Positions 1 through 64,000 of a stretch of 64,000 nucleotides of DNA are shown here, one piece after another. This DNA comes from Clostridia bacterium (lineage in GTDB: Bacteria; Bacillota; DSM-12270; Thermacetogeniales; Thermacetogeniaceae), in contig CADDZD010000001.1 in assembly GCA_902812385.1 (NCBI GenBank), positions 1 through 64,000 on the forward strand, in the 5' to 3' direction. The notes below the pieces were generated by a model. The model saw only the letters and a program-made list of their open reading frames with translations, did no database searches and had not been told where the DNA came from. Within the stretch, counting starts at the first letter, position 1. Each line of letters opens with the position of its first letter. The position numbers were made by a program, and so were the translations under genes.

Positions 1-41
1 GCGAAATTCCCCCAAATTATTGTCGTTAGGGGAAAATTCGC
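1..41. repeat. Imperfect inverted repeat at window edge
   Basis: GCGAA...CCCC (1-13) can pair with GGGG...TTCGC (29-41), giving a hairpin with a small internal loop. No T-run follows on either strand, so it is not a convincing intrinsic terminator. The rest of 42-158 is AT-rich and shows no gene. Confidence 0.3.
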
Positions 42-173
42 GGAATTTTCTGGAATTCCTCCTTGCTCTGAAAATTTTTTTTAAAATTTTTTCTTAATGA
101 AATGGTAGGGTGCGGAAGATGGGTTTAGAGGAAAGAAGGAATGTGTTAAACTTAGACCGGAGGGGGTAAACCC

Positions 174-929
174 ATGGAAACCAAGACAATTGATCGCATT
201 GTGGAGATACTCGCCGGTTCGAAGAACAACGTTGTAGTAACCGGGGCCGGTATCAGCACCGAAGCCGGTATACCCGATTTCCGCGGGGAAAAAGGCATTT
301 ACCGTACCCTTGGCGAGGATAGGGTCATGAGCATCCTCAATATCAGCTTCTTTAAAAAGAATCCTCATGCTTTCTACGAATTTTACCGCAAGTATTTCAT
401 TTTTCCCGCCGTGGAACCTGGTTTAGCGCACCGCGTCCTTGCAGATATGGAAAAAAGAGGGTACATCAAGGCCATCGTTACCCAGAACATTGACAACCTC
501 CACCAGCGTGCCGGCAGTAAGCGGGTAATCCCCGTGCATGGTACGGCCGATCGCTATATCTGCACCGGTGTGGGGTGTTACGCCTCCTATGACGACGAAT
601 ATGTACGCCGTTCTTCTGAGGTTGTACCTACCTGCGCCGTGTGCGGCGGTATCCTTAAACCCGATGTGGTGTTGTTTGGAGAACCGATTCAAAATCACAG
701 GTATGCAAGAGAAACCATCCTGGGGGCAAAGGTCCTGGTGGTAATCGGTTCTTCCCTAACCGTTTTCCCATTGGCCGGGTTTGTAGAAGAATTCAGCAGA
801 TCTGCAAAGGATCTTATCATCATTAATAAAGGAAAAACCGGAATGGATCATGCCGCAACAATCAAGCTGGATACCGATCAAACGGGCGCAGCATTAGAGG
901 AAATTAACAAGCGGCTGATGTCTCGTTAA
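174..929 (+). CDS. Sir2-family NAD-dependent protein deacylase
   Basis: This 251-aa sirtuin removes acyl groups from lysines while consuming NAD+. The NAD-binding GAGIS (residues 24-28) and DFRG (35-38) motifs are present. So are the TQNIDNLH motif (103-110), the catalytic His in VHG (about 122), GSS (192-194) and a zinc site of four cysteines at about 130, 135, 154 and 157. The first Cys pair is spaced CX4C rather than the common CX2C. The ATG at 174 follows GGAGGGGG (159-166) at 7 nt. Bacterial sirtuins often deacetylate acyl-CoA synthetases; one is encoded at 6014, which makes it a candidate substrate by inference only. The gene stands alone, 131 bp before the next gene. Confidence 0.93.
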   Translation: METKTIDRIVEILAGSKNNVVVTGAGISTEAGIPDFRGEKGIYRTLGEDRVMSILNISFFKKNPHAFYEFYRKYFIFPAVEPGLAHRVLADMEKRGYIKAIVTQNIDNLHQRAGSKRVIPVHGTADRYICTGVGCYASYDDEYVRRSSEVVPTCAVCGGILKPDVVLFGEPIQNHRYARETILGAKVLVVIGSSLTVFPLAGFVEEFSRSAKDLIIINKGKTGMDHAATIKLDTDQTGAALEEINKRLMSR

Positions 930-1060
930 AACAGTCTCTTTTCCAAAATGGGTATTGAGTAATAAGCAGGAAGATGTTTAATAGTCGTATAAATAGCTGT
1001 GTTGTTGTTCGTTAAGTTGGTGTAAAGCATGAGCAAAATATTAAAAGCAGGAGGAATCAT

Positions 1061-1474
1061 ATGAGGTGGCATACGGAATATCACTGGTTTCACACAAAAA
1101 ATAAAAGGGAGTTCATAAACATTACCGGCCTGATCGATAAAGCAGTCGAAACGGCAGGGATAAAAGAGGGGATGGTTCTGGTAAGCGCAATGCATATAAC
1201 CTCGGGTGTTTTCATCAACGACGAGGAGAATGGCCTCAAAGTCGACCTGATGGAGTGGGCGGAAAAACTGGCGCCTTATAAGGATGATTACAGACACCAC
1301 AGAACAGGAGAAACAAACGGCGATGCTCACTTGAAGAGCATACTTTTTCACCATCAGGTGGTGGTTCCTGTCACAGGCGGCAAGCTCGATCTTGGGCCCT
1401 GGCAGCAGATATTTTACGCCGAGTTTGATGGGCAAAGGCGAAAGAGGCTGCTTATAAAAGTTTTCGGCGAGTAG
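1061..1474 (+). CDS. yjbQ: YjbQ family protein (UPF0047)
   Basis: A 137-aa protein of the YjbQ/UPF0047 family, typical in length (about 130-140 aa). The family signature [13 protein letters not shown] lies at about residues 84-96, followed by a His pair and a GKL..GPWQ segment near the C terminus. These conserved His/Asp/Glu residues form the active-site pocket in known structures. Some members have weak thiamine-phosphate synthase activity, but the physiological role is not settled. AGGAGG sits 6 nt before the ATG. Only 17 bp separate it from the DUF89 gene, so the two are probably co-transcribed. Confidence 0.9.
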
Positions 1475-1491
1475 ATGAAGGGGAGTTATTG

Positions 1492-2361
1492 ATGAGGGTA
1501 ACTGCCGATTGTATCCCATGCTATTTGAAGCAAGCCATTTCCACAATGCGGACCGCCGGATTAGATGATTACCGGCAGCAGCGCCTGCTGGAAGCTTTAT
1601 TTCCTGTGATTGCAGGCCTCGATGGCTCTAAAACCCCGGCGGAGAATTCTTCACTGGTTCTTTTCGAGCTGTATCGTTTGCTCGGCCTTGATGACCCCTT
1701 CAGGGAGGCTAAAGTTCGTTCAAACAACCTGGCGAGGACTTTTCTCCCTGCCCTCGAAAAAGTTATCGCTTTCAACGCCGACCCTCTCTTAACTGCCCTG
1801 AAGGTATCTGTTGCGGGCAATGTGATCGACATGGGAATCATGCCCGGGTTTGACGTTAGCGCCAGCATTCAACAGGAACTTGGACGGGACTTTGAGCGCT
1901 GCGATGAACAACCCTTTCGTGAGCTGTTGGAAAAGGGTGGCTCGCTGGTTGTGATCGGGGACAACAGCGGGGAAATCTTTTTTGATTTCCTGCTTCTGGC
2001 GCAATTGCGCAGTTTTACCGATGGCATCACTTATATTGTCAAAGGCGGCCCGATCCTTAATGATGCTACCCTTGAAGATGCCGAAGCAGCAGGAATCCCT
2101 CTCCTGGCTAAGGTAGTCACCACAGGGAGCAACTACCTGGGGGTTATTCCGGAAATGTGCAGCGGAGCGCTGCGATCACTGGTTGGAGACGCAAACCTGG
2201 TTTTGGCGAAAGGACAGGCCAATTACGAAACCCTTGAGGGAACATCCTTTGCCGGGGATAAAACCTTTTTCCTGCTCAGGGCAAAGTGCCCGGTGGTTGC
2301 AAGGCATCTCGGCGTCAAGCTGGGAAGCTCCGTTTTGATCCGCAACCGGGTTAATTTGTAA
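1492..2361 (+). CDS. DUF89/ARMT1-like metal-dependent phosphatase
   Basis: A 289-aa DUF89 protein. The N-terminal CIPCYLKQA motif (about residues 7-15) and the GDNSGEIFFD motif (about 158-167) mark the metal-binding fold. It ends with a KGQANYETLEG segment typical of the family. DUF89 enzymes are Mn/Ni-dependent phosphatases proposed to clear damaged phosphometabolites; the substrate here is unknown. I chose the ATG at 1492, 6 nt after AGGGGAG, over the TTG at 1489. It follows the YjbQ gene closely, suggesting one transcript. Confidence 0.88.
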   Translation: MRVTADCIPCYLKQAISTMRTAGLDDYRQQRLLEALFPVIAGLDGSKTPAENSSLVLFELYRLLGLDDPFREAKVRSNNLARTFLPALEKVIAFNADPLLTALKVSVAGNVIDMGIMPGFDVSASIQQELGRDFERCDEQPFRELLEKGGSLVVIGDNSGEIFFDFLLLAQLRSFTDGITYIVKGGPILNDATLEDAEAAGIPLLAKVVTTGSNYLGVIPEMCSGALRSLVGDANLVLAKGQANYETLEGTSFAGDKTFFLLRAKCPVVARHLGVKLGSSVLIRNRVNL

Positions 2362-2377
2362 AAATTATCGGCTGCTA

Positions 2378-2407
2378 TTTACCCGGAGGAGGGTTTCGTG
2401 TTATAAT
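2378..2407 (+). promoter_or_regulatory. Promoter of ferredoxin gene
   Basis: TTTACC (2378-2383) lies 18 bp before a perfect TATAAT (2402-2407), about 50 bp upstream of the ferredoxin start. The assignment rests on consensus match only. Confidence 0.5.
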
Positions 2408-2411
2408 ATAG

Positions 2412-2424
2412 TTGCTAGTAGCAA
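2412..2424. promoter_or_regulatory. Perfect palindrome at the ferredoxin transcription start (putative operator)
   Basis: TTGCTAGTAGCAA is a perfect 6+1+6 palindrome. It starts 5 bp downstream of the -10 box, where the transcript would begin. Its position suits a repressor operator. The protein that would bind it is unknown. Confidence 0.45.
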
Positions 2425-2455
2425 ATATAACTAAAGAGTATAAGAGGTAATTGCG

Positions 2456-2641
2456 ATGCCCATGGTAGTGATCAAAGAACTCTGCAGCGGATGTGGAGCA
2501 TGCGTCAGAGCGTGCCCGAATCAAGCGATAACCTTGCGGGTGAAAGAGTCTGAAGTGGACCAGGAGCGCTGCCAGGATTGCGAGGAATGTATCTTCGTAT
2601 GCCCGAACGGAGCTATTACAGGCGTTTCTCGAAAACATTAA
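2456..2641 (+). CDS. Small 2[4Fe-4S] ferredoxin-like protein
   Basis: A 61-aa protein with two CxxCxxCxxxCP clusters: CSGCGACVRACP near residues 10-21 and CQDCEECIFVCP near 40-51. This is the classic eight-cysteine bacterial ferredoxin, an electron carrier of the cytosol. The start follows AGAGG. It has its own promoter and palindrome upstream, and the FmdB-type zinc-ribbon gene follows after 34 bp. The redox partner cannot be told from the context. Confidence 0.9.
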   Translation: MPMVVIKELCSGCGACVRACPNQAITLRVKESEVDQERCQDCEECIFVCPNGAITGVSRKH

Positions 2642-2675
2642 AAATCTGCAAAAATAATAGAAAGGTGTGTCGGAA

Positions 2676-2876
2676 ATGCCCATCTATGAATTCCGGTGTC
2701 AGGAGTGTGGGAAAAAATTTACGGTGCTGGTAAGGATGTCGGAAAGGGAGAAGGTCAAATGCCCGGCATGTGAGAGCAAGAACATCACCCAGGTCATTTC
2801 CGCCTGCAGTTTCAAAGTGGGTGGAAGCAGCGGAGGGAGCTGTGGCAGCAGTTCTGGAAGCACCGGTTTCGGTTGA
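2676..2876 (+). CDS. FmdB-family zinc-ribbon protein
   Basis: A 66-aa protein beginning MPIYEFRCQECG. It has CxxC pairs at residues 8/11 and 29/32, forming the zinc ribbon of the FmdB family, and a Gly/Ser-rich tail. FmdB was named as a putative regulator of formamidase; the general role of these small proteins is unknown. I take the ATG at 2676, preceded by AAAGGTG, rather than an ATG three codons earlier. The gene converges with the protease gene on the other strand. Confidence 0.85.
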   Translation: MPIYEFRCQECGKKFTVLVRMSEREKVKCPACESKNITQVISACSFKVGGSSGGSCGSSSGSTGFG

Positions 2877-2915
2877 GGATTTTAAGAGAAGGGCAGGTTG
2901 CCCTGATTCCGACTT

Positions 2916-3749
2916 TTATCTTTCCCGGCGATTTGTGCCGTAGGGAATCGGAATATACTGGACCGAGGGGCGGCGCTGGCCTGGCTGCGGGTAGAGCTCC
3001 ATCAATTGGTGAATTTCCTTGGGGAGTTCGCATGAAATGTTGATACCTAATTTTCCTAATTGTTCGCAAGTGAGGGGATAATCGTGGGTCCACCTTCCCG
3101 AAGTCAATGCTTCAGCCACGCGGCGGGCATCTTCATCGGGCATGCGATCCTTGAGGAGCTCAATAATAAACTCATTCACCTGGCGCATGGCTTTATCAGC
3201 TACATCAGCCAGAATCAAAGTCCGGTCATCAATCTCATTGACATCCTTGCGTTCAACTGCTTTTAATATGGAAACTGCAGGATATTCCCCCAACTGCGGG
3301 TCAACCGGCCCGGCAACGGCGTTTTCGTCCATAACGATCTCGTCCGCCGCAAGCGCAATCATGGTGCCACCCGACATGGCGTAGTGGGGGATAAATACGG
3401 TAACCTTGGCAGGATGCCGCCTCAACGCCAGTGCGATCTGCTCGGAGGCTAAAACAAGCCCGCCGGGGGTGTGCAGGACGATATCGATGGGCATATCATC
3501 GGGTGTCAGTCTTATGGCCCGGAGTACATGTTCCGAGTCTTCTATGTTGATATAACGGGTGATTGGAAGGCCCAGAATGTTGAAGAGTTCCTGGCGGTGA
3601 ATCAGGGTAATAACCCTGGAGCCGCGCTGTTTTTCAATATACCTGATTTTCTTTACCCTCTGAGACTCGATACTTCGATGCTTAAACATCGGCCAGAAGG
3701 ATATCAGCAGCAGCAACATCCAGAATATATCAAAGAATGAAAAGCTCAT
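2916..3749 (-). CDS. Membrane-anchored SDH/ClpP-fold serine protease (SppA-like)
   Basis: A 277-aa member of the SDH/DUF114 Clp-fold serine protease group. One N-terminal membrane segment (about residues 5-22) anchors a crotonase-like domain. The HTPGG motif (about 93-97) forms the oxyanion region, and HYAMSGGT carries the likely nucleophile Ser near residue 126. A GPVDPQLG motif follows near 147-154. Related proteins act in membrane protein quality control. The ATG at 3749 has AAGG 11-14 nt upstream; a GTG at 3761 overlaps that site and is less likely. No operon partner is seen. Confidence 0.85.
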   Translation of the reverse strand: MSFSFFDIFWMLLLLISFWPMFKHRSIESQRVKKIRYIEKQRGSRVITLIHRQELFNILGLPITRYINIEDSEHVLRAIRLTPDDMPIDIVLHTPGGLVLASEQIALALRRHPAKVTVFIPHYAMSGGTMIALAADEIVMDENAVAGPVDPQLGEYPAVSILKAVERKDVNEIDDRTLILADVADKAMRQVNEFIIELLKDRMPDEDARRVAEALTSGRWTHDYPLTCEQLGKLGINISCELPKEIHQLMELYPQPGQRRPSVQYIPIPYGTNRRER

Positions 3750-3848
3750 GGCGTCACTCACCTTCTGCTGTCTATAAGGTACCCCGTCAAACCCCTCATT
3801 TATTCCTTAAAGTACTCCAAAATGGGATTGCCATGTGAAGGAAGGAAG

Positions 3849-3878
3849 TTCCCCTTATATGATTGAGGGGAAGTTTTT
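3849..3878 (+). terminator. Hairpin plus T-run upstream of the zinc-ribbon gene
   Basis: TTCCCCT (3849-3855) pairs with AGGGGAA (3866-3872), followed by GTTTTT. No plus-strand gene ends just before it, so it may be an orphan terminator or a leader attenuator for the gene at 3968. Confidence 0.45.
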
Positions 3879-3967
3879 ATTTAACTTTGTTTGGTGGGCG
3901 GTATTTTAAAAAAGAGTGCGGAGGAATGCATTTTGCAGCTGTATAATAGAGGATGGAGGTGAGCAAA

Positions 3968-4150
3968 ATGGGTGAGGAAGAAAAGGCCATTAAGCAGACG
4001 ACCGAAAAAAAGTGTCCGTATTGCGGAAGCGAGAACGTGTTTGGTTTAAGAACGGGACACAGCAACCATTTGGTCGGATGTGGCTGTGGAGCCGTAAGGC
4101 AATATGAGTGTTTGGAATGCGGCGAACAGTTTTTATATAACCCGTGCTAA
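3968..4150 (+). CDS. Small zinc-ribbon protein, function unknown
   Basis: A 60-aa hydrophilic protein with CPYCGS (about residues 18-23) and a second CxxCG pair near ECLECG (about 48-53), plus a CGCG motif between them. This is a zinc-ribbon arrangement. GGAGGTG (3954-3960) is 7 nt before the ATG at 3968, which favours it over the in-frame ATG at 3953 that overlaps this site. I do not recognise a named family. A hairpin with a T-run lies upstream at 3849-3878. Confidence 0.65.
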   Translation: MGEEEKAIKQTTEKKCPYCGSENVFGLRTGHSNHLVGCGCGAVRQYECLECGEQFLYNPC

Positions 4151-4226
4151 CAACTGCAACTGAGTGTTCGGAACATGTAAGATCAAAGTAGAGGGACTGT
4201 TAGTGTTAGTACCAGGACGCCAATTA

Positions 4227-4403
4227 CTAAGTCTTCAGCTTCTTAACAATATCATAAACAAGTCGGGCGGTTATTCCCCAGATTAATCCTTGTTCAGTCT
4301 GGTAAACGTAAATACTATATCTGTGTTCACCCCACGGCCTTGTATACCGTTCAGGAAGACCGAGACGGGCAGCAGGAAGCAAAACCCCGGGATTACCGGG
4401 AGT
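4227..4403 (-). pseudogene. Remnant C-terminus of a Nudix (CoA pyrophosphatase-like) gene
   Basis: The minus strand is open for 58 codons from just after a TAA (4404-4406) to the TAG at 4227-4229. The reading contains LLPAARLGLPERY, a PWGEHRY segment and IWGITARLVYDIV, then a Lys-rich end. The IWG-TAR pattern is typical of the end of CoA-pyrophosphatase-type Nudix hydrolases. The Nudix box and N-terminal half are missing, because the neighbouring methyltransferase gene ends only 13 bp upstream. I read it as a decayed gene. The family call rests on the C-terminal pattern alone. Confidence 0.5.
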
Positions 4404-4418
4404 TTATTTTTTAAATTA

Positions 4419-5033
4419 TCAAGATCTTGCGGTTTCAAGAGAACAACCCTTTCCATGCTTTTTACTAATAACAAACAATACAGGCGGCAGGTTTGGCCGG
4501 TTGATTAAGTCAAGGCGAAGCACGTTATAGAATTTCGGGTTGAGTTCGGCGAGAAAATCGCTCAGGGCTTTAAATTCCGTGAGGGCTCCCTCATGGCCCC
4601 TGTAACACACCACCGTGATCAGACCGTCCTGCATAATCAGCTGTAAGGCTGCATCCAAAGCCTGCAGCGTGGACCCGGGAAGTGTGGTCAAGCTGTGGTC
4701 CCCTCCGGGAAGGTAGCCAAGGTTAAACATCACGGCTTTTACAGTTCCCGGCTCCAGATATTTTCCCATGCACGCATGGCTGTCTCGGATAAGGCAGACC
4801 CTTTCTAATAAACCATTTTCGGCCAGTCTCTGTCTGGTTTTTTCTATAGCTGCAGTTTGTATATCAAACCCGTATACCTTCCCGGACCGGCCCACCAGCC
4901 CGGCGAGAAACAGGGTATCATTGCCGTTTCCTACTGTGGCGTCAACACATATTTCACCGGGCTTGACCTCCTGCTGTACAAACCACTTTGCCCAGGATAC
5001 AATTTTATTTGTAAGCAGTTGATTTCTCTTCAT
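4419..5033 (-). CDS. Class I SAM methyltransferase of the YtqB/rRNA methylase family
   Basis: A 204-aa Rossmann methyltransferase. The SAM motif VDATVGNGND lies at about residues 30-39, an acidic GFDIQ motif follows, and NLGYLPGGD (about 105-113) is the substrate-side loop typical of the YtqB/pfam06962 group. Members are annotated as putative rRNA or tRNA methylases. The ATG at 5033 follows GGTGGTGG. An ATG at 5099 would read through the leader hairpin and is rejected. The gene sits next to the Nudix remnant at its 3' end. Confidence 0.85.
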   Translation of the reverse strand: MKRNQLLTNKIVSWAKWFVQQEVKPGEICVDATVGNGNDTLFLAGLVGRSGKVYGFDIQTAAIEKTRQRLAENGLLERVCLIRDSHACMGKYLEPGTVKAVMFNLGYLPGGDHSLTTLPGSTLQALDAALQLIMQDGLITVVCYRGHEGALTEFKALSDFLAELNPKFYNVLRLDLINRPNLPPVLFVISKKHGKGCSLETARS

Positions 5034-5067
5034 GGTTTGTAACCCACCACCAGGTAGGGGGCTGGAT

Positions 5068-5093
5068 AAAAAAAGCACCTCCACCTGGGGAGG
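5068..5093 (-). terminator. Terminator-like hairpin in the leader of the methyltransferase gene
   Basis: On the minus strand CCTCC pairs with GGAGG across a 6-nt loop and is followed by TGC and seven T. It sits 35 bp before the start at 5033, so it could be an attenuator or a terminator for leftward transcripts from 5100-5260. Confidence 0.4.
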
Positions 5094-5291
5094 CCCCACA
5101 TGAGGAACAAAGATGAATGTTAACTATATTTATTTTACTATTTTTGTACTTAACAGGCAACGATAAGGAAATGCAATTTATTCAACCTTGACGAAACTTG
5201 CCTGGTTGTTGAACAATATTTCCTGACGTGGTAATTTAAAAGCATCGTATCAGGTTCGTTCCGTTCGTTGCTTGCATGGAGGTCGCTCGTA

Positions 5292-5861
5292 ATGAAAGAG
5301 TTGCTGGAGAGGATCCAAACGGAGGGTGTAGTAATCGGAGATAGTATCCTGAAAGTCGATTCCTTTCTGAACCATCAAATCGAACCCTCATTTATACTTA
5401 AAATAGGGCGTGAGATTGCCGATCGTTTTTCGGGAGAGAGAATCACAAAGGTTCTGACAATAGAAGCATCCGGCATTGCCGTAGCCATGGCGGTAGGCTT
5501 GGCTTTAGGGGTTAAGGTTGTTTTCGCCAAGAAAGGCCATGCAAGTACCCAAACTGGAGACATCTACACCGCGCCGGTTTATTCTTTTACCCGTCAGGAA
5601 GAAGTCAATATTTTTGTGTCTTCGAAATTTCTAACCCCTCATGATGCCGTCTTGATTGTGGACGATTTTCTCGCCCACGGCCAGGCCTTAAAAGCACTTG
5701 TTGATATAGTCAGGCAAGCGGGATCGGTGCTGGTCGGCGCCGGAATTGTGATTGAAAAACAGTTCCAGGGCGGAAGGGAATCCTTACAGGAAAGTAGAAT
5801 ACGTATAGAGTCTTTAGCTACTATTAAGAGCATGCGAGAAGGAAAAATTGAGTTTGCCTGA
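5292..5861 (+). CDS. xpt: Xanthine phosphoribosyltransferase
   Basis: A 189-aa type I phosphoribosyltransferase, matching the usual length of Xpt (about 190 aa). It converts xanthine plus PRPP to XMP in purine salvage. The N-terminal MKELLERIQ, the FLNHQIEP segment (about residues 24-31), the KKGHAST stretch and the PRPP loop VLIVDDFLAHGQA (about 119-131) fit the family. The ATG at 5292 follows GGAGG (5278-5282); an upstream TTG at 5268 is rejected. I looked for a guanine riboswitch in the 5100-5290 leader and saw none. A TTGACG-18-AACAAT promoter-like pair lies at 5188-5217. Confidence 0.93.
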   Translation: MKELLERIQTEGVVIGDSILKVDSFLNHQIEPSFILKIGREIADRFSGERITKVLTIEASGIAVAMAVGLALGVKVVFAKKGHASTQTGDIYTAPVYSFTRQEEVNIFVSSKFLTPHDAVLIVDDFLAHGQALKALVDIVRQAGSVLVGAGIVIEKQFQGGRESLQESRIRIESLATIKSMREGKIEFA

Positions 5862-6013
5862 TCCGGTTAAGTGAAAATAAATTAGCTATGCCCGGTGCAA
5901 ATGGGCTGGAAAGGGAGGACTGGAAGTATGGCAGAACGGCAGGTTAAGTAGCCGGAATTCGGCCAACCGCTGGAAATTACTTAATTCAGGTAGCACGGCA
6001 GGGAGGTTTTTTT

Positions 6014-7579
6014 ATGCCTATAACCGAAATGCTTTCCCGTAATGCACGGATGTACCCTGATGAAACCAGTTTGATAGAGCGTGAGCCTGCAACAGGCAGG
6101 CGTAGGGAGATAACATGGCTGGAATTTGAAAGCCTGGCCAACAGGTTTGCGCATGCTTTAATGGCGCGAGGAATAGGACAGGGGGACAAAGTTGCCATAC
6201 TTATGATGAACTGCCTGGAATGGCTTCCCGTATATTTCGGTGTTCTGAAAACCGGGGCGTTGGCCGTTCCCCTCAACTTCCGGTTTACCGGGGAAGAGAT
6301 CAGGAAATGTATCGAGGTTGCCGAGGCAAGGGTGCTCGTTTACGGGCCCGAGTTCGTGGAAAGGATTGCTGAAATCAGGGATGGGCTAAGGCATATTGAG
6401 AACTTGGTCTTTGTGGGAGAGGGCTGCCCCGATGAAGCCGAAAGCTTCGTGGAAATGGTGGCGGGATTATCCGCTGCTGCCCCAGGTGTGAGCATTTGCG
6501 ATGAAGATGAAGCCGCCCTTTACTTTACATCTGGAACCACCGGAATCCCCAAGCCCATTATTCTGACGCACGCCAACCTGGTATCAGCTTGCATCACGGA
6601 AAACCGCCATCATCTCCAGCATCACGAAGACAATTTTCTGTGCATTCCACCGCTGTACCATACCGGCGCAAAAATGCACTGGTTTGGGAGCCTTCTTGTG
6701 GGATCGAAGGCCGTTATTTTGCGCGGCGTGAATCCCCGGTGGATCCTTGAGGCCGTATCGGAAGAAAGGGCGACCATCGTGTGGCTTCTTGTCCCCTGGG
6801 CCCAGGACATCCTTGACGCTATTGAGAGCGGGGAAGTGGACCTTAAGGATTATCACCTGGAACAGTGGCGGCTTATGCACATTGGAGCCCAGCCCGTGCC
6901 TCCGAGCCTGATCATGAGATGGAAAAAACACTTTCCGGAACAGATGTACGATACCAACTACGGATTGAGCGAGTCGACCGGCCCGGGCTGCGTGCACCTG
7001 GGCATAGGAAACATCCATAAGGTTGGTGCCATCGGGGTGCCCGGCTATAACTGGGAGGCCATGATCGTTGACGATGAGGGTAGGCCTGTTAAACAGGGTG
7101 AGGTAGGAGAGTTGATTGTAAGAGGGCCGGGGGTTATGAAGGGTTATTATAAGAATCCGGAGGCCACCAGCAGTGTGCTTAAAAACGGCTGGCTCTATAC
7201 CGGTGACATGGCGCGGCAGGATGAAGATGGGTTTATTTACCTGGTGGACCGCAAGAAAGACATCGTGATATCGGGTGGGGAAAATATCTTCCCGGTGGAA
7301 ATCGAAGACTTTCTGCGCGGCCATGGCGATATCAAGGATGCTGCTGTAATCGGTATGCCCGACAGGCGCCTGGGGGAGGTTCCCGTGGCAATTGTGGAGA
7401 CCAAGCCCGGCAGGGATCTCACGGAGGAAATGGTTCTGGAGTTCTGCCAGGCCTTGCCCAGGTACAAAAGGCCTCGCAAGGTTTTCTTCGATAAGGTTCC
7501 GCGCAACCCGACCGGAAAGATCGAAAAGCCGAAACTGCGTGAGAAATTTTGCACCGAAAAAGTTATTTGTTTAGTGTAG
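6014..7579 (+). CDS. AMP-forming acyl-CoA synthetase/ligase
   Basis: A 521-aa member of the ANL superfamily, activating a carboxylic acid through an acyl-adenylate and then the CoA thioester. It shows the AMP-binding loop TSGTTGIPK (about residues 173-181) and YGLSEST (about 317-323). The hinge region YTGDMARQ is near 395, DRKKDIVISGGENI follows, and the catalytic Lys is in PTGK (about 499-502). The substrate may be a fatty or aromatic acid but cannot be read from sequence. The PTGK lysine is the residue that protein acetylation inactivates in Acs-type enzymes, and a Sir2 deacylase is encoded at 174. AGGGAGG precedes the ATG. Its stop overlaps the convergent thioesterase gene by 17 bp. Confidence 0.9.
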   Translation: MPITEMLSRNARMYPDETSLIEREPATGRRREITWLEFESLANRFAHALMARGIGQGDKVAILMMNCLEWLPVYFGVLKTGALAVPLNFRFTGEEIRKCIEVAEARVLVYGPEFVERIAEIRDGLRHIENLVFVGEGCPDEAESFVEMVAGLSAAAPGVSICDEDEAALYFTSGTTGIPKPIILTHANLVSACITENRHHLQHHEDNFLCIPPLYHTGAKMHWFGSLLVGSKAVILRGVNPRWILEAVSEERATIVWLLVPWAQDILDAIESGEVDLKDYHLEQWRLMHIGAQPVPPSLIMRWKKHFPEQMYDTNYGLSESTGPGCVHLGIGNIHKVGAIGVPGYNWEAMIVDDEGRPVKQGEVGELIVRGPGVMKGYYKNPEATSSVLKNGWLYTGDMARQDEDGFIYLVDRKKDIVISGGENIFPVEIEDFLRGHGDIKDAAVIGMPDRRLGEVPVAIVETKPGRDLTEEMVLEFCQALPRYKRPRKVFFDKVPRNPTGKIEKPKLREKFCTEKVICLV

Positions 7580-8345
7580 GAGGGGAGGGATTGCAGGGAG
7601 TTATATCGAGCCGGGCTATGAAGACTGTACTGCCATTCTTTTCGTTAATCCCCTCAACATATACCCTGTTTGTTTCAGAAGCACCGGCGTATTTATAGAG
7701 TGCAATCGTATCACCTGGAAAAGCCTCGTTGAGGTAGTTTACCTGGATGGAATTTGCCTGGTATTTTTTGAGCTGTTCCATGGTAAAACAGTCCATGATA
7801 AAATCAATATACTTTGAGTTGTTGAGATGCCCGTTGATGTCAATATCACTGCAGCCGATCACTCTTTTATATACTACCTCCGGCTCCCCGATCGGTTTGA
7901 TCTTTCCAAGTGGGCAGTTGATGGCTCTTTCCCCGATTGTTTCGGGGAAATATGCGGCAATGTCGGTTGCTCTTTTAAGTTTCCTTGTTTTGACATCCAG
8001 GATCACCCACAGGGAAGCAGCCCGGGCTATAATTTCGCCTTCTGAATCCTTTACCAGGTAATCCCTTTCAAATTCATATTTTCCAGGTGTCAGCGGCCAG
8101 GTTTCAATTATAACTTCTTCGTCCCAAACCGGGTACTTCGTTATGTCTACTCTCATACGCGTCAAGACCCACACCGAACCGTATTCTTGCTCAATGGTGT
8201 TAAAACCTATTCCGAGATTTTCCGCATGTAGGCCTGCAATTTCTTGAAAGTAGTTAAAGGCGGCGCTCAGTTTCAGCTTTTTCGTAAAGTCGACATCGCT
8301 CACCATGATCCGGTACCGGTTGGATAATTTTGCAAGGGAGCCCAT
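7563..8345 (-). CDS. Acyl-ACP thioesterase (FatA/FatB-like)
   Basis: A 260-aa double hot-dog protein. The first half carries FQEIAGLHAENLG (about residues 32-44), and WVLTRMRVDI follows. The second half carries the catalytic-type segment DIDINGHLNNSKYID (Asn-His) followed by a Glu-rich stretch, as in acyl-ACP thioesterases. These enzymes release fatty acids from ACP in the cytosol. The ATG at 8345 follows AAGGAG; an ATG at 8378 lacks such a site. It converges with the acyl-CoA synthetase at 6014, so the pair could release and reactivate acyl groups, which is inference. Confidence 0.88.
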   Translation of the reverse strand: MGSLAKLSNRYRIMVSDVDFTKKLKLSAAFNYFQEIAGLHAENLGIGFNTIEQEYGSVWVLTRMRVDITKYPVWDEEVIIETWPLTPGKYEFERDYLVKDSEGEIIARAASLWVILDVKTRKLKRATDIAAYFPETIGERAINCPLGKIKPIGEPEVVYKRVIGCSDIDINGHLNNSKYIDFIMDCFTMEQLKKYQANSIQVNYLNEAFPGDTIALYKYAGASETNRVYVEGINEKNGSTVFIARLDITPCNPSPPTLNK

Positions 8346-8469
8346 TATTAAAACTCCTTTATGTAAGTTTAATACCATTATAGATTATCATTATGCGCGG
8401 GAAAAAGTCTTGTAGTGCACTGAGGAGAGGGGAAAATTTTAACCCTGCTTGTTAGGAGGTGCTGTAGGA

Positions 8470-8736
8470 TTGCAAATAATTCTCGGTGTCATCGTTTTAT
8501 GCGGTATCATTTACTATTTTCTTGCTGCGGCATCAGCAAAACGCCAGAGAACGCGGGTTATCGACCTTCTCGTGGTGGGTTTGTTGCTCTTATTGAGCGG
8601 TTACCTGAAGAAACGGATTCCAGCTTTAGCCCAACTTGATTCCCTGGAAATCGGTGGCCTGCTAATTTTTGCCTACGGCTGGGCAATCCTCATTGTCGAG
8701 AAGTTCCGGGAAGGCCTGCACGATGATCACAGGTAA
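8470..8736 (+). CDS. Small membrane protein, unknown function
   Basis: An 88-aa protein with three hydrophobic stretches: about residues 3-20, 32-47 and 63-78 (LLIFAYGWAILIVE). Basic residues lie between the first two and a charged tail follows. I do not recognise a family. The TTG at 8470 is 9 nt after AGGAGGT (8454-8460). A TTG at 8449 would place the ribosome site inside the gene, so it is less likely. A good terminator follows at 8773. Confidence 0.6.
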   Translation: MQIILGVIVLCGIIYYFLAAASAKRQRTRVIDLLVVGLLLLLSGYLKKRIPALAQLDSLEIGGLLIFAYGWAILIVEKFREGLHDDHR

Positions 8737-8772
8737 AATAGATCTTTCCCGGGTTAAAAGAGTCGTCCAGAG

Positions 8773-8811
8773 CAGAGGCGCCGATGGTACTACAGGCCCT
8801 CTGATTTTTTT
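8773..8811 (+). terminator. Rho-independent terminator
   Basis: CAGAGG (8773-8778) pairs with CCTCTG (8798-8803), with extra GC pairing inside, followed by A and seven T. It closes the small membrane protein gene and separates it from the defence cassette. Confidence 0.7.
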
Positions 8812-8849
8812 GCAACACTAAATATCTCGTTTTTAGGAGGTTTTTAACT

Positions 8850-8954
8850 ATTTTTGGCGAATTGGATATAAGACCCATAAACCAGGGACAAATTATTGAG
8901 CAGCAGGTACCAGGCATGCCTATAATTTATGAGAGCCTGACAATACTGGCTTAA
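8850..8954 (+). pseudogene. Orphan 34-codon reading frame behind a strong ribosome site
   Basis: AGGAGG (8835-8840) is followed after 9 nt by ATT and 33 further sense codons ending at TAA 8952. The reading contains GELDIRPINQGQ and VPGMPIIYES. No ATG, GTG or TTG stands at the proper distance. This may be the 5' end of a gene broken when the downstream cassette arrived, or chance. Together with the promoter-like site at 8896-8926 it is all I see in 8812-9028. Confidence 0.3.
8896..8926 (+). promoter_or_regulatory. Possible promoter of the defence cassette
   Basis: TTGAGC (8896-8901) and a perfect TATAAT (8921-8926) are separated by 19 bp, one or two more than ideal. It is about 100 bp before the first cassette gene. 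Confidence 0.35.
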
Positions 8955-9028
8955 CCAAGTAAGGCCCGATTGGCGGGTGGGCGGAATCCCTTGCTAGGGG
9001 CTTGAAGTTGAGAACAGGGGGATGGACT

Positions 9029-12000
9029 GTGAAATCGGTACGGGAAACATGCCAGCCGCGGCCAGAAATCCTTGCAGGAAATTTTAACCCCGAAGTTTTT
9101 ACGGCATCTCTTAGCCCGATCATGGAGTACTATCGTACCGGCAAAAGTGTTGTCGATAGCATCTATACCAATGCCGAACTCTTTTTTCAGGAGGCAACCT
9201 ATCCCACTCAAGGCCTCAGGTTGACTCTTTCAGAAGTGTTCAGCCGGGTTGCCGGTGACATGACGGTTCCTGCGATCCATCGTTTAGAAACAGCCTTTGG
9301 GGGCGGCAAGACTCATACCCTGATCGCCTGTGCTCATATTGGCTTCAGAGGAACGGAATTGCGCGATGTGATAGGGGATATCCTTGACCCGGCACTCTTG
9401 CCCGAACCTGGCTCTGTTGCCGTCGTGGGAGTCGAAGGCGATAAGATCCCGGTGCATCAACCGAAAGGCGATGCATTGGTGCCGTATACCCTCTGGGGAG
9501 AGATCGCCTATCAAATCGGTGGGGAAAGCCTCTACCGTGCGGTGGAAGAAGAGGCAAGCTCGCTGGCTGCGCCAGGCAAAACATACTTTGAAAGGGTGCT
9601 GGGGGGAAGGAAAGCGATCATCATGCTGGATGAGCTTGCCCAGTATGCGGCACGGCTTGAAGCAGCCCGGCCTGATGGTGCAAACCAGCTTGCTGCCTTT
9701 CTGATGGGGTTGCACAGTTACGTCAGGAACCATCCGGGGATTGCGGTCATCCTCACATTAGCCAGCGCAGCTGATGCCTTTGGAAAACAGACGGAGTTTT
9801 TGGCCAAACTCGTCAGCGAGGTCCGGGGGGAAGAGGTAAGTACAGCCGATGCCTTGGGGATCGGCGAAAGGGCTGTGAGAGGTGTAGCCAGCGTGGTGGC
9901 CCGGGACGCCGTGCAGGTGACACCGGTACATGCGGTAGAGCTTTCATCGGTTCTAGCCAAGCGGCTTTTTTCTTCAATAGATCGCGCTGCTGCTGAAGAG
10001 ACGGCAGAGGAGTATATGGAGATGTATCGCCGGAATGCCAACCTGCTTCCGGATGAGGCTGTGAGTGAGAATTTCAAAAACAGGATGATTGCCAATTACC
10101 CGTTTCACCCCACGCTTGTGGACTTCCTCAACATCAAGCTGGCCAGCGCAGAGAATTTTCAGGGTACGCGCGGGGTGCTGCGGGTGCTCGCTTATGCTGT
10201 TCGCAGCCTGTGGCTGAAGCAGCAGGATGTCCCGATGATCCACGCCTGCCATCTGGATCTCCGGTCAGATCGTGTGGTCAATGAGATCCTCGGGCGGACC
10301 GGGAGTTCGGATATGCTCTTTATCCTCAATGCTGATGTGGGCGGCGTTGATACCGGGGCGCTTGAGGGCGGCTCCAGCAACGCCGAACTTGCCGACCGGA
10401 AGAACCCGCATCCGGAGGGCCATCCCCTTTACGAGTACACATGGAAGACTGTTTTTTTGCACAGCCTGGTAGGCCGGGAAGAAGGTCTGGATTCGAAAAT
10501 CTTCGGCATCACCGAGCCGGAAGCGCTGTTCTCCGTATCTTTCCCCGGTCTCACCCCTCCTCAGGTGCGCATTGCCCTGGAGGAGATCAATGAGAGCGCT
10601 TTTTACCTGCGGTATGACCGGGGGAAATACTTTGCCAGCGAAGAACCGACGATCAACAATATCCTTGCCAGAATCCGCAAGACATTGAAGGCGGAGCAGA
10701 TCGACAACCTGCTCGAAGCGACAGCCCGGAAGGTAATAACCGGCAAAACCGGGCCGTTTCATGTTGAGCATGATGTCTCTTTGCCGGAGCATCTGCCTGA
10801 CGGTAAAGGAAGGCCTGTTTTGGGAGTTGTTTCGCTGACAGCCGAGATCATCGATGTGGAAGCGATGATCACCACAAAGGGCCCCAACAAGCCCAGGGAG
10901 CAACAGAACCTGATTTTTCTTCTTGTTCCTGAGACCGTGGCTGTCCGGAACACAACCCAGCTGCGGGAGGTCTTTCAAGACCAGTTCGACTCGGCGCATA
11001 ATAAAAGGTTGCACCTTGAGAATCTTGCCCGTGAGGTTGAGGCCATGCGCCTCCTGGCTGAAAAGCCTCAGAGCTATGGGCTCAATCCCTCCCGTTTGAA
11101 TGATGCCGATTTTCGCAAACGCAGAACCGAGCGTGAGCAGGCATTGCTGACCGAAGTGGCAAAGATCTATACCAGCCTGTACTACCCTTCTACATCAGGA
11201 AATATCGTCAGGAAGGAGATAAAAACAGCTGGTGGTGAGGGCGGGGTGCCCTTTATTGAGCAGATCCGGGAAATTCTGCTCAGGGACGGAGAGTTGCTGA
11301 CCGATCGCCCCACCACTCAGGCTGATCTTTTGAACCTCAGCAAGCTCTTTTTTGAAAAGAGAGATACCATTGCAATCCAGGAACTGCGGAAAAACTTCTG
11401 CTGCCTGCGCAGTTGGCCGGTTTTGGAGAGTACAGGTGTGCTAGAGCAGATCATCAGGACAGGGGTACAGAGGGGCGTATGGTGCGTTTTCCGGATGGGG
11501 GCTGAGGATAGCATTAAACCGCTCGAGTTTTACGACCGTGATCACGACATCCCCATGGGGGTCAATCTGCTCGATGGAGGCTACAGCCTTGTTACTGTTC
11601 AGGGCGCGAACCAGCGCGGCTGGGCGAAGGCGAGCAAACCCGATCCGGCTAAGGTGCGTGATATTGTTATCTATACTGTGGGGGAGTCGGGACTGGCTAC
11701 GGTGCGCGAGGTATCAAACAACATTGCAGAAAAATACGGGGATGTTCCGCCAGAAGAGATGGAGGAAGTAGTGGTAGACCTCATCAAGAAGGGCCGCTTA
11801 CTGGTCTTTCATGGGAATCCAGACCAGACAGAAAAGCCGGAGCTGATCAGCGGCCCTGCTGCGGCGTTGTATACGCCTCAGCTTGGCGATGTGCTGGTTA
11901 CCCCAGCAAAAGCTGCTGAGTTGGGCTGGATCACACCAGCCCAGCGTGCCTTCACGCTTTCAGGTAAAGAAGGTGCTGATAAGCTTCTTCCGCTCCTGCG

Positions 12001-12256
12001 GCGGCTGGGGAGTATTTACAACAGGGGGGCGAAGTCAACCATTGAAAGCCTGGACCTGGTAGACCTGGAGCTCCCGGAGGGTGGCACGATCCGCATCCAG
12101 CTCACCGGTGCTACACCGGGTTCGATGAAGGCCCTTGGGGAATTGTTTGAGGTATTGGACAGTGTCGTTTCAAGAGGGGAGCATACCGAGGTTTTCCTTG
12201 AAATAGCTGATCCGGATGAAGATTGTCTGTTGATTCAGGAGCTCAAGAAAAAATAG
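9029..12256 (+). CDS. DUF499-family AAA+ ATPase of an anti-phage cassette (BrxC/PglY-like)
   Basis: A 1075-aa cytosolic P-loop ATPase of the DUF499/COG1483 type. Walker A is FGGGKTHT (about residues 90-97) and Walker B is IIMLDEL (about 197-203). AFGGGKTHTL is the usual form of the motif in this family. The related BREX proteins BrxC and PglY are of similar size and are required for phage exclusion. Here the gene leads a four-gene co-directional set with a small protein, a methyltransferase and a nuclease/helicase. The GTG at 9029 has AGGGGG 7 nt upstream, better than the TTG at 9002. The role as the ATP-driven core of the system is inference. Confidence 0.85.
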   Translation: MKSVRETCQPRPEILAGNFNPEVFTASLSPIMEYYRTGKSVVDSIYTNAELFFQEATYPTQGLRLTLSEVFSRVAGDMTVPAIHRLETAFGGGKTHTLIACAHIGFRGTELRDVIGDILDPALLPEPGSVAVVGVEGDKIPVHQPKGDALVPYTLWGEIAYQIGGESLYRAVEEEASSLAAPGKTYFERVLGGRKAIIMLDELAQYAARLEAARPDGANQLAAFLMGLHSYVRNHPGIAVILTLASAADAFGKQTEFLAKLVSEVRGEEVSTADALGIGERAVRGVASVVARDAVQVTPVHAVELSSVLAKRLFSSIDRAAAEETAEEYMEMYRRNANLLPDEAVSENFKNRMIANYPFHPTLVDFLNIKLASAENFQGTRGVLRVLAYAVRSLWLKQQDVPMIHACHLDLRSDRVVNEILGRTGSSDMLFILNADVGGVDTGALEGGSSNAELADRKNPHPEGHPLYEYTWKTVFLHSLVGREEGLDSKIFGITEPEALFSVSFPGLTPPQVRIALEEINESAFYLRYDRGKYFASEEPTINNILARIRKTLKAEQIDNLLEATARKVITGKTGPFHVEHDVSLPEHLPDGKGRPVLGVVSLTAEIIDVEAMITTKGPNKPREQQNLIFLLVPETVAVRNTTQLREVFQDQFDSAHNKRLHLENLAREVEAMRLLAEKPQSYGLNPSRLNDADFRKRRTEREQALLTEVAKIYTSLYYPSTSGNIVRKEIKTAGGEGGVPFIEQIREILLRDGELLTDRPTTQADLLNLSKLFFEKRDTIAIQELRKNFCCLRSWPVLESTGVLEQIIRTGVQRGVWCVFRMGAEDSIKPLEFYDRDHDIPMGVNLLDGGYSLVTVQGANQRGWAKASKPDPAKVRDIVIYTVGESGLATVREVSNNIAEKYGDVPPEEMEEVVVDLIKKGRLLVFHGNPDQTEKPELISGPAAALYTPQLGDVLVTPAKAAELGWITPAQRAFTLSGKEGADKLLPLLRRLGSIYNRGAKSTIESLDLVDLELPEGGTIRIQLTGATPGSMKALGELFEVLDSVVSRGEHTEVFLEIADPDEDCLLIQELKKK

Positions 12257-12284
12257 CACCACTTGGATGATGTGAGGGATGAAG

Positions 12285-12887
12285 ATGACAGGTCAGAAGC
12301 CAGCTCCAGAATGGGAGCTTGAGAGAGTTTTTCAGCAGCGTATCCGCTACCTTTTGCAACGGGCGCCCTGGGTCTTGCGGATAACCGAATTTAAGGATAA
12401 GCCGGCGCCTGTTCTCGTGGTGAAAGAACGGGTTACGATCGAGGAAAAAAACGGTGAGAGTGGGGCAAAGCGGGTGCTCAAGGACCGGGGGCTGCTCTAC
12501 GGGCAGTCCCTGCGCCGTTGTTTACCGGTGATCCGCGCCATCGTCTCCGGCGTCTGCGATGATGCCGGGATCCCCCTTGAGTTGCAGCGCTTCTTTCCTA
12601 ACGGCCGCATCACATTTAGGGGAAATCTCCCCCTTGATGAGGAAGCAGGGGTGAAGCTCGCGCTTATTTTTAAGCTTCAGGAGAGAGTGAAAGAAATGGA
12701 CAGGGTGGAGCTGATCGCCTGGCGGGTGGAGCGCTTCAGCCGGGAAGAAGCCTCGTACTGGCTGACACGGCTGACCCAGTACGGCACGGCGGCCAACCGC
12801 TGGGCGCAGGCAGGGATGCGCCTCATGCTTGGCGGTCAGCCAGGAGACAAGGAAATTTCAAAGATGCTGGAGAGGTTGCGCAGATAG
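12285..12887 (+). CDS. Small partner protein of the DUF499/DUF1156 cassette, unassigned
   Basis: A 200-aa soluble, Arg-rich protein (the start at 12285 is 6 nt after GAGGG; an ATG at 12279 directly abuts that site). I do not recognise the family. It opens with a helical, basic segment, then APWVLRITEF, and later a conserved-looking LPLDEEAGVKLALIFKL helix (about residues 112-128). It ends with a Trp/Tyr-rich part (EEASYWLTRLTQYG). The stop overlaps the ribosome site of the methyltransferase gene, so translation is probably coupled. Similar cassettes carry small proteins such as DUF3780, but I see no convincing match to that family. Confidence 0.75.
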   Translation: MTGQKPAPEWELERVFQQRIRYLLQRAPWVLRITEFKDKPAPVLVVKERVTIEEKNGESGAKRVLKDRGLLYGQSLRRCLPVIRAIVSGVCDDAGIPLELQRFFPNGRITFRGNLPLDEEAGVKLALIFKLQERVKEMDRVELIAWRVERFSREEASYWLTRLTQYGTAANRWAQAGMRLMLGGQPGDKEISKMLERLRR

Positions 12888-12899
12888 GAGCGGTTTGCA

Positions 12900-15800
12900 A
12901 TGCAGGGCATCAAGCTCAAAAATGATCTCCGTTTAATAGAAGCCGGATTTCCCTGCCATCAGGTCGGTGCCGAGACGCAGCGGGAGCGTGATACAGGAAA
13001 GGCACCGCCTACCCATCGCCTCCACGTCTGGTGGGCGCGGCGGCCGCTGACGCCGAGCCGCGCCGCTGTCCTGGCTTCGCTCCTCCCAACCGGGGCCGAC
13101 CCGGACTGGTTCCTGCGCCAGCTGGGGATTGAAAAGGTGCAGGCCCTGGTCAACGGGGAGCCGTGGACGCTGACAGGGCAACTCCGTTGCAAGATAGAAA
13201 CCGACAGCTCCGGAACCGAGTGGCTGCCGGTTGATGAGACCGTTTCCCGGGCGATCGCTGAGGAGCAGAAGCGGAGAGAGAAGAACAGAGAGATCATCCG
13301 CAAGATCTGTGACGCCGATCCCGGCCTTTGCAACCATCCTGTAATCGTACGCTGGCAGCAGGAATCGCAGCCCCTGCCGCGGCCGTGGCCTGCTGTGGGT
13401 GGCCGTCTTCCTGTCCGGAGGGTAGCTGCAGACCCGGCGCATGTGAATGAGCGGATTGAGTTTAGAAAATTGGAAAGAGTGAGAGGAGCGGTTGGTGAAG
13501 ATTTTAAATGGGATGAAGAGGATTTATATGGTTATGGCCGTGCTTATATGCATTATCCAACTATGGATAATAACAATCCTGCAATAATTCTAGACCCTAC
13601 GGCGGGAGGCGGTTCTATTCTCTTTGAGGCCTTGCGCCTGGGCCATAGGGTTGTCGCGAACGAATTGAATCCTGTTGCTGCCATTATCCTTTATGCCACA
13701 CTTGATTATCCTTTACGTTATGGTTTGAAGTTAGCAGATCATATCAAAAGATGGGGTCAAAGTTTAATTGCTGTTTTAAATAATCATATCAGTGATTTGT
13801 TCCCCGATATGTCTCCATTGCCGCCGGAAGAGAAACGCCTTTTGGAAAAACACTTAAGTAAATGTCCAGAAATAGTTTCTGAGTATGATAAGGAATATGT
13901 GATGGACTATTTATATGCCCGTCAGGTCACCTGCCCGCACTGCGGGGGTGAGGCGCCGCTCTTGAACACCTGCTGGCTCTCCAAGGAGGGCGAGAAATGG
14001 GGTGTGCGGATCGTCACCGACGGCAAGCCGAGAGGTGGCAAGGTGCGGTTTGAAACCTACCGGTTCAAGGGCAACCGGGGGCCGAACGGTGAGGCCCTGA
14101 ACTTCGCCACTGTGAAGGGCGGAGTTGGCTTCTGCGTCCACTGCCGGCAGGCCATCCCGGCTGAGGAGATCAAGGCTCAGGCCCGGGGCGAGTCGCCGCA
14201 CGGCAGGTGGCAGGACCGGCTCTACTGCGTCGTGGCCGTGCGCTACCAGCCGAAGCTGGACAAGAACGGGATGCCGCAGCGTTATACCAGCGGGGAAAGA
14301 GCGGGGGAGATCAAGACAGAAAAGGTACGCTTCTTCCGGTCGCCCAACGAGCGCGACCTCCAGGTCCTGGCCGAGGCCGAGAAGCGCCTGCAGGAGCGGT
14401 GGCCGGAATGGGAGCGCCAGGGGCTGATTCCTACCGAAAATATTCCCCACGGCCACAAGACAATGGAGCCATTACGTGTGTGTATGACCCGCTGGTGCGA
14501 TCTCTTCACACCGCGCCAGCTGCTGGGGCACCTCATCCTGGTCGAAGAGCTCAACCGCCTGAAGCCGGAGATCCTCCGGGAGTTCGGGGAGGAGCGCGGC
14601 AGCGCCGTGGTCACATATCTCCAGTTTATGATTGATAAGTGTGTTGATTATAACAGTAAGCAGACTCGCTGGATACCTCAACGTTCCATTGTTTCTGGGA
14701 CTTTTGGAAGGCATGATTATTCTGTAAAGTGGACTTTTGGTGAAATGATCTTAACGGGCCCCTATTCAGGAGCAGCCTGGGGCCTTTCACAGGTTTTAGA
14801 TGCCTACGAAGAGATGGCTGAGTTGTTAAAGCCGCTCCATGAAAGGCTCAATGGTGCCGCTCCGCCTGTGACCATCATGTGCGGCACTGCCGCCCATATG
14901 GATCTGCCTGACCGCTCGGTCGACCTGATCTGTATGGATCCGCCTTATTACAACAATGTCCAGTACGCCGAGCTTTCCGATTATTTCTACGTCTGGCAGC
15001 GGCGCACCCTCTACGACCTCTACCCTGAACTGTTCAGGCGGAGGCTCACCAACAAGGTAGACGAGGCTGTGGCCAACCCGGCGAGGGATGGGTCGGCCGC
15101 TAATGCAGCCAGGGAGTACGAGCGGCTGATGCGGGAGATCTTCGCCGAGTGCCGCCGCGTTCTCAAGGATGACGGCATCATGACCATCATGTTTACCCAC
15201 AAAACTCAGGAGGCGTGGGAAGCTCTGACGCGCTCGCTGATTGAGAGCGGGTGGATAATTACTTCCTCATTTCCAGTTGAATCTGAATTTAAAAATTCAC
15301 AACATATTATGGATAATGCTGCTGCAGCCAGCTCGATCTTTCTGACCTGCCGGAAACGCCAGGATAAGGGCGGTTTGCCGGCTACCTGGACGGGCTTCGG
15401 CGGCACTGGGGTTGCCCAGCGGGTGCGGGAGGCTGTGCGCGAGGGGTTGAAGGAGTTCGAGAAGCTGCGCCTGAACCCGGTCGATGAAATGGTGGCGAGC
15501 TACGGCCGGGCGTTGCGCGTGCTTTCTGAGCACTGGCCTGTCCTGGACGGCGACGAACTGGTGAGCCCGATCCGCGCCATGAACGAAGCCAGTGCCGTGG
15601 TTGCCCAGTACCAGATCAGCCGCCTGACTCAGGGGCGCCTGCAGGTGGACGACCTGAACCCTGAAGCAGCAATGGCCTTGACGCTCTTCGGCATTTACGG
15701 CCTTGCCGATTTCTCCTATGATGAGGCGCTGAACCTCTCCCGTTCCCTGAACATCAGCCTGGAGGGAAAGGCTGCGGGGTATGTCGTCAGCGGGCGGATG

Positions 15801-16145
15801 ATCGGCATCAATAATGAAAGCCAGGGTGGCCGAACCAGGCAGAGCAGGCCTGAGGAGACCGGCTACCATGCCCCTCTCGTCCGCCGGGGGTCGAAATTGC
15901 GCCTTACCCTGCCTGAGGAGCGCAACAAAAGGCGCCTGGAAAATCCGCAGACCGAATGGGATGTCCTGCACGGCCTGATCCTCGCTTACCGGGAGGGGGA
16001 TGTGCCGGTTGCCCGGGCATACCTGACACAGCACGCTGCGGGGCGTGAGAAGGTAATTCTTGATCTGCTTTCCGTTTGGGCAGCAGAGGTCTCCGAGGAA
16101 AAACTGCGCAGAGAGGCGGAGGCCATTATCTTCGGCCTGAAGTAA
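12900..16145 (+). CDS. DUF1156 DNA adenine methyltransferase (PglX-I-like, COG1743)
   Basis: A 1081-aa N6-adenine DNA methyltransferase. The N-terminal DUF1156 signature HVWWARRPLTPSRAA is at about residues 41-55. SAM motif I, DPTAGGGS, is at about 231-238. Zinc-type pairs CPHC (about 344-347) and CVHC (about 412-415) lie in a long insert, and the catalytic DPPYYNN motif is near 680. COG1743 enzymes occur in BREX type 3 as PglXI. Here the enzyme would mark host DNA as self. AGGAG (12886-12890) precedes the ATG by 9 nt. The gene is a composition mosaic: AT-rich blocks at about 13460-13915, 14620-14770 and 15250-15325 lie in a GC-rich background. Confidence 0.9.
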   Translation: MQGIKLKNDLRLIEAGFPCHQVGAETQRERDTGKAPPTHRLHVWWARRPLTPSRAAVLASLLPTGADPDWFLRQLGIEKVQALVNGEPWTLTGQLRCKIETDSSGTEWLPVDETVSRAIAEEQKRREKNREIIRKICDADPGLCNHPVIVRWQQESQPLPRPWPAVGGRLPVRRVAADPAHVNERIEFRKLERVRGAVGEDFKWDEEDLYGYGRAYMHYPTMDNNNPAIILDPTAGGGSILFEALRLGHRVVANELNPVAAIILYATLDYPLRYGLKLADHIKRWGQSLIAVLNNHISDLFPDMSPLPPEEKRLLEKHLSKCPEIVSEYDKEYVMDYLYARQVTCPHCGGEAPLLNTCWLSKEGEKWGVRIVTDGKPRGGKVRFETYRFKGNRGPNGEALNFATVKGGVGFCVHCRQAIPAEEIKAQARGESPHGRWQDRLYCVVAVRYQPKLDKNGMPQRYTSGERAGEIKTEKVRFFRSPNERDLQVLAEAEKRLQERWPEWERQGLIPTENIPHGHKTMEPLRVCMTRWCDLFTPRQLLGHLILVEELNRLKPEILREFGEERGSAVVTYLQFMIDKCVDYNSKQTRWIPQRSIVSGTFGRHDYSVKWTFGEMILTGPYSGAAWGLSQVLDAYEEMAELLKPLHERLNGAAPPVTIMCGTAAHMDLPDRSVDLICMDPPYYNNVQYAELSDYFYVWQRRTLYDLYPELFRRRLTNKVDEAVANPARDGSAANAAREYERLMREIFAECRRVLKDDGIMTIMFTHKTQEAWEALTRSLIESGWIITSSFPVESEFKNSQHIMDNAAAASSIFLTCRKRQDKGGLPATWTGFGGTGVAQRVREAVREGLKEFEKLRLNPVDEMVASYGRALRVLSEHWPVLDGDELVSPIRAMNEASAVVAQYQISRLTQGRLQVDDLNPEAAMALTLFGIYGLADFSYDEALNLSRSLNISLEGKAAGYVVSGRMIGINNESQGGRTRQSRPEETGYHAPLVRRGSKLRLTLPEERNKRRLENPQTEWDVLHGLILAYREGDVPVARAYLTQHAAGREKVILDLLSVWAAEVSEEKLRREAEAIIFGLK

Positions 16146-16162
16146 GTCATTTGTGGGAGCCG

Positions 16163-19100
16163 ATGGGGGGAAAGGACGTGGCGGAAATGGAGGGAAAGTC
16201 AACGGAGTGCAGAGGCCTGCGGTCGCACCGCTGGCTTTTGTCTTATAAGACTTCAGCGACGCTGATCGACGGACGCCCCGTCGATATACTGCACGATTTT
16301 TACATCCCGGCTCTGCAGCTGGCGGTGCGGTATGACCGCGTGGCCGGCTACTTCCGTTCGTCATCCCTTGCTGCCGCATCGATGGGGTTCTCGGCCTTTG
16401 TTAACCGGCGGGGTAAGATGCGGCTGATCGTCGGCGCTGACCTTGATCCGGATGATGTTAAGGCTATTTTGGCGGGGGACCGGGAACGGATGGCGGCGAA
16501 GCTGAATGGCGAACTGGAAGGGGTGGATTCCTGGCCGGAGGGAGTGCAAAACGGCGTGAGGCTCCTGGCCTGGATGGTGGCGCGCGGCTACCTTGAAGTG
16601 CGGGTTGCCTTCCGGGTTCACAGAGAGACAGGGGAACCGCTTCCGCTGGATTCGGTGGAGGACGGCTATGTCCATGAAAAGTGGTTTGTCTTGTATGATG
16701 AGCTCGGCAACCGGCTTTACGGGTCAGGGACCCTCAATGAATCGAAGACGGCGCTCCTCCTCAACGCCGAGAATATAGATATTCACTGCGACTGGTGGGG
16801 GGAGACAGACCGCCGCCGGGTGGAGGAAGCCGTGGAAGCCTTTGAAAACCTGTGGCTGGGCAGGGTTCCCCATCTGCCGGTGATGACCCTGCCGGAAGCG
16901 GTGCGGCGGCGCCTGATTCGGATCGCAGAGGAAACTCCCTGGCCGGTGGAGATCGATGGCAGCAGCGCTGCGCCAGCAATGGAGGAACCCCCATCTGCCT
17001 TGGAACGGTTGTGGTTTGCGGTTTTGCGGGATGCACCGAAAATACCGGGTGGCAGGTTCGTTGGTATGGAGACTGCACCTGTAGAGCCGTGGCCGCATCA
17101 GGCGATCGTCGCCCGTAGGCTGATAGAGACATGGCCGTATTCCTACCTTTTGTGCGACGAAGTGGGCCTCGGGAAGACGATCGAAGCCGGGCTTGCCTTT
17201 CGCTCCCTGTACCTGTCGGGGCTGGTGAAGCGGATCCTGATTGCTGCACCGGCGAGCCTGACAAGGCAGTGGCACCGCCAGATGGCCTCGAAGATGTTGC
17301 TTTCCTTCGGTTTGGTACACACCGCTCCTGATATCTGGCATGAGTATATCTTCCCGCGCCAGGAAAGCCGCGCTGCAGCATCGATTTTTGAGCCGGATCT
17401 GGTGATTGTCTCGACAGGGCTGCTGGCGCGCCGTGAGCGGGCAGAGGCATTGTTAATGGCAGAGCCGTTCGACATCGCTCTTGTGGACGAGGCGCACGCT
17501 GTCCGGAGGCGCAACCCCGGCGGGGGAACCGAGGCACAACCGGACTTCGGCCACCTCTACACATCCGTCCGGGATTATTTGCGGAAGAGGGCACGCAGCC
17601 TCTGGCTGGCTACTGCCACTCCGATGCAGATCCACCCTGTGGAGGTCTGCGACCTGTTGGCGCTGACAAATCGCGTGGGTGCCTTCCAATTCGACCCGAC
17701 ACTGGTTTTGCAGTATTATGAAATTCTCAGCAAGCTTGTACACAAACAGGAGCCGGGAGAAGAGGAATGGAAATTTCTGCGGCGCAGTGTCCAGGCTGTC
17801 CAAATGCAGGATCCCATGCTGTGGCGCTTTGTTGAGGAGAACGTTGTAGACGGCAGGATCCGTGTGGCGCTCAGCCAGTGGCTTGAGTACGGCCGGATTC
17901 CTAAGGGGAGAGACCGTGAACTGATGTGCCGCCTGTTCTTCAGTGTTTCCCCTCTTTCCCGGGTGATGTTCAGGCACACCAGACGGCTCCTGGAGATCTA
18001 CCGGGAGAGGGGGCAGTTACAGCAGAACCTCCCTAAGCGCCATCTCCTGCCAATACCCCGCATTGTCTTTGATCCTCTGGAGCGGGAAATCTACGATGAA
18101 TTGGAAGAATACTGCCAGGGCCTGGCAGAGAAGATCAATAAGAACGGTGACCCCCAGTCGCGGCAGATGGTGAGCTTCCTGTTGAGCTTCCTGCGGCTGA
18201 GGTTTGCTTCCAGCCTCTATGCTCTGCGGGAAACGCTGAAGCGGCGCCTGCAAAAGGTCGAAGCAACACTGCGGCAGCAGCTCGTCCTGGAAGCAGATGA
18301 AGCAAAGGTTTCCTCTCTCCAGGAATTGGTGTATGAAAGCGAAGATGAAGACGACCTCCAGGCTGCAGAATCCCTCTTGAAGAACCGGACAAGAGAAGAC
18401 CTGGAATGGGAGCAGGCCTGCCTCAAAAGGATGATCGACAAGATGGCCGACCTGACCGGCTCTTCGTCGAAGATGCGAGAGCTTTTAAAAAGACTGGACC
18501 AGCGCCGTGACCCCAAAACGAAGCGCATCCGCCAGACCGTTATCTTCACCCGTTTCTACGATACTCTCAAGGACATAGTCTTTCGGTTGCGCCAGGCTGA
18601 CCCATCGATGCTGCTCGGCACATATTCTGGACAGGGTGCCGAATATTATGATCCTGTTAGCCGGAGAATGAAGCAAGTAGATCGTGAAGAGGTAAAGGAG
18701 CGCTTTCTGCGCGGGGAGATCGATGTCCTGGTCTGCACCGACGCTGCGGCAGAGGGCCTGAACCTGCAGACAGCTGACCTGCTTGTCAACTTTGATCTGG
18801 GCTGGAATCCCATGAAAGTTGAACAGCGGATCGGGCGAATTGACCGCATCGGGCAGAAACATGAAGAAATCTCCATCCTTAACCTCTGCTATGCCGACAG
18901 CGCAGAGGAGATCGTTTACGGGCGCCTGCTTGCGCGGCTGGAGCAGGCAAGCCTGATCGTCGGCACCCAGCAGATTTCTCTCCTTCCTGTAGATCCGGAG
19001 GACTTTCGCCAGCTGGCTGAAGGAACGCTCACACCAGAGGAGCTGTATGTCCGGGCATGTGAGCGGCTTGAGCAGAAGCGCAGGAACACAGAGAGCATGG

Positions 19101-20086
19101 AGATCGATCCCAGGGATCTCTATGAAGTCTACATGCGCATGTCACGGTTATCTGAAGGCAAACCGCCTGTTGATCTGAGGGCGATCTGGGAGGCGCTGAG
19201 TGGCTCCCAGTACCTGCAGCGTTTGGGATGTGCTGTGTCGGCTGAGCCGGACAAACCAGTGATCACCTTGTCTGGGATTGAAGGGGTTCCCAATGGGGCA
19301 GTCCTCACAGTTTCAAGGGAGCTCTACGAGGAAGGGATGACAGATGATGGAGGAGACCGGCTGCATTTTGCTTCCTACGGCGACCCCTTTTTCGAAGCGG
19401 TTTTGGAGCAGTTTGGCCGATTTGAGCTTCCACGGTGCATCCGGCGGATCGCTGTCTCTGTTGCTGGCATCGATGGTGTCGAGATGGTTGGTTATGCGGC
19501 AGTCTGCCAGGGGCCAGGCGGCATGCGCGAGGTGCAACTCATCTGTGGCTGGAGCGACCTGAAGGACATCCAGCTCATGGAGGGTGAATCCCTAAATGAG
19601 GAGGAGATCAAACCGTTAAAAGAAAAGCTGGAGATGATAGCCCGTAACGAATTCATGCCTTATCTTGCGGCAAATCGGATCGAACGGGATAATCTCCGTG
19701 CTGCCAGAGCAGAAGAACTACTCAACCTCTTTGTGATCCAGAGCCTGCTTAAGGCTAGGGCAGGATCTAAGGGAGAGGAAACGCTTTTCTGGCCCATTCT
19801 CCGGGAAGTTGCTGTTCTCTATGAAGATCGAGAAAGGATCATTGTAAACGACCTGCCGGCGGATGTCTTCAGGCCTGTTGCCGGGGATCTGCTTTTCGAG
19901 TGCCAGGTTCCTGCTGTTGGGGATATGGCCAACATTTTAGTGCCGCGGCTCTTGGCCCGCTCGGCGATGGATGCCGCCAGCCGCATCGCAGACGGCATGA
20001 AGCAGAAGAAGAGCGAACTTCGTCTCGATGCGGTTTTAGCGCGCCTGCAGCGTGAAGCAGAGACCAGGCGTCAGGAAAACAATTAA
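16163..20086 (+). CDS. PLD-domain/SNF2 helicase fusion protein of the defence cassette
   Basis: A protein of about 1307 aa. The N-terminal part is a PLD-like nuclease domain with HEK...D (about residues 171-179) and GSGTLNES (about 187-194). The spacing HxK-x5-D is one longer than the textbook HxK-x4-D. A full SNF2-type helicase follows: DEVGLGKTIE (motif I, about 332-341), APASLTRQW (Ia), LVDEAH (II, about 440-445), TATPM (III), and VCTDAAAEGLNLQ to QRIGRIDRIGQ (V-VI, about 858-895). A coiled, charged region and a C-terminal tail complete it. The start is uncertain: ATG 16163, GTG 16178 or ATG 16187. It likely translocates on DNA and cuts non-self DNA, by analogy with DISARM and BREX helicases. 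Confidence 0.88.
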   Translation: MGGKDVAEMEGKSTECRGLRSHRWLLSYKTSATLIDGRPVDILHDFYIPALQLAVRYDRVAGYFRSSSLAAASMGFSAFVNRRGKMRLIVGADLDPDDVKAILAGDRERMAAKLNGELEGVDSWPEGVQNGVRLLAWMVARGYLEVRVAFRVHRETGEPLPLDSVEDGYVHEKWFVLYDELGNRLYGSGTLNESKTALLLNAENIDIHCDWWGETDRRRVEEAVEAFENLWLGRVPHLPVMTLPEAVRRRLIRIAEETPWPVEIDGSSAAPAMEEPPSALERLWFAVLRDAPKIPGGRFVGMETAPVEPWPHQAIVARRLIETWPYSYLLCDEVGLGKTIEAGLAFRSLYLSGLVKRILIAAPASLTRQWHRQMASKMLLSFGLVHTAPDIWHEYIFPRQESRAAASIFEPDLVIVSTGLLARRERAEALLMAEPFDIALVDEAHAVRRRNPGGGTEAQPDFGHLYTSVRDYLRKRARSLWLATATPMQIHPVEVCDLLALTNRVGAFQFDPTLVLQYYEILSKLVHKQEPGEEEWKFLRRSVQAVQMQDPMLWRFVEENVVDGRIRVALSQWLEYGRIPKGRDRELMCRLFFSVSPLSRVMFRHTRRLLEIYRERGQLQQNLPKRHLLPIPRIVFDPLEREIYDELEEYCQGLAEKINKNGDPQSRQMVSFLLSFLRLRFASSLYALRETLKRRLQKVEATLRQQLVLEADEAKVSSLQELVYESEDEDDLQAAESLLKNRTREDLEWEQACLKRMIDKMADLTGSSSKMRELLKRLDQRRDPKTKRIRQTVIFTRFYDTLKDIVFRLRQADPSMLLGTYSGQGAEYYDPVSRRMKQVDREEVKERFLRGEIDVLVCTDAAAEGLNLQTADLLVNFDLGWNPMKVEQRIGRIDRIGQKHEEISILNLCYADSAEEIVYGRLLARLEQASLIVGTQQISLLPVDPEDFRQLAEGTLTPEELYVRACERLEQKRRNTESMEIDPRDLYEVYMRMSRLSEGKPPVDLRAIWEALSGSQYLQRLGCAVSAEPDKPVITLSGIEGVPNGAVLTVSRELYEEGMTDDGGDRLHFASYGDPFFEAVLEQFGRFELPRCIRRIAVSVAGIDGVEMVGYAAVCQGPGGMREVQLICGWSDLKDIQLMEGESLNEEEIKPLKEKLEMIARNEFMPYLAANRIERDNLRAARAEELLNLFVIQSLLKARAGSKGEETLFWPILREVAVLYEDRERIIVNDLPADVFRPVAGDLLFECQVPAVGDMANILVPRLLARSAMDAASRIADGMKQKKSELRLDAVLARLQREAETRRQENN

Positions 20087-20506
20087 CTCATCAAGCGGTC
20101 ATGCCGCAATCTCTTCCGGAGAAAGGAACTCGGTCAGGATCGCCTCCGAGGTGGTCCCGAAGACGTCGCTCAGCACCTTGTCCTGGCAGATGGTATGAAC
20201 TTCAGGAACAGGTTGTTCAGGAAGCAGTTCTTCTCCCAGAATCTGGTTAGCATCTGCAGGGGCAGGTACGTACACAATACAGGTGATTTCGAACGGTCGA
20301 AACGGAAGGTTTAGGGAATGTGGTGGTGCTGTTCTTCGAAGCGCAGGATTTCATCCTGTAGAGGTGCTGTTGTTAATTCTACGTGAAAAATTTAGTCCTC
20401 TTTTCTTTTTGAGTTAATATTTTTGACATTCCATAAGAAACCAATGAAGGAATTTATTATATTTTTGCCGAAATCTTGAAAAAAAAACGGAAAAGAGGTT
20501 CTCCAG
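20087..20506. other. Gene-poor right flank of the defence cassette
   Basis: These 420 bp hold the IS110-like remnant on the minus strand (20099-20230) and more stop-broken sequence to about 20350 that looks like further gene debris. An AT-rich stretch then runs up to the next gene. TTGACA at 20423 has no -10 box at the right distance. I see no terminator for the helicase gene. Confidence 0.6.
20099..20230 (-). pseudogene. Degenerate IS110-family transposase fragment
   Basis: Read on the minus strand, this stretch gives LLPEQPVPEVHTIC, then KVLSDVFGTTSEAIL and LSPEEIAA before a TGA at 20099-20101. The pattern FPE...SDVFG.TS...L....PEEIA is familiar from the middle of IS110-type (DEDD) transposases. 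A second frame over the same bases reads NNLFLKF, pointing to a frameshift, and a one-base loss would explain the final stop. There is no complete copy and no terminal repeats (IS110 elements usually lack them). The family call is from memory of the pattern. Confidence 0.45.
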
Positions 20507-21450
20507 ATGAATGAGAACAATAAAGAAACCTTCTGTAACCGGGAAGCGGAAGATCTGTGCGTACAAAAAGCTGGGGTTGATAAAAGCTCCGGGAAGTCTG
20601 CCGCAAACAGGAAATGGCTTGTTTTCGGTTTGTTGTTGGTGTTCTTTGGTGCTTTTGTAGGATTGCAAATGTGGGGCAGCGGGGAGTTTCAGAAGAGCAT
20701 TAACCGTACTGAGCAGGATGTCCGAAAGTTAAACGAAAGGTTGAGATTGCTTGAAAATACTGCTGGAGAGCGAAATGTTTTAGCTTTTCTCAGTGATATT
20801 GAATCTTTGAGCAAACAATGCCAGGGAAAAGTGCAAACACTGGCGGATTTGAAGAGGCAGTGGTGGTTTGTTCTGCCGTTTTTGAAAAAAAGGAAGCTGT
20901 GAGTCAGGAACTCTCTGACCTTCAAAAGAAATTGAATGAAACGCTTGCCGTCCTGCCCACAATAGAAGCATTTGCCGGACGCTTAAAAGAAACGGATAGT
21001 AATATAGCCGGAGTTATGGATGCCATCGGAACGGCGGATGCCGGGAGCATGATTGTGGAACTGGCTTCTTTTATAGAGGACAGCAATGTTTTGCGGAAGG
21101 ATATTGAACGTATGCAATGGCCGTCAGCAATGTTGCCCTTTAAAGAGGCCTTTCTCACAGCTTTAGATGAAAGGGATGCAGCCCTTGCTGCACTGTTGGC
21201 GGCTTTGGATTCTGCAGCTAAAGCAAGTAGTTTTGCGGAGCAAGCAGTCGATACATACATAATGGCGTGGTCGATCTGGGATTATCAGGATGTGCTGAAT
21301 TATCTACAGGCAAGCGATGAATACAGCAGCCAGGCGGAAGGTTACATGGCAGAGTTTGAGTTTCATACGGCCAGATACCTCAAAATCCGTGACCGTCTGA
21401 TAGAGGGGAGCACCTCTGAAGGTGAGGCCACTAAAGAAGCAAAAATATAG
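20507..21450 (+). pseudogene. Membrane-anchored coiled-coil protein split by a -1 frameshift at an A7 run
   Basis: The first frame (20507-20902) encodes a cytosolic N terminus, one membrane segment (about residues 37-55) and a Glu/Arg/Leu heptad-like stretch. The second frame continues to 21450 with more coiled coil (SQELSDLQKKLNETL) and a helical Ala-rich tail. They join near 20885-20891, where the first frame runs TTG-AAA-AAA-AGG and the other frame is -1. The later frame has no ribosome site of its own near 20818. Joined, the protein has about 314 aa. The cause could be a true deletion, a homopolymer sequencing error, or slippage on A7. No family is recognised. A hairpin with a T-run follows at 21452. 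Confidence 0.6.
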
Positions 21451-21451
21451 C

Positions 21452-21481
21452 GGTTCGGGGTTTAAGCCGCCGAATCTTTTT
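21452..21481 (+). terminator. Probable terminator after the frameshifted gene
   Basis: TTCGG (21454-21458) pairs with CCGAA (21470-21474), and TCTTTTT follows. An alternative GCGG/CCGC pairing overlaps it. The remaining bases to 21680 contain no gene I can see. Confidence 0.5.
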
Positions 21482-21680
21482 ATACATTAAAAATAAATGT
21501 TTGCGGGATAAAAAGAGAGGGGGTCAAAATCAAAGTTAACATAATACTTATTATAAGAAGTTAGTTGCGGAGAATGGTCAATTGAAACTGGCATCTGTCT
21601 TCTATAGAGCAAAATGTGCTGCTTTTACGGCATCATCAGCCGGCTGATTTTTCAGGATTGTGTCATTAAATAAAACAAAA

Positions 21681-21694
21681 CGAACAAACGTTTT
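21681..21694. promoter_or_regulatory. LexA operator (SOS box) of lexA
   Basis: CGAACAAACGTTTT matches the Firmicutes SOS box CGAAC-RNRY-GTTYC at 13 of 14 positions. It overlaps the -35 box of the lexA promoter, as expected for autorepression. Confidence 0.85.
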
Positions 21695-21719
21695 CAATTT
21701 GCTAATATTATGATATAAT
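21691..21719 (+). promoter_or_regulatory. lexA promoter
   Basis: TTTTCA (21691-21696), 17 bp, and a perfect TATAAT (21714-21719), 39 bp upstream of the lexA start. Confidence 0.65.
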
Positions 21720-21757
21720 CTTAAAAAATCTGAATACCTTTATCCTGGAGGAACAAG

Positions 21758-22360
21758 ATGGGCAAAAAGATAAGTCACCGGCAGGAGGAAATCTTAAAGT
21801 ACATTCAAAAGACTATGGATGAACGGGGTTATCCGCCGTCGGTCCGGGAGATCGGTGAGGCCGTTGGCTTAAAATCAAGCTCCACAGTACACGCGCACCT
21901 TGTTCATTTGGAGAAAATGGGATATATTCGCAGAGACCCAACTAAGCCGCGTGCTATCGAATTAGTTGGTGCTAATTCTTCTGTGGTGAGGGTACCTGTG
22001 GTTGGACGGGTCGCTGCCGGTGAACCCATCCTTGCTGTAGAAAATATCGAGGATACATTTCCTCTTCCCGCCAACTTTTTAAAATCCAGCGATAACGTAT
22101 TTATGTTAACTATTCGTGGCGATAGCATGATCAATGCGGGTATTTTAGACGGAGATTATATAATTGTGCGGCAGCAGAACACGGCAGAAAATGGAGATAT
22201 TGTGGTTGCACTACTGGGTGACAACGCCACTGTTAAACGTTTTTTTAAAGAGGACGACTGCGTTCGTCTCCAACCGGAGAACGACGCTCTCGACCCCATC
22301 CTGACTAAAAATGTAACTATTTTGGGTAAAGTAATCGGTTTATTAAGAAAGATTGATTAA
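21758..22360 (+). CDS. lexA: SOS-response repressor LexA
   Basis: This 200-aa repressor of DNA-damage genes self-cleaves when stimulated by RecA filaments. It has the N-terminal winged helix ([20 protein letters not shown]), the cleavage site Ala87-Gly88 in RVAAGEP, the nucleophile Ser123 in GDSM and the general-base Lys160 in ATVKRF. GGAGG precedes the ATG. An SOS box lies in its own promoter, and another precedes recA at 60813. Its 3' end meets the convergent DUF456 gene with 5 bp between stops. Confidence 0.97.
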
Positions 22361-22365
22361 GTGCC

Positions 22366-22848
22366 CTAAAATATCCTGTTTAAGAAGACTATAACCATAA
22401 ACAACGCAACAATGGTTCTAACGATACTTCCACCGGCAAAACCCACCAGAGTTCCTACCCCTACCTTTAAGGCATCCTGCAAGGCGCGGCGTGAAAAGAT
22501 TAACTCCGCAACCACGGCTCCAATAAAGGGGCCTATAATTATTCCAAGCAAGGGATTTATGAACACTCCAAGCATGCCCCCCACTATTGCGCCATAAGCC
22601 CCTACCCTGCTGGCGCCGAATTTTTTTGCACCCCACCATCCAGCCACGTTATCTATGACATAGGATAAAACTGTGACCATGAACATTACAGCAAGAAAAA
22701 GAGGGGTAATGTGATGAAAGCCTTCAATTAGCCCATATACTAGAAACACCGCAAAAATAATCGGAATTCCCGGTAATACCGGGAACAAAGACATCAATAC
22801 ACCTATGATCAGAATTATAACAGTGACAATTTGAATCACAGTGTTCAC
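22366..22848 (-). CDS. DUF456 family membrane protein
   Basis: A 160-aa, very hydrophobic, Gly-rich protein with about four or five membrane segments, of the DUF456 type. Hallmarks are VLPGIPIIFAVFLVYG near the N terminus, the GAYGAIVGGMLGVF stretch and GPFIGAVVAELI. Its function is unknown. The GTG at 22848 overlaps the TGA of the upstream lyase gene (GTGA) and has GGAGGG 8 nt before it, so translation is probably coupled. A longer frame beginning at 23100 is an out-of-frame shadow of the lyase gene. Confidence 0.85.
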   Translation of the reverse strand: MNTVIQIVTVIILIIGVLMSLFPVLPGIPIIFAVFLVYGLIEGFHHITPLFLAVMFMVTVLSYVIDNVAGWWGAKKFGASRVGAYGAIVGGMLGVFINPLLGIIIGPFIGAVVAELIFSRRALQDALKVGVGTLVGFAGGSIVRTIVALFMVIVFLNRIF

Positions 22849-24131
22849 AGAATTAACCCTCCATTTAACATTTCCTGTGCTGCCCGTAGCAGCCCGTACA
22901 AAGTATGGGCGTAAGACAGTCCACCCTGGAGATAAACAATAAAGGGGGGACGAATGGGAGCATCTGCCGTCAGCTCGATTGATGCCCCCTGTACAAATGT
23001 GCCCGCGGCCATGATAACCGGATCCTGATAACCCGGAAGGAAACCGGGTTCCGGAGTGGCACGGCAATCCACCGGCGAAGCTGCCTGGATACCTTTGCAA
23101 AAGGCCCGGATTCCTTCAGGGCTGTTCAATTTTATGGCCTGCACTATGTCAGTGCGCGGTGAGCCTGGAGACGGGGATGTCTCAAAACCCAACAGGGAAA
23201 AGAAGCGGCTTGCAACTATAGCTCCCTTAATGGCTTCACCGACAACAGTTGGGGCTATAAAAAATCCCTGATAAAAGAGGCGGCCTACACCAAGGTTGGT
23301 TCCGATTTTATTGCCAAGCCCAGGTGCAAACAGTCTATCCGCGACCTCTGCCACCAGATCCTTATTACCTGCCAGGTATCCACCGGCCGGGGCTAACCCC
23401 CCTCCGGGATTTTTAATGAGAGAACCGGCGATCAGATCCGCCCCAACATAAGTCGGTTCTCTATCCTCAACAAATTCTCCGTAACAGTTATCTACAAAAC
23501 AGATGATGGATGGGTTAAGGTTTTTGATAAAGGAGATCAACCGCTCAATTTCCTTAATACTAAGTGAATTTCTCCAACTGTAGCCCCGGGAACGTTGAAT
23601 GAGGACAAGCCGTGTTTTGTCGGTTATGCTTTCCTTTATCTTTTTGTAGTCGGGCAGCCCCTCTTCATTTAGAGGTACCTCCTTATACACTATTCCTTGT
23701 TTCTTCAGGGAGCGCCCCGACTCCCGCGAAATACCTATGATTCTCGCCAGGGTATCGTAGGGTCGGCCCGTGACCGAGAGGAGCTCATCCCCTGTATTTA
23801 GCAAAGCCGTTAAACCAAGGGTAATTGCATGGGTGCCGGAAACTATCTGCGCGCGTACCAGGGCAGCTTCTGCATCGAAGGCCGAGGCATACACCTCTTC
23901 CAGGCCCTCCCGCCCCAAATCGCCATACCCGTAACCGGTGCCGTCTCTCAAATGGTATTCGGTGATACCGGCCCTTTGAAAGGCATTTAAGACCCGCAGT
24001 TGGTTGACCTTGACTATTTCTGCAACTTGCCTGAACTCTTCACAGGCCTCTGCTTCCGCCTGCTGCACCAAATCGAACAGCTTTGGTGCAATGTTGGTGC
24101 TGGTACTTATACTTTTCCATGAAGCAGTCAT
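22845..24131 (-). CDS. Methionine gamma-lyase-family PLP protein (aluminium-resistance family)
   Basis: A 428-aa PLP-dependent protein of the family named aluminum resistance/methionine gamma-lyase-like (Cys/Met metabolism fold). FVDNCYGEF carries the Asp that contacts the PLP ring. The likely Schiff-base Lys is in GSLIKNPGGG (about residues 240-249). The C-terminal part is GSPRTDIVQAI, then QGASIELTADAPIRPP, as in this family. The substrate is not established. It starts directly after the stop of the spoVK-like gene (TAG then ATG) and overlaps DUF456, so the three form one operon. This order before lexA is common in Clostridia. Confidence 0.88.
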   Translation of the reverse strand: MTASWKSISTSTNIAPKLFDLVQQAEAEACEEFRQVAEIVKVNQLRVLNAFQRAGITEYHLRDGTGYGYGDLGREGLEEVYASAFDAEAALVRAQIVSGTHAITLGLTALLNTGDELLSVTGRPYDTLARIIGISRESGRSLKKQGIVYKEVPLNEEGLPDYKKIKESITDKTRLVLIQRSRGYSWRNSLSIKEIERLISFIKNLNPSIICFVDNCYGEFVEDREPTYVGADLIAGSLIKNPGGGLAPAGGYLAGNKDLVAEVADRLFAPGLGNKIGTNLGVGRLFYQGFFIAPTVVGEAIKGAIVASRFFSLLGFETSPSPGSPRTDIVQAIKLNSPEGIRAFCKGIQAASPVDCRATPEPGFLPGYQDPVIMAAGTFVQGASIELTADAPIRPPFIVYLQGGLSYAHTLYGLLRAAQEMLNGGLIL

Positions 24132-25061
24132 CTAGTTCACCCAGTTTATCTTTCCATTTAGAATAATATCTTCAGCCTGAATGACCATCAGTTCCTCCCT
24201 GGTCAATCGCGGCTTTTTTACAAGACGTACAGCCTGCCGGCGGATTGCTCTTTCAATGATGTTCCGGACAAGGCGCGCATTTCCTTCGTTCTGGTTCCCT
24301 TTTGTAGTTTGCTCAATAAGTAACCTCCGCAATGCTGCCTGGGCCTCAGGAGCCAGTTTATACTGTCTTTTATGCAACATTAGCTCGCCGATCCGATAAA
24401 GCTCCTCTACCGAATAATCGGGAAAAGTGATGTGCAGGGGGAAACGCGAATATAGGCCGGGGTTGGTGCGGATGAACCATTCCATTTCCTTTTTGTAACC
24501 CGCCAGGATCAGGATCAGGTTGTCCTTTTGATCTTCCATCGCCTTTACCAGGACATCTATGCTCTCCTTACCGAAGTCCTTCTCCCCGCCTCGCGCCAGT
24601 GAATATGCCTCATCGATGAACAAAATCCCGCCTAAGGCTCGTCTCAGTTGTTCTCGAGTTTTATGCGCCGTATGGCCGATGTATTCGCCCACCAGGTCTG
24701 CCCGTTCTACTTCTATCAAATGTCCCTTTGACAAGACGCCCATAGCCCGAAATAATTTGCCTATTATCCGGGCTACAGTTGTTTTACCCGTACCGGGGTT
24801 CCCTTTGAAGATCATGTGCAGTACAAGGGGGTCGGTGCATAATTTTTCTCTTTCCCTCCGTTTTTGAATCTGTACGAAAGCATAAATCTCAGAAATGAGG
24901 TTTTTCACTTCTGTTAAGCCGATTAATGCATTGAGCTCCTGCATTATTATTTCAGGTTTCAGTTGCTCATTGTCGTCATTTTTATGGTTTAAGAACAGGT
25001 TCTGTTGTTTATCCTTGGTGTGGACGTTCCGCAAGGGTTGTGGGTGCAGCCTGAAATTCAC
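24132..25061 (-). CDS. spoVK: SpoVK-like AAA ATPase (CbbX/CfxQ family)
   Basis: A 309-aa AAA+ protein. Walker A is GNPGTGKT (about residues 87-94), Walker B is LFIDEAYSLARG (about 146-157), and an SRFPLHITFPDYS sensor/arginine-finger region follows. It closely resembles stage V sporulation protein K, which is needed for spore maturation in Bacillus. The first 35 residues are charged and less conserved. I favour the GTG at 25061 (about 7 nt after AGAGGTG) over the GTG at 25070. It heads the operon with the PLP lyase and DUF456. Confidence 0.87.
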   Translation of the reverse strand: MNFRLHPQPLRNVHTKDKQQNLFLNHKNDDNEQLKPEIIMQELNALIGLTEVKNLISEIYAFVQIQKRREREKLCTDPLVLHMIFKGNPGTGKTTVARIIGKLFRAMGVLSKGHLIEVERADLVGEYIGHTAHKTREQLRRALGGILFIDEAYSLARGGEKDFGKESIDVLVKAMEDQKDNLILILAGYKKEMEWFIRTNPGLYSRFPLHITFPDYSVEELYRIGELMLHKRQYKLAPEAQAALRRLLIEQTTKGNQNEGNARLVRNIIERAIRRQAVRLVKKPRLTREELMVIQAEDIILNGKINWVN

Positions 25062-25095
25062 GACTTTCACCTCTTTGCCCTTTTCTCTCTAAGAC

Positions 25096-25127
25096 ATTAT
25101 ACGCTTTAGAGATCCTAAAGTGTTCAA
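25096..25127 (-). promoter_or_regulatory. -10 box and palindrome upstream of spoVK
   Basis: On the minus strand TTGAAC and a perfect TATAAT (25096-25101) are 20 bp apart. Between them lies the palindrome CTTTAG-GATCT-CTAAAG (25104-25120). The long spacer makes an ordinary promoter doubtful. A repressor site or an activator-twisted promoter would fit. Confidence 0.35.
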
Positions 25128-25888
25128 ACGTAAAGCCAGGGGCACAAGAGGCGCTGCAGGAAGTCAATAAGTAAGAAAAGAAAAAAGCCCAGCAGGCTTA
25201 AAGCCAGTATGCCGGCAAACATTTCTGTATAGCTGATTCTGCTCCACGTTTCAAAGATAAAATATCCAAGTCCCTTTATAGTTGCGAATGACTCTGCAAA
25301 AAAAAGAACGGAAATGGCGGTTCCCAGGCTGATTCTTACTGCCGTGAAGATCTCGGGCAGGCAGGCCGGGATAATGACGTTCCGGTAAATTTCCCAGCGG
25401 CTTGCTCCCAGTGATAGAACGGAGATTATCGAAGCCGGGGGCACTTTTTTGGCGGCGTCACGGGTTGTTACGAGTATTTGAAAGAAAATGATGAGCGTAA
25501 TCAGGAAGATCTTGGAGGTGTCCCCAATCTTAAATATAATAAAAATGACCGGCAGCAAAGCTATTTTGGGAATCGGGTAAAGCAGATAAACGTGCGGTGC
25601 CAGAAAACGGTCAACTTTCTCTTCACGTCCGATGTAAAGACCCAAAGGAACCGCGAACGCTATTCCCAAAAACAGGCTTAACACAACCCGGTAAGTGCTG
25701 ACAAGAAAATGCTCCCAGAGACCCTGGGGAAAAATGCGAATAAATTGTATCAGCGCCGGTAGAGGCTCGGGCAGGGCCGGGCTGTTCAGTATCCGCGCAA
25801 GGATTTCCCACCCCAGGAGCAAAAAGAAGACTGCAAAGATATATGAGGTGACGCTGTTCTTATGAACAGACCTGGCTTGTGTGCTCAC
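25124..25888 (-). CDS. ABC transporter permease (SsuC/TauC family)
   Basis: A 254-aa inner-membrane permease with about six membrane segments. The EAA loop is near ILSLGASRWEIYRNVIIPA, the ATPase-contact site. The family imports sulfonates, taurine, nitrate or thiamine precursors; the substrate cannot be told here. The GTG at 25888 overlaps the end of the ATPase gene by 29 bp and has GGAGG about 12 nt upstream; the longer frame to 26059 is read-through of the ATPase gene. It works with the ATPase at 25860 and the binding protein at 26669. Confidence 0.88.
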   Translation of the reverse strand: MSTQARSVHKNSVTSYIFAVFFLLLGWEILARILNSPALPEPLPALIQFIRIFPQGLWEHFLVSTYRVVLSLFLGIAFAVPLGLYIGREEKVDRFLAPHVYLLYPIPKIALLPVIFIIFKIGDTSKIFLITLIIFFQILVTTRDAAKKVPPASIISVLSLGASRWEIYRNVIIPACLPEIFTAVRISLGTAISVLFFAESFATIKGLGYFIFETWSRISYTEMFAGILALSLLGFFLFLLIDFLQRLLCPWLYV

Positions 25889-26636
25889 TTTGGCCGTTTT
25901 CCTCCAGAATGGAACGAATTTCAGAACATTTTTGATGAAAAAGTTGATTGTGGCGGTATCCTTTTGAGCCCATCCCGGGGTTGGTGACAACCGCACGGAT
26001 TTTCCCCGGGCGCGGAGATAGAATGACGATTTCCTGTCCCAGGTAGACCGCTTCCTCAATGCTGTGGGTAACCAGGATTAGAGTTATCTGGTGCTTCCTC
26101 CAGAGCTTTAAAATAAGTTCCTGGAGGTTTTCCCTTGTCAATGCATCGAGGGCGGAAAGGGGTTCATCCATCAAAAGCAGTTCTGGCCTCAGAGCCAGGG
26201 CCCGGGCGAGGGCTACTCTCTGTTTCTGTCCCCCGCTGAGCTGACTCGGGTACCTTCTAAGGCATTCTGTTAACTCTAATTCTTCGAAAATAGGATAGAG
26301 AATTTTTTGTGCCTCTTCTCCAACGACGTTTCTGAACTTGAGGCCAAGAGCGGCATTCTCCCAAACGGTTTTCCAGGGAAGAAGGCCGTATTCCTGTAGT
26401 ATAATGGCGGTCTTCTGCTGAGGCTTCCCGGGCCCTTTGCCGGCAAGGCGTATTTCTCCTGCTGTAGGTTGTATTAACCCCGCCATAAGATAAAGAAGGG
26501 ATGTCTTTCCACATCCCGAGGGGCCGATTACAGCGTAGCTTTTTCCTTTAACTATGTTTAAGTTGATATCTTCAAGGGCGGGTACTGCATTTTTACCGTT
26601 TTTATAAGTCAGACTTACTTTATTTAGTGTAAGCAT
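25860..26636 (-). CDS. ABC transporter ATP-binding protein (SsuB/TauB family)
   Basis: A 258-aa ABC ATPase. Walker A is GPSGCGKTS (about residues 38-46), the signature is LSGGQKQRVALARAL, and Walker B is LLLMDEPLSALD followed by a switch His in LVTHS. Length and sequence fit the nitrate/sulfonate/taurine importer ATPases. It is the middle gene of a binding protein-ATPase-permease set, 32 bp after the binding protein gene and overlapping the permease gene. Confidence 0.92.
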   Translation of the reverse strand: MLTLNKVSLTYKNGKNAVPALEDINLNIVKGKSYAVIGPSGCGKTSLLYLMAGLIQPTAGEIRLAGKGPGKPQQKTAIILQEYGLLPWKTVWENAALGLKFRNVVGEEAQKILYPIFEELELTECLRRYPSQLSGGQKQRVALARALALRPELLLMDEPLSALDALTRENLQELILKLWRKHQITLILVTHSIEEAVYLGQEIVILSPRPGKIRAVVTNPGMGSKGYRHNQLFHQKCSEIRSILEENGQSEHTSQVCS

Positions 26637-26668
26637 GCAGTTACCTTCTTTGTTTAAATAATTCTCAT

Positions 26669-27616
26669 TTATTTGATCATATCATTTGCTACAAGTTCTT
26701 CGTAGCTGTAAGTTTTTCCCAGCAGCTTTTTTTCTTTCATCCACTCAAGCACAAGATCTACATTTTCTCTGGTTGGAAGCTGGAGGGGCGAAAATTTGGG
26801 AATGGGAAAGTTCTTCTGGAGTTCAGGCGGAACCTGTACTTTCTGGTTAAACAGGTTTCTGTATTTATCGGGATGTTTCGTGACCTCTTGCCCTGCCTCC
26901 TCAAACGCCAGCAAAAACTTCTGCACGTTTTCTTTTCTTTTTTTCAGGGTATCTTCCCTGAAGAAGAAAATTGATTGTGTTAAATTAGTTGAAAGCTTCG
27001 TATCATCAACCAGCACCTTAGCTCCTTTAAGCTCCGCCAGGGACGCAAGCGGTTCGGCAAGAACTGCGGATACAACCTGTTTCTGCATTAACATCTCCAG
27101 GCGCATGGGCATTTTGGGAACGTTGACCTTCTGGACACTGCCCGGATCGATTCCTTTTGCCTGCAGCATCTCATCTGCTACAAACTCGATGATGGTGTTT
27201 TTGGAGATGGCCATTGTTTTGTTTCTTATTTCAGAAACGTTGGTAAAGGTATTAGGAGCGGCCAGTAAAGCAAAACGCCCTTCGGAAGGAGTTGCGCCCA
27301 GGGCTATGGCAGCAGCTTTAACGGGGGTGCCTCCGCTGCGCAGGAGGGCTACCGCTATCAGATCCCCTTCTGCGCCGTCAATGGCGCCGGTCTGGATGGC
27401 GGCATCCCGTTCCACCGCACTTTGGAACTGGACGATCTCTACGTTTACACCATGTTTGTGGAAGATCCCTTTTTCTTGGGCAACATAGATGGGAAGGGCC
27501 TCTTCATTGGGGAGAATTCCAACCCTCAGGGCCTTTTCCCGGCATCCGCTCACCGATAAAACCAGCAAAGGGATTGCAAAAAGCATGAGAAAGAACAAAT
27601 AACCTTTTCGGTTCAT
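26669..27616 (-). CDS. ABC transporter substrate-binding lipoprotein (SsuA/NMT1-like)
   Basis: A 315-aa secreted lipoprotein. A signal peptide with a hydrophobic core ends in the lipobox LSVSGC (Cys near residue 25). The mature part has LPIYVAQEKGIFHKHG and a type 2 binding fold like SsuA/TauA/NMT1. It would capture the substrate outside the membrane for the transporter encoded downstream. The next gene upstream is hfq, 35 bp away, so the transporter may lie on the miaB-hfq transcript. The substrate is unknown. Confidence 0.88.
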   Translation of the reverse strand: MNRKGYLFFLMLFAIPLLVLSVSGCREKALRVGILPNEEALPIYVAQEKGIFHKHGVNVEIVQFQSAVERDAAIQTGAIDGAEGDLIAVALLRSGGTPVKAAAIALGATPSEGRFALLAAPNTFTNVSEIRNKTMAISKNTIIEFVADEMLQAKGIDPGSVQKVNVPKMPMRLEMLMQKQVVSAVLAEPLASLAELKGAKVLVDDTKLSTNLTQSIFFFREDTLKKRKENVQKFLLAFEEAGQEVTKHPDKYRNLFNQKVQVPPELQKNFPIPKFSPLQLPTRENVDLVLEWMKEKKLLGKTYSYEELVANDMIK

Positions 27617-27651
27617 CGTTTACCCATCCCTTGAAATCCTGCTATCCCCTT

Positions 27652-27900
27652 TTACGGTTCCTGGCTGCGGTTTGAGTCCCAAGACAAATTAACAGGTTTT
27701 AGCGGCATAACCGTCGAAATGGCGTGCTTATACACCATTTGCTGTTTCCCATCAGCATCTAAAATAACAGTGAAATTATCGAAGCCTCGGATGTTTCCCT
27801 TTAGTTGAAATCCGTTGATCAAAAAAATCGTAACAGGGGTGCTTTCCTTCCGAACCTGGTTCAAGAAGAAATCCTGTAGGTTGATCTGCTGTTTACTCAT
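27652..27900 (-). CDS. hfq: RNA chaperone Hfq
   Basis: An 82-aa Sm-like protein that helps small RNAs pair with mRNAs. Sm1 contains [13 protein letters not shown] and [15 protein letters not shown], and Sm2 is the YKHAIST segment. The ATG at 27900 follows AGGAGG; an upstream ATG at 27939 is rejected. It follows miaA by 40 bp in the conserved order mutL-miaA-hfq. Confidence 0.96.
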
Positions 27901-27940
27901 TGCGTAACCTCCTAAAGATAGACTGCAAAACTTTACCATG

Positions 27941-28885
27941 TTATTCTACACGAAAGGAAATATTCCTGCAAATATATTGGATTATTTTGTCTAATGTTAC
28001 TGTAATTCTTGTTTCCCCGTCAAGAGAAAACCATTTAATTCTAGGATCACGACGGAACCATGTCACTTGTCTCTTGGCATAGTTTCTTGTTGCTTTCTTT
28101 GTTAGCTCAATTGCTGTAGCCAGATCGTACTCATCATTTAGATAACCGATAACCTGTTTGTAACCCAGTGATTGAAAGGGTTTGAGATGTTGATCATAGC
28201 CCCGGGCCAGGATTGATTTTGTTTCTTCAATGATGCCCTTTTCGAACATCAAGTCAACCCGGCGCTCGATCCTCCTGTAAAGTTCGGGACGGTTCCGGAT
28301 CAGGCCGATCATGGCCAGTTCATATTGGGAAGAATCATACCTTTTCTGCTGGAAGCCGGAAATCGGGGTACCCGTTAAATAAAAAACTTCTAGTGCTCTG
28401 CTGATGCGCCGGAAGTCGTTGGGATGAATGCGGTTTGCTGTTACGGGGTCTATTTCTTGCAGTTCTTTATAGAGCTCGTTTCCCCTCCCCTCCGCCCAAA
28501 TCTTTCGAAATTTTCTTCGCAGTTCATGGACGCCTTCGGTTTCCGGGAAATGATAGGGATCGATCACTGCCTGGATGTAGAGCCCCGTGCCGCCCACAAG
28601 AAATGGCAGTTTCCCTCTACGGTTGATCTCCTCGATCTTTTTTCTGGCCATTCTTTGAAACTGGGCAACGCTGAATTCCTGGTCGGGCTCCAGAAGATCT
28701 ATAAAATAGTGAGGAACACCTTTTTGTTCTTCTGGTGTCAATTTGGCGGTTCCAATGTTAAAGTATTTGTATAACTGCACCGAATCGGCCGAGATAACCT
28801 CGCCGTGCAATCTTAAAGCAAGCTCGACGGCTATTTCCGACTTCCCCACCGCAGTGGGTCCCACAACAACTACGAGAGGTACCAT
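27941..28885 (-). CDS. miaA: tRNA dimethylallyltransferase
   Basis: A 314-aa enzyme that adds a dimethylallyl group to A37 of tRNAs reading UNN codons. The P-loop GPTAVGKSE (about residues 9-17), the [15 protein letters not shown] segment (about 35-49), [12 protein letters not shown] and the C-terminal RRDPRIKWF motif fit MiaA. MiaB, which acts on the same base, is encoded at 36736 in the same gene run. It follows mutL by 16 bp. Confidence 0.96.
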
Positions 28886-28901
28886 CGTTGGAAGCCTCCG
28901 G

Positions 28902-30626
28902 TCAGGTTCGGTAAAATCTTTTAGCGAGTTCGGAATCAGTCATTTTAAAATAGGTAGGCCTTCCGTGGGGACAGTTGCCCGGCTGTGCTGTTGCGTCAAG
29001 CTGCTGCAGGAGGTTTTGCATCTCCTCAACGCTCAACCTATCCCCAGCTTTGATTGCGCTTTTACAGGCAATTAGCGTGGCTACCTGATCGTATAAAGTG
29101 TCGGGATTTTTCTTTACCTCCCCAGTTTCCCGGAGAAGGTCAAGGATCTTCAGAAGACATTGCTCCGGGGCGTCGCGCAGATCGGCCGGTACCGTCACCA
29201 GGTTGAAGGTATTATTCCGGCCTTCTTTAAGAGTATACCCTAAACCGGCAATAAATTGTCTGTACTCTTCATACAATTCTCTCTCTTCGGGAGTTAGTTT
29301 AATCTCTATAGAGGCTACGAGCCTCTGGAGCAAAAATTCCTTTGCTTTGAACTGCTCTGTTATCGCTTCGTATCTGATTCGCTCGTGGGCGGCATGCTGG
29401 TCGATGAAGTAGACCTCTCCTTCTCTTTCTGCTACGATATACAATCCCTGCACCTGTCCGATCACGTGCAGCGATTGAAACCTGACCGGTGTCTCCTGCT
29501 CCTGTGGAGGAAAAGCCTCTGTGTTAAAGTTAAAGGGAAGCCTTTTTTCGTAAAATTCCCGCGGAAATGATATTTGCTTTTCCTTATGAACAGGTGAGTA
29601 ACTCGGAGTTTCAGGCGTGGAAGCAAAGTTGAAGAATTGCCGTCCGGTAAGAGCCTTCCGTACCCCCTGCTGGATAACATCTGCAACAAGGCCGGGGTTG
29701 CTGAAACGAACCTCTCGCTTGGTAGGGTGAACGTTAACATCAATTGTGGAGGGGTCCACGGTTAAGTATAAGACGGCCAGGGGGAAATGGCCCTTGGTGA
29801 TAAAACCCCAAAAGGTGTTCTCAAGGGCATGATTTAGAAAGGTGTTGTGAACCAGGCGCCGGTTTACGAAAAAAGACTGGTAGTAGCGGGTTGTTCTGGT
29901 GTACTCCGGCTGGGAAACAAAGCCGTGCAGGCTGATCCCCTCTTCCTGAGAATATACCTCGACGAACTGCTGCATCGCTTCGTTTCCGTAGAGAATACCG
30001 AGGACCTCCAGAGGATTCCCCTGGCCGTTTGTTGCAAAGCAGAGCCTCCTCCCTGAATAATAACGGAAGGATATTTCCGGGTAGCCAAGGGCAAAGCGAC
30101 CGATTAGATCGGAGATGATGCCTGCTTCAGTTCTGGGGCTTTTCAAGAATTTACGCCTGGGCGGTGTGTTAAAAAACAGGTCCTGTACGGTTACCTGGGT
30201 TCCGGGAGGGCATCCTACCGGACTGACAGAATCTATCTTTCCGCCTACAACCGTCAGCTTGGTCCCGGATATCTCAGCAGGGGTCCGGGTTATGAGGGTA
30301 AACCTGGACACCGCAGCAATTGCCGGAAGGGCTTCACCCCGGAATCCGAGAGTCTCAATGCAGTTTAAATCCTTCATAGTGGTGATTTTGCTGGTGGCAT
30401 GTCTTTCAATGGCCAGGAGGGCATCCTCCCTGGTCATACCGGAACCGTTATCAATTACCTTGATTTCTTTTAATCCGGCATCCCTGATCTCAACGGTTAC
30501 TTGCGTAGCACCGGCATCAATGGCGTTTTCCAGCAGTTCCTTGACCACCGAGGCCGGCCTTTCCACTACCTCACCCGCGGCGATTTGGCTTATGATTTCT
30601 TGATCGAGAAGCGCAATCCGGCCCAT
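28902..30626 (-). CDS. mutL: DNA mismatch repair protein MutL
   Basis: A 574-aa GHKL ATPase. The N-terminal motifs are ENAIDAGA (about residues 32-39), DNGSGM and GFRGEAL. The C-terminal domain carries the metal-dependent nicking motif DQHAAHERIRYE, the ACKSAIKAGD segment and CPHGRP, so it is a nicking-type MutL as in organisms without MutH. The ATG overlaps the stop of the HDAC-like gene by one base (TAATG). miaA follows. Confidence 0.96.
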   Translation of the reverse strand: MGRIALLDQEIISQIAAGEVVERPASVVKELLENAIDAGATQVTVEIRDAGLKEIKVIDNGSGMTREDALLAIERHATSKITTMKDLNCIETLGFRGEALPAIAAVSRFTLITRTPAEISGTKLTVVGGKIDSVSPVGCPPGTQVTVQDLFFNTPPRRKFLKSPRTEAGIISDLIGRFALGYPEISFRYYSGRRLCFATNGQGNPLEVLGILYGNEAMQQFVEVYSQEEGISLHGFVSQPEYTRTTRYYQSFFVNRRLVHNTFLNHALENTFWGFITKGHFPLAVLYLTVDPSTIDVNVHPTKREVRFSNPGLVADVIQQGVRKALTGRQFFNFASTPETPSYSPVHKEKQISFPREFYEKRLPFNFNTEAFPPQEQETPVRFQSLHVIGQVQGLYIVAEREGEVYFIDQHAAHERIRYEAITEQFKAKEFLLQRLVASIEIKLTPEERELYEEYRQFIAGLGYTLKEGRNNTFNLVTVPADLRDAPEQCLLKILDLLRETGEVKKNPDTLYDQVATLIACKSAIKAGDRLSVEEMQNLLQQLDATAQPGNCPHGRPTYFKMTDSELAKRFYRT

Positions 30627-31978
30627 TAAAGCTGCATCTCCGACCTTCCGGAAACCGAGTATTGAAGGTAGGTATCCCTTGGTTTATCCTGCAGGTAAAC
30701 GAAATCAAGCCCTCTTGGATTATTGACGTATTCTTGATAAACACTCCTGGCTTCTTCCTGGCACTCTGAGCATGCCTGCCAGGGTAGAGCCACCGCCAGT
30801 ACCGTGCGTTCCGTCCTGGTGGGGTACAGGCCGCGGGACCTGATAACCTGGTAGCCGGGGCATTTTGCACAAAGCTTGACCTTTTCTTCTTGCTGCTCCC
30901 TGATGTTATCCGTATCGTAGTAAACGGTTCTCCTTCTCTCGTAGTATCCTCCCGTGCGGCGCTGCCTCTGCTCTGCCAGTGCCTTCCTGTTTTTCCAAAC
31001 CTCATGCAGGTAAGCGATCAGGTCCTTGATGTAATCCATATGTTCAGGAGATTCCTTGAAGTTTTCCGGCCTGTAATCTGGTTCTCGCACACAGGAGTAA
31101 TCCAGCCCGGCCATGGCCAGAATAATCCCCGTGTTTACGTAAGGAAGCGCAGTTTCGATGGCATACCCCCCCTCCAGGACGGCAAGATCTGGCTTCAGCT
31201 TTTCATTCAGGAGGGCATAACCATGAGCGGTGAAGCGCATGTTTGCCAGGGGATCGGTATAATGGTTATCCTGCCCGGCGGAGTTGACGATAAGATCCGG
31301 CTGAAAGTCCTCAAGGATAGGCAGAACCAGGTTGTCCAGTACGTAATGAATCCCTTCATCGGTGGTATGGGGAAGCAGCGGTATGTTGACGGTGGTGCCG
31401 AAGGCTGTGGGACCCCCCAGTTCGTCGGCAAAGCCGGAGCCGGGGTACAATGTGCGGCCGTCCTGGTGAAAAGAAATAAAGAGCACGTCCGGATCGTGCC
31501 AGTAAACATCCTGGGTTCCGTCGCCATGATGAACATCCGTGTCGACAATGGCGATTTTCTTTAACCCGTAGTGTTTTCTTAGATACTCGATCATGATTGC
31601 CTCGTTGTGGATATTGCAGAAACCCCTGTTCCCGTGTACGACCCTCATGGAATGGTGTCCTGGCGGCCTCACGAGGGCAAACCCGTTGTCAATCTCCTTT
31701 TTCATCAGGGCGTCCGCCAGGACGAGAGTTCCCCCGGCAGCGATCAGGTGGGCCTCGGTCACCTGGGCCTTGATGTCGGGCACGCAAAAATGAACCCGGG
31801 CGATGTCTTTATAGGTGGCAAGCCTTGGTTTGTACTCAACCACTTCAGGAAGGTCCATAATGCCCTCTTCGAAAAGCTGATCCCTTGTATAGAGCAGTCT
31901 TTCCTCACGCTCCGGATGGGTCGGTGTGATCGCCCAGTCAAATGCCGGGAAGAATACCAGACCTGTTTTATTCGGCAC
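30626..31978 (-). CDS. Histone-deacetylase-family amidohydrolase with Cys-rich tail
   Basis: A 450-aa arginase/deacetylase-fold protein. RPPGHHS (about residues 105-111), GFCNIHNEA, DTDVHHGDGTQ (zinc Asp/His) and LEGGY (near 297) are the hallmarks of class II HDAC and acetylpolyamine amidohydrolases. The catalytic domain ends near residue 350. The last 100 residues are unusual: a basic stretch, CAKC, and about 45 residues on CSEC, which could bind a metal. It would remove acetyl groups from small amides or proteins. The GTG at 31978 follows AGGAAGG and overlaps the hydantoinase gene by 11 bp. mutL follows directly. Confidence 0.85.
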   Translation of the reverse strand: MPNKTGLVFFPAFDWAITPTHPEREERLLYTRDQLFEEGIMDLPEVVEYKPRLATYKDIARVHFCVPDIKAQVTEAHLIAAGGTLVLADALMKKEIDNGFALVRPPGHHSMRVVHGNRGFCNIHNEAIMIEYLRKHYGLKKIAIVDTDVHHGDGTQDVYWHDPDVLFISFHQDGRTLYPGSGFADELGGPTAFGTTVNIPLLPHTTDEGIHYVLDNLVLPILEDFQPDLIVNSAGQDNHYTDPLANMRFTAHGYALLNEKLKPDLAVLEGGYAIETALPYVNTGIILAMAGLDYSCVREPDYRPENFKESPEHMDYIKDLIAYLHEVWKNRKALAEQRQRRTGGYYERRRTVYYDTDNIREQQEEKVKLCAKCPGYQVIRSRGLYPTRTERTVLAVALPWQACSECQEEARSVYQEYVNNPRGLDFVYLQDKPRDTYLQYSVSGRSEMQL

Positions 31979-33662
31979 TTTGATCCTTCCTTTCTTCGAG
32001 CCAATTTTCCATGATACCTGTCGGGAACTGGACGCATATGTCATACAGTTTTCCGGTGGTTCTCCAGCCGCGCACCATGTTGAATACCTCACTGTAGACC
32101 AGTTCCAGTTCTTCGTCGGAGGAGATGCCGAGCTTTTGGCCCTCCTGCCTTAGCCTGGTAAAGCAAAAGTCTTTTGCTTGATCCTCGCTCAGAATAGGAA
32201 TCGGAAGTTTTTCCTGAACACCATTTTCTTCTATGAAGTAAAAATTCCTTTCGGTGTCAAAGTGGAAGCTGAGGCGCAGGTTGACCTTGGCAAGGGCGGC
32301 CCCAATAGCGTTGGCGACCTCCGCATGAGGCGGTGCCAGGGCACGGCATCCCATTTCCTCACCCAGGAGGGATAGAACTGCCGGTGCCGCTCCACCGATT
32401 CCCACCACATTCTGCGGCCGGATTTTCTGCTTCTGCAGGATCTCCCAGATGCGGTAGACAGGTTCCTGCTCCCAGGACAGGAACATATCGTCTATTTCCT
32501 GCGCAATCTTTTTTACCATTTGCTTTAGAACCAGATCCGCCGTATCCTTGGGGGAGAGGTTGAGACCGGCTCCAAGCCGCTTCATGCATTCATAAGCCCG
32601 CCTTTCATCCCCGATTTCGGTCAGCCCTGCCACGCGCATTGCATCTGTCGGCGTTGGTTGAGGGCCCCCCAGGCAGTAAGCGGGGCCTTCTCTTTGGGGC
32701 AGTATTTCCAGGGAATTATTATTAACGCGCAGGATGCTGTCCCCGCCCAGGGCGACTGATTTGGTTGCAAAAGCCCTGACCTGGGTATAGTCGTTGTTTA
32801 TCTTTGCTCCCCGTGAAGCAAGGAGAGGTTTTCCTGAAAGGATCAAAGCCAGATCTGTGGTGGTACCACCGATGTCAAGCACTACGGAGGTTTGGCCTTT
32901 TGGAGTAAGGGCAAGAACGCCAAGGGTGCTGGCAGCCGGTCCTGAGAAGATGGTTTCCACAGGCTTGGTGAGGGATTGTGTAAAGGGCAGTGTGCCCCCA
33001 TCCGCTTTCAAGATATAAAGGGGAGCGGTGATGCCCCTTTCTTTTAATACCTGGAGAACCTGCATGTAGAAATTTTCGAATTTCTCCCGGGTGGCCAGGG
33101 TTAACAAAGTTGTTACGGCACGCCTGGGGAAATTGAGACGTCCAGTAACCTGATGACCCATGATGATCTGTAATTCGGGCGCATGGGAGGCAAAATATGA
33201 CGCCACAGCCTGTTCGTGTGAGTTATTCCGCTGGGAGAACTTCCCCACTATTGCTACGCGTTTTATCCCCTCTTTTTTGATAGCTTCCAGACACGCTTTA
33301 ATTTCGTTTTCCTTTAGGGGTTCTATTTCCCGGCCCCGGTAGTCGATCGCTCCGGATAAAATATAAGACTGGGTGGCTTTAAACTTATAACTGCCCGGAT
33401 TCAGCCCGGGCCCCGGAATCAACACCAGGGCGACGGGGTCAACCGTGTTTGTGGCAATCAGGTTGGTAATCAGGGTGGTGCTTAAGACAATGCGTTGGAT
33501 TTCGCGGCCCCCGGCGGCCTGCAAAAGGGGATCGAGCGCACTGAGCAGAGATTCCAGGAGCCCCTCCGGCTTCGTAGGAATCTTTATTTTTTCAATAACC
33601 TTCCCGTGATCGATCAATACGGCATCAGTGTAGGTGCCTCCCACATCAAGGCCGATCAACAT
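31968..33662 (-). CDS. Hydantoinase A/oxoprolinase-family protein
   Basis: A 564-aa ASKHA-fold protein. It has DVGGTYTDAVL at the N terminus and LDIGGTTTDLAL (about residues 272-283) as phosphate-binding loops, then GIGGAAPAVL near the C terminus. The family hydrolyses hydantoin or 5-oxoproline-type rings with ATP, usually with a HyuB partner, but no hyuB is nearby. It is shorter than many HyuA proteins (about 650-700 aa). It lies between mutS (10 bp upstream) and the HDAC-like gene (11-bp overlap), so the last two are surely co-translated. The substrate is unknown. Confidence 0.85.
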   Translation of the reverse strand: MLIGLDVGGTYTDAVLIDHGKVIEKIKIPTKPEGLLESLLSALDPLLQAAGGREIQRIVLSTTLITNLIATNTVDPVALVLIPGPGLNPGSYKFKATQSYILSGAIDYRGREIEPLKENEIKACLEAIKKEGIKRVAIVGKFSQRNNSHEQAVASYFASHAPELQIIMGHQVTGRLNFPRRAVTTLLTLATREKFENFYMQVLQVLKERGITAPLYILKADGGTLPFTQSLTKPVETIFSGPAASTLGVLALTPKGQTSVVLDIGGTTTDLALILSGKPLLASRGAKINNDYTQVRAFATKSVALGGDSILRVNNNSLEILPQREGPAYCLGGPQPTPTDAMRVAGLTEIGDERRAYECMKRLGAGLNLSPKDTADLVLKQMVKKIAQEIDDMFLSWEQEPVYRIWEILQKQKIRPQNVVGIGGAAPAVLSLLGEEMGCRALAPPHAEVANAIGAALAKVNLRLSFHFDTERNFYFIEENGVQEKLPIPILSEDQAKDFCFTRLRQEGQKLGISSDEELELVYSEVFNMVRGWRTTGKLYDICVQFPTGIMENWLEERKDQSAE

Positions 33663-33672
33663 TTACGACACC

Positions 33673-36297
33673 TCACCTTCTTTTTTTTGTAATATTTTTT
33701 CCTTCATTGCGTTTGTGCAGCCTCTGTTGCCAGTTTGAAAGAGTGTTTAAGGCTTCCAGCGGTGTAATATTGATTAGATTCAGTCCCTGAAGTTCCCTTA
33801 ATATCTGATCCTCTTCATCAAAGAGGACCAGCTGGACGGTCCTGTTTTTAACCCTGATATCTCGTTTCGAGAATTCTCCTTCCATGGAATCGGCGATCTC
33901 GCGGGCACGGTGCACCAGTTCCTCAGGGAGTTTCGCCAGTCGTGCCACCTGAATCCCGTAGCTTTTATCGGTTCCTCCGGGGATGACCTTTCTTAAGAAA
34001 ATGATCTCGTCCCCTTTTTCAGCCACTGCTATAGAGTAGTTCACAACGCCTGAAAGCTTGTCTGCGAGTTGGGTTAGCTGATGGTAGTGAGTTGCGAAGA
34101 GCACCTTGGCCCCGATCCTGTCGTGGATGTACTCCACGATTGCCCAGGCGATTCCCAACCCGTCAAAGGTGCCGGTTCCCCGCCCGATCTCGTCAAGGAT
34201 AATAAAACTGTTTTTTGTTGCATGCTGGATGATATACGAGACTTCGTTCATCTCCATCATGAAGGTGCTCTGTCCCTTTCCCAGGTCGTCCATGGCGCCT
34301 GCCCTAACAAAGATCCGGTCGACGATCCCGATTTCAGCCCCCTCGGCGGGAACAAAGGAGCCGCATTGGGCCATCAGAACCAGAAGGGCCATCTGGCGCA
34401 TAAATGTCGACTTGCCGGCCATGTTGGGCCCGGTTATCAGGTGAATCCTGTTATCCTCCTGGCCGATGCAGAGGTCGTTGGGGATGAAACTGCCTTCACC
34501 TATAATCTGCTCCAGGACGGGATGGCGTCCGTTCTTTATCTTGATAATGCCGGTTTCGTTGACTACCGGTTTGACGTAGTTGTAACGCAAGGCTGTTTCG
34601 GCAAAGGATAATAAACAATCGAGCTGTGCCAGAACGGCAGCGTTCCGCCGGATTCTTTGGGAGTCCAAGCCCACCTTGCGGCGTATCTCGATAAAGAGAT
34701 TGTACTCCAACTCCTGCAGGCCTTCTGTGGCCCCCAGGAAGGCCTCCTCTCTTTCTTTGAGTTCGGGAGTGATGAAGCGTTCAACTTGTGTCAGGGTTTG
34801 TTTTCGAATGTAGTCGGATGGAACCAGCGGCAAATTAGGTTTGGTAACCTCTATGTAATAGCCGAAGACCTTGTTAAAACCTATTTTTAACGACTTGATC
34901 CCGGTCCGGAGGCGCTCGGCCGCTTCAAGCTCCTTAATCCAGGTGGAGCCCTGGTTAATGATCGACCTTAATCTGTCTACCTCCGGGTGGTAATTATCCT
35001 TGATGATCCCACCTTCTTTGATGTTTACCGGGGGGTCGTCTGCGACAGCCTGTTTGATGAGATTCACCGTCTTTTCGGCAGGGTCCAGTTCTTCATTAAG
35101 TTTTTGCAGATAGGGTGAACCGGCCTCGCTGAGCGCTCGCTTGATGCGCGGGATCCCTTCCAGTGATTTTGCCAGAGCAAGCAGATCCCGCGGGTGGGCT
35201 ACCTGCCACTCCACACGCCCGATAATCCGTTCCAGGTCATAGATATCTTTCAAACATTCCTTGAGTTCGTTCCGCAAAAAAAAATTATTGACCAGTTCCT
35301 CGGTTCCTGACTGCCTCTCCTGGATTTCCCCCACGTCGAGCAGGGGAAACTCCAGCCAGTTCCTGAGCATCCGGGCACCCATGGGAGTGTATGTATGATC
35401 CAACGCCCAGAGTAGACTCCCCTCTTTTTTGCCGTCGCGCAGTGTTGCAAAGATCTCCAGGTTTCTTCTTGTCATCGTATCTAGGTACATGCGGCTATTG
35501 GGAGTAAAGACGGATAAGGAGCGAAAGGGCAGTTCGGATGTTTTTTGCGTGCTTTCTATGTAAGAGAGAAGGTAAGCAACGGCGACAAGCCCTTCTTCGA
35601 GGGCTTGCCTGTCTATACCTACGAGGTCTGAATGATCAAACTGTTCGTAGACTGAATTCACTGCCTCATCACGGTTGATTGCATTTCTGAGATGGGTTAC
35701 ATGAACCCCTTGCTCCTGCCAGTAGCCTGTTATCGAGGTTTTTAAAAAAGGGATCTGCTCACTTCTGATAATACATTCCACAGGTTGGAGCCTGTTCATC
35801 AGATCAATCAGGTAGTCCTCATAGGATGGGCCCGTAAACTGAGCCATCATAAACTCACCGGTGCTGACATCGCACCAGGCACATCCTATGGTATCTTTTC
35901 TTAAATGCAGCGATAAAATGTAATTATTTTTTTCCTGATCAAGAAAGATCGGGTTCAAGACTGTACCCGGGGTCAGAACCCTAACGACATCCCGCTTTAC
36001 AAGATTTTTGCCCGGTTTTGGCTCTTCAAGCTGCTCGCAGATTGCCACTTTATAGCCGCTGTCCAACAGCCTTTTGAGATAGCTATCGGCCGCATGGTAG
36101 GGGACACCACACATGGGTGTCCTTTGATTCTTGCCTATCTCACGGCTTGTAAGAACTATTTGTAACTCCTTTGCTGCCTTTTCTGCGTCGGCTCCAAACA
36201 GTTCGTAAAAGTCACCCAGGCGAAAGAAAAGTAAACAGTCCGGGTATTGTTTCTTAATAGCCCGGTACTGATCCATCATCGGCGTTAAAGTACCCAA
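33673..36297 (-). CDS. mutS: DNA mismatch repair protein MutS
   Basis: An 874-aa mismatch sensor. The N-terminal mismatch-binding motif is FFRLGDFYELF (Phe-x-Glu type, about residues 24-34). The ATPase Walker A is GPNMAGKST (about 621-629) and DEIGRGTGTFDG is the Walker B region. Length matches bacterial MutS1 (about 850-880 aa). It uses a TTG start at 36297. In the order miaB-ylbF-mutS-hydA-HDAC-mutL, two extra genes separate it from mutL. Confidence 0.97.
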   Translation of the reverse strand: MGTLTPMMDQYRAIKKQYPDCLLFFRLGDFYELFGADAEKAAKELQIVLTSREIGKNQRTPMCGVPYHAADSYLKRLLDSGYKVAICEQLEEPKPGKNLVKRDVVRVLTPGTVLNPIFLDQEKNNYILSLHLRKDTIGCAWCDVSTGEFMMAQFTGPSYEDYLIDLMNRLQPVECIIRSEQIPFLKTSITGYWQEQGVHVTHLRNAINRDEAVNSVYEQFDHSDLVGIDRQALEEGLVAVAYLLSYIESTQKTSELPFRSLSVFTPNSRMYLDTMTRRNLEIFATLRDGKKEGSLLWALDHTYTPMGARMLRNWLEFPLLDVGEIQERQSGTEELVNNFFLRNELKECLKDIYDLERIIGRVEWQVAHPRDLLALAKSLEGIPRIKRALSEAGSPYLQKLNEELDPAEKTVNLIKQAVADDPPVNIKEGGIIKDNYHPEVDRLRSIINQGSTWIKELEAAERLRTGIKSLKIGFNKVFGYYIEVTKPNLPLVPSDYIRKQTLTQVERFITPELKEREEAFLGATEGLQELEYNLFIEIRRKVGLDSQRIRRNAAVLAQLDCLLSFAETALRYNYVKPVVNETGIIKIKNGRHPVLEQIIGEGSFIPNDLCIGQEDNRIHLITGPNMAGKSTFMRQMALLVLMAQCGSFVPAEGAEIGIVDRIFVRAGAMDDLGKGQSTFMMEMNEVSYIIQHATKNSFIILDEIGRGTGTFDGLGIAWAIVEYIHDRIGAKVLFATHYHQLTQLADKLSGVVNYSIAVAEKGDEIIFLRKVIPGGTDKSYGIQVARLAKLPEELVHRAREIADSMEGEFSKRDIRVKNRTVQLVLFDEEDQILRELQGLNLINITPLEALNTLSNWQQRLHKRNEGKNITKKRR

Positions 36298-36331
36298 CTT
36301 CTGCCACCCCGAGAAGAAGCAAGGAAAAGTT

Positions 36332-36715
36332 TTACATACACCCGGAACAGTCGCCGGAGCACGAAGAGGAACACGAAGAATTGCCTGTTAAAACCTGGTT
36401 GATAATTGTGTTCACCTGTTCCAGCAGTTTCTTAAAGTTCTGCTGTGCTGCGAAGTAGGCTTGAACGGCCTTATTGGCCTTCATCTTTTCCTGAACGTCG
36501 TTGAACTCCTGCCACTCTTGATCACTGACCTCTTCCCCTGCCTCCTGCAGGTCCTGAATTTTTTTGAACCTTAGCTGGAACTCCCTGATCAGTCTTTGGG
36601 CTTCCCGGTCATGGTCAAGGTTTGTTTCTGCTGCCCGCAGTATAATGGTTTCTTCACATTCCAATAGGGCGCGACCGAGTTCCTGGGCTTTTTCGATGTA
36701 TGACAAAGCATTCAC
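36332..36715 (-). CDS. YlbF/YmcA-family protein with Cys-rich C-terminus
   Basis: A 127-aa helical protein of the YlbF/YmcA (Com_YlbF) family. In Bacillus YlbF, YmcA and YaaT form an Fe-S complex that helps RNase Y mature mRNAs and supports sporulation and competence. The body is helical (REFQLRFKKIQDLQEAG). The tail SSCSSSCSGDCSGCM holds four cysteines that could ligate a cluster. It lies between miaB and mutS, and RNase Y is encoded in this window at 57971. Confidence 0.85.
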   Translation of the reverse strand: MNALSYIEKAQELGRALLECEETIILRAAETNLDHDREAQRLIREFQLRFKKIQDLQEAGEEVSDQEWQEFNDVQEKMKANKAVQAYFAAQQNFKKLLEQVNTIINQVLTGNSSCSSSCSGDCSGCM

Positions 36716-36735
36716 CTCCTGTGGATTTATATCTT

Positions 36736-38109
36736 TTAATTCTTGATGGGGTTAAAGACTCCTCTTTTTTTGTGTGTGTTTTTTAAAGAACCAAATAATG
36801 TCCAGGTCCTGGCGCATTCAATTTCTACGTCTACCAGCTTACCTTCAAGATCCTCTTCCCCCTCAAAGACGACAATCTTATTCGTTCGGGTTCTGCCGCT
36901 CCACCGGTCGGGATTTGTCTTGCTTCGCCCCTCGACAAGGATCTCAAAGGTCTTTCCCTCGCAAGTCTTGTTTATCTCCAGTGTGATCTGGTTTTGTACC
37001 TGGTTCAATTTCTTGAGCCGCTCTTTTTTTGCCTCCTGAGAGATGTCATCCCTCATTTTCGCAGCGGGAGTGCCGTAGCGCGGAGAATAGATAAATGTAT
37101 AAGCTGCATCGAAACGGACCCTCCTGACGAGATCGAGGGTTTCATAAAAATCTTTATCGGTTTCACCGGGAAAGCCGACGATTATATCCGTCGTGATGCT
37201 GGCTCCGGGAACTCTTTGCCGGATTTTTTCCGTCAGCTTGAAGTAGTCTTCCCGCGTGTAACCCCTGTTCATCTGTTTAAGGATGTTATTGCTTCCGGCC
37301 TGAAGAGGCAGGTGAAAATGCTCGCAGACCTTTTCGGAGTCAGCAATGGTATCGATGAGTTCATCGGTGAAATCCCTTGGATGGGAGGTCGTATAACGGA
37401 TGCGTGCAAGCCCCGGAATACGGTCAAGCATTTTTAAAAGCCTGGCGAAGTTGATATCCTCTTCCAGATCCTTGCCGTAAGAGTTGACATTTTGCCCCAG
37501 CAGCATCACTTCAAGAAAACCCTGATCGACCAGTCGCGCCACCTCTTCGTAAATTTCCTTCGGAGGACGACTTTTTTCCCTTCCCCTGGTGTAGGGAACG
37601 ATGCAGTAGGTACAAAAATTATTGCAGCCGTAAATGATGGTGACGTAGGCTTTCACCCTGCTTGCGTAGTGAACGGGGAGAATGCCCGGAATTTCATCGT
37701 CTTCGCAGGCCGGTTCAAATACTTTTGCCCCAGTCTCTTCGGCTTCCTTAATCAAGGCAGGGAGTTTATGATAATTTCTTGTGCCGAAAACAACATCGAC
37801 GTAGGGTGCTTTTTTCCGAAGGAACTCCTGGATTTCCGGGTTTTGAGCCATACAGCCCCCCACTGCGATGATCATGCCGGGTTTTTTTTCCTTTTGATGC
37901 TTCAGATTGCCCAGTAAGCCCAGCACCCTTTGCTCCGCATGCTCTCTGACCGAGCAGGTATTGAGGACCACAAGATCGGCTTCGTTGATGTCGTCCGTCC
38001 ACCGGTAGCCACTCTCTTCAAGCAGGGCGCGCATTATTTCCGAGTCATGTTCGTTCATCTGACAACCGTACGTCGATATATGCATGAGTTTCTTTGCTTT
38101 GTCCTGCAA
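36736..38109 (-). CDS. miaB: tRNA-2-methylthio-N6-dimethylallyladenosine synthase MiaB
   Basis: A 457-aa radical SAM methylthiotransferase acting on i6A37 of tRNA after MiaA. The N-terminal cluster domain starts with TYGCQMNEHDSE (first Cys near residue 15). The radical SAM motif CNNFCTYC lies at about residues 161-168, and a TRAM domain ends the protein. It uses a TTG start at 38109 with GGGAG upstream. It heads the miaB-ylbF-mutS run behind an extended -10 promoter. Confidence 0.96.
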   Translation of the reverse strand: MQDKAKKLMHISTYGCQMNEHDSEIMRALLEESGYRWTDDINEADLVVLNTCSVREHAEQRVLGLLGNLKHQKEKKPGMIIAVGGCMAQNPEIQEFLRKKAPYVDVVFGTRNYHKLPALIKEAEETGAKVFEPACEDDEIPGILPVHYASRVKAYVTIIYGCNNFCTYCIVPYTRGREKSRPPKEIYEEVARLVDQGFLEVMLLGQNVNSYGKDLEEDINFARLLKMLDRIPGLARIRYTTSHPRDFTDELIDTIADSEKVCEHFHLPLQAGSNNILKQMNRGYTREDYFKLTEKIRQRVPGASITTDIIVGFPGETDKDFYETLDLVRRVRFDAAYTFIYSPRYGTPAAKMRDDISQEAKKERLKKLNQVQNQITLEINKTCEGKTFEILVEGRSKTNPDRWSGRTRTNKIVVFEGEEDLEGKLVDVEIECARTWTLFGSLKNTHKKRGVFNPIKN

Positions 38110-38131
38110 GCTCGTTCACTCCCTTGTTGTT

Positions 38132-38140
38132 ATTATACCA
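38132..38140 (-). promoter_or_regulatory. Extended -10 promoter of the miaB operon
   Basis: On the minus strand TGGTATAAT combines TGn with a perfect TATAAT (38132-38137), 22 bp before the miaB start. The -35 region is weak, as is usual for extended -10 promoters. Confidence 0.6.
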
Positions 38141-38211
38141 AAAAATAGATTGCGGTTTACTCCGGGACTCTTTTCTTGTCGGGAGGCTATTGTTTTATTT
38201 TCACCAACAAT

Positions 38212-38243
38212 AAAAAAACTGTTGATTTCTGCTTTCAACAGTT
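38212..38243 (-). terminator. Terminator downstream of uraA (second of two)
   Basis: On the minus strand AACTGTTGA pairs perfectly with TCAACAGTT over a 9-nt loop and a T-run follows. Confidence 0.7.
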
Positions 38244-38286
38244 AGAAGTGTTCCGAGTTTTTGTAGGTTAGTTTGCCGGCCTTTTG

Positions 38287-38339
38287 AAAAAAGATAAAAG
38301 GCTCGAAATGAAAGGGGATTTCACCCGTCATTCCGAGCC
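38287..38339 (-). terminator. Terminator downstream of uraA (first of two)
   Basis: On the minus strand GGCTCGGAATGA pairs with TCATTTCGAGCC (12 positions, one mismatch) and TTTTATCTTTTTT follows. It begins 24 bp after the uraA stop. Confidence 0.75.
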
Positions 38340-38362
38340 CATATTCTGCCTGAACATCAGTT

Positions 38363-39679
38363 CTACTGGGTTGACTGCCTGCGGCTTAAAGATTCACCGG
38401 GTTTTTCCAGATCCTCGTTAAGCCAGCCTAAGGAATTAAACAGGTAAATGATGAGCGCCAGTATTACTCCCACTACTGCAGCCAGGGCCATCCCCTTCAT
38501 CTCAACTGTACCCATGGTGATCTTGGCGCCGCTCACGCCGATAACAAATACAACGGCTGAAAGGACGATATTGTAATTTTTGCTGTAGTTAACCGCTTGT
38601 TCGACCAAAAGGCGAATACCGGCAGCGGCAATGGTACCGTAGAGCAGGATCGTGATACCGCCCATTACCGGAGCAGGAATAGATTGAATGGCGGCAGCAA
38701 ATTTACCAATCATAGAGACAGCAATGGCAATAATAGCAGTACCGCGAATTACCCACACGGAATAAACCCGAGTGATCGCCATCACACCTATATTCTCTCC
38801 GTAGGTGGTATTGGGGGGAGAACCGGTAAAACCCGAGAGCATGTTGCTGATACCGTCACCCAAAAGGGATAGGTGCAAACCGGGTTTCTTTACCAGGTCG
38901 CGTTCAACGATATTGCCCGTGACTATCAAATGGCCGATATGTTCCGCTAAAACCACCAGGGCTGCCGGTGCAATTATGGCAATAGCGCTGAGATCGAAAA
39001 CCGGGGCGCTAAAATCGGGGAAAGCAAACCAGGGCGCTCGGGCAATGATGCTGAGGTCGACCATACCCTTGGCAAGGGCGAGCAGATAGCCGCACACGAC
39101 CGCTATCAAAACGGGGATGATCTGGAGGAAGCCGCGAAACACCACAGAACCGATAACTCCAACGAGCAGGGTGAAGATGGCAACCGTAATTACACTGGGG
39201 TCGGCTGTATAAGGCTGCCCCGATGTGGGGGCTAGCCCTGCCATCTGGGCGGCTACCGGGGCCAATTCCAGACCGATAACTGCAACCACGGCACCCATAA
39301 CCGGTGGCGGCATAACGATATCAATCCACTTCGTACCCACCCAGCGAATAATGAAGGACACTACCACAAAGATCAGGCCAAAGAAGATGAAACCCGACTG
39401 GGCATGGCTGTATCCAACTTTGGAGATAATCAAAAGGGTTGGTGCAATAAAAGCGAAGCTGGAACCCAGATAAGCTGGAATCCCGCCTTTGGTAACAAGA
39501 GTGTAAATGATTGTACCGATGCCGTTCATCAGTAAAGCTATGGCCGGATTAATGTGAAACAGGTATGGCACCAGTACCGTTGCTCCAAACATCGCCATCA
39601 GATGCTGCAGGCTTAAAGGGATGGTTTGCAGGATCGGTAGCCTTTCCTCAATTTGGATAGTTCGCCTGGTACGGCTCAC
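38363..39679 (-). CDS. uraA: Uracil permease (UraA/NCS2 family)
   Basis: A 438-aa inner-membrane proton symporter of nucleobases with about 12-14 membrane segments. The segment QHLMAMFGATVLVP near the N terminus, PAYLGSSFAFIAP (about residues 71-83) and TTYGENIGVMAITRV (about 290-304, with the substrate-side Glu) match the uracil-type branch. The GTG at 39679, 8 nt after AAGGAG, is preferred to the GTG at 39688. It is monocistronic, with two terminators behind it. Confidence 0.9.
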   Translation of the reverse strand: MSRTRRTIQIEERLPILQTIPLSLQHLMAMFGATVLVPYLFHINPAIALLMNGIGTIIYTLVTKGGIPAYLGSSFAFIAPTLLIISKVGYSHAQSGFIFFGLIFVVVSFIIRWVGTKWIDIVMPPPVMGAVVAVIGLELAPVAAQMAGLAPTSGQPYTADPSVITVAIFTLLVGVIGSVVFRGFLQIIPVLIAVVCGYLLALAKGMVDLSIIARAPWFAFPDFSAPVFDLSAIAIIAPAALVVLAEHIGHLIVTGNIVERDLVKKPGLHLSLLGDGISNMLSGFTGSPPNTTYGENIGVMAITRVYSVWVIRGTAIIAIAVSMIGKFAAAIQSIPAPVMGGITILLYGTIAAAGIRLLVEQAVNYSKNYNIVLSAVVFVIGVSGAKITMGTVEMKGMALAAVVGVILALIIYLFNSLGWLNEDLEKPGESLSRRQSTQ

Positions 39680-39830
39680 TTTTTCCACTCCTTTTTGATT
39701 TTTTGAACCAAATTATAAATTCCTTAATTAGTTAGGTTTGGTTTCTCACTCCCTTCCGTCCTTGCCGGTGCCATTTGGCAAGTGTCAAGGTTAAGAGAGC
39801 ATTCATGATAACCTTTCGCCTTTTATTCTC

Positions 39831-39861
39831 AAAAAAACCACTCCGGTTTTTGCCGGAGTGG
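39831..39861 (-). terminator. Terminator of the AbrB-like gene
   Basis: CCACTCCGG and CCGGAGTGG form a perfect 9-bp stem with a 6-nt loop. Seven T follow on the minus strand. Confidence 0.85.
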
Positions 39862-39887
39862 CTAATAATATTCCTCTTCTAAATTGT

Positions 39888-40139
39888 TTAAAGAGCTATA
39901 TTCTTAGCCATTGCCTCTGCACATTCCTTGCAAACATTTTTTCCCCGGAAGTGCCTGATGTCTCCTGCTTCGCCGCAAAATACACAGGTAGGTTCATACT
40001 TTTTTAGAATAATTTTTTCACTGTCCACGTAAATTTCAAGTGGGTCCTTTTCTGCGATACCCAGGTTGCGGCGCACTTCAATTGGAATTACAACTCTCCC
40101 CAGTTCGTCAACCTTTCTGACAACACCTATTGATTTCAC
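39888..40139 (-). CDS. AbrB/SpoVT-type transcriptional regulator with zinc ribbon
   Basis: An 83-aa regulator. The N-terminal swapped-hairpin DNA-binding domain reads VRKVDELGRVVIPIEVRR (about residues 7-24). A C-terminal CVFC...CKEC pair set forms a likely zinc ribbon. Such AbrB relatives are transition-state regulators in clostridia. GGAGG precedes the GTG at 40139. Promoter and terminator frame it as a single-gene unit, and no target can be named from the sequence. Confidence 0.88.
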   Translation of the reverse strand: MKSIGVVRKVDELGRVVIPIEVRRNLGIAEKDPLEIYVDSEKIILKKYEPTCVFCGEAGDIRHFRGKNVCKECAEAMAKNIAL

Positions 40140-40181
40140 GACTCTTCCTCCTCCAAAATTTCGACAAATTATGCTATTAAA

Positions 40182-40210
40182 ATAATACCATCTCTTGGAA
40201 TAATACTCAA
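40182..40210 (-). promoter_or_regulatory. Promoter of the AbrB-like gene
   Basis: On the minus strand TTGAGT (40205-40210), 17 bp, TATTAT (40182-40187). The 43 bp to the start are AT-rich. Confidence 0.55.
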
Positions 40211-40263
40211 GCCTTAGAATTAAAAAATTTTTTATCTAAATATGACAAGGTATTCCATAAAAC

Positions 40264-40482
40264 TTATTCACTCCTGTTGTTAACAAGCGCGCGTCCCTTT
40301 TTCGTGATCACGAGCTTTGTCATATATTCGTCGAGATCGACTAATCCCTGCCTGATAATTTCACCGAGGAGTTTTTCCGCTTTACTCCAGTTTTTAAAAT
40401 GTTTGGGAAATGCATGCAACGCTACGGGACCTTTTTTGTCCAAATTGTTCAGGAAGTCCAGCCATTCTTCTGATAACTGCAA
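40264..40482 (-). CDS. Small protein, unknown (possible winged-helix-like)
   Basis: A 72-aa charged protein, with no family recognised. The pattern of helices followed by LVDLDEYMTKLVITKKGRAL resembles the wing end of a small winged-helix domain, which is only a guess. The TTG at 40482 has AGGAGG 8 nt upstream. That ribosome site lies in the last codons of the Nudix gene, so the two are translationally coupled. Confidence 0.6.
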   Translation of the reverse strand: MQLSEEWLDFLNNLDKKGPVALHAFPKHFKNWSKAEKLLGEIIRQGLVDLDEYMTKLVITKKGRALVNNRSE

Positions 40483-40485
40483 GAT

Positions 40486-41106
40486 CTATTCCTCCTTTAA
40501 AGGCTTTTGAACACAGATACGCCTGATTTCAGGAAGTAAAAAGGATGACCAGGTTTCCCATTGATATTGGCCATTAAGTATCTCTGATACCGGGCGCAAA
40601 CTTCCTACCAGCTTGTTTTTTTCTCTTACAGTGACTTCCGGCGTAGCACATGAAACAAGATAGACGAGACCTAGGTGATATAGCCCTACTTCTGTTAGAT
40701 CATCATTAATAACACCTAAAAGGTGGTATGAGAAACGATCCTTGACATTGGTTTCTTCCAACAGCTCGCGCTTTAGATTGGTATCGAGCAGTTCTTCGAA
40801 ACTCCCGGCACGGCATGGATTTATATGGCCTCCCAGGCCCAAGGAGTATTTGTTGAGCAGCCTTTTTTCATTTGACCCTTTCGCCCTGCGGTAAACAAAA
40901 ACAGTGTTACGGTGACGGAGTATAATATAAATAATCAACTGTTTATAGCGTGGATCCTGCTCCATCTCAGACCTGGGCATAAAAAAGCTACCTGCGGAAA
41001 CAAGTTCAAGAAAGTAATGGTTGGGAGGTGAAATTAATCCTTGAAATGTTTGTTTGTTTCCTCTGAATAAAAAAGATCTTGGAATCACTAAGACTTGTTC
41101 GCTCAA
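40486..41106 (-). CDS. Nudix-domain hydrolase
   Basis: A 206-aa protein with a recognisable Nudix box: GGHIN followed by RELLEETN (about residues 92-121), giving the G-x5-E...REx2EE pattern with a slightly long spacing. The N-terminal 55 residues are not typical of small Nudix enzymes and may set substrate choice. Nudix enzymes cleave nucleoside diphosphates linked to other groups; the substrate is unknown. It uses a TTG start at 41106. The coupled 72-aa gene follows. Confidence 0.8.
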   Translation of the reverse strand: MSEQVLVIPRSFLFRGNKQTFQGLISPPNHYFLELVSAGSFFMPRSEMEQDPRYKQLIIYIILRHRNTVFVYRRAKGSNEKRLLNKYSLGLGGHINPCRAGSFEELLDTNLKRELLEETNVKDRFSYHLLGVINDDLTEVGLYHLGLVYLVSCATPEVTVREKNKLVGSLRPVSEILNGQYQWETWSSFLLPEIRRICVQKPLKEE

Positions 41107-41317
41107 GGATGGTTTCTTCCCTGCTAAAAATGTAATGGTGCCTGTACATTAAAAGGTATTCTCATTTTTATGACAGATTCCTTCTCTGCCCTGGAAATAC
41201 GTTTCGGTTTATCCTTGCGCTTGCTCCCGGACGCCGGTTGAACTCGCTTATAACGCGTCGCAGACGGCAGCCGACCGGCTCCTATGACGGCATCCTTGCC
41301 GCAGAGTCGCCTATCTC

Positions 41318-41413
41318 CCCCGCACTCAACGGCACTTTCTCTGTAATGAGACAATTTAATAACAGCCAGTTCTGAATGAACGTTAAAGGACAAAATTCCC
41401 TTTGAGTGCGGGG
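41318..41413. repeat. Inverted-repeat module 1 (MITE-like)
   Basis: CCCCGCACTCAA (41318-41329) and TTGAGTGCGGGG (41402-41413) are exact 12-bp inverted repeats enclosing 72 bp. The outward sequence of the right arm (GGGTCG-T-CG) also matches that of module 2. Confidence 0.6.
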
Positions 41414-41459
41414 TCGATTCGGCTGCCGTTAGCTGCTCCTTCGTTAAGGGCGAGTAACA

Positions 41460-41557
41460 ACCCAGCACTCACTGCTGCTTCGTGAGCTGAAAAAGACAAA
41501 AAACGGAATTATAAAACAAAGGCTAATTATGTAACAGAGTTTCGGTGAGTGCTGGGT
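41460..41557. repeat. Inverted-repeat module 2 (MITE-like)
   Basis: ACCCAGCACTCAC (41460-41472) and GTGAGTGCTGGGT (41545-41557) are exact 13-bp inverted repeats enclosing 72 bp. The arms resemble those of module 1 (GAGTGC-GGG core), and the enclosed length is the same. The enclosed sequences themselves differ. Confidence 0.6.
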
Positions 41558-41674
41558 CGCTGCGCCAGCAAGGATAAACCGCTTTTTCGTTCCTCTGTTG
41601 GTGCCGCCGGAGGCGGCGTGATCGTCTGTTATAAAAGAAAAAAAACCAGCACGGGGCAGGTAAGGAATGATTTC

Positions 41675-43144
41675 TTAGACGGCACGATATATGGTAGAGA
41701 GATTTTTATGAATAGCTTTCTCATAGAGTTGAGCATACTCCTCCGCGGATCTACCCCATGAAAAATCGCTTTTCATGGCATTAACCATTATTCTTCGCCA
41801 GCGGTCGGGATGTTCTGAATAGATGCGCAACGCCCTTTTTATAGTTTCAAGCAAAGCTGTTTTGTCATACGGTCCAAAGGAAAAACCGTTTCCCTTCCCT
41901 GTTTTTTCATCATAGTCTTGTATGGTATCCGCCAAGCCGCCCACTGCCCGAACAATGGGGATCGTTCCATATCTCAGGCTGACTAATTGACCGAGGCCGC
42001 ATGGTTCAAAACGTGACGGCATGAGAAACATATCGGCACCGGCATATATTTTCTTGGCGAGATCGGGATTAAAACCAAGGTAAATGGCGGTCTGCTTTGG
42101 GTATTTGACTTTTAACTCAAGAAACAGTTTTTGATAATAATCCGATCCCGTTCCCAACAGGACGAACTGAACTCCGCAGCCCATCATCTGCTCGAAGATC
42201 CCGCTGATCAGATCAAGCCCTTTTTGATCCACAAGCCTCGAAACAACCGCGATCAAGGGTTTATCCTCTATGGGCAGATCCATTTCTTTTTGGAGTCCGG
42301 ATTTATTCTTTTTCTTTAAATCTATGGTTTCGATGCTGTATTTCTGATAAATAAATGGGTCGTTGGCGGGATCAAACTCCTCGTAATCAATACCGTTAAC
42401 GATACCGTAGAGATCCTGTGCCCTTTTACGCAGTAATCCGTCAAGGCGCTCACCGAATTCGGGTGTTTGAATTTCCAGGGCATAGTTATTGCTGACAGTA
42501 TTGATGATGTCGGCGTACAACAAGCCTGCTTTTATGAAGCTGACATTACCATAGAACTCAAGCCGTTCCGGTGTAAAGTATTCATCCCCAAGCCCGATTA
42601 GCCTCAATGTATTTCTCGGGAATATACCCTGATACTGGAGATTGTGAATTGTAAAGACCGTACCGATTTTTTGATAAAAGATGTTATCCACATACTTGGT
42701 TTTCAGGCTCAGGGGAATGAGTCCGCATTGCCAGTCATTGCAGTGAATCACATGAGGCTGAAAATCGATTCGGGGTAGCATTCCGAGAACTGCCTTGCAG
42801 AAGAAATTATAGCGTTCAGCTTCATCGTCAAAACCGTAGATGCCATCCCGGTAAAAATATTTATAGTTATCGATAAAATAAACCGGAACCTCATAATCCT
42901 TGCCCGTTAGCTTTGTTTCCCTGATTATACCGGTTTCCAGATGATGGTCTATTTCCACCGGAAAGTCGGTCAAGTAATTCCCGACATTGATTTGTTTGTA
43001 TTTTGGTAAAACTACACGCACATCATGACCCATCGCAGCCAATGCCTTGGGCAGGGAGCCGGCAACGTCAGCAAGCCCACCTGTTTTTGCATAGGGTGAA
43101 ACTTCCGATGAAGCAAAAAGGATCTTTAAGCGCTTATCCGACAA
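41675..43144 (-). CDS. glgA: Glycogen synthase (ADP-glucose type)
   Basis: A 489-aa GT5 glycosyltransferase extending alpha-1,4-glucan from ADP-glucose. The N-terminal KTGGLADVAGSLPKAL (about residues 20-35) binds ADP-glucose. The C-terminal MPSRFEPCGLGQL (about 375-387) carries the catalytic Glu region. Length fits bacterial GlgA (about 480 aa). The TTG start follows AAAGGAG. It follows galT by 15 bp, a two-gene sugar-nucleotide/glycogen unit. No branching enzyme or glgC is in the window. Confidence 0.94.
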   Translation of the reverse strand: MSDKRLKILFASSEVSPYAKTGGLADVAGSLPKALAAMGHDVRVVLPKYKQINVGNYLTDFPVEIDHHLETGIIRETKLTGKDYEVPVYFIDNYKYFYRDGIYGFDDEAERYNFFCKAVLGMLPRIDFQPHVIHCNDWQCGLIPLSLKTKYVDNIFYQKIGTVFTIHNLQYQGIFPRNTLRLIGLGDEYFTPERLEFYGNVSFIKAGLLYADIINTVSNNYALEIQTPEFGERLDGLLRKRAQDLYGIVNGIDYEEFDPANDPFIYQKYSIETIDLKKKNKSGLQKEMDLPIEDKPLIAVVSRLVDQKGLDLISGIFEQMMGCGVQFVLLGTGSDYYQKLFLELKVKYPKQTAIYLGFNPDLAKKIYAGADMFLMPSRFEPCGLGQLVSLRYGTIPIVRAVGGLADTIQDYDEKTGKGNGFSFGPYDKTALLETIKRALRIYSEHPDRWRRIMVNAMKSDFSWGRSAEEYAQLYEKAIHKNLSTIYRAV

Positions 43145-43159
43145 AGAAATCTCTCCTTT

Positions 43160-44164
43160 CTAATGGATTGCTTTAATTTCTCTTAAATAACTGGCTGCTG
43201 CTTCCGGAGGTGTCGGATTAATATATATACCGGTTCCCCACTCAAAACCTGCGACAATTGTCAGACGGGGAAGGATTTCCATATGCCAGTGGTAATACGG
43301 AGCATCCTGATAACCTACAGGAGCAGTATGTAGAATTAAGTTATAGGGAGGATGATTTAAAGAAGTTGTTATCTTCGAAATAGTTTCTTTGATGATGCTG
43401 CTTAAATGCCTTAACAGGGAATCGTCGAGGCCTGAAAAACTTGCCTGGTGCTGTTTAGGTACGATCCATGTTTCAAAGGGAAAGCGGGAGGCAAAAGGGC
43501 AGTAGGCGATAAAGCCGTCGTTTTCTTCAACTATTCTTGTATTTCTGTTCAATTCAATCTGGTTTATCTCACAGTAGATGCAATTCTTTTTTTCCCGGTA
43601 AAATTTTTGCGCTCCGTCAAGCTCTTCGGCAACAACATCCGGGATTAAGGAAACAGCGATCACCTGGCTGTGGGGATGTTGCAGGGAAGCACCGGCTACC
43701 GCGCCTTCATTTTTAAAAATTTGCACATATTTAATTTCATCTTCATTCATTAAATGGTTGTGACGCTCTCGCCAGGAGCGAAAGATTTCCACTAATTGGC
43801 TGAGAGACTGCCTTTCAAGGGAGGTATCATGTTCCGAAGCTTCAATGATTACCTCGTGAGCACCGGTACCTGGTAATACTGTATAAAAGTCTTCTTTTGG
43901 AGGGTTCTCAGTTCCCTCCCTTTGCAGTGCAGGAAATTTATTAGGAACTACTCTAATCCACCATCCCGGCTCATTGGGTTTTGTCCCGGGTTCCCGGTAG
44001 GAGATAATTTCAGGTGGCGTTAAATTTTCGTTCCCTTTACAAAAGGGGCAGATGCCCTCTTTTCTTTCTTCCTGTTTAACCGGAAAGTCGGACGGCCTTT
44101 TGCTTCGTTCGGTCGCTATGATAACCCACTTTTTTGTAACAGGCTCCTGCCTGAGTTCAGGCAT
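43160..44164 (-). CDS. galT: Galactose-1-phosphate uridylyltransferase
   Basis: A 334-aa HIT-superfamily enzyme exchanging UMP between UDP-glucose and galactose-1-phosphate. The zinc site begins with CPFCKGNE (about residues 32-39). The active-site HPHSQ lies at about 160-164, and YYHWHMEI is a metal/His region near the C terminus. The ATG at 44164 follows GGAGG; an ATG at 44236 reads through the leader. The ribosome site sits in the loop of a small hairpin (44171-44189). glgA follows. Confidence 0.93.
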   Translation of the reverse strand: MPELRQEPVTKKWVIIATERSKRPSDFPVKQEERKEGICPFCKGNENLTPPEIISYREPGTKPNEPGWWIRVVPNKFPALQREGTENPPKEDFYTVLPGTGAHEVIIEASEHDTSLERQSLSQLVEIFRSWRERHNHLMNEDEIKYVQIFKNEGAVAGASLQHPHSQVIAVSLIPDVVAEELDGAQKFYREKKNCIYCEINQIELNRNTRIVEENDGFIAYCPFASRFPFETWIVPKQHQASFSGLDDSLLRHLSSIIKETISKITTSLNHPPYNLILHTAPVGYQDAPYYHWHMEILPRLTIVAGFEWGTGIYINPTPPEAAASYLREIKAIH

Positions 44165-44170
44165 GTGCTG

Positions 44171-44189
44171 TTTGACCTCCTTAGTCAAA
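44171..44189 (-). promoter_or_regulatory. Hairpin presenting the galT ribosome site
   Basis: TTTGAC-TAAGGAG-GTCAAA on the minus strand is a 6-bp stem whose loop and 3' arm edge hold the AGGAGG of galT. It could modulate translation. Confidence 0.4.
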
Positions 44190-44295
44190 AAAAATATCTC
44201 TTTACATTTTTCTCTCCCCTGATCTGTTTTATACAAAATGGAGTTGCTTTATTATGTTTGAATATTAGCTGTGGTTCTCGGTAATAATAAGAACA

Positions 44296-44373
44296 GAAGG
44301 TCGCTCACCTCCTGTTAAGTAATCGGTCATTACTTAAATAGCCTGACCAGCGAAGAGAAGTGAAGCGACCTTC
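44296..44373 (-). repeat. Folded palindromic element between mgtC and galT
   Basis: GAAGGTCGCTCAC (44296-44308) pairs with GTGAAGCGACCTTC (44360-44373, one bulged base). Inside, TTAAGTAAT (44315-44323) and ATTACTTAA (44329-44337) form a perfect 9-bp hairpin. Its 5-nt loop GGTC can also pair with GACC at 44345-44348. It begins 21 bp after the mgtC stop. No T-run follows, so it is not a plain terminator. It is the main content of 44190-44393. Confidence 0.55.
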
Positions 44374-44393
44374 GGTATTGATTTTTCATTTAA

Positions 44394-44870
44394 TTAAAAG
44401 TTTTCTATCCTCTTGTCCGTTGCCTCCTCAGGGTATTTCAATAGACCCAGGTGGCAGAGAATGGGAGAACTGTACAGGGCGAGGAAGATACAGACAACGC
44501 TTACCAAAGTCAAAAAATATAACCCCAGGCCAATTGCCATGCCCAATCCAGCCGTAACCCATAAATTGGCCGCTGTTGTCAATCCCCTGATAGTGCCCCT
44601 ATCCTTCCAGATAACGCCTGCACCTAAAAAACCGATGCCGGTGACAATCTGTGCGGCAATCCGTCCTGGGTCCATGCGAAAGCCTTCCATAATTGGGATG
44701 GTGTGGAGTCCGTAAGCACTAACCACCATGAACAGGGTTGAACCAATACATACAAGGGAGTAAGTTCTGATACCGGCAGGTTTCTGGTGCCTTGACCGTT
44801 CGTAACCGATGATCAAACCGACCAGAAGAGAAGTCAACATCCGAATAACTATCTCTGTGTGCGAAAGCAT
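44394..44870 (-). CDS. MgtC/SapB family membrane protein
   Basis: A 158-aa protein with about four membrane segments. The conserved N-terminal LLVGLIIGYERSRHQKPAG motif lies at about residues 15-33, followed by RIAAQIVTGIGFLGAGVIW (about 70-88) and an RGLTTAANLWVTA segment. These are the signature regions of MgtC/SapB. Family members serve magnesium or phosphate stress and modulate ATP synthase in pathogens. Four 11-bp-phased repeats lie upstream at 44943-44982, suggesting two-component control. The ATG has GGGAGGGGGG just before it. Confidence 0.9.
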   Translation of the reverse strand: MLSHTEIVIRMLTSLLVGLIIGYERSRHQKPAGIRTYSLVCIGSTLFMVVSAYGLHTIPIMEGFRMDPGRIAAQIVTGIGFLGAGVIWKDRGTIRGLTTAANLWVTAGLGMAIGLGLYFLTLVSVVCIFLALYSSPILCHLGLLKYPEEATDKRIENF

Positions 44871-44942
44871 TTCGGCCCCCCTCCCAAAATATTTATCTAA
44901 ACTTTATACACGATTAAAGATATTTAATAAAAATTAACATTA

Positions 44943-44982
44943 TTAAACTAAGCTTAACATTTGCTTAACATAAAATTAACAT
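44943..44982. promoter_or_regulatory. 11-bp-phased TTAACAT repeats upstream of mgtC (response-regulator operator)
   Basis: TTAACAT occurs at 44954, 44965 and 44976, exactly 11 bp apart, with a variant TTAAACT in phase at 44943 and an extra TTAACAT at 44934. On the mgtC strand this is TGTTAA-N5-TGTTAA. Direct hexamers at 11-bp period are how PhoB/PhoP/OmpR-type regulators bind. A TATAAA-like -10 follows toward mgtC. Confidence 0.6.
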
Positions 44983-45003
44983 ATATTTTCTCTGCTGTCA
45001 AAT

Positions 45004-45028
45004 AAAAAATGCCGCCCCACTTGGGCGG
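45004..45028 (-). terminator. Terminator of the vWA gene (45069)
   Basis: CCGCCC (45012-45017) and GGGCGG (45023-45028) form the stem. On the minus strand CATTTTTTATTT follows. Confidence 0.8.
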
Positions 45029-45068
45029 ACTGTGGTTCGGCGTAATGTAATTTAGTTCTATACCTGTG

Positions 45069-46469
45069 TCAAAGGATTGCTTCGATCACTTCCCCCAATT
45101 GTGCAAGGTTGCGGCATTCAAAAACCTGCCTGCAATAAGGAGCATATACCTTCATGATACTGTCCTCTGTGTCCCAGGCGCTCTGAGGCTGCGGGTTGAA
45201 CCATAAAACCTTTCTCACGTGTTCCGAAATTTGTTTTAAGAAATCCCTTTCATCGGAACGCCAGTTGTTTCTTGCATCACCGAGAATTATCAAGGTGCTC
45301 TTGGGGGAGATGCTGTTTAGGTATTTGGTAGCAAATATCGTAAATACTTTCCCAAAATCTGAAAAGCCGGAGTATGAAAAATTGGCTTTGGAAAAGGCCT
45401 CCTGCAGAGCGGCTTCGATGTCTTCGTTATGGAAGTAATTCGTCACCTCTTCAATCCTGTCAACAAATAAAAAGGACCGCACTGACCTGAACCTGTTTTG
45501 GATCGTATAGACCAACTGTAGCATAAACTCACTGAAAACCGCTACCGAGCCCGATACATCACATAAGAGCACGATTTCCGGTTTGCTGAGCTTTTTTTTG
45601 CGATACCTCAAGCAAACCGGTGTTCCGCCCGTCTTGAGGGCGTTTCTTACGGTTCTTCTCATGTCGATTTCGCCGTGTTTTGCCCTCCGATAGCGACGCG
45701 CATACTTTGAGGCCAACTTCCGCGCCAGTTTCGTAATTCGCTTCCGTATTTCATCGATTTCAATGTTATTAAGCTGGTAAAATTCCTTTTCCCTGAGGTT
45801 GGCCGCTGACGCTATCTCTTCCAGGGCATCCTGACCAAAAGTTATGACGAAATACTCTTCCAGGAGCTCTTTTATGCGATCCTCCAAATAATTCAGGCAT
45901 TCCAGCCACCTGGAATATGTGCTCTCATTGACTTTTTCCTTTTCCCTGATGCGCTCCAGCCGGTTTACTGCTTCGTACCAACCGATGGATACTTTAGCCT
46001 GAACGATTAGCTGTTCCAGGTTGGCCAGATCTTTGCGTTTGGGATTGCCGAGGCTTTTGAAAGCTAATTGAGCGAGTTGGTTGAGCAAGGAGTAATTTCC
46101 GTCTTGTACCGCCTTTACCAGCAATAGGGCAGGAGATGCCCCTCCCCCCCTGCCTTGGCCGATGCCTTCGGCGGATCTGGCCAGTTCGATAATATGGCCT
46201 GTATTTTCCGTGCTCACCAGCTGACTCTCCCCGTTCTCTCTACCGTGCTGGGATGCCGGGAGGGTCAAGAAAAAAAGGCGAAACATTTTGTCAAACAGGG
46301 GCTTGTCTGCCTTTTCGCAGATCATGGTGCAGGCGAGTGCATGATAAAAGTCTTCAAATTGAAAGCCCACCTCGGCAGTGGCGCGTAGAGCGTCGGCGAT
46401 CTGCGAAAAAGAAACATTAAGACCGCCTTTACGCAAAAGCCGGCCAAATTCTAAAATTTTTTCTTCCAT
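45069..46469 (-). CDS. von Willebrand factor A (CoxE-like) protein, copy 1
   Basis: A 466-aa protein with a C-terminal vWA domain. Its metal-binding MIDAS begins with LLCDVSGSV (DxSxS, about residues 305-313). The N-terminal part is helical, with RKLASKYARRYRRAKHGEIDMRR just before the domain. CoxE-type proteins work with MoxR-type AAA ATPases to remodel or load metal enzymes. It lies 30 bp after its MoxR gene (46500) and is followed by a terminator. A second such pair is at 51165-53413. The client protein is unknown. Confidence 0.85.
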   Translation of the reverse strand: MEEKILEFGRLLRKGGLNVSFSQIADALRATAEVGFQFEDFYHALACTMICEKADKPLFDKMFRLFFLTLPASQHGRENGESQLVSTENTGHIIELARSAEGIGQGRGGGASPALLLVKAVQDGNYSLLNQLAQLAFKSLGNPKRKDLANLEQLIVQAKVSIGWYEAVNRLERIREKEKVNESTYSRWLECLNYLEDRIKELLEEYFVITFGQDALEEIASAANLREKEFYQLNNIEIDEIRKRITKLARKLASKYARRYRRAKHGEIDMRRTVRNALKTGGTPVCLRYRKKKLSKPEIVLLCDVSGSVAVFSEFMLQLVYTIQNRFRSVRSFLFVDRIEEVTNYFHNEDIEAALQEAFSKANFSYSGFSDFGKVFTIFATKYLNSISPKSTLIILGDARNNWRSDERDFLKQISEHVRKVLWFNPQPQSAWDTEDSIMKVYAPYCRQVFECRNLAQLGEVIEAIL

Positions 46470-46499
46470 ACTTTCACCTATAAAATCGCTATTTTATCG

Positions 46500-47369
46500 C
46501 TACTTTTCCGGTAGAAGGGATGACACTTTATTGTAAACCTTGTCAATATCGCTTTGGTATTTTAATAATATGCTCAAGGTACCCTGGACGATTTCCTCAT
46601 CAATCACCTTGCTGCCCAGGGTCATAATCGATCTTGCCCAGTCAATGGTTTCAGCAATACTCGGTGCTTTTTTAAGTCTTTGCTTTCTTAATACCTGTAC
46701 AAAACTGACAATTTGCTGGGCAAGGCAGTCTTTAATACCCGGGATCTTCAGGTGGATGATATCGAGCTCCCGTTCAAAGGTCGGATAGTCGAGATAAAGG
46801 TGAATGCATCTTCTTTTGAGGGCGTCCCCAAACTCCCGGGAACTGTTACTGGTAAGGACAACAACCGGAATGTGGTTGGACCTAACTGTTCCCAGTTCTG
46901 GTATGGTCACCTGATAATCGGAGAGGATTTCCAGCAAGAAGCTCTCGAATTCTTCGTCACTCTTGTCTACCTCATCGATCAACAAAACGACGGGTTCCTC
47001 AGACGACAGGGCTTCAAGAAGTGGGCGCCTTAAAAGGAATTCAGGCGTGAATATATCCTGCTTGGCTTCTTCCCAGTCCTTGCTCTGGGTTTGGGCAACG
47101 TGAAGACGCAGGAGTTGCTTCTGATAATTCCATTCGTACAAGGCCTTGGCTTCATCGAGCCCTTCGTAACACTGGAGTCGTATCAACCGGCTATTGGTGG
47201 CTTGGGCCAGCACCTTTGCCAGTTCGGTTTTGCCAACACCGGCCGGGCCTTCTACCAGTAACGGTTTTTGAAGTTTGAGAGCAAGATATACAATAGTCGC
47301 AACGTGACGGTCCGTTAAATAATCACAAGCGGCCAGTTTTTTCTGAAGTTCTTCAACCGAACCGAACAT
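46500..47369 (-). CDS. MoxR-family AAA ATPase, copy 1
   Basis: A 289-aa AAA+ ATPase of the MoxR/CoxD type. Walker A is GPAGVGKTEL (about residues 40-49), the RLQCYEGLDE motif is near 68-77, and Walker B is VVLLIDEVDKSD (about 128-139). It is the chaperone partner of the vWA protein encoded next. Long stretches match the copy at 52511 (LQCYEGLDE-KALYEWNYQ, LSD-QV-IPELGT), so the two are paralogues. Confidence 0.9.
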   Translation of the reverse strand: MFGSVEELQKKLAACDYLTDRHVATIVYLALKLQKPLLVEGPAGVGKTELAKVLAQATNSRLIRLQCYEGLDEAKALYEWNYQKQLLRLHVAQTQSKDWEEAKQDIFTPEFLLRRPLLEALSSEEPVVLLIDEVDKSDEEFESFLLEILSDYQVTIPELGTVRSNHIPVVVLTSNSSREFGDALKRRCIHLYLDYPTFERELDIIHLKIPGIKDCLAQQIVSFVQVLRKQRLKKAPSIAETIDWARSIMTLGSKVIDEEIVQGTLSILLKYQSDIDKVYNKVSSLLPEK

Positions 47370-47405
47370 TTCCAGCAGTCTCTCCCCAAGTTTCTTGCAA
47401 AAAGT

Positions 47406-48887
<1,482 letters not shown>

Positions 48888-48902
48888 TCAATATTAAATT
48901 TC

Positions 48903-48931
48903 ATTGTATCATCATTAGCAGAAAGAGACAA
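48903..48931 (-). promoter_or_regulatory. guaB promoter
   Basis: On the minus strand TTGTCT (48926-48931), 17 bp, TACAAT (48903-48908). It separates guaB from the cob gene pair upstream. Confidence 0.6.
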
Positions 48932-48956
48932 TAATCCGCCACCTGCGGTGTCCATT

Positions 48957-49568
48957 TTAGGAAATTGCAATGTGCGTGGTATCGTTTAACAGGCAGAGGA
49001 TTCCATAATCTTCGTAAAACTCGATAATGTTAAGGGCACCATTATCCTGGCGAATGCGGAATGCATTATTTAAGTCAAGACCAAGCAGGGCACAGACGAT
49101 TGTTCTGATGGTTCCGCCGTGGGTGACCACGATGATTGTTCCTGGATCGTGCTTTTGAACTAATTCCAGGATAACTTTATAGGCTCTCTCCTTAACTTCT
49201 TGAAATGTTTCCCCCTCCGGTATTTTAACAGTCGCGGGAGACACGTGCCACCTGTTAGCCAGATCCTTATAGTGCCTCTTGATTTCATCAAAGGTTAATC
49301 CTTCCCATACTCCAAAGTTTATCTCACGCAGGTCAGTTAAAGTTTGAACCGGCAGGTGGTGCGGCGCTGCCAGGATTTCTGCAGTTTCCAAAGCCCTTTT
49401 AAGGTCGCTGGCATAAACCGCATGGATCGTTTCTTTGGCGAGCCGTTGAGCCAGAGCATTAGCTTGACTGCGGCCTGTTTCGCTCAGTTCAATGTCAGTA
49501 TGCCCCTGGTACCGGGCAGTATGGTTCCAGAGGGTTTGACCGTGTCTCACCAGAAATAATCTTGTCAA
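48957..49568 (-). CDS. cobC: Histidine phosphatase, probable alpha-ribazole phosphatase
   Basis: A 203-aa phosphoglycerate-mutase-fold phosphatase. LVRHGQTLWN (about residues 6-15) holds the phosphorylated His and VTHGGTIR (about 147-154) the second His. REINFGVWEG carries the acid residue. Because cobS lies 28 bp upstream on the same transcript, I read it as CobC, which removes the phosphate from alpha-ribazole-5'-phosphate or the late cobalamin-phosphate. Without that context it could be any phosphatase of this family. Confidence 0.8.
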   Translation of the reverse strand: MTRLFLVRHGQTLWNHTARYQGHTDIELSETGRSQANALAQRLAKETIHAVYASDLKRALETAEILAAPHHLPVQTLTDLREINFGVWEGLTFDEIKRHYKDLANRWHVSPATVKIPEGETFQEVKERAYKVILELVQKHDPGTIIVVTHGGTIRTIVCALLGLDLNNAFRIRQDNGALNIIEFYEDYGILCLLNDTTHIAIS

Positions 49569-49596
49569 AAGATGATATCCCCCTCTGTGCTTAATT

Positions 49597-50331
49597 TTAG
49601 CGCAGCAGCAAAAAACCCACCATCAGAAGAAGAAGTTCTGTGAGTTCACAGGTGGCCCCATAAGTGTCCCCTGTCAAACCGTCCAGGAGACGGCTGATCA
49701 CTGCGCCGATAACTAGAGCAAAGATGTAGCTTAATAAAAGTAATATAGCACCCCTTATCTTTAATAAAACAATCATGGCCAGCAGTGTGACGGCAGTTGT
49801 AAGAGCAAACTTTTTATAATCACCATAAACGGTAAAAAGACTTCCCAGTCCCTGGGAACGTGCATAAGGGAAAAATACTTGCACCAGGACCAGTACCTGC
49901 CTTCCTGTCATCGGCGTTATGATCAGTAAAGGTAGCAGTTGCCTGGTTAACTGCGTATAAATGCTGAATTTCAAGATGCAGATGAGGATTGCTCCCTGCA
50001 CGCCAAATGCCCCTACCCGGCTGTCCTTCATAATGGCCAGTCTCTGTTCCTTATTCTTGCCTCCACCTAACCCATCTAATGTATCCATCAAACCGTCCAG
50101 GTGAAGGCCTCCCGTTAAGAGAATATGGATTAAAAGGATTAATGCTCCAGTTATTATTGGCGGAAAAAGTTGTTTTAAGCCAAACCAGCTTCCGCCTAAA
50201 ATTAAACCGAGAATGAGGCCGATAACGGGGAAAAAGTATAAGCTTCTGGCAAAATTTTCAGGAGTGTAATTGCATTTTACCGGAATCGGAATTCGCGTCA
50301 AGAATGTGAGGGCACAAAGAAACGGCTGCAT
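49597..50331 (-). CDS. cobS: Adenosylcobinamide-GDP ribazoletransferase
   Basis: A 244-aa membrane enzyme joining adenosylcobinamide-GDP with alpha-ribazole in the last part of cobalamin assembly. The N-terminal ALTFLTRIPIP, the metal-binding GGLHLDGLMDTLDGLGGG (about residues 74-91) and several membrane helices are diagnostic. No other cob genes and no cobalamin riboswitch are visible here, so this looks like a salvage remnant or one of several scattered loci. Confidence 0.92.
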   Translation of the reverse strand: MQPFLCALTFLTRIPIPVKCNYTPENFARSLYFFPVIGLILGLILGGSWFGLKQLFPPIITGALILLIHILLTGGLHLDGLMDTLDGLGGGKNKEQRLAIMKDSRVGAFGVQGAILICILKFSIYTQLTRQLLPLLIITPMTGRQVLVLVQVFFPYARSQGLGSLFTVYGDYKKFALTTAVTLLAMIVLLKIRGAILLLLSYIFALVIGAVISRLLDGLTGDTYGATCELTELLLLMVGFLLLR

Positions 50332-50391
50332 CTATTTTTCCTTTCTTTCTTTTCAATATTAGATAAAAACAATCAACCAGGATGTTTATTT

Positions 50392-51150
50392 TTATATTTT
50401 TTGCGCAACAAAGACTATTTTGGAAGTTTGATAATGGGGCGGATCAAAAGTAAAAGCCTGGTATGTTCCCAGTATCGTAAAATTCTGGGCGGTCAGCAAG
50501 GACCATACCTCACCGGTTTCATAAATCCTTTCCTTATGTTTTTCATAGAAGGTATTTTCCCCGGCAGGGAGTTTTTTTATCTGCCCCTTCACTTCTATTT
50601 CCCAAACCTGCTCCTCTTCCAAAAAGCGGGATCGCCAGGCCATGGAACAGCGATCATCATCTATAAATGAAATCTCATTATCTTGAGAGACAATCCGGGG
50701 TAGGTAGTTGAGATCAAAGATAAAAAATCCTTCTTTTGTGAGGTTCCTGTAAACCGCCTTGAAGGCCTTCTCGAGGTCCCCCGGATTCAGGAGGTAGTTA
50801 AACCCATCTTGAAAGCATACCGCCAGATTAACAGGCTCTTCCAGATGCATCCGGCGCAGGTCCTGGCATAAAAATTCGATTTTTAATTGTTTTTCCTCTG
50901 CTTTCATACGGGCAATTTTGAGCATTTCTGCCGACAGGTCAATGCCCCATGTACGGTAGCCCCGCAACGCCCAGGGAAAAGTCGAATTCCCAGTTCCACA
51001 GGCGAGATCTGCAACCTTATGGACATGCCCGCCGAATTTAGCGATGATCTCTTCGACATAGCTTACCCACCCCTCATAGTCGATCCCTTCCATGAAGGCA
51101 TCGTAGAGAGGCGCCAGCTTAACATAATTGAGATTACAGTCCGCTTTCAT
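50392..51150 (-). CDS. Class I SAM-dependent methyltransferase
   Basis: A 252-aa small-molecule type methyltransferase. KVADLACGTGNST (about residues 42-54) is SAM motif I, GIDLSAEML (about 69-77) is motif II, and LAVCFQDGFNYLL is in the motif IV region. The substrate is unknown. It sits 15 bp after the second vWA gene on the same strand, so it may belong to that operon. That would link it to the unknown client of the MoxR/vWA pair. Confidence 0.85.
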   Translation of the reverse strand: MKADCNLNYVKLAPLYDAFMEGIDYEGWVSYVEEIIAKFGGHVHKVADLACGTGNSTFPWALRGYRTWGIDLSAEMLKIARMKAEEKQLKIEFLCQDLRRMHLEEPVNLAVCFQDGFNYLLNPGDLEKAFKAVYRNLTKEGFFIFDLNYLPRIVSQDNEISFIDDDRCSMAWRSRFLEEEQVWEIEVKGQIKKLPAGENTFYEKHKERIYETGEVWSLLTAQNFTILGTYQAFTFDPPHYQTSKIVFVAQKI

Positions 51151-51164
51151 AGTTTTACGCTTCC

Positions 51165-52493
51165 TTAATGAATGAATTGTTTCCTAATAATCTTCTCAAG
51201 GTGTGCCAGGGTGTAGCACTCATACATCTGGCAATGACGCTGAAAGGCTGCCACCGATTGCAGGTCCTTCCACTCGTTATAGGGTAGTGTGTTGAGCCAG
51301 ATGATGTCTTTCACAGATTTTTTCAACTTTAACAGTTCCTGCGCCGCCTGATCAATCTCCAGGGTTTTGGTATCACTGAGGATGATCACCACGGTGTTTG
51401 AGTTGAGCAGCAGGGGATAATGTTCCTGCAATGTTTTGAGTGATTTATTGAAATTCGTCCCCTTTCCCCAGATCTTGCTTTTGCCCATCAGTTCCATCAT
51501 GGTTTCCTCAAAGGGGCGAATTTTCATAAAGTACGGGGTTACATATTCCAGTTCCTCTGCAAATATAAAACTCTCAATATTTTTTACAACGGAGCTTAAC
51601 CCGTAAATAAACTGAATCACAAATGCCGCATAGCGCGCCATCGAGCCGGAAACATCGCAGATGAGCATGATATCCGGTTTCTGAATCCTCTTTTGCTTAT
51701 AATGCAGCTTAAAAATAATCCCTCCATATCTCACGTTGGCCTTGATGCTGCGGCGGAGATCGATTTTGACCATCTTTTTACTCATTCGATAGCGCCGGGA
51801 AATCTTTGTGGCGAGTTTACGCGAAAGCAATTTAAGTACATTAGTAACGTGCGGCAGGTCCCGCTCGCGGATTTTTTTCATGTCTTCATAAAGCAGATTG
51901 CTGTCATCTTCACCCAGTTCCCGGATAATCGACGCCAGGACCTCGTCGTCAACTTTCAAACTGGGGATGTAGTAGTTGTCATCCTCTTCCCCCAGCCGTT
52001 GCTTCCAGTAACGCAGGGTGCCGCGTATCTGGTATTCGAGCATCGGTTTGAACGAGTGATAACGGTCATCGGGTAGTTTGCTTGATTCAAGATATCTTTT
52101 GATTCTTTTTTTCTCATCCTCCGGAAGCCGGGCATAGAAAAGCTTTTCCTCGTCCGTAAGAGAAAGGGTTTCACCCTCATAGACCAGGTCATGATCGGCT
52201 TCTTCAATCAGGCGACGCCCTTCGGCCCTTTTTTCCTCCCATTCCTCACGTTGCTGCTGCTTAACTTCAGGAACGGCAAAAAAGCTTTCAAAGGCTTGAG
52301 TGAAAATAGGCTGTTCGTCGGGATTTTTTATCAAGGTTGCGGCCAGGGCGGCCTTAACGTGTTCCTTATTCAGAAGGTCGACAAGTTCCAACGCTCTCAG
52401 GGCAGTGATTGTTTCCCCGGTGCTTACTTTGATTCCCAGGTGGCGCAGGATGTGAACAAAACGAGCGAAATTATACTCGAAACTGTTCTGCAA
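51165..52493 (-). CDS. von Willebrand factor A (CoxE-like) protein, copy 2
   Basis: A 442-aa protein. The vWA domain has the MIDAS motif LICDVSGSM (about residues 279-287), preceded by a basic KISRRYRMSKKMVKIDLRR stretch like that of copy 1. The middle is rich in acidic residues. It uses a TTG start at 52493, with GGGAG upstream, 17 bp after its MoxR gene. Copies 1 and 2 share layout and the domain-flanking motifs, but their N-terminal parts differ, suggesting different clients. Confidence 0.85.
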   Translation of the reverse strand: MQNSFEYNFARFVHILRHLGIKVSTGETITALRALELVDLLNKEHVKAALAATLIKNPDEQPIFTQAFESFFAVPEVKQQQREEWEEKRAEGRRLIEEADHDLVYEGETLSLTDEEKLFYARLPEDEKKRIKRYLESSKLPDDRYHSFKPMLEYQIRGTLRYWKQRLGEEDDNYYIPSLKVDDEVLASIIRELGEDDSNLLYEDMKKIRERDLPHVTNVLKLLSRKLATKISRRYRMSKKMVKIDLRRSIKANVRYGGIIFKLHYKQKRIQKPDIMLICDVSGSMARYAAFVIQFIYGLSSVVKNIESFIFAEELEYVTPYFMKIRPFEETMMELMGKSKIWGKGTNFNKSLKTLQEHYPLLLNSNTVVIILSDTKTLEIDQAAQELLKLKKSVKDIIWLNTLPYNEWKDLQSVAAFQRHCQMYECYTLAHLEKIIRKQFIH

Positions 52494-52510
52494 CTTATGC
52501 TCCTTCCCTT

Positions 52511-53413
52511 CTATCGTTTCAAGCGGCTGCGCACTATCTCAACCAACTCCGCCGGCCCCACTTCCTTATTGAACATGTCAATGTCATCCTTATCTTTGAG
52601 CAATAGGTTAAGTGCTTGCCTGATATGCTCGGGTTCAAGCCTTTGCGCCCCCATTAAAACCAGGGCGTTGGCAAAGTCAAGGGTTTCTGAGATCGACGGT
52701 TTCTTTTTGAGGTCGATGTGGTGCCTCATATAGTGCATGGCTCCTGCAACTTCTTCTGCTAAGCGAGCTTCCAGTTGGGGAACTTTGGTTTTGATGATTC
52801 TTATTTCTTTCTCAATACTGGGAAAGTCAATATATAAAAAGACACAGCGTCTCTTTAATCCATCAGAAAGTTCCCGTTCACCGTTGTTTGTCAAAACAAC
52901 AATAGGAATGTGCCTGGCATAAATTGTCCCCAATTCGGGAATTGAAACCTGAAAATCGGAGAGTACTTCAAAAAGAAAGGCTTCAAACTCCTCATCAGTC
53001 TTGTCAATCTCATCTATTAAAAGCACATTTTTCCGGGTAGCTTGAATTGCTTTCAGCAAAGGCCTTTCTAACAGGTATGCAGGGGAGAAAAGGTTCTGCT
53101 CGATTAATTCGCTGCTTGTGCTTTCCTTGATGAGTTGTATCTTGATCAGCTGTCGCTGGTAGTTCCATTCATATAAGGCTTTATTTTCATCAAGCCCTTC
53201 GTAGCATTGAAGCCTGATCAGGTCGGTCTTAAAGATGCGGGCAAGCACCTTGGCTATTTCTGTTTTACCGACCCCTGGTGCGCCCGTAATCAGGATCGGC
53301 TTTTCCAAACGCAAGGCGAGGTATACGGGTATAACTATTTCGTCCTCCGCTATATAACCCTCTTCTTCAAAACTTGTTCGGAGTTGTTCTATAGTTAATT
53401 TTTTGAGATCCAT
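52511..53413 (-). CDS. MoxR-family AAA ATPase, copy 2
   Basis: A 300-aa AAA+ ATPase. Walker A is GAPGVGKTEI (about residues 43-52), then RLQCYEGLDENKAL, and Walker B is VLLIDEIDKTDEE (about 129-141). It is a clear paralogue of the protein at 46500. It partners the vWA protein at 51165. The upstream NlpC/P60 gene is 16 bp away on the same strand, so the wall hydrolase may share the transcript. Confidence 0.9.
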   Translation of the reverse strand: MDLKKLTIEQLRTSFEEEGYIAEDEIVIPVYLALRLEKPILITGAPGVGKTEIAKVLARIFKTDLIRLQCYEGLDENKALYEWNYQRQLIKIQLIKESTSSELIEQNLFSPAYLLERPLLKAIQATRKNVLLIDEIDKTDEEFEAFLFEVLSDFQVSIPELGTIYARHIPIVVLTNNGERELSDGLKRRCVFLYIDFPSIEKEIRIIKTKVPQLEARLAEEVAGAMHYMRHHIDLKKKPSISETLDFANALVLMGAQRLEPEHIRQALNLLLKDKDDIDMFNKEVGPAELVEIVRSRLKR

Positions 53414-53429
53414 GCTTCATCCCCCGCGG

Positions 53430-54089
53430 TTAGATGATGCGGCACGTAAAGGTGTAACGCTGCTTGTACCAGGTATCCGAAAGTGATGTTATGGTAATTC
53501 CTTTATTCTGGCTGGCATGAATAAATGCGTTATTTCCCACGTATATTCCTACGTGTTCAATGGATCCATTGCAATGAGTGTCAAAAAAAACGAGATCGCC
53601 GGGCGCCGGATCTGTAACCCTGGTTCCAACGGTGGCCTGTTCACTCGCCGTTCGGGGCATTTTAATTCCGTGCAGTGAAAAGACATACTGGACGAACCCT
53701 GAACAGTCAAATCCCGTTTCAGGTCTTGCTCCTCCGTAACAGTAGCGGACGCCGATAAAACGTCTGGCCGTGTCGATAATGCCTTGAATATCTCCCCGGG
53801 CAGAAATAGAAGATCTAACAGGATTAATCGTCTGCTTTTTAACCGCTTGCGGTTGCGGGGATGCAGCCGGAATTTGCAGGATATCCCCCGGATGAATAAG
53901 GGTACCCTGGATGTGATTGATTTCCTGAAGTTTTTTGACTGAGGTTTTATATTTAACCGCAATTCCCCACAAAGAGTCGCCCTTTTTTACAACATAGCTT
54001 GCAGCTTCAGAAAATTTCGGGAACATTAATCCAAAGGAAAAAAGTGCCCCCAACACGATCGGAAAAATCAGCCTGTCCCGCCTGAACAT
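53430..54089 (-). CDS. Secreted LysM-NlpC/P60 cell-wall peptidase
   Basis: A 219-aa exported protein. A signal peptide (about residues 1-29) is followed by one LysM repeat (YVVKKGDSLWGIA to GDILQIP, about 32-75), a linker rich in Gln/Lys, and an NlpC/P60 domain. The catalytic Cys is in FDCSGFVQY (near 130) and the His in EHVGIYVG (near 179). It cuts peptide bonds in peptidoglycan. In this setting it may serve growth or sporulation. Confidence 0.92.
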   Translation of the reverse strand: MFRRDRLIFPIVLGALFSFGLMFPKFSEAASYVVKKGDSLWGIAVKYKTSVKKLQEINHIQGTLIHPGDILQIPAASPQPQAVKKQTINPVRSSISARGDIQGIIDTARRFIGVRYCYGGARPETGFDCSGFVQYVFSLHGIKMPRTASEQATVGTRVTDPAPGDLVFFDTHCNGSIEHVGIYVGNNAFIHASQNKGITITSLSDTWYKQRYTFTCRII

Positions 54090-54142
54090 ATTACCCTCCC
54101 TGTCCGCACAGTCATGAATAAATATTATTTTCTTGATGGACT

Positions 54143-54991
54143 TTAAGATTCCTGCTTTTTCTGGTGATTTTGCTGGATCCTGCGGTACACCCGCTTGAGG
54201 TGAGCAACTGTTTCATCTGTTACCGTGACAGTGCCAAGAGGGGGGTAGTCCATCCCCGGGCCGTGACAGTCCGTCCCACCTGTCTTGATCAGGCCGTACT
54301 CCTCGCACATCAAGCGGTACTTTTCAAGCATATCGGGCGTGTGCTGCGGGTAGTAAACCTCAATTCCCAGGATTCCCTTTGCTACGAACTCGGGTATCAG
54401 TTCGTCTTTTTTCATAAGTCCCGGGTGGGCAAGCACGGGAATCCCTGCCGCATGTTGGACTATTTCTATGGCACGGAAGGGATCTAACTTGTGGCGCGGA
54501 ACATAGGCGGGTTTACCAAACCGAAGATAATTGTCAAAGGCTTCTCTTACCGAAGAAACATAACCCGCCTCCATCATTGCCTGAGCGATGTGAGGCCTGC
54601 CGATGGTTCCGGAACCGGCAATTTCTTGCAACCTGTCAAAGGATAAAAAGATACCCATGGCGGACAATTTTTTTATCATTGTGTGCGCCCTGTCTTCCCG
54701 GGCTTGACGGAGTTCGTTTAACACATTCTGCAACTGTTTCGATCGAATCTCCAGGTAATAGCCAAGGATATGTATTTCTACATTTCCCCAATCGGTGTTC
54801 AACTCGATTCCCGGGATTACTTCCAGGTCAGTCTTTAAGGCAGCCTGGATTGCGGGTTGCACGCCGTCCACTGTATCATGGTCCGTAAGGCTTATGGCGG
54901 TGAGACCCGTTTCATGGGCCTGCCGTACAATTTGAGCAGGAGTCAGGGTTCCATCGGAAGCTGTACTGTGAATGTGCAGGTCCGCGGACAA
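54143..54991 (-). CDS. PHP-domain phosphoesterase
   Basis: A 282-aa PHP-superfamily metal hydrolase. DLHIHSTASDGTL (about residues 4-16), SLTDHDTVDGV (about 35-45), PGIELN, HPG near 192 and GTDCHG near 240 supply the metal ligands. It resembles YciV/TrpH-type enzymes that hydrolyse 3',5'-nucleoside bisphosphates or 5'-RNA ends. It uses a TTG start at 54991. It stands 26 bp after the dipeptidase gene on the same strand. Confidence 0.88.
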   Translation of the reverse strand: MSADLHIHSTASDGTLTPAQIVRQAHETGLTAISLTDHDTVDGVQPAIQAALKTDLEVIPGIELNTDWGNVEIHILGYYLEIRSKQLQNVLNELRQAREDRAHTMIKKLSAMGIFLSFDRLQEIAGSGTIGRPHIAQAMMEAGYVSSVREAFDNYLRFGKPAYVPRHKLDPFRAIEIVQHAAGIPVLAHPGLMKKDELIPEFVAKGILGIEVYYPQHTPDMLEKYRLMCEEYGLIKTGGTDCHGPGMDYPPLGTVTVTDETVAHLKRVYRRIQQNHQKKQES

Positions 54992-55017
54992 TCAATCCAT
55001 ACCTTCCTTCCGATTTC

Positions 55018-55953
55018 TTATTTTAGTATAGCTTTTAAAAGGCGCAGGCAGTTCTCACTGCAAATTTTACCAATGGAAACATCATCAAATCCATGTTTTT
55101 GAAGGGCTTCAATTATTACTGGATAATGTGCTGCGTCAGGAACCTCGGGAATGGATGCCTTGATTCCGTCAAAATCGGAGCCGAATCCCAGATAATCATC
55201 CCCCACCAGGTTGCAGATGTGATCTATGTGCTTTAGCAAAGAATTTAATCCGGCCCCCGGAGGCCCTAAAAAATCCGGCATAAAGTTGAGTCCGATGATT
55301 CCTCCCTTTTGCGCAATGGCCTTGATCTGCTCATCCGAAAGGTTGCGAGGATGATCCCATACACTGCGGCAATTGGAATGGGAAGCAATGACAGGGCCGT
55401 TGCTCAATTCAAGCACGTCCCAGAATCCCCTTTCGGATATGTGGGAAACATCAATCACCATGCCTAACCTGTTCATCTCTTTTACCACCTCTGTCCCGAA
55501 CCTGGTGAGACCTCCACCTGTCCGGCTTTCTCCAACCCCGTCGGCAAGTTCGTTGCGGTAATTCCACGTCAGGCCGAGGCCTCGTATTCCCAAACGATAG
55601 AAAGTGCGCAAAATCTGAATACTGCCTCCTAAGGCCTCTCCCCCTTCGATCGTCAGAAAAGCTCCTATTTTCCCGGTTGCCAGAGAGCGGTCGATATCTT
55701 CACGGGAAAGAATTGGTTCTATCAGTTTACAATTTTCCTGGTATTCTTCCCAGAAATAATCCAATAATTGCAAGGTAAATAACAGAGCATTAGATGGGTT
55801 TGGGTCAGCACCGAATAAAGCAAAAAATTGAATGAGGACACCGCCTTTTCTGAGTCTGGGAAGGTCCGCGTGTCCCTCATGGCTTTCTATTGCCAGTGAC
55901 CTTTTGTTCCGAAAGGCAACGGAGAGAGTGTCGCAATGCATATCAACAACCAT
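55018..55953 (-). CDS. Membrane dipeptidase (peptidase M19) family protein
   Basis: A 311-aa zinc dipeptidase. The metal-binding DMHCDTL is at the N terminus (about residues 4-10), EGGEAL near 103 holds the bridging Glu, and IDVSHISERG and ASHSNCR supply the His ligands. GSDFDG near 261 is also conserved. M19 enzymes split dipeptides, including those with D-residues. I chose the ATG at 55953 with AGGGGA before it. A terminator from the spoVS unit lies just upstream. Confidence 0.9.
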   Translation of the reverse strand: MVVDMHCDTLSVAFRNKRSLAIESHEGHADLPRLRKGGVLIQFFALFGADPNPSNALLFTLQLLDYFWEEYQENCKLIEPILSREDIDRSLATGKIGAFLTIEGGEALGGSIQILRTFYRLGIRGLGLTWNYRNELADGVGESRTGGGLTRFGTEVVKEMNRLGMVIDVSHISERGFWDVLELSNGPVIASHSNCRSVWDHPRNLSDEQIKAIAQKGGIIGLNFMPDFLGPPGAGLNSLLKHIDHICNLVGDDYLGFGSDFDGIKASIPEVPDAAHYPVIIEALQKHGFDDVSIGKICSENCLRLLKAILK

Positions 55954-55973
55954 CAAAATTCCCCTTTCAATAT

Positions 55974-56006
55974 AAAAACCTGTTTATTTCAAGTGAAATA
56001 AACAGG
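55974..56006 (-). terminator. Terminator of spoVS
   Basis: CCTGTTTATTTCA and TGAAATAAACAGG form a perfect 13-bp stem with a 2-nt centre, followed by TTTTT on the minus strand. Confidence 0.85.
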
Positions 56007-56046
56007 CTGTAGGCATTTTCACGGAATAACCATCCTAATTTTAAAT

Positions 56047-56307
56047 TTACCTGGGCTCCACAATTAACTTGATCGCGGTTCTTTCCTCACCGTCAATAAC
56101 TATATCTGTAAAAGCGGGGATACATATCAAATCGATGCCACTGGGTGCTACGAAACCTCTTGCAATTGCTACAGCCTTCACAGCTTGGTTTAAAGCTCCT
56201 GCCCCAATTGCTTGAAGTTCTGCGCAGCCCTTTTCTCTCAAGACACCAGCGAGAGCACCGGCTACGGAATTAGGGCTAGACTTTGCTGAAACCTTTAAGA
56301 CTTCCAC
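56047..56307 (-). CDS. spoVS: Stage V sporulation protein S
   Basis: An 86-aa Alba-like protein, nearly invariant in spore formers. It has VLKVSAKSSPNSVAGALAG at the N terminus, the GAGALNQAVKAVAIARG stretch and VIDGEERTA near the end. It affects septation and spore coat assembly. The GTG start follows GGGGAGG. It has a candidate promoter at 56377-56405 and its own terminator. Confidence 0.97.
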   Translation of the reverse strand: MEVLKVSAKSSPNSVAGALAGVLREKGCAELQAIGAGALNQAVKAVAIARGFVAPSGIDLICIPAFTDIVIDGEERTAIKLIVEPR

Positions 56308-56376
56308 GAACTCAACCTCCCCTTTTGGTTTCCCTCCGAAGATTTGATTTCAAATTGTGTATATTTTCATAAAATT

Positions 56377-56405
56377 ATCATAACATTGCCATAAATATTA
56401 TGCAA
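56377..56405 (-). promoter_or_regulatory. Candidate spoVS promoter
   Basis: On the minus strand TTGCAT, 17 bp, TATGAT (56377-56382). The -35 match is poor. No clear sigma-H pattern was recognised. Confidence 0.35.
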
Positions 56406-56418
56406 GTTTAATTGTATG

Positions 56419-57198
56419 TCATTTTATAACTTGGACCCGTTCAATCGCCTGCGTTAAGCCGCTTTCCGGTTCAATCTCAAGAAACAGGGCATCAAGTTCA
56501 ACAGGACCGCTTGCTACCTCAAATCGCGTTGGACGATGTGTGAGAAACTTAGTAAGAACCTGTTCCACCTTAACGCCGAGCACAGAATCGCGAGGTCCCG
56601 TCATACCAACATCTGTTATGAAACCTGTACCCTTTGGCAGGATTCTTTCATCGGCGGTTTGGATATGAGTGTGGGTACCGATGACGGCAGAAACCCGGCC
56701 GTCTAAATACCAACCAAAAGCGACCTTTTCAGAGGTGGCCTCGGCATGAAAGTCCACGATAATCACCGAGGTTTTTGTTTTTAGTGAATCGAGAATAGTG
56801 TCTATCACCCGGAAGGGACAATCAAGCGGAGGTAAAAAAACACGTCCGGAAAGGTTAACTATTCCTACTTTGACATTCTGCTTAGTTGTTACAACAACAT
56901 GCCCCTGGCCAGGCGTACCGGGAGGGTAATTTGCCGGTCGGACGATTCTTTTATCAATGTCAATAAAATCGTATACTTCCTTCCGATCCCAGACGTGATT
57001 TCCCATCGTTAACACGTCAATCCCTGCACTATACAGTTCCTGAGCTATTTCTTCAGTAATTCCATTTCCTCCGGCAGCGTTTTCGCCGTTGGCAATGATG
57101 AGATCAGGATCGTATTTCTTCTGCAGTGAAGGGATAAGCTCTTTGACGGCCCGGCGGCCCGGACGGCCTACAATGTCTCCAAGAAATAGAACCCGCAA
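56419..57198 (-). CDS. ymdB: YmdB-type metallophosphoesterase (TIGR00282)
   Basis: A 259-aa calcineurin-like phosphodiesterase. RVLFLGDIVGRPGRRA (start), ANGENAAGGNGIT (about residues 36-48), TMGNHVWDRKE (about 64-74) and GTHTHIQTADE are the metal sites. Bacillus YmdB acts on cAMP-like nucleotides and influences biofilm choice and motility. The TTG at 57198 is 9 nt after AGGAGG. An ATG at 57219 would overlap that site. It follows the unknown gene at 57229. Confidence 0.92.
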   Translation of the reverse strand: MRVLFLGDIVGRPGRRAVKELIPSLQKKYDPDLIIANGENAAGGNGITEEIAQELYSAGIDVLTMGNHVWDRKEVYDFIDIDKRIVRPANYPPGTPGQGHVVVTTKQNVKVGIVNLSGRVFLPPLDCPFRVIDTILDSLKTKTSVIIVDFHAEATSEKVAFGWYLDGRVSAVIGTHTHIQTADERILPKGTGFITDVGMTGPRDSVLGVKVEQVLTKFLTHRPTRFEVASGPVELDALFLEIEPESGLTQAIERVQVIK

Positions 57199-57228
57199 TA
57201 AATTTTGCCTCCTAAACAATATTCAAAC

Positions 57229-57747
57229 CTATTTGTTATAAACCAACACTCTGCCTTCGTCACGCAGAGCCACTAACTTGATATTTGTACTTGTTTTTTT
57301 AGCATTTTCCAGAATGTAATCAATTAATTCTTCCTGTAATGACAAATCATCTATCACAAGATCGTCATCCTTTTCTGTAACAAGGGAAGAGCCAAACTCT
57401 TCTCTCATCAAGGCGATAACCAGGGCGATTTCTTTCTGTGAGATAGTCCAGAGGTCTCTTTTGAATTCAATTATAGAAAGGACATCCAACGGTTGAAATG
57501 AAAAAGAGGAGACCTCAACTTCTTTTTTTTCCAGTTTATAATAGGCCAGAAGAGATTGCTCTATTTTTTTCTTAAAACAAATTAATTTCTTTTTTGCCAC
57601 ATTATCGATATAAAAAGAGAATTTAACGACGTTGGCCCTTGGTTCGAGGTTTATTGCCGCGATTTCCGGATAGCATAGAAGCAGTGATGAGAGCAGGTTT
57701 GCGATGTGAGGAAAGTTGCTGGCTTTATTCTTGTTTATTACCGACAT
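57229..57747 (-). CDS. Conserved-position hypothetical protein between rny and ymdB
   Basis: A 172-aa protein of unknown family. It is rich in Lys, Glu, Leu and Ile, with no membrane segment or signal. The N-terminal half (NLLSSLLLCYPEIAAINLE) could be alpha/beta. The C-terminal half contains an acidic EKDDDLVIDDLSLQEELIDY helix. It is expressed just before ymdB, probably as one unit after the rny terminator. A role linked to RNA turnover is possible from context only. Confidence 0.75.
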   Translation of the reverse strand: MSVINKNKASNFPHIANLLSSLLLCYPEIAAINLEPRANVVKFSFYIDNVAKKKLICFKKKIEQSLLAYYKLEKKEVEVSSFSFQPLDVLSIIEFKRDLWTISQKEIALVIALMREEFGSSLVTEKDDDLVIDDLSLQEELIDYILENAKKTSTNIKLVALRDEGRVLVYNK

Positions 57748-57847
57748 AACTATCCCTTCCCCTATTATTTAAAACTTTTCAATCTTACCTTAATTTCGTC
57801 AGTGCTTGGCAAAGTCCTGCTCTCTGAAATTTCCTTTTCCTAGCACG

Positions 57848-57877
57848 AAAAAAAACAACCCGCAGGAAAGGGTTGTT
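57848..57877 (-). terminator. Terminator of rny
   Basis: AACAACCC (57854-57861) and GGGTTGTT (57870-57877) form the stem, followed by a run of T on the minus strand. Confidence 0.85.
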
Positions 57878-57970
57878 TATTATCAAGGTTTATAATTTTC
57901 AAAGGTACTGAAAGCTGTGAATTTCTCCCTTTTATATAATTTTGTTAACAACCCATGCGGGTTTTAATCA

Positions 57971-59530
57971 TTATTTCGCATAATCAACATTTCTGGTTTC
58001 CCTGATTACGACTACTTTAATCTGTCCGGGATACTCCAATTCTTCCTCTATTTTTTTAACAATATCATGTGCCAGCTGCGCGGCTTGCAGGTCGTCCACA
58101 AACTCAGGCTTAACCATTATCCTGATTTCTCTTCCTGCCTGGATGGCGTATGATTTTTCCACCCCTTCGAAAGAGTCCGCTATTTCTTCCAATTTTTTGA
58201 GTCTCCTGAGATATGTCTCAAGGGTCTCCCGCCTTGCTCCCGGCCTTGCGGCAGATATGGCATCCGCTGCCTGGACAAGGACCGCTTCTATGGTTTCCGG
58301 TTCCTGATCTCCGTGGTGAGCGAGGATGCAGTGTATCACCTCAGGATTTTCGCGGTATTTGCGTGCCAGGTCCGCCCCGATTGTTACATGTGGTCCCTCC
58401 ACTTCATGATCTACCGCTTTCCCTATATCATGCAGCAAACCCGCTCTTTTAGCAAGCTGGACGTCTGCCCCGAGTTCTGCCGCCATTGTTCCGGCAAGGA
58501 AAGCGACTTCAAGGGAGTGTTTCAACACATTTTGACCGTAGCTGGTACGAAATTTCAATCTCCCTAACAGCTTGATCAATTCAGGGTGCAAATTGGGAAC
58601 ACCCACTTCAAAAGCTGCCTGTTCCCCCTCTTCCCGAATTTGCTGCTCAATCTCCTTCTGTGATTTCTCAACCATTTCTTCAATACGGGCCGGATGGATT
58701 CTGCCATCTGCAATTAGCTTTTCCAAGGCAATGCGCGCCGTTTCCCGCCGGATCGGATCAAAACCTGAGAGTATAACGGCTTCGGGAGTATCATCTATTA
58801 TCAGATCAACTCCCGTTAGCGTCTCCAGGGTTCTGATGTTTCTTCCCTCTCTGCCGATAATGCGCCCTTTCATTTCATCATTGGGGAGAGGCACAACCGA
58901 GACCGTTGTCTCCGCCACGATATCAGCGGCACACTTTTGGATTGCGGTTGTAACGATCTCGCGTGCCCTTTTTTCAGCTGTTTCACGTGCCTGGGCCTCC
59001 GCTTCTTTAATGATCATTGCTGCTTCGTGTTTGACTTCCTCTCGAACATTATTTAGTAATAACTCTCTTGCTTCTTCTGTAGTTAAACCGGAAATGCGCT
59101 CTAATTCAGCTGTTTGTTTCTCAATCAACTCATTAAGCTGGCCGCGCAATTGCGAAAGTTCTTGATCTTTCTTGAGAAGAGTTTCTTCCCGCTTTTCAAG
59201 GCTTTCCAGTTTGCGATCCAATGTCTCTTCCTTTTGAAGCAGACGCCGTTCGAGACGCTGCATTTCATTACGACGCTCGCGGTTTTCTCGCTCGGCCTCG
59301 CTCCGCATTGCGTGAATTTCTTCTTTTGCTTCAAGAATTGCTTCCCGTTTTTTAGCTTCGGCTTCTTTTTGGGCTTCCTCAAATATGCGCCTGGCTGCCT
59401 CTTCTGCGGAGGCGATTTTTGCTTCCGCCAGGTATTTACGCAAAAGATATCCACCCAACAGACCTAACAGGAGAGCAATTACGGAGAGAACCACGATAAT
59501 TGCAGCAGGTAATGGGTTAATCCTATTCAC
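57971..59530 (-). CDS. rny: Ribonuclease Y
   Basis: A 519-aa membrane-anchored endoribonuclease that starts mRNA decay in Firmicutes. It has one N-terminal membrane segment (about residues 10-29), a long coiled coil to about 190, and a KH domain ([13 protein letters not shown] near 215-227). The HD domain has HSLEVA and [12 protein letters not shown] (HD at about 364-365). It sits between terminators. The YlbF-type cofactor candidate is encoded at 36332. Confidence 0.97.
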
Positions 59531-59555
59531 CTCCCTCTTTTAAGAATTAGACAGG

Positions 59556-59586
59556 CATAAAAAAGAAAACCGAGTAGAAACTCGGT
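59556..59586 (-). terminator. Terminator between recA and rny
   Basis: ACCGAGT and ACTCGGT form a 7-bp stem with a 4-nt loop (59569-59586), followed by TTTTCTTTTTT on the minus strand. It is 170 bp after the recA stop and 26 bp before rny, so it could also act as an rny leader attenuator. Confidence 0.7.
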
Positions 59587-59755
59587 CCATAGAAACCCCA
59601 CCACATCTTACAATATTCTATTATTGAGCAAAATCAATCATTTATATTGATCTATGTAAACTGTGGTAGAAGTTCTATTCATTGTTCCTACTTCTCTAAA
59701 TTTTATTATTCATTGTAAAACATGTCAAGAAACCGCCAAGCATAAATCCACAATA

Positions 59756-60796
59756 CTATTCCTCTTCCTGACCAGCCTCATCCAGAGCACCTGTTTTGGG
59801 AAGGACGGTCTGATTGCCTATCATCGCCCGTATCCTTTGCCTTATTTCCTCTGCTATTTCCGGGTGTTCCTTCAAGAAGTCTTTTGCATTTTCCCGTCCC
59901 TGGCCGAGACGCTCGTCATTGTAGCCGAACCAGGACCCTGCCTTGGCTATTATACCCAACTCAAGCCCCAAATCCAGCAGTTCCCCTTCACGGGAAATTC
60001 CCTGTCCGTACATGATGTCAAATTCAGCTTGCTTGAAGGGAGGGGCGACTTTATTCTTGACTACCTTAACCCTTGTCCGGTTTCCGACGACTTCGGTTCC
60101 CTGTTTGATGACATCCACTTTTTTAACTTCCATTCTGACAGAGGCATAGAATTTCAGTGCCCTTCCACCAGGGGTAACCTCCGGGTTGCCAAACATCACC
60201 CCGACTTTCTCCCTGATCTGGTTGATAAAAACGGCTGTTGTCCGGGATTTACTGATTGCCCCGGTTAACTTTCTCAAGGCTTGTGACATAAGGCGAGCCT
60301 GTAAACCTACGTGTGCATCCCCCATTTCCCCTTCCAGTTCGGCACGAGGCACCAGGGCAGCGACCGAATCTATGACCACCACATCCAGGGCACCACTTCT
60401 GACCAGGGTTTCGGCAATTTCTAAGGCCTGCTCGCCCGTATCGGGCTGGGATACTAAAAGGTTATCGATATCAACCCCCAGTTTCTGGGCATAAACGGGA
60501 TCAAGGGCGTGTTCCGCATCAATAAAAGCGGCAATTCCCCCTGTTTTTTGAGCTTCTGCCGTGATGTGGAGGGCAACAGTGGTCTTTCCGGACGATTCCG
60601 GTCCGAATATCTCAATTACCCTGCCACGGGGGACCCCACCGACGCCAAGTGCAAGATCTAAAGCCAGGCTTCCGGTTGGAATTACTTCAATATTCAGGCG
60701 TGCAGGGGCATCTCCCAAACGCATAATCGAACCCTTGCCAAATGCCTTTTCAATTTGTGACACAGCCAGGTCCAGGGCCTTGGCTTTTTCACTCAT
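59756..60796 (-). CDS. recA: Recombinase RecA
   Basis: A 346-aa recombinase and SOS co-protease. The start [12 protein letters not shown], Walker [10 protein letters not shown] (about residues 65-73), the [14 protein letters not shown] Walker B and the loop-2 region [16 protein letters not shown] are canonical. The ATG at 60796 follows GGAGGGGAG; the ATG at 60835 lies in the promoter. The promoter and SOS box are clear. recX, often next to recA, is absent here. Confidence 0.98.
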
Positions 60797-60812
60797 ATTT
60801 TGTCTCCCCTCC

Positions 60813-60826
60813 AAAACAAGCGTTCG
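60813..60826. promoter_or_regulatory. LexA operator (SOS box) of recA
   Basis: On the minus strand CGAACGCTTGTTTT matches the Firmicutes SOS box at 12 of 14 positions. It lies just downstream of the -10 box. Confidence 0.78.
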
Positions 60827-60837
60827 GTTTCCCATTA

Positions 60838-60866
60838 ATTATATGTTAGATGGTAAGGCTTGTCAA
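60838..60866 (-). promoter_or_regulatory. recA promoter
   Basis: A consensus-perfect TTGACA (60861-60866), 17 bp, TATAAT (60838-60843) on the minus strand, immediately before the SOS box. Confidence 0.88.
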
Positions 60867-60882
60867 TTAATAAAGACATAGA

Positions 60883-61497
60883 TTACTCCCTGGCGGAAGA
60901 TTTTTTGCGCATGCGCAGGGGGTATGCTGCTAGAGAGGTATAGTGTGGACCGCCGGGTGTGAGTCTGCTTTCCATGAGATGAAGTTCGTCTACATTAATA
61001 TTTCCAATGTGATCGGGTAGCGGGTTCTCATTTACAAATTTGATGAATAGATCGATGTTTGCATGGGAACGAAACCTGCCCAAGGTAAGGTGTGGCCGAA
61101 ACTTTTTCTCTTCTCTTGGAAAACCCGCTGTGAAGAGCTTTTCCTCAATTTTTGTGTAAAGCTGGATTAGTCTCTCAACTTCACCGGCCAGCCCCAGCCA
61201 AACTACCCGTGGCCGCATAAGATTTGGAAATACCCCGAAGCCTCCGTAGCTCAATGAAAACTGCTCCACATGAGGGGTTAACTGACTCAAAGTGTCGTGC
61301 ACCCGCTGGATTTCACTGGCTGTGAGAGAGCCAAAAAATTTCAACGTAAGGTGATAATTCCTCTCTTCCACCCATTTTACGTCCAGGGGCAATTGTCGAA
61401 AGGGAGAAGAAACCTGATGAATCGCTTTTTTCACCGGATCAGGAAGAAGAATCGCAAGGAATGAACGGGTCTTTTTCTGTACAGAGGTATCAAGCAA
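60883..61497 (-). CDS. thpR: RNA 2',3'-cyclic phosphodiesterase (2H family)
   Basis: A 204-aa 2H phosphoesterase. Its two HxTx motifs are visible: YHLTLKF near residue 49 and PHLTLGRF near 136. The enzyme opens 2',3'-cyclic phosphates at RNA ends. It uses a TTG start after GGGGTGA. It follows cinA directly (4 bp between genes) and precedes the recA promoter; the order cinA-thpR-recA is common in Firmicutes. Confidence 0.92.
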   Translation of the reverse strand: MLDTSVQKKTRSFLAILLPDPVKKAIHQVSSPFRQLPLDVKWVEERNYHLTLKFFGSLTASEIQRVHDTLSQLTPHVEQFSLSYGGFGVFPNLMRPRVVWLGLAGEVERLIQLYTKIEEKLFTAGFPREEKKFRPHLTLGRFRSHANIDLFIKFVNENPLPDHIGNINVDELHLMESRLTPGGPHYTSLAAYPLRMRKKSSARE

Positions 61498-61501
61498 GAA
61501 A

Positions 61502-62749
61502 TCACCCCTCTAGCCTGATTAAATAGCGGCGCAGCAGATCCAAAGCCGCCTTTGCGGCCATTGATTTTATCGTGATCCTGCCAAACCCCGGATAAAACAG
61601 TTTTGAGAAAAGGGTCTCCTGAGGAGTTGATAGCCCTACATATACGGTTCCGACAGGGGCATCGGGAAGTCCCCCCGCAGGCCCTGCGAACCCGGTAGTA
61701 GCAAGGCCGATGTCGGCGCCTAAAGCCCTTCTTACACCCGCAGCCATTTCCATTGCGGTGTTTGAGCTCACCTCGCTAAACACCGCCAGGGTCTCCGGCT
61801 TTACACCGAGCTGCCTTTCTTTTATTTCATTATGATAGGCGACAATTCCTCCACGCAAGTAGTCAGAACTGCCGGGAATATTGGTAAGATAATTTAATAT
61901 GAGGCCTCCCGTGCATGATTCGGCAACACCAAGTGTGAAGTTAATGCTGCGCAAAAGTTCACCAACCTTGCCCGGAAGTGTTTCTTCATCAATTCCATAA
62001 AGGTCCTCGCCGAGAGCAAGCCGTATTTTGGCTTCCAGATCTGAAAAGACTTGTGGTTCATCTGCTGCAACCTGAAGAACAATATGGACCTCACCGCCTC
62101 GGGGCAGATAGTTGAATTTTGCCGAGGTATTCCGTGCTTCAGCTAAAACATCTTTTAATCTCTGCAATACTACTGTTTCACCAATACCACATACCTTGAA
62201 GCAGCGGGTTAGATACGTTATCTGCGGCGGGAAATTGCGCAGGAGGAAAGGCTTTACTTCATTTAAGAACATTTGTCGGAGCTCTTCAGGAGGGCCTGGT
62301 AGGGCGACGATTATTTTGGAATTATGAGTGACAATTATACCCGCCGCGGTCCCCAGGGCGTTCGGCACCGTCAGAGCCCCGTAAGGCAGATAGGCCTGGT
62401 TGATATTGGAAGGAGGTGTTTCTCTCCCCCGCTTTTTAAAGAAGGACTGGATTTCTTCCCAGAGTTCGCTGCGAAATTCAAGAGGCATCTGAATTGACTC
62501 GGCAATGGCATCCCTTGTCACGTCATCCGGTGTAGGGCCTAACCCCCCTGTCACAATAATCAGTTCCGCCCTGGTCAGGGCATCGCAAATAGCACCCTTA
62601 ATCTCTTCCAGGTTGTCCCGTACTGTGTTCAGCCTGATGATTTCGTAACCCCAGCTCATCACCTGACTGACAAGAAAGGGGGTTGTGGTGTTCTCAACAG
62701 CCCCCTTGAGTAATTCGCTTCCAGTTGCAATAATCTCCACCTTTGTCAT
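61502..62749 (-). CDS. cinA: CinA-family competence/damage-inducible protein
   Basis: A 415-aa two-domain protein. The N-terminal MoaB-like (COG1058) domain starts EIIATGSELL and has TGGLGPTPDDVT (about residues 66-77). The C-terminal NMN amidohydrolase domain has VAESCTGG near 275-282 and ATTGFAGPAGG (about 348-358). It recycles pyridine nucleotides (NMN deamidation) or cleaves ADP-ribose in known members. It shares a transcript with thpR. Confidence 0.94.
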   Translation of the reverse strand: MTKVEIIATGSELLKGAVENTTTPFLVSQVMSWGYEIIRLNTVRDNLEEIKGAICDALTRAELIIVTGGLGPTPDDVTRDAIAESIQMPLEFRSELWEEIQSFFKKRGRETPPSNINQAYLPYGALTVPNALGTAAGIIVTHNSKIIVALPGPPEELRQMFLNEVKPFLLRNFPPQITYLTRCFKVCGIGETVVLQRLKDVLAEARNTSAKFNYLPRGGEVHIVLQVAADEPQVFSDLEAKIRLALGEDLYGIDEETLPGKVGELLRSINFTLGVAESCTGGLILNYLTNIPGSSDYLRGGIVAYHNEIKERQLGVKPETLAVFSEVSSNTAMEMAAGVRRALGADIGLATTGFAGPAGGLPDAPVGTVYVGLSTPQETLFSKLFYPGFGRITIKSMAAKAALDLLRRYLIRLEG

Positions 62750-62772
62750 AGCGATTCAGTCCTTATGACAGT

Positions 62773-64000
62773 TTAATTTAATACCTGCCTGTTCTCCTGG
62801 TCCAAGCGCTGGCGCAGGGCGTTTCCCCCGATGTACTCTTCTTCCAGCAATACCTGGGCAACCTCCTGGAGAACCTCCAGACGGGCCGTAAGGATCTCCT
62901 CGACAGCCTTTTCCTGCCGGCGGATGATCTCTTGGATGGTATCATGTAATACATCCTTTGATAGCCCTTCTTCCCATATAACTCCCAGAGGAGAAAGCCC
63001 TGCCGTCACGATTTGCCTGGCCAACTGGACAGCCTGCTGGAAATCGCTTGAGGAACCTGTGCTTTGGGAACCCAGTAAGATGTTTTCAGCTCCTGCTCCT
63101 GCAAGGAACACCTGAATTTGTTTTTCAAGGTAATCCCTCGTATACAAGTAGAGATCGTCTTCAGGGATTTGACGCATATATCCCAGGGCCTTCCCCCGTG
63201 TGGTAACTGTGATGTGGGAAACGGAACCGGGTCGCAGTACCTCGCTCACAATGGCGTGTCCCGTTTCGTGCACGGCAATCCGGTAAAGCTCATCCTTACT
63301 TGGCTTGCGATCAAGCTTCTCACCCATCATCACCTTGTCAACTGCTTCTTTAAAATGTCGCTGATGGATGTAAGGGGACTCTTCTCTTAATGCCAGAATA
63401 GCTGCTTCGTTGGTAACGCTCTCAAGGTGCGCACCTGAAAAACCGAAGGTTTCCTGGGCAATCTTATCGAGATCGACGTCATCAGCCAGGGGCTTGTTTC
63501 GGCAGTGCAGCTTGAGAATCTGGTATCGCCCGGCTTTATCGGGCAAATCGACACGAACCAGGCGATCGAAACGTCCCGGCCGCAGCAACGCCGGATCCAG
63601 CATATCATCCCTGTTAGTGGCGCCGATAACGAGAATTTTGACCCGATCATCACTGCGCAGCCCGTCCATTTCTACGAGTAACTGGTTTAAGGTCTGGTCG
63701 TATTCCAGGTGCCCGGTGTTGCTCCCTCTACGGTTTCCTAAAACGTCTATCTCATCAATGAAGATGATTGCACCGTTCTTTTTTTCACGCACCGCACGTT
63801 CCTTTGCCGTCTTGAAAAGCTGTCTCACACGCTGTGCCCCTACGCCGGCGTAAACCTCAATGAACTCGCTTCCCGAAGTGGCCAAAAACAAAGAATGGGT
63901 ATACGCCGCAGCTGCTTTGGCCAGCAGGGTTTTTCCGGTCCCCGGTGGTCCGGTCAGCAGAATGCCTTTCAGGGGACGAATCCCCATTTCGGCGATCTGC
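62773..64000 (-). CDS. FtsH-like AAA metalloprotease (partial, cut by window end)
   Basis: The frame is open to the window end, so the N terminus is missing and about 409 residues are visible. Walker A GPPGTGKT, Walker B IIFIDEIDVLG, the second region of homology ATNRDDMLDPALLRPGRFD, and the zinc motif HETGH mark it as an AAA metalloprotease of the FtsH/M41 type. It degrades membrane or regulatory proteins. Near the end, TGSSSDFQQA supplies the third metal ligand region. It precedes cinA by 23 bp. The missing part would show whether it has the usual membrane segments. Confidence 0.88.
   Translation of the reverse strand, partial: QIAEMGIRPLKGILLTGPPGTGKTLLAKAAAAYTHSLFLATSGSEFIEVYAGVGAQRVRQLFKTAKERAVREKKNGAIIFIDEIDVLGNRRGSNTGHLEYDQTLNQLLVEMDGLRSDDRVKILVIGATNRDDMLDPALLRPGRFDRLVRVDLPDKAGRYQILKLHCRNKPLADDVDLDKIAQETFGFSGAHLESVTNEAAILALREESPYIHQRHFKEAVDKVMMGEKLDRKPSKDELYRIAVHETGHAIVSEVLRPGSVSHITVTTRGKALGYMRQIPEDDLYLYTRDYLEKQIQVFLAGAGAENILLGSQSTGSSSDFQQAVQLARQIVTAGLSPLGVIWEEGLSKDVLHDTIQEIIRRQEKAVEEILTARLEVLQEVAQVLLEEEYIGGNALRQRLDQENRQVLN

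Follow-up and report, generated by a model that had tools for sequence, protein, structure and literature searches.

Organization of the cassette

The window, a stretch of 64,000 nucleotides from a Clostridia bacterium, contains four co-directional genes separated by 22, 12 and 17 bp, with the placement given in a preliminary description of this DNA. The first gene (9029..12256, + strand; GTG start, 1075 aa) encodes an AAA+ ATPase of the DUF499 family (Pfam PF04465, 4e-30), which is ORC/Cdc6-like and BrxC-like and carries a C-terminal DUF7744 domain. Its Walker A motif, FGGGKTHT, is located at residues 90–97 (9296..9319, + strand). The second gene (12279..12887, + strand) encodes a protein of 202 residues (P0002; AF2 pLDDT 85), which occupies the slot between ATPase and methylase and is the putative adaptor subunit. 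This protein had been left unassigned, but it belongs to the Pfam family DUF7680 (PF24728, E=1e-37), the only family that it matches.

The third gene (12900..16145, + strand) encodes an adenine-N6 DNA methyltransferase of the DUF1156/COG1743 type (1081 aa), with matches to DUF1156 (PF06634, 2e-15) and N6_N4_Mtase (2e-9). Motif I, DPTAGGGS, is found at residues 232–239 (13593..13616, + strand) and motif IV, DPPYYNN, at residues 680–686 (14937..14957, + strand), and there are CxxC pairs at residues 345 and 412. These two motifs and the Walker A motif are all present as previously described. The fourth gene (16163..20086, + strand) encodes a fusion of PLD (HKD) and SNF2 helicase domains (P0004, 1307 aa), the predicted translocase-nuclease effector, with Pfam matches to Helicase_C (4e-20) and SNF2 (2e-7). 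The PLD part has no Pfam call in this copy. The NCBIfam phospholipD_antiphage alignment starts at residue 41, the score of NF042964 being 318 bits over residues 41–935, and the HKD signature HEKWFVLYDELGNRLYGSGTLNES is located at residues 171–194 (16673..16744, + strand) by motif search and a conservation alignment. An Rfam search of the window gives no match.

The signature H-x-K-x5-D ... G-x2-NES is found by regular expression in 55 of 55 DUF7680-type helicases, and the conservation alignment of 39 sequences shows no variation at the H, K, D, G, N, E or S residues. Among the four proteins, conservation in this analysis is highest for the methylase (mean identity 0.60, versus about 0.50), an observation with no direct bearing on restriction. 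The most variable stretches are the C-terminus of the ATPase, residues 101–225 and 276–325 of the methylase, and the C-terminus of the helicase. No fast-evolving target-recognition region is seen as such in the methylase.

The cassette is located in a variable island (8726..21471) between thioesterase-side genes and lexA, which has no match in the sister genome G028. The flanking sequences are 95–97% identical to G028 through position 8725 and again from position 21472, on two separate G028 contigs. The GC content of the cassette is 0.566, compared to 0.484 and 0.473 for the left and right flanks. No direct repeats of at least 10 bp are found at the island edges. With its foreign GC content and its absence from the sister genome, the cassette is a horizontally acquired island. 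It stands alone amid housekeeping genes, near lexA and outside any defence island.

Comparison with BREX type 3 and DISARM

The preliminary description compared the cassette with BREX type 3 and DISARM. A BrxC-like ATPase, a PglXI-like methylase and a BrxHII-like helicase are shared with BREX type 3. However, the cassette has no PglZ, consists of four genes only, and has the PLD domain fused onto the helicase. DUF6079, the BrxC type of BREX type 3, is not found in the window ATPase, the Pfam matches being DUF499 and DUF7744. The SNF2 helicase (with a DrmD-like core), the PLD domain and the methylase are shared with DISARM, whereas the ATPase is of the DUF499 family and the operon has no separate DrmA, DrmB or DrmC genes. 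A DrmA model matches P0004 solely through the common helicase core, with a much lower score than that of PLD_Helicase.

It is exceedingly improbable that the cassette is what remains of a BREX type 3 or DISARM system after the loss of pglZ/brxL or drmA/drmB, even though the ATPase, methylase and SNF2 families are held in common and weaker matches to the DrmD, BrxHII and PglXI models are observed. PglZ is absent from the organism's own genome (92% complete) and from every DUF7680 operon in the relatives; it occurs only at a distance, in 5 of 18 genomes. The order DUF499-DUF7680-DUF1156-PLD/SNF2, without pglZ, is found in 19 of 19 DUF7680 loci among 398 genomes of the phylum, which indicates that the arrangement is not due to chance. 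Moreover, the catalytic motifs examined (PLD and methylase) are kept across loci. Degradation is rejected here on the absence of PglZ from genome and operons together with the fixed order. The earlier proposal, a self-contained restriction-type defence system that is not a degraded BREX or DISARM, is supported by gene content, conservation, the absence of PglZ and horizontal acquisition, with defence activity and m6A marking as predictions.

DUF7680 cassettes and Type-2 BREX-related (BR) systems, the subject of the next section, are about equally common in the phylum (19 versus 19 of the 398 genomes). A culturable relative, Moorella thermoacetica DSM 21394, carries one of the four-gene cassettes (locus L109). 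Among further loci on contigs of several phyla, all four genes are present in 47 of 77, and 18 more are truncated by contig ends. DUF7680 is also detected by Pfam in plasmid cassettes of Aminobacter and Rhodococcus. It was not found by tblastn with P0002 or L139 in plasmids and INPHARED phages, and these searches are insensitive, as the Pfam result for plasmids shows. A first viral scan with P0002 as the sole query likewise gave no match.

Relationship to BREX-related and Hma systems

The comparison with BREX type 3 and DISARM was misdirected, as the nearest systems are the DUF499-centred BR and Hma systems (PMC12839542, PMC8565338). The closest published one is Type-2 BR, a DUF499-centred set of DUF499, DUF3780, DUF1156 and HKD-SNF2 genes (Rakesh & Krishnan 2026, PMC12839542; NCBIfam NF042962–NF042964), in which an N-terminal HKD (PLD) nuclease stands in place of TUDOR on the helicase (PMC12839542). 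Three features of this type are found here: a DUF499 ATPase, a DUF1156 N6-methylase, and an SNF2 helicase with an N-terminal HKD (PLD) domain. The gene order (ATPase, small protein, methylase, PLD/SNF2), the domain layout and the lack of PglZ are also the same.

There are clear differences, however. The slot protein is DUF7680 here and DUF3780 in Type-2 BR, where a stand-alone DUF3780 is present in 98% of the published loci (PMC12839542). The three large proteins of the window score below the NCBIfam cut-offs (158/1200, 216/1000 and 318/1100 bits), and the C-terminus of the window ATPase is DUF7744, without the Fn3-type match found in L061. In trees of the ATPase, methylase and helicase (quick trees, with some long branches), the DUF7680, DUF3780 and Hma-like sets are separate, and the DUF7680-type proteins lie outside the Type-2 (DUF3780) clades. 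As they stand apart in all three trees, the DUF7680 systems appear to form a separate, undescribed lineage.

The Hma/Type-1 BR system (PADLOC HmaABC, PMC8565338) has a homologous ATPase (HmaC, 3e-68), methylase (HmaB, 4e-69) and helicase. In Hma-like loci, by comparison, the order is helicase-methylase-ATPase and there is no gene in the slot position. The helicases of these loci are without an N-terminal HKD motif, and a C-terminal REase on the helicase is a further feature of the Hma/Type-1 trio. Additional defence genes are embedded between the operon genes in relatives of the cassette (Abi_2, Schlafen-AlbA, AAA_21 with RloB, and GmrSD), as is reported for Hma with its HEC genes (PMC12111858). 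Type-3 BR is expected to have PglZ and iSTAND genes, whereas this genome has no PglZ and the locus has four genes only. The cassette is of the recently described BREX-related kind, with a different small partner protein.

The small protein

DUF7680 occupies the slot held by DUF3780 in Type-2 BR, and a search for DUF3780 in the organism's own genome finds none. The predicted strands and helices of the two families are in the same order. In profile comparisons, the short DUF7680 clade matches DUF3780 with p=0.0025 and exceeds 55 of 55 decoys, but the remaining comparisons (p 0.015–0.24) are matched by decoys. A distant homology is suggestive, and the identification of DUF7680 as plain DUF3780 is not accepted. 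Fold searches with DUF7680 against the PDB and viral libraries, and with DUF3780 against the PDB, give nothing significant.

Slot proteins carried alone by phages

DUF7680 is found alone in phages or prophages in four cases, L139 and L254 among them, and DUF3780 alone on about nine viral contigs and in the isolated Proteus phage Pm34, where it is gp4. These stand-alone genes, which represent several independent captures, often adjoin replication, recombination or packaging genes. Such carriage suggests that the phages may use the slot protein against the defence. There is precedent in AcrIB3 and AcrIB4, viral mimics of Cas subunits (review PMC13131331), which are likewise phage-borne homologues of a single component of a defence machinery. 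They differ in acting on CRISPR and in having been shown by experiment, whereas DUF7680 and DUF3780 belong to another system and are known from sequence.

The single copies might instead be functionless decay remnants of cargo cassettes, as complete cassettes do exist on viral contigs (one of DUF7680 type, L253, and about 20 of DUF3780 type). This is unlikely in view of their independent captures and their state of preservation. The single DUF7680 copies are intact open reading frames that keep 22–25 of 25 near-invariant residues, and the differences between L139 and L169 are dominated by the third codon position (44/17/87). Moreover, intact stand-alone genes account for 9 of 30 DUF3780 copies but for 0 of 66 ATPase, methylase and helicase genes of this clade, all counted in one viral collection (Fisher p=1e-5; 0.008 with lineages collapsed).

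The phage copies could also be helpers rather than inhibitors, recruiting or stimulating the host methylase onto phage DNA or replacing a limiting subunit. Nearly all of the conserved residues are kept, as expected of a working subunit. On the other hand, two of the four phage DUF7680 copies lack the β2-β3 loop and the N-terminus, much as AcrIB3, a Cas5 mimic, lacks a functional element (review PMC13131331), and a helper role is judged improbable to a similar degree as decay.

We infer that the slot protein may serve as adaptor or sensor and that the phage copies may be inhibitors that mimic this subunit. Phages would repeatedly acquire it from the cassettes of their hosts and produce it on its own, and the mimic would disable the DUF499 defence complex or redirect its methylation. 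That the slot subunits (DUF7680 and DUF3780) are a recurrent counter-defence device of phages, with DUF7680 cassettes as a fourth, undescribed BR lineage, is put forward tentatively and with some doubt.

A model for the cassette

Taken as a whole, the cassette is probably an acquired, restriction-modification-like anti-phage system of the BR/Hma class, a separate DUF7680 lineage with the Type-2 BR layout, whose slot protein is copied by phages. N6-methyladenine, placed at a motif by the DUF1156 methylase, would label the DNA of the host. DNA would be surveyed by the DUF499 AAA+ ATPase, with DUF7680 as adaptor or sensor. Unmarked DNA would trigger the SNF2 translocase and be cut by the N-terminal PLD (HKD) domain. 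Phages that carry the slot protein alone (DUF7680, or DUF3780 in Type-2 BR) would probably poison or bypass the complex.

Three points count against a defence function: phage activity is reported for Type-1/Hma members only (PMC12839542), the window cassette is alone among housekeeping genes rather than in a defence island, and a methylase and helicase could also serve to regulate DNA or to mark it for purposes other than defence. That the cassette is an epigenetic or plasmid-control module, to which a lone island near lexA would also be suited, is nonetheless very unlikely. The PLD nuclease residues are fully conserved, defence genes are embedded in the operons of relatives, phages carry the slot protein, and related Hma members are reported to be active (PMC12839542).

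For the anti-phage system favoured here, DUF7680 is the now-named missing partner of a widespread defence cassette, the genes of which current models (NCBIfam, PADLOC) detect far below their cut-offs or not at all. The presence of this small protein of defence operons, alone, in isolated and environmental phages indicates a subunit that phages may attack. The slot protein thereby allows DNA recognition by BREX-related systems, and the means by which phages beat them, to be tested directly.

The DUF7680 cassette and its protein families

The cassette is a real, conserved, acquired locus of the defence type, and represents a DUF7680 lineage within the class of BREX-related systems. The four open reading frames of the preliminary description are confirmed on the same strand at 9029-20086, with spacings of 22, 12 and 17 bp. 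Pfam assigns DUF499 and a C-terminal DUF7744 domain to the ATPase gene, DUF1156 plus N6_N4_Mtase to the methylase gene, and SNF2/Helicase_C to the helicase gene. The 202-aa product of the second gene, earlier left unassigned, is placed by Pfam in DUF7680 (1e-37), with no assignment in NCBIfam or PADLOC. No mention of DUF7680 or DUF7744 was found in the literature searched. The large proteins have distant relatives in the anti-phage-associated DUF499, DUF1156 and PLD-helicase families of NCBIfam (158, 216 and 318 bits, all far under the cut-offs of 1200, 1000 and 1100 bits), and in HmaC, HmaB and PLD_Helicase of PADLOC.

The methylase has kept its motifs intact. Each of the 55 DUF7680-type helicases examined carries the PLD motif (H-x-K-x5-D...NES), and an alignment of 39 helicases shows no variation at the catalytic residues of this motif. 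From established knowledge of the families, we take DUF499 to be an ORC/Cdc6-like AAA+ ATPase, the DUF1156 methylase to be an adenine-N6 enzyme, and the PLD-SNF2 protein to be a translocase-nuclease. A restriction model for the cassette, drawn from this family knowledge, would follow.

Relationship to BREX-related systems

The BREX-related (BR) systems centred on DUF499 were defined by Rakesh & Krishnan (PMC12839542). DUF499 neighbourhoods were noticed earlier (PMC3710099 and PMC7641849), and the SNF2-PLD nuclease fusion in DUF499 operons is already recorded in the latter. Type-1 BR corresponds to the Hma trio of PADLOC (PMC8565338), Type-2 contains DUF3780 and an HKD-SNF2 helicase, and Type-3 contains PglZ and iSTAND (PMC12839542). 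The cassette shares the layout of Type-2, but its small protein (to be referred to as the slot protein) is DUF7680 rather than DUF3780. The gene order of DUF3780 loci is identical to that of DUF7680 loci, whereas Hma-like loci of the same phylum have the order helicase-methylase-ATPase, without a slot gene. As proposed earlier, the cassette stands without PglZ, which is not near any DUF7680 operon among the relatives checked.

DUF7680 is present in 19 of 398 genomes sampled from the phylum, as is DUF3780, and one genome (G132) has both types of system, at separate loci. The order DUF499-DUF7680-DUF1156-PLD/SNF2 is maintained in 19 of 19 DUF7680 loci of the phylum, the window counted, as far as the contigs reach. 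A scan of GTDB species genomes gives 77 DUF7680 loci, in Bacillota, Desulfobacterota-type and gamma-proteobacteria, Planctomycetota, Synergistota and others; 47 of them hold the complete set of four genes, 18 are interrupted by a contig end, and 12 fall in neither group. In plasmid cassettes of Aminobacter and Rhodococcus (L216, L217), a shorter DUF7680, annotated merely as 'hypothetical protein', occupies the same slot. An entire DUF7680 cassette is also found on a viral contig (L253).

In the ATPase, methylase and helicase trees, each of four sets (long DUF7680, short DUF7680, DUF3780 and helicase-methylase-ATPase) lies on one side of a branch, and long branches divide DUF3780 from DUF7680 systems in all three; these quick trees, with some long branches, are reliable for separateness only and not for splitting order.

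In the AlphaFold2 models of both DUF7680 and DUF3780 (pLDDT 85 and 75), a small antiparallel sheet is followed by a long helix and then by a C-terminal helical bundle, an order that also agrees with the published description of DUF3780. A fold search of the PDB finds no match for either model. In a profile comparison the C-terminal helices align in register, and only the short DUF7680 clade outscores 55 of 55 decoys against DUF3780 (p 0.0025). Homology of the two families is likely but unproven, and functional equivalence is suggested because they occupy the same slot.

Acquisition and surroundings

The 95-97% identity to the sister genome (G028) ends at 8725 and restarts at 21472, on two different G028 contigs. 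The GC content of the cassette is 0.566, compared to 0.484 and 0.473 in the flanks, which carry housekeeping genes, with lexA on the right side. Within this variable island, 20507-21450 contains two overlapping reading frames in different frames and without a Pfam match, one of them membrane-anchored and coiled-coil-like; the pair is possibly one frameshifted gene.

In relatives, other defence genes (Abi_2, Schlafen-AlbA, AAA_21 plus RloB, GmrSD) are embedded between the genes of the DUF7680 operon (L142, L055, L150, L159, L163, L172, L176 and L177). Comparable embedded genes have been described for Hma (HEC candidates; PMC12111858). A second, Hma-like helicase-methylase-ATPase set, apparently truncated, is located on contig C38 of the window's own genome (877-5754; L233), and is at full length in the sister genome (L220).

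Stand-alone slot proteins in phages

Four DUF7680 genes are located in phage settings without any other cassette gene. Two are in prophage regions, of an Armatimonadetes bin (L131, 9953-10507) and of Thermoactinomyces daqus (L139, 9986-10501), and in each case the genome contains a DUF7680 cassette locus as well (L125, which its contig truncates, and L169, respectively). The other two are on IMG/VR contigs, one with Erf, SSB and helicase genes nearby (L254, 4908-5546) and one with DNA methylase, resolvase and tail genes (L255, 4941-5558). These proteins match PF24728, retain 22-25 of the 25 near-invariant residues, and differ from the cassette form mostly in third codon positions. A loop and the N-terminus present in the cassette form are missing from two of the four. 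Four changes are required to account for them on the DUF7680 tree, and well supported branches force no fewer than three of these.

DUF3780 shows a similar pattern. It is found on 31 viral contigs, nine without ATPase or methylase within 2 kb (L190, L199, L200, L201, L209, L210, L211, L213 and L214; for L199, L200, L210 and L214 the phage status is the IMG/VR label only) and one cut by the contig end. Nearby genes include terminase, RusA, Sak4 and exonuclease VIII, so that several of the lone DUF3780 genes adjoin functions in replication, recombination or packaging. Moreover, gp4 of the isolated Proteus phage vB_PvuS_Pm34 is a stand-alone DUF3780 (L321, 1105-1620; PF12635, 9e-70), flanked by lysis genes and packaging genes.

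As a control, the large proteins of the DUF3780 clade were considered. Among 66 hits on viral contigs, none was an ATPase, methylase or helicase that stood alone and intact; the few that occurred singly were fragments or lay at contig ends. The difference between slot and large proteins (p=1e-5, or 0.008 once lineages are collapsed) is indicative only, because control hits share contigs and the patterns used for searching were not equally sensitive.

A lone subunit of a restriction system is of no obvious gain to a phage unless the host complex is hindered or put to the phage's use. Viral mimics of Cas subunits, such as AcrIB3, are a tested precedent (review PMC13131331). The stand-alone phage DUF7680 proteins are candidate anti-defence proteins. 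No remark on phage-borne lone slot proteins was found in PMC12839542. Their occurrence raises the significance of the finding above that of the cassette alone, and, given its carriage by phages, the slot protein is the part of the cassette from which most could be learned by testing.
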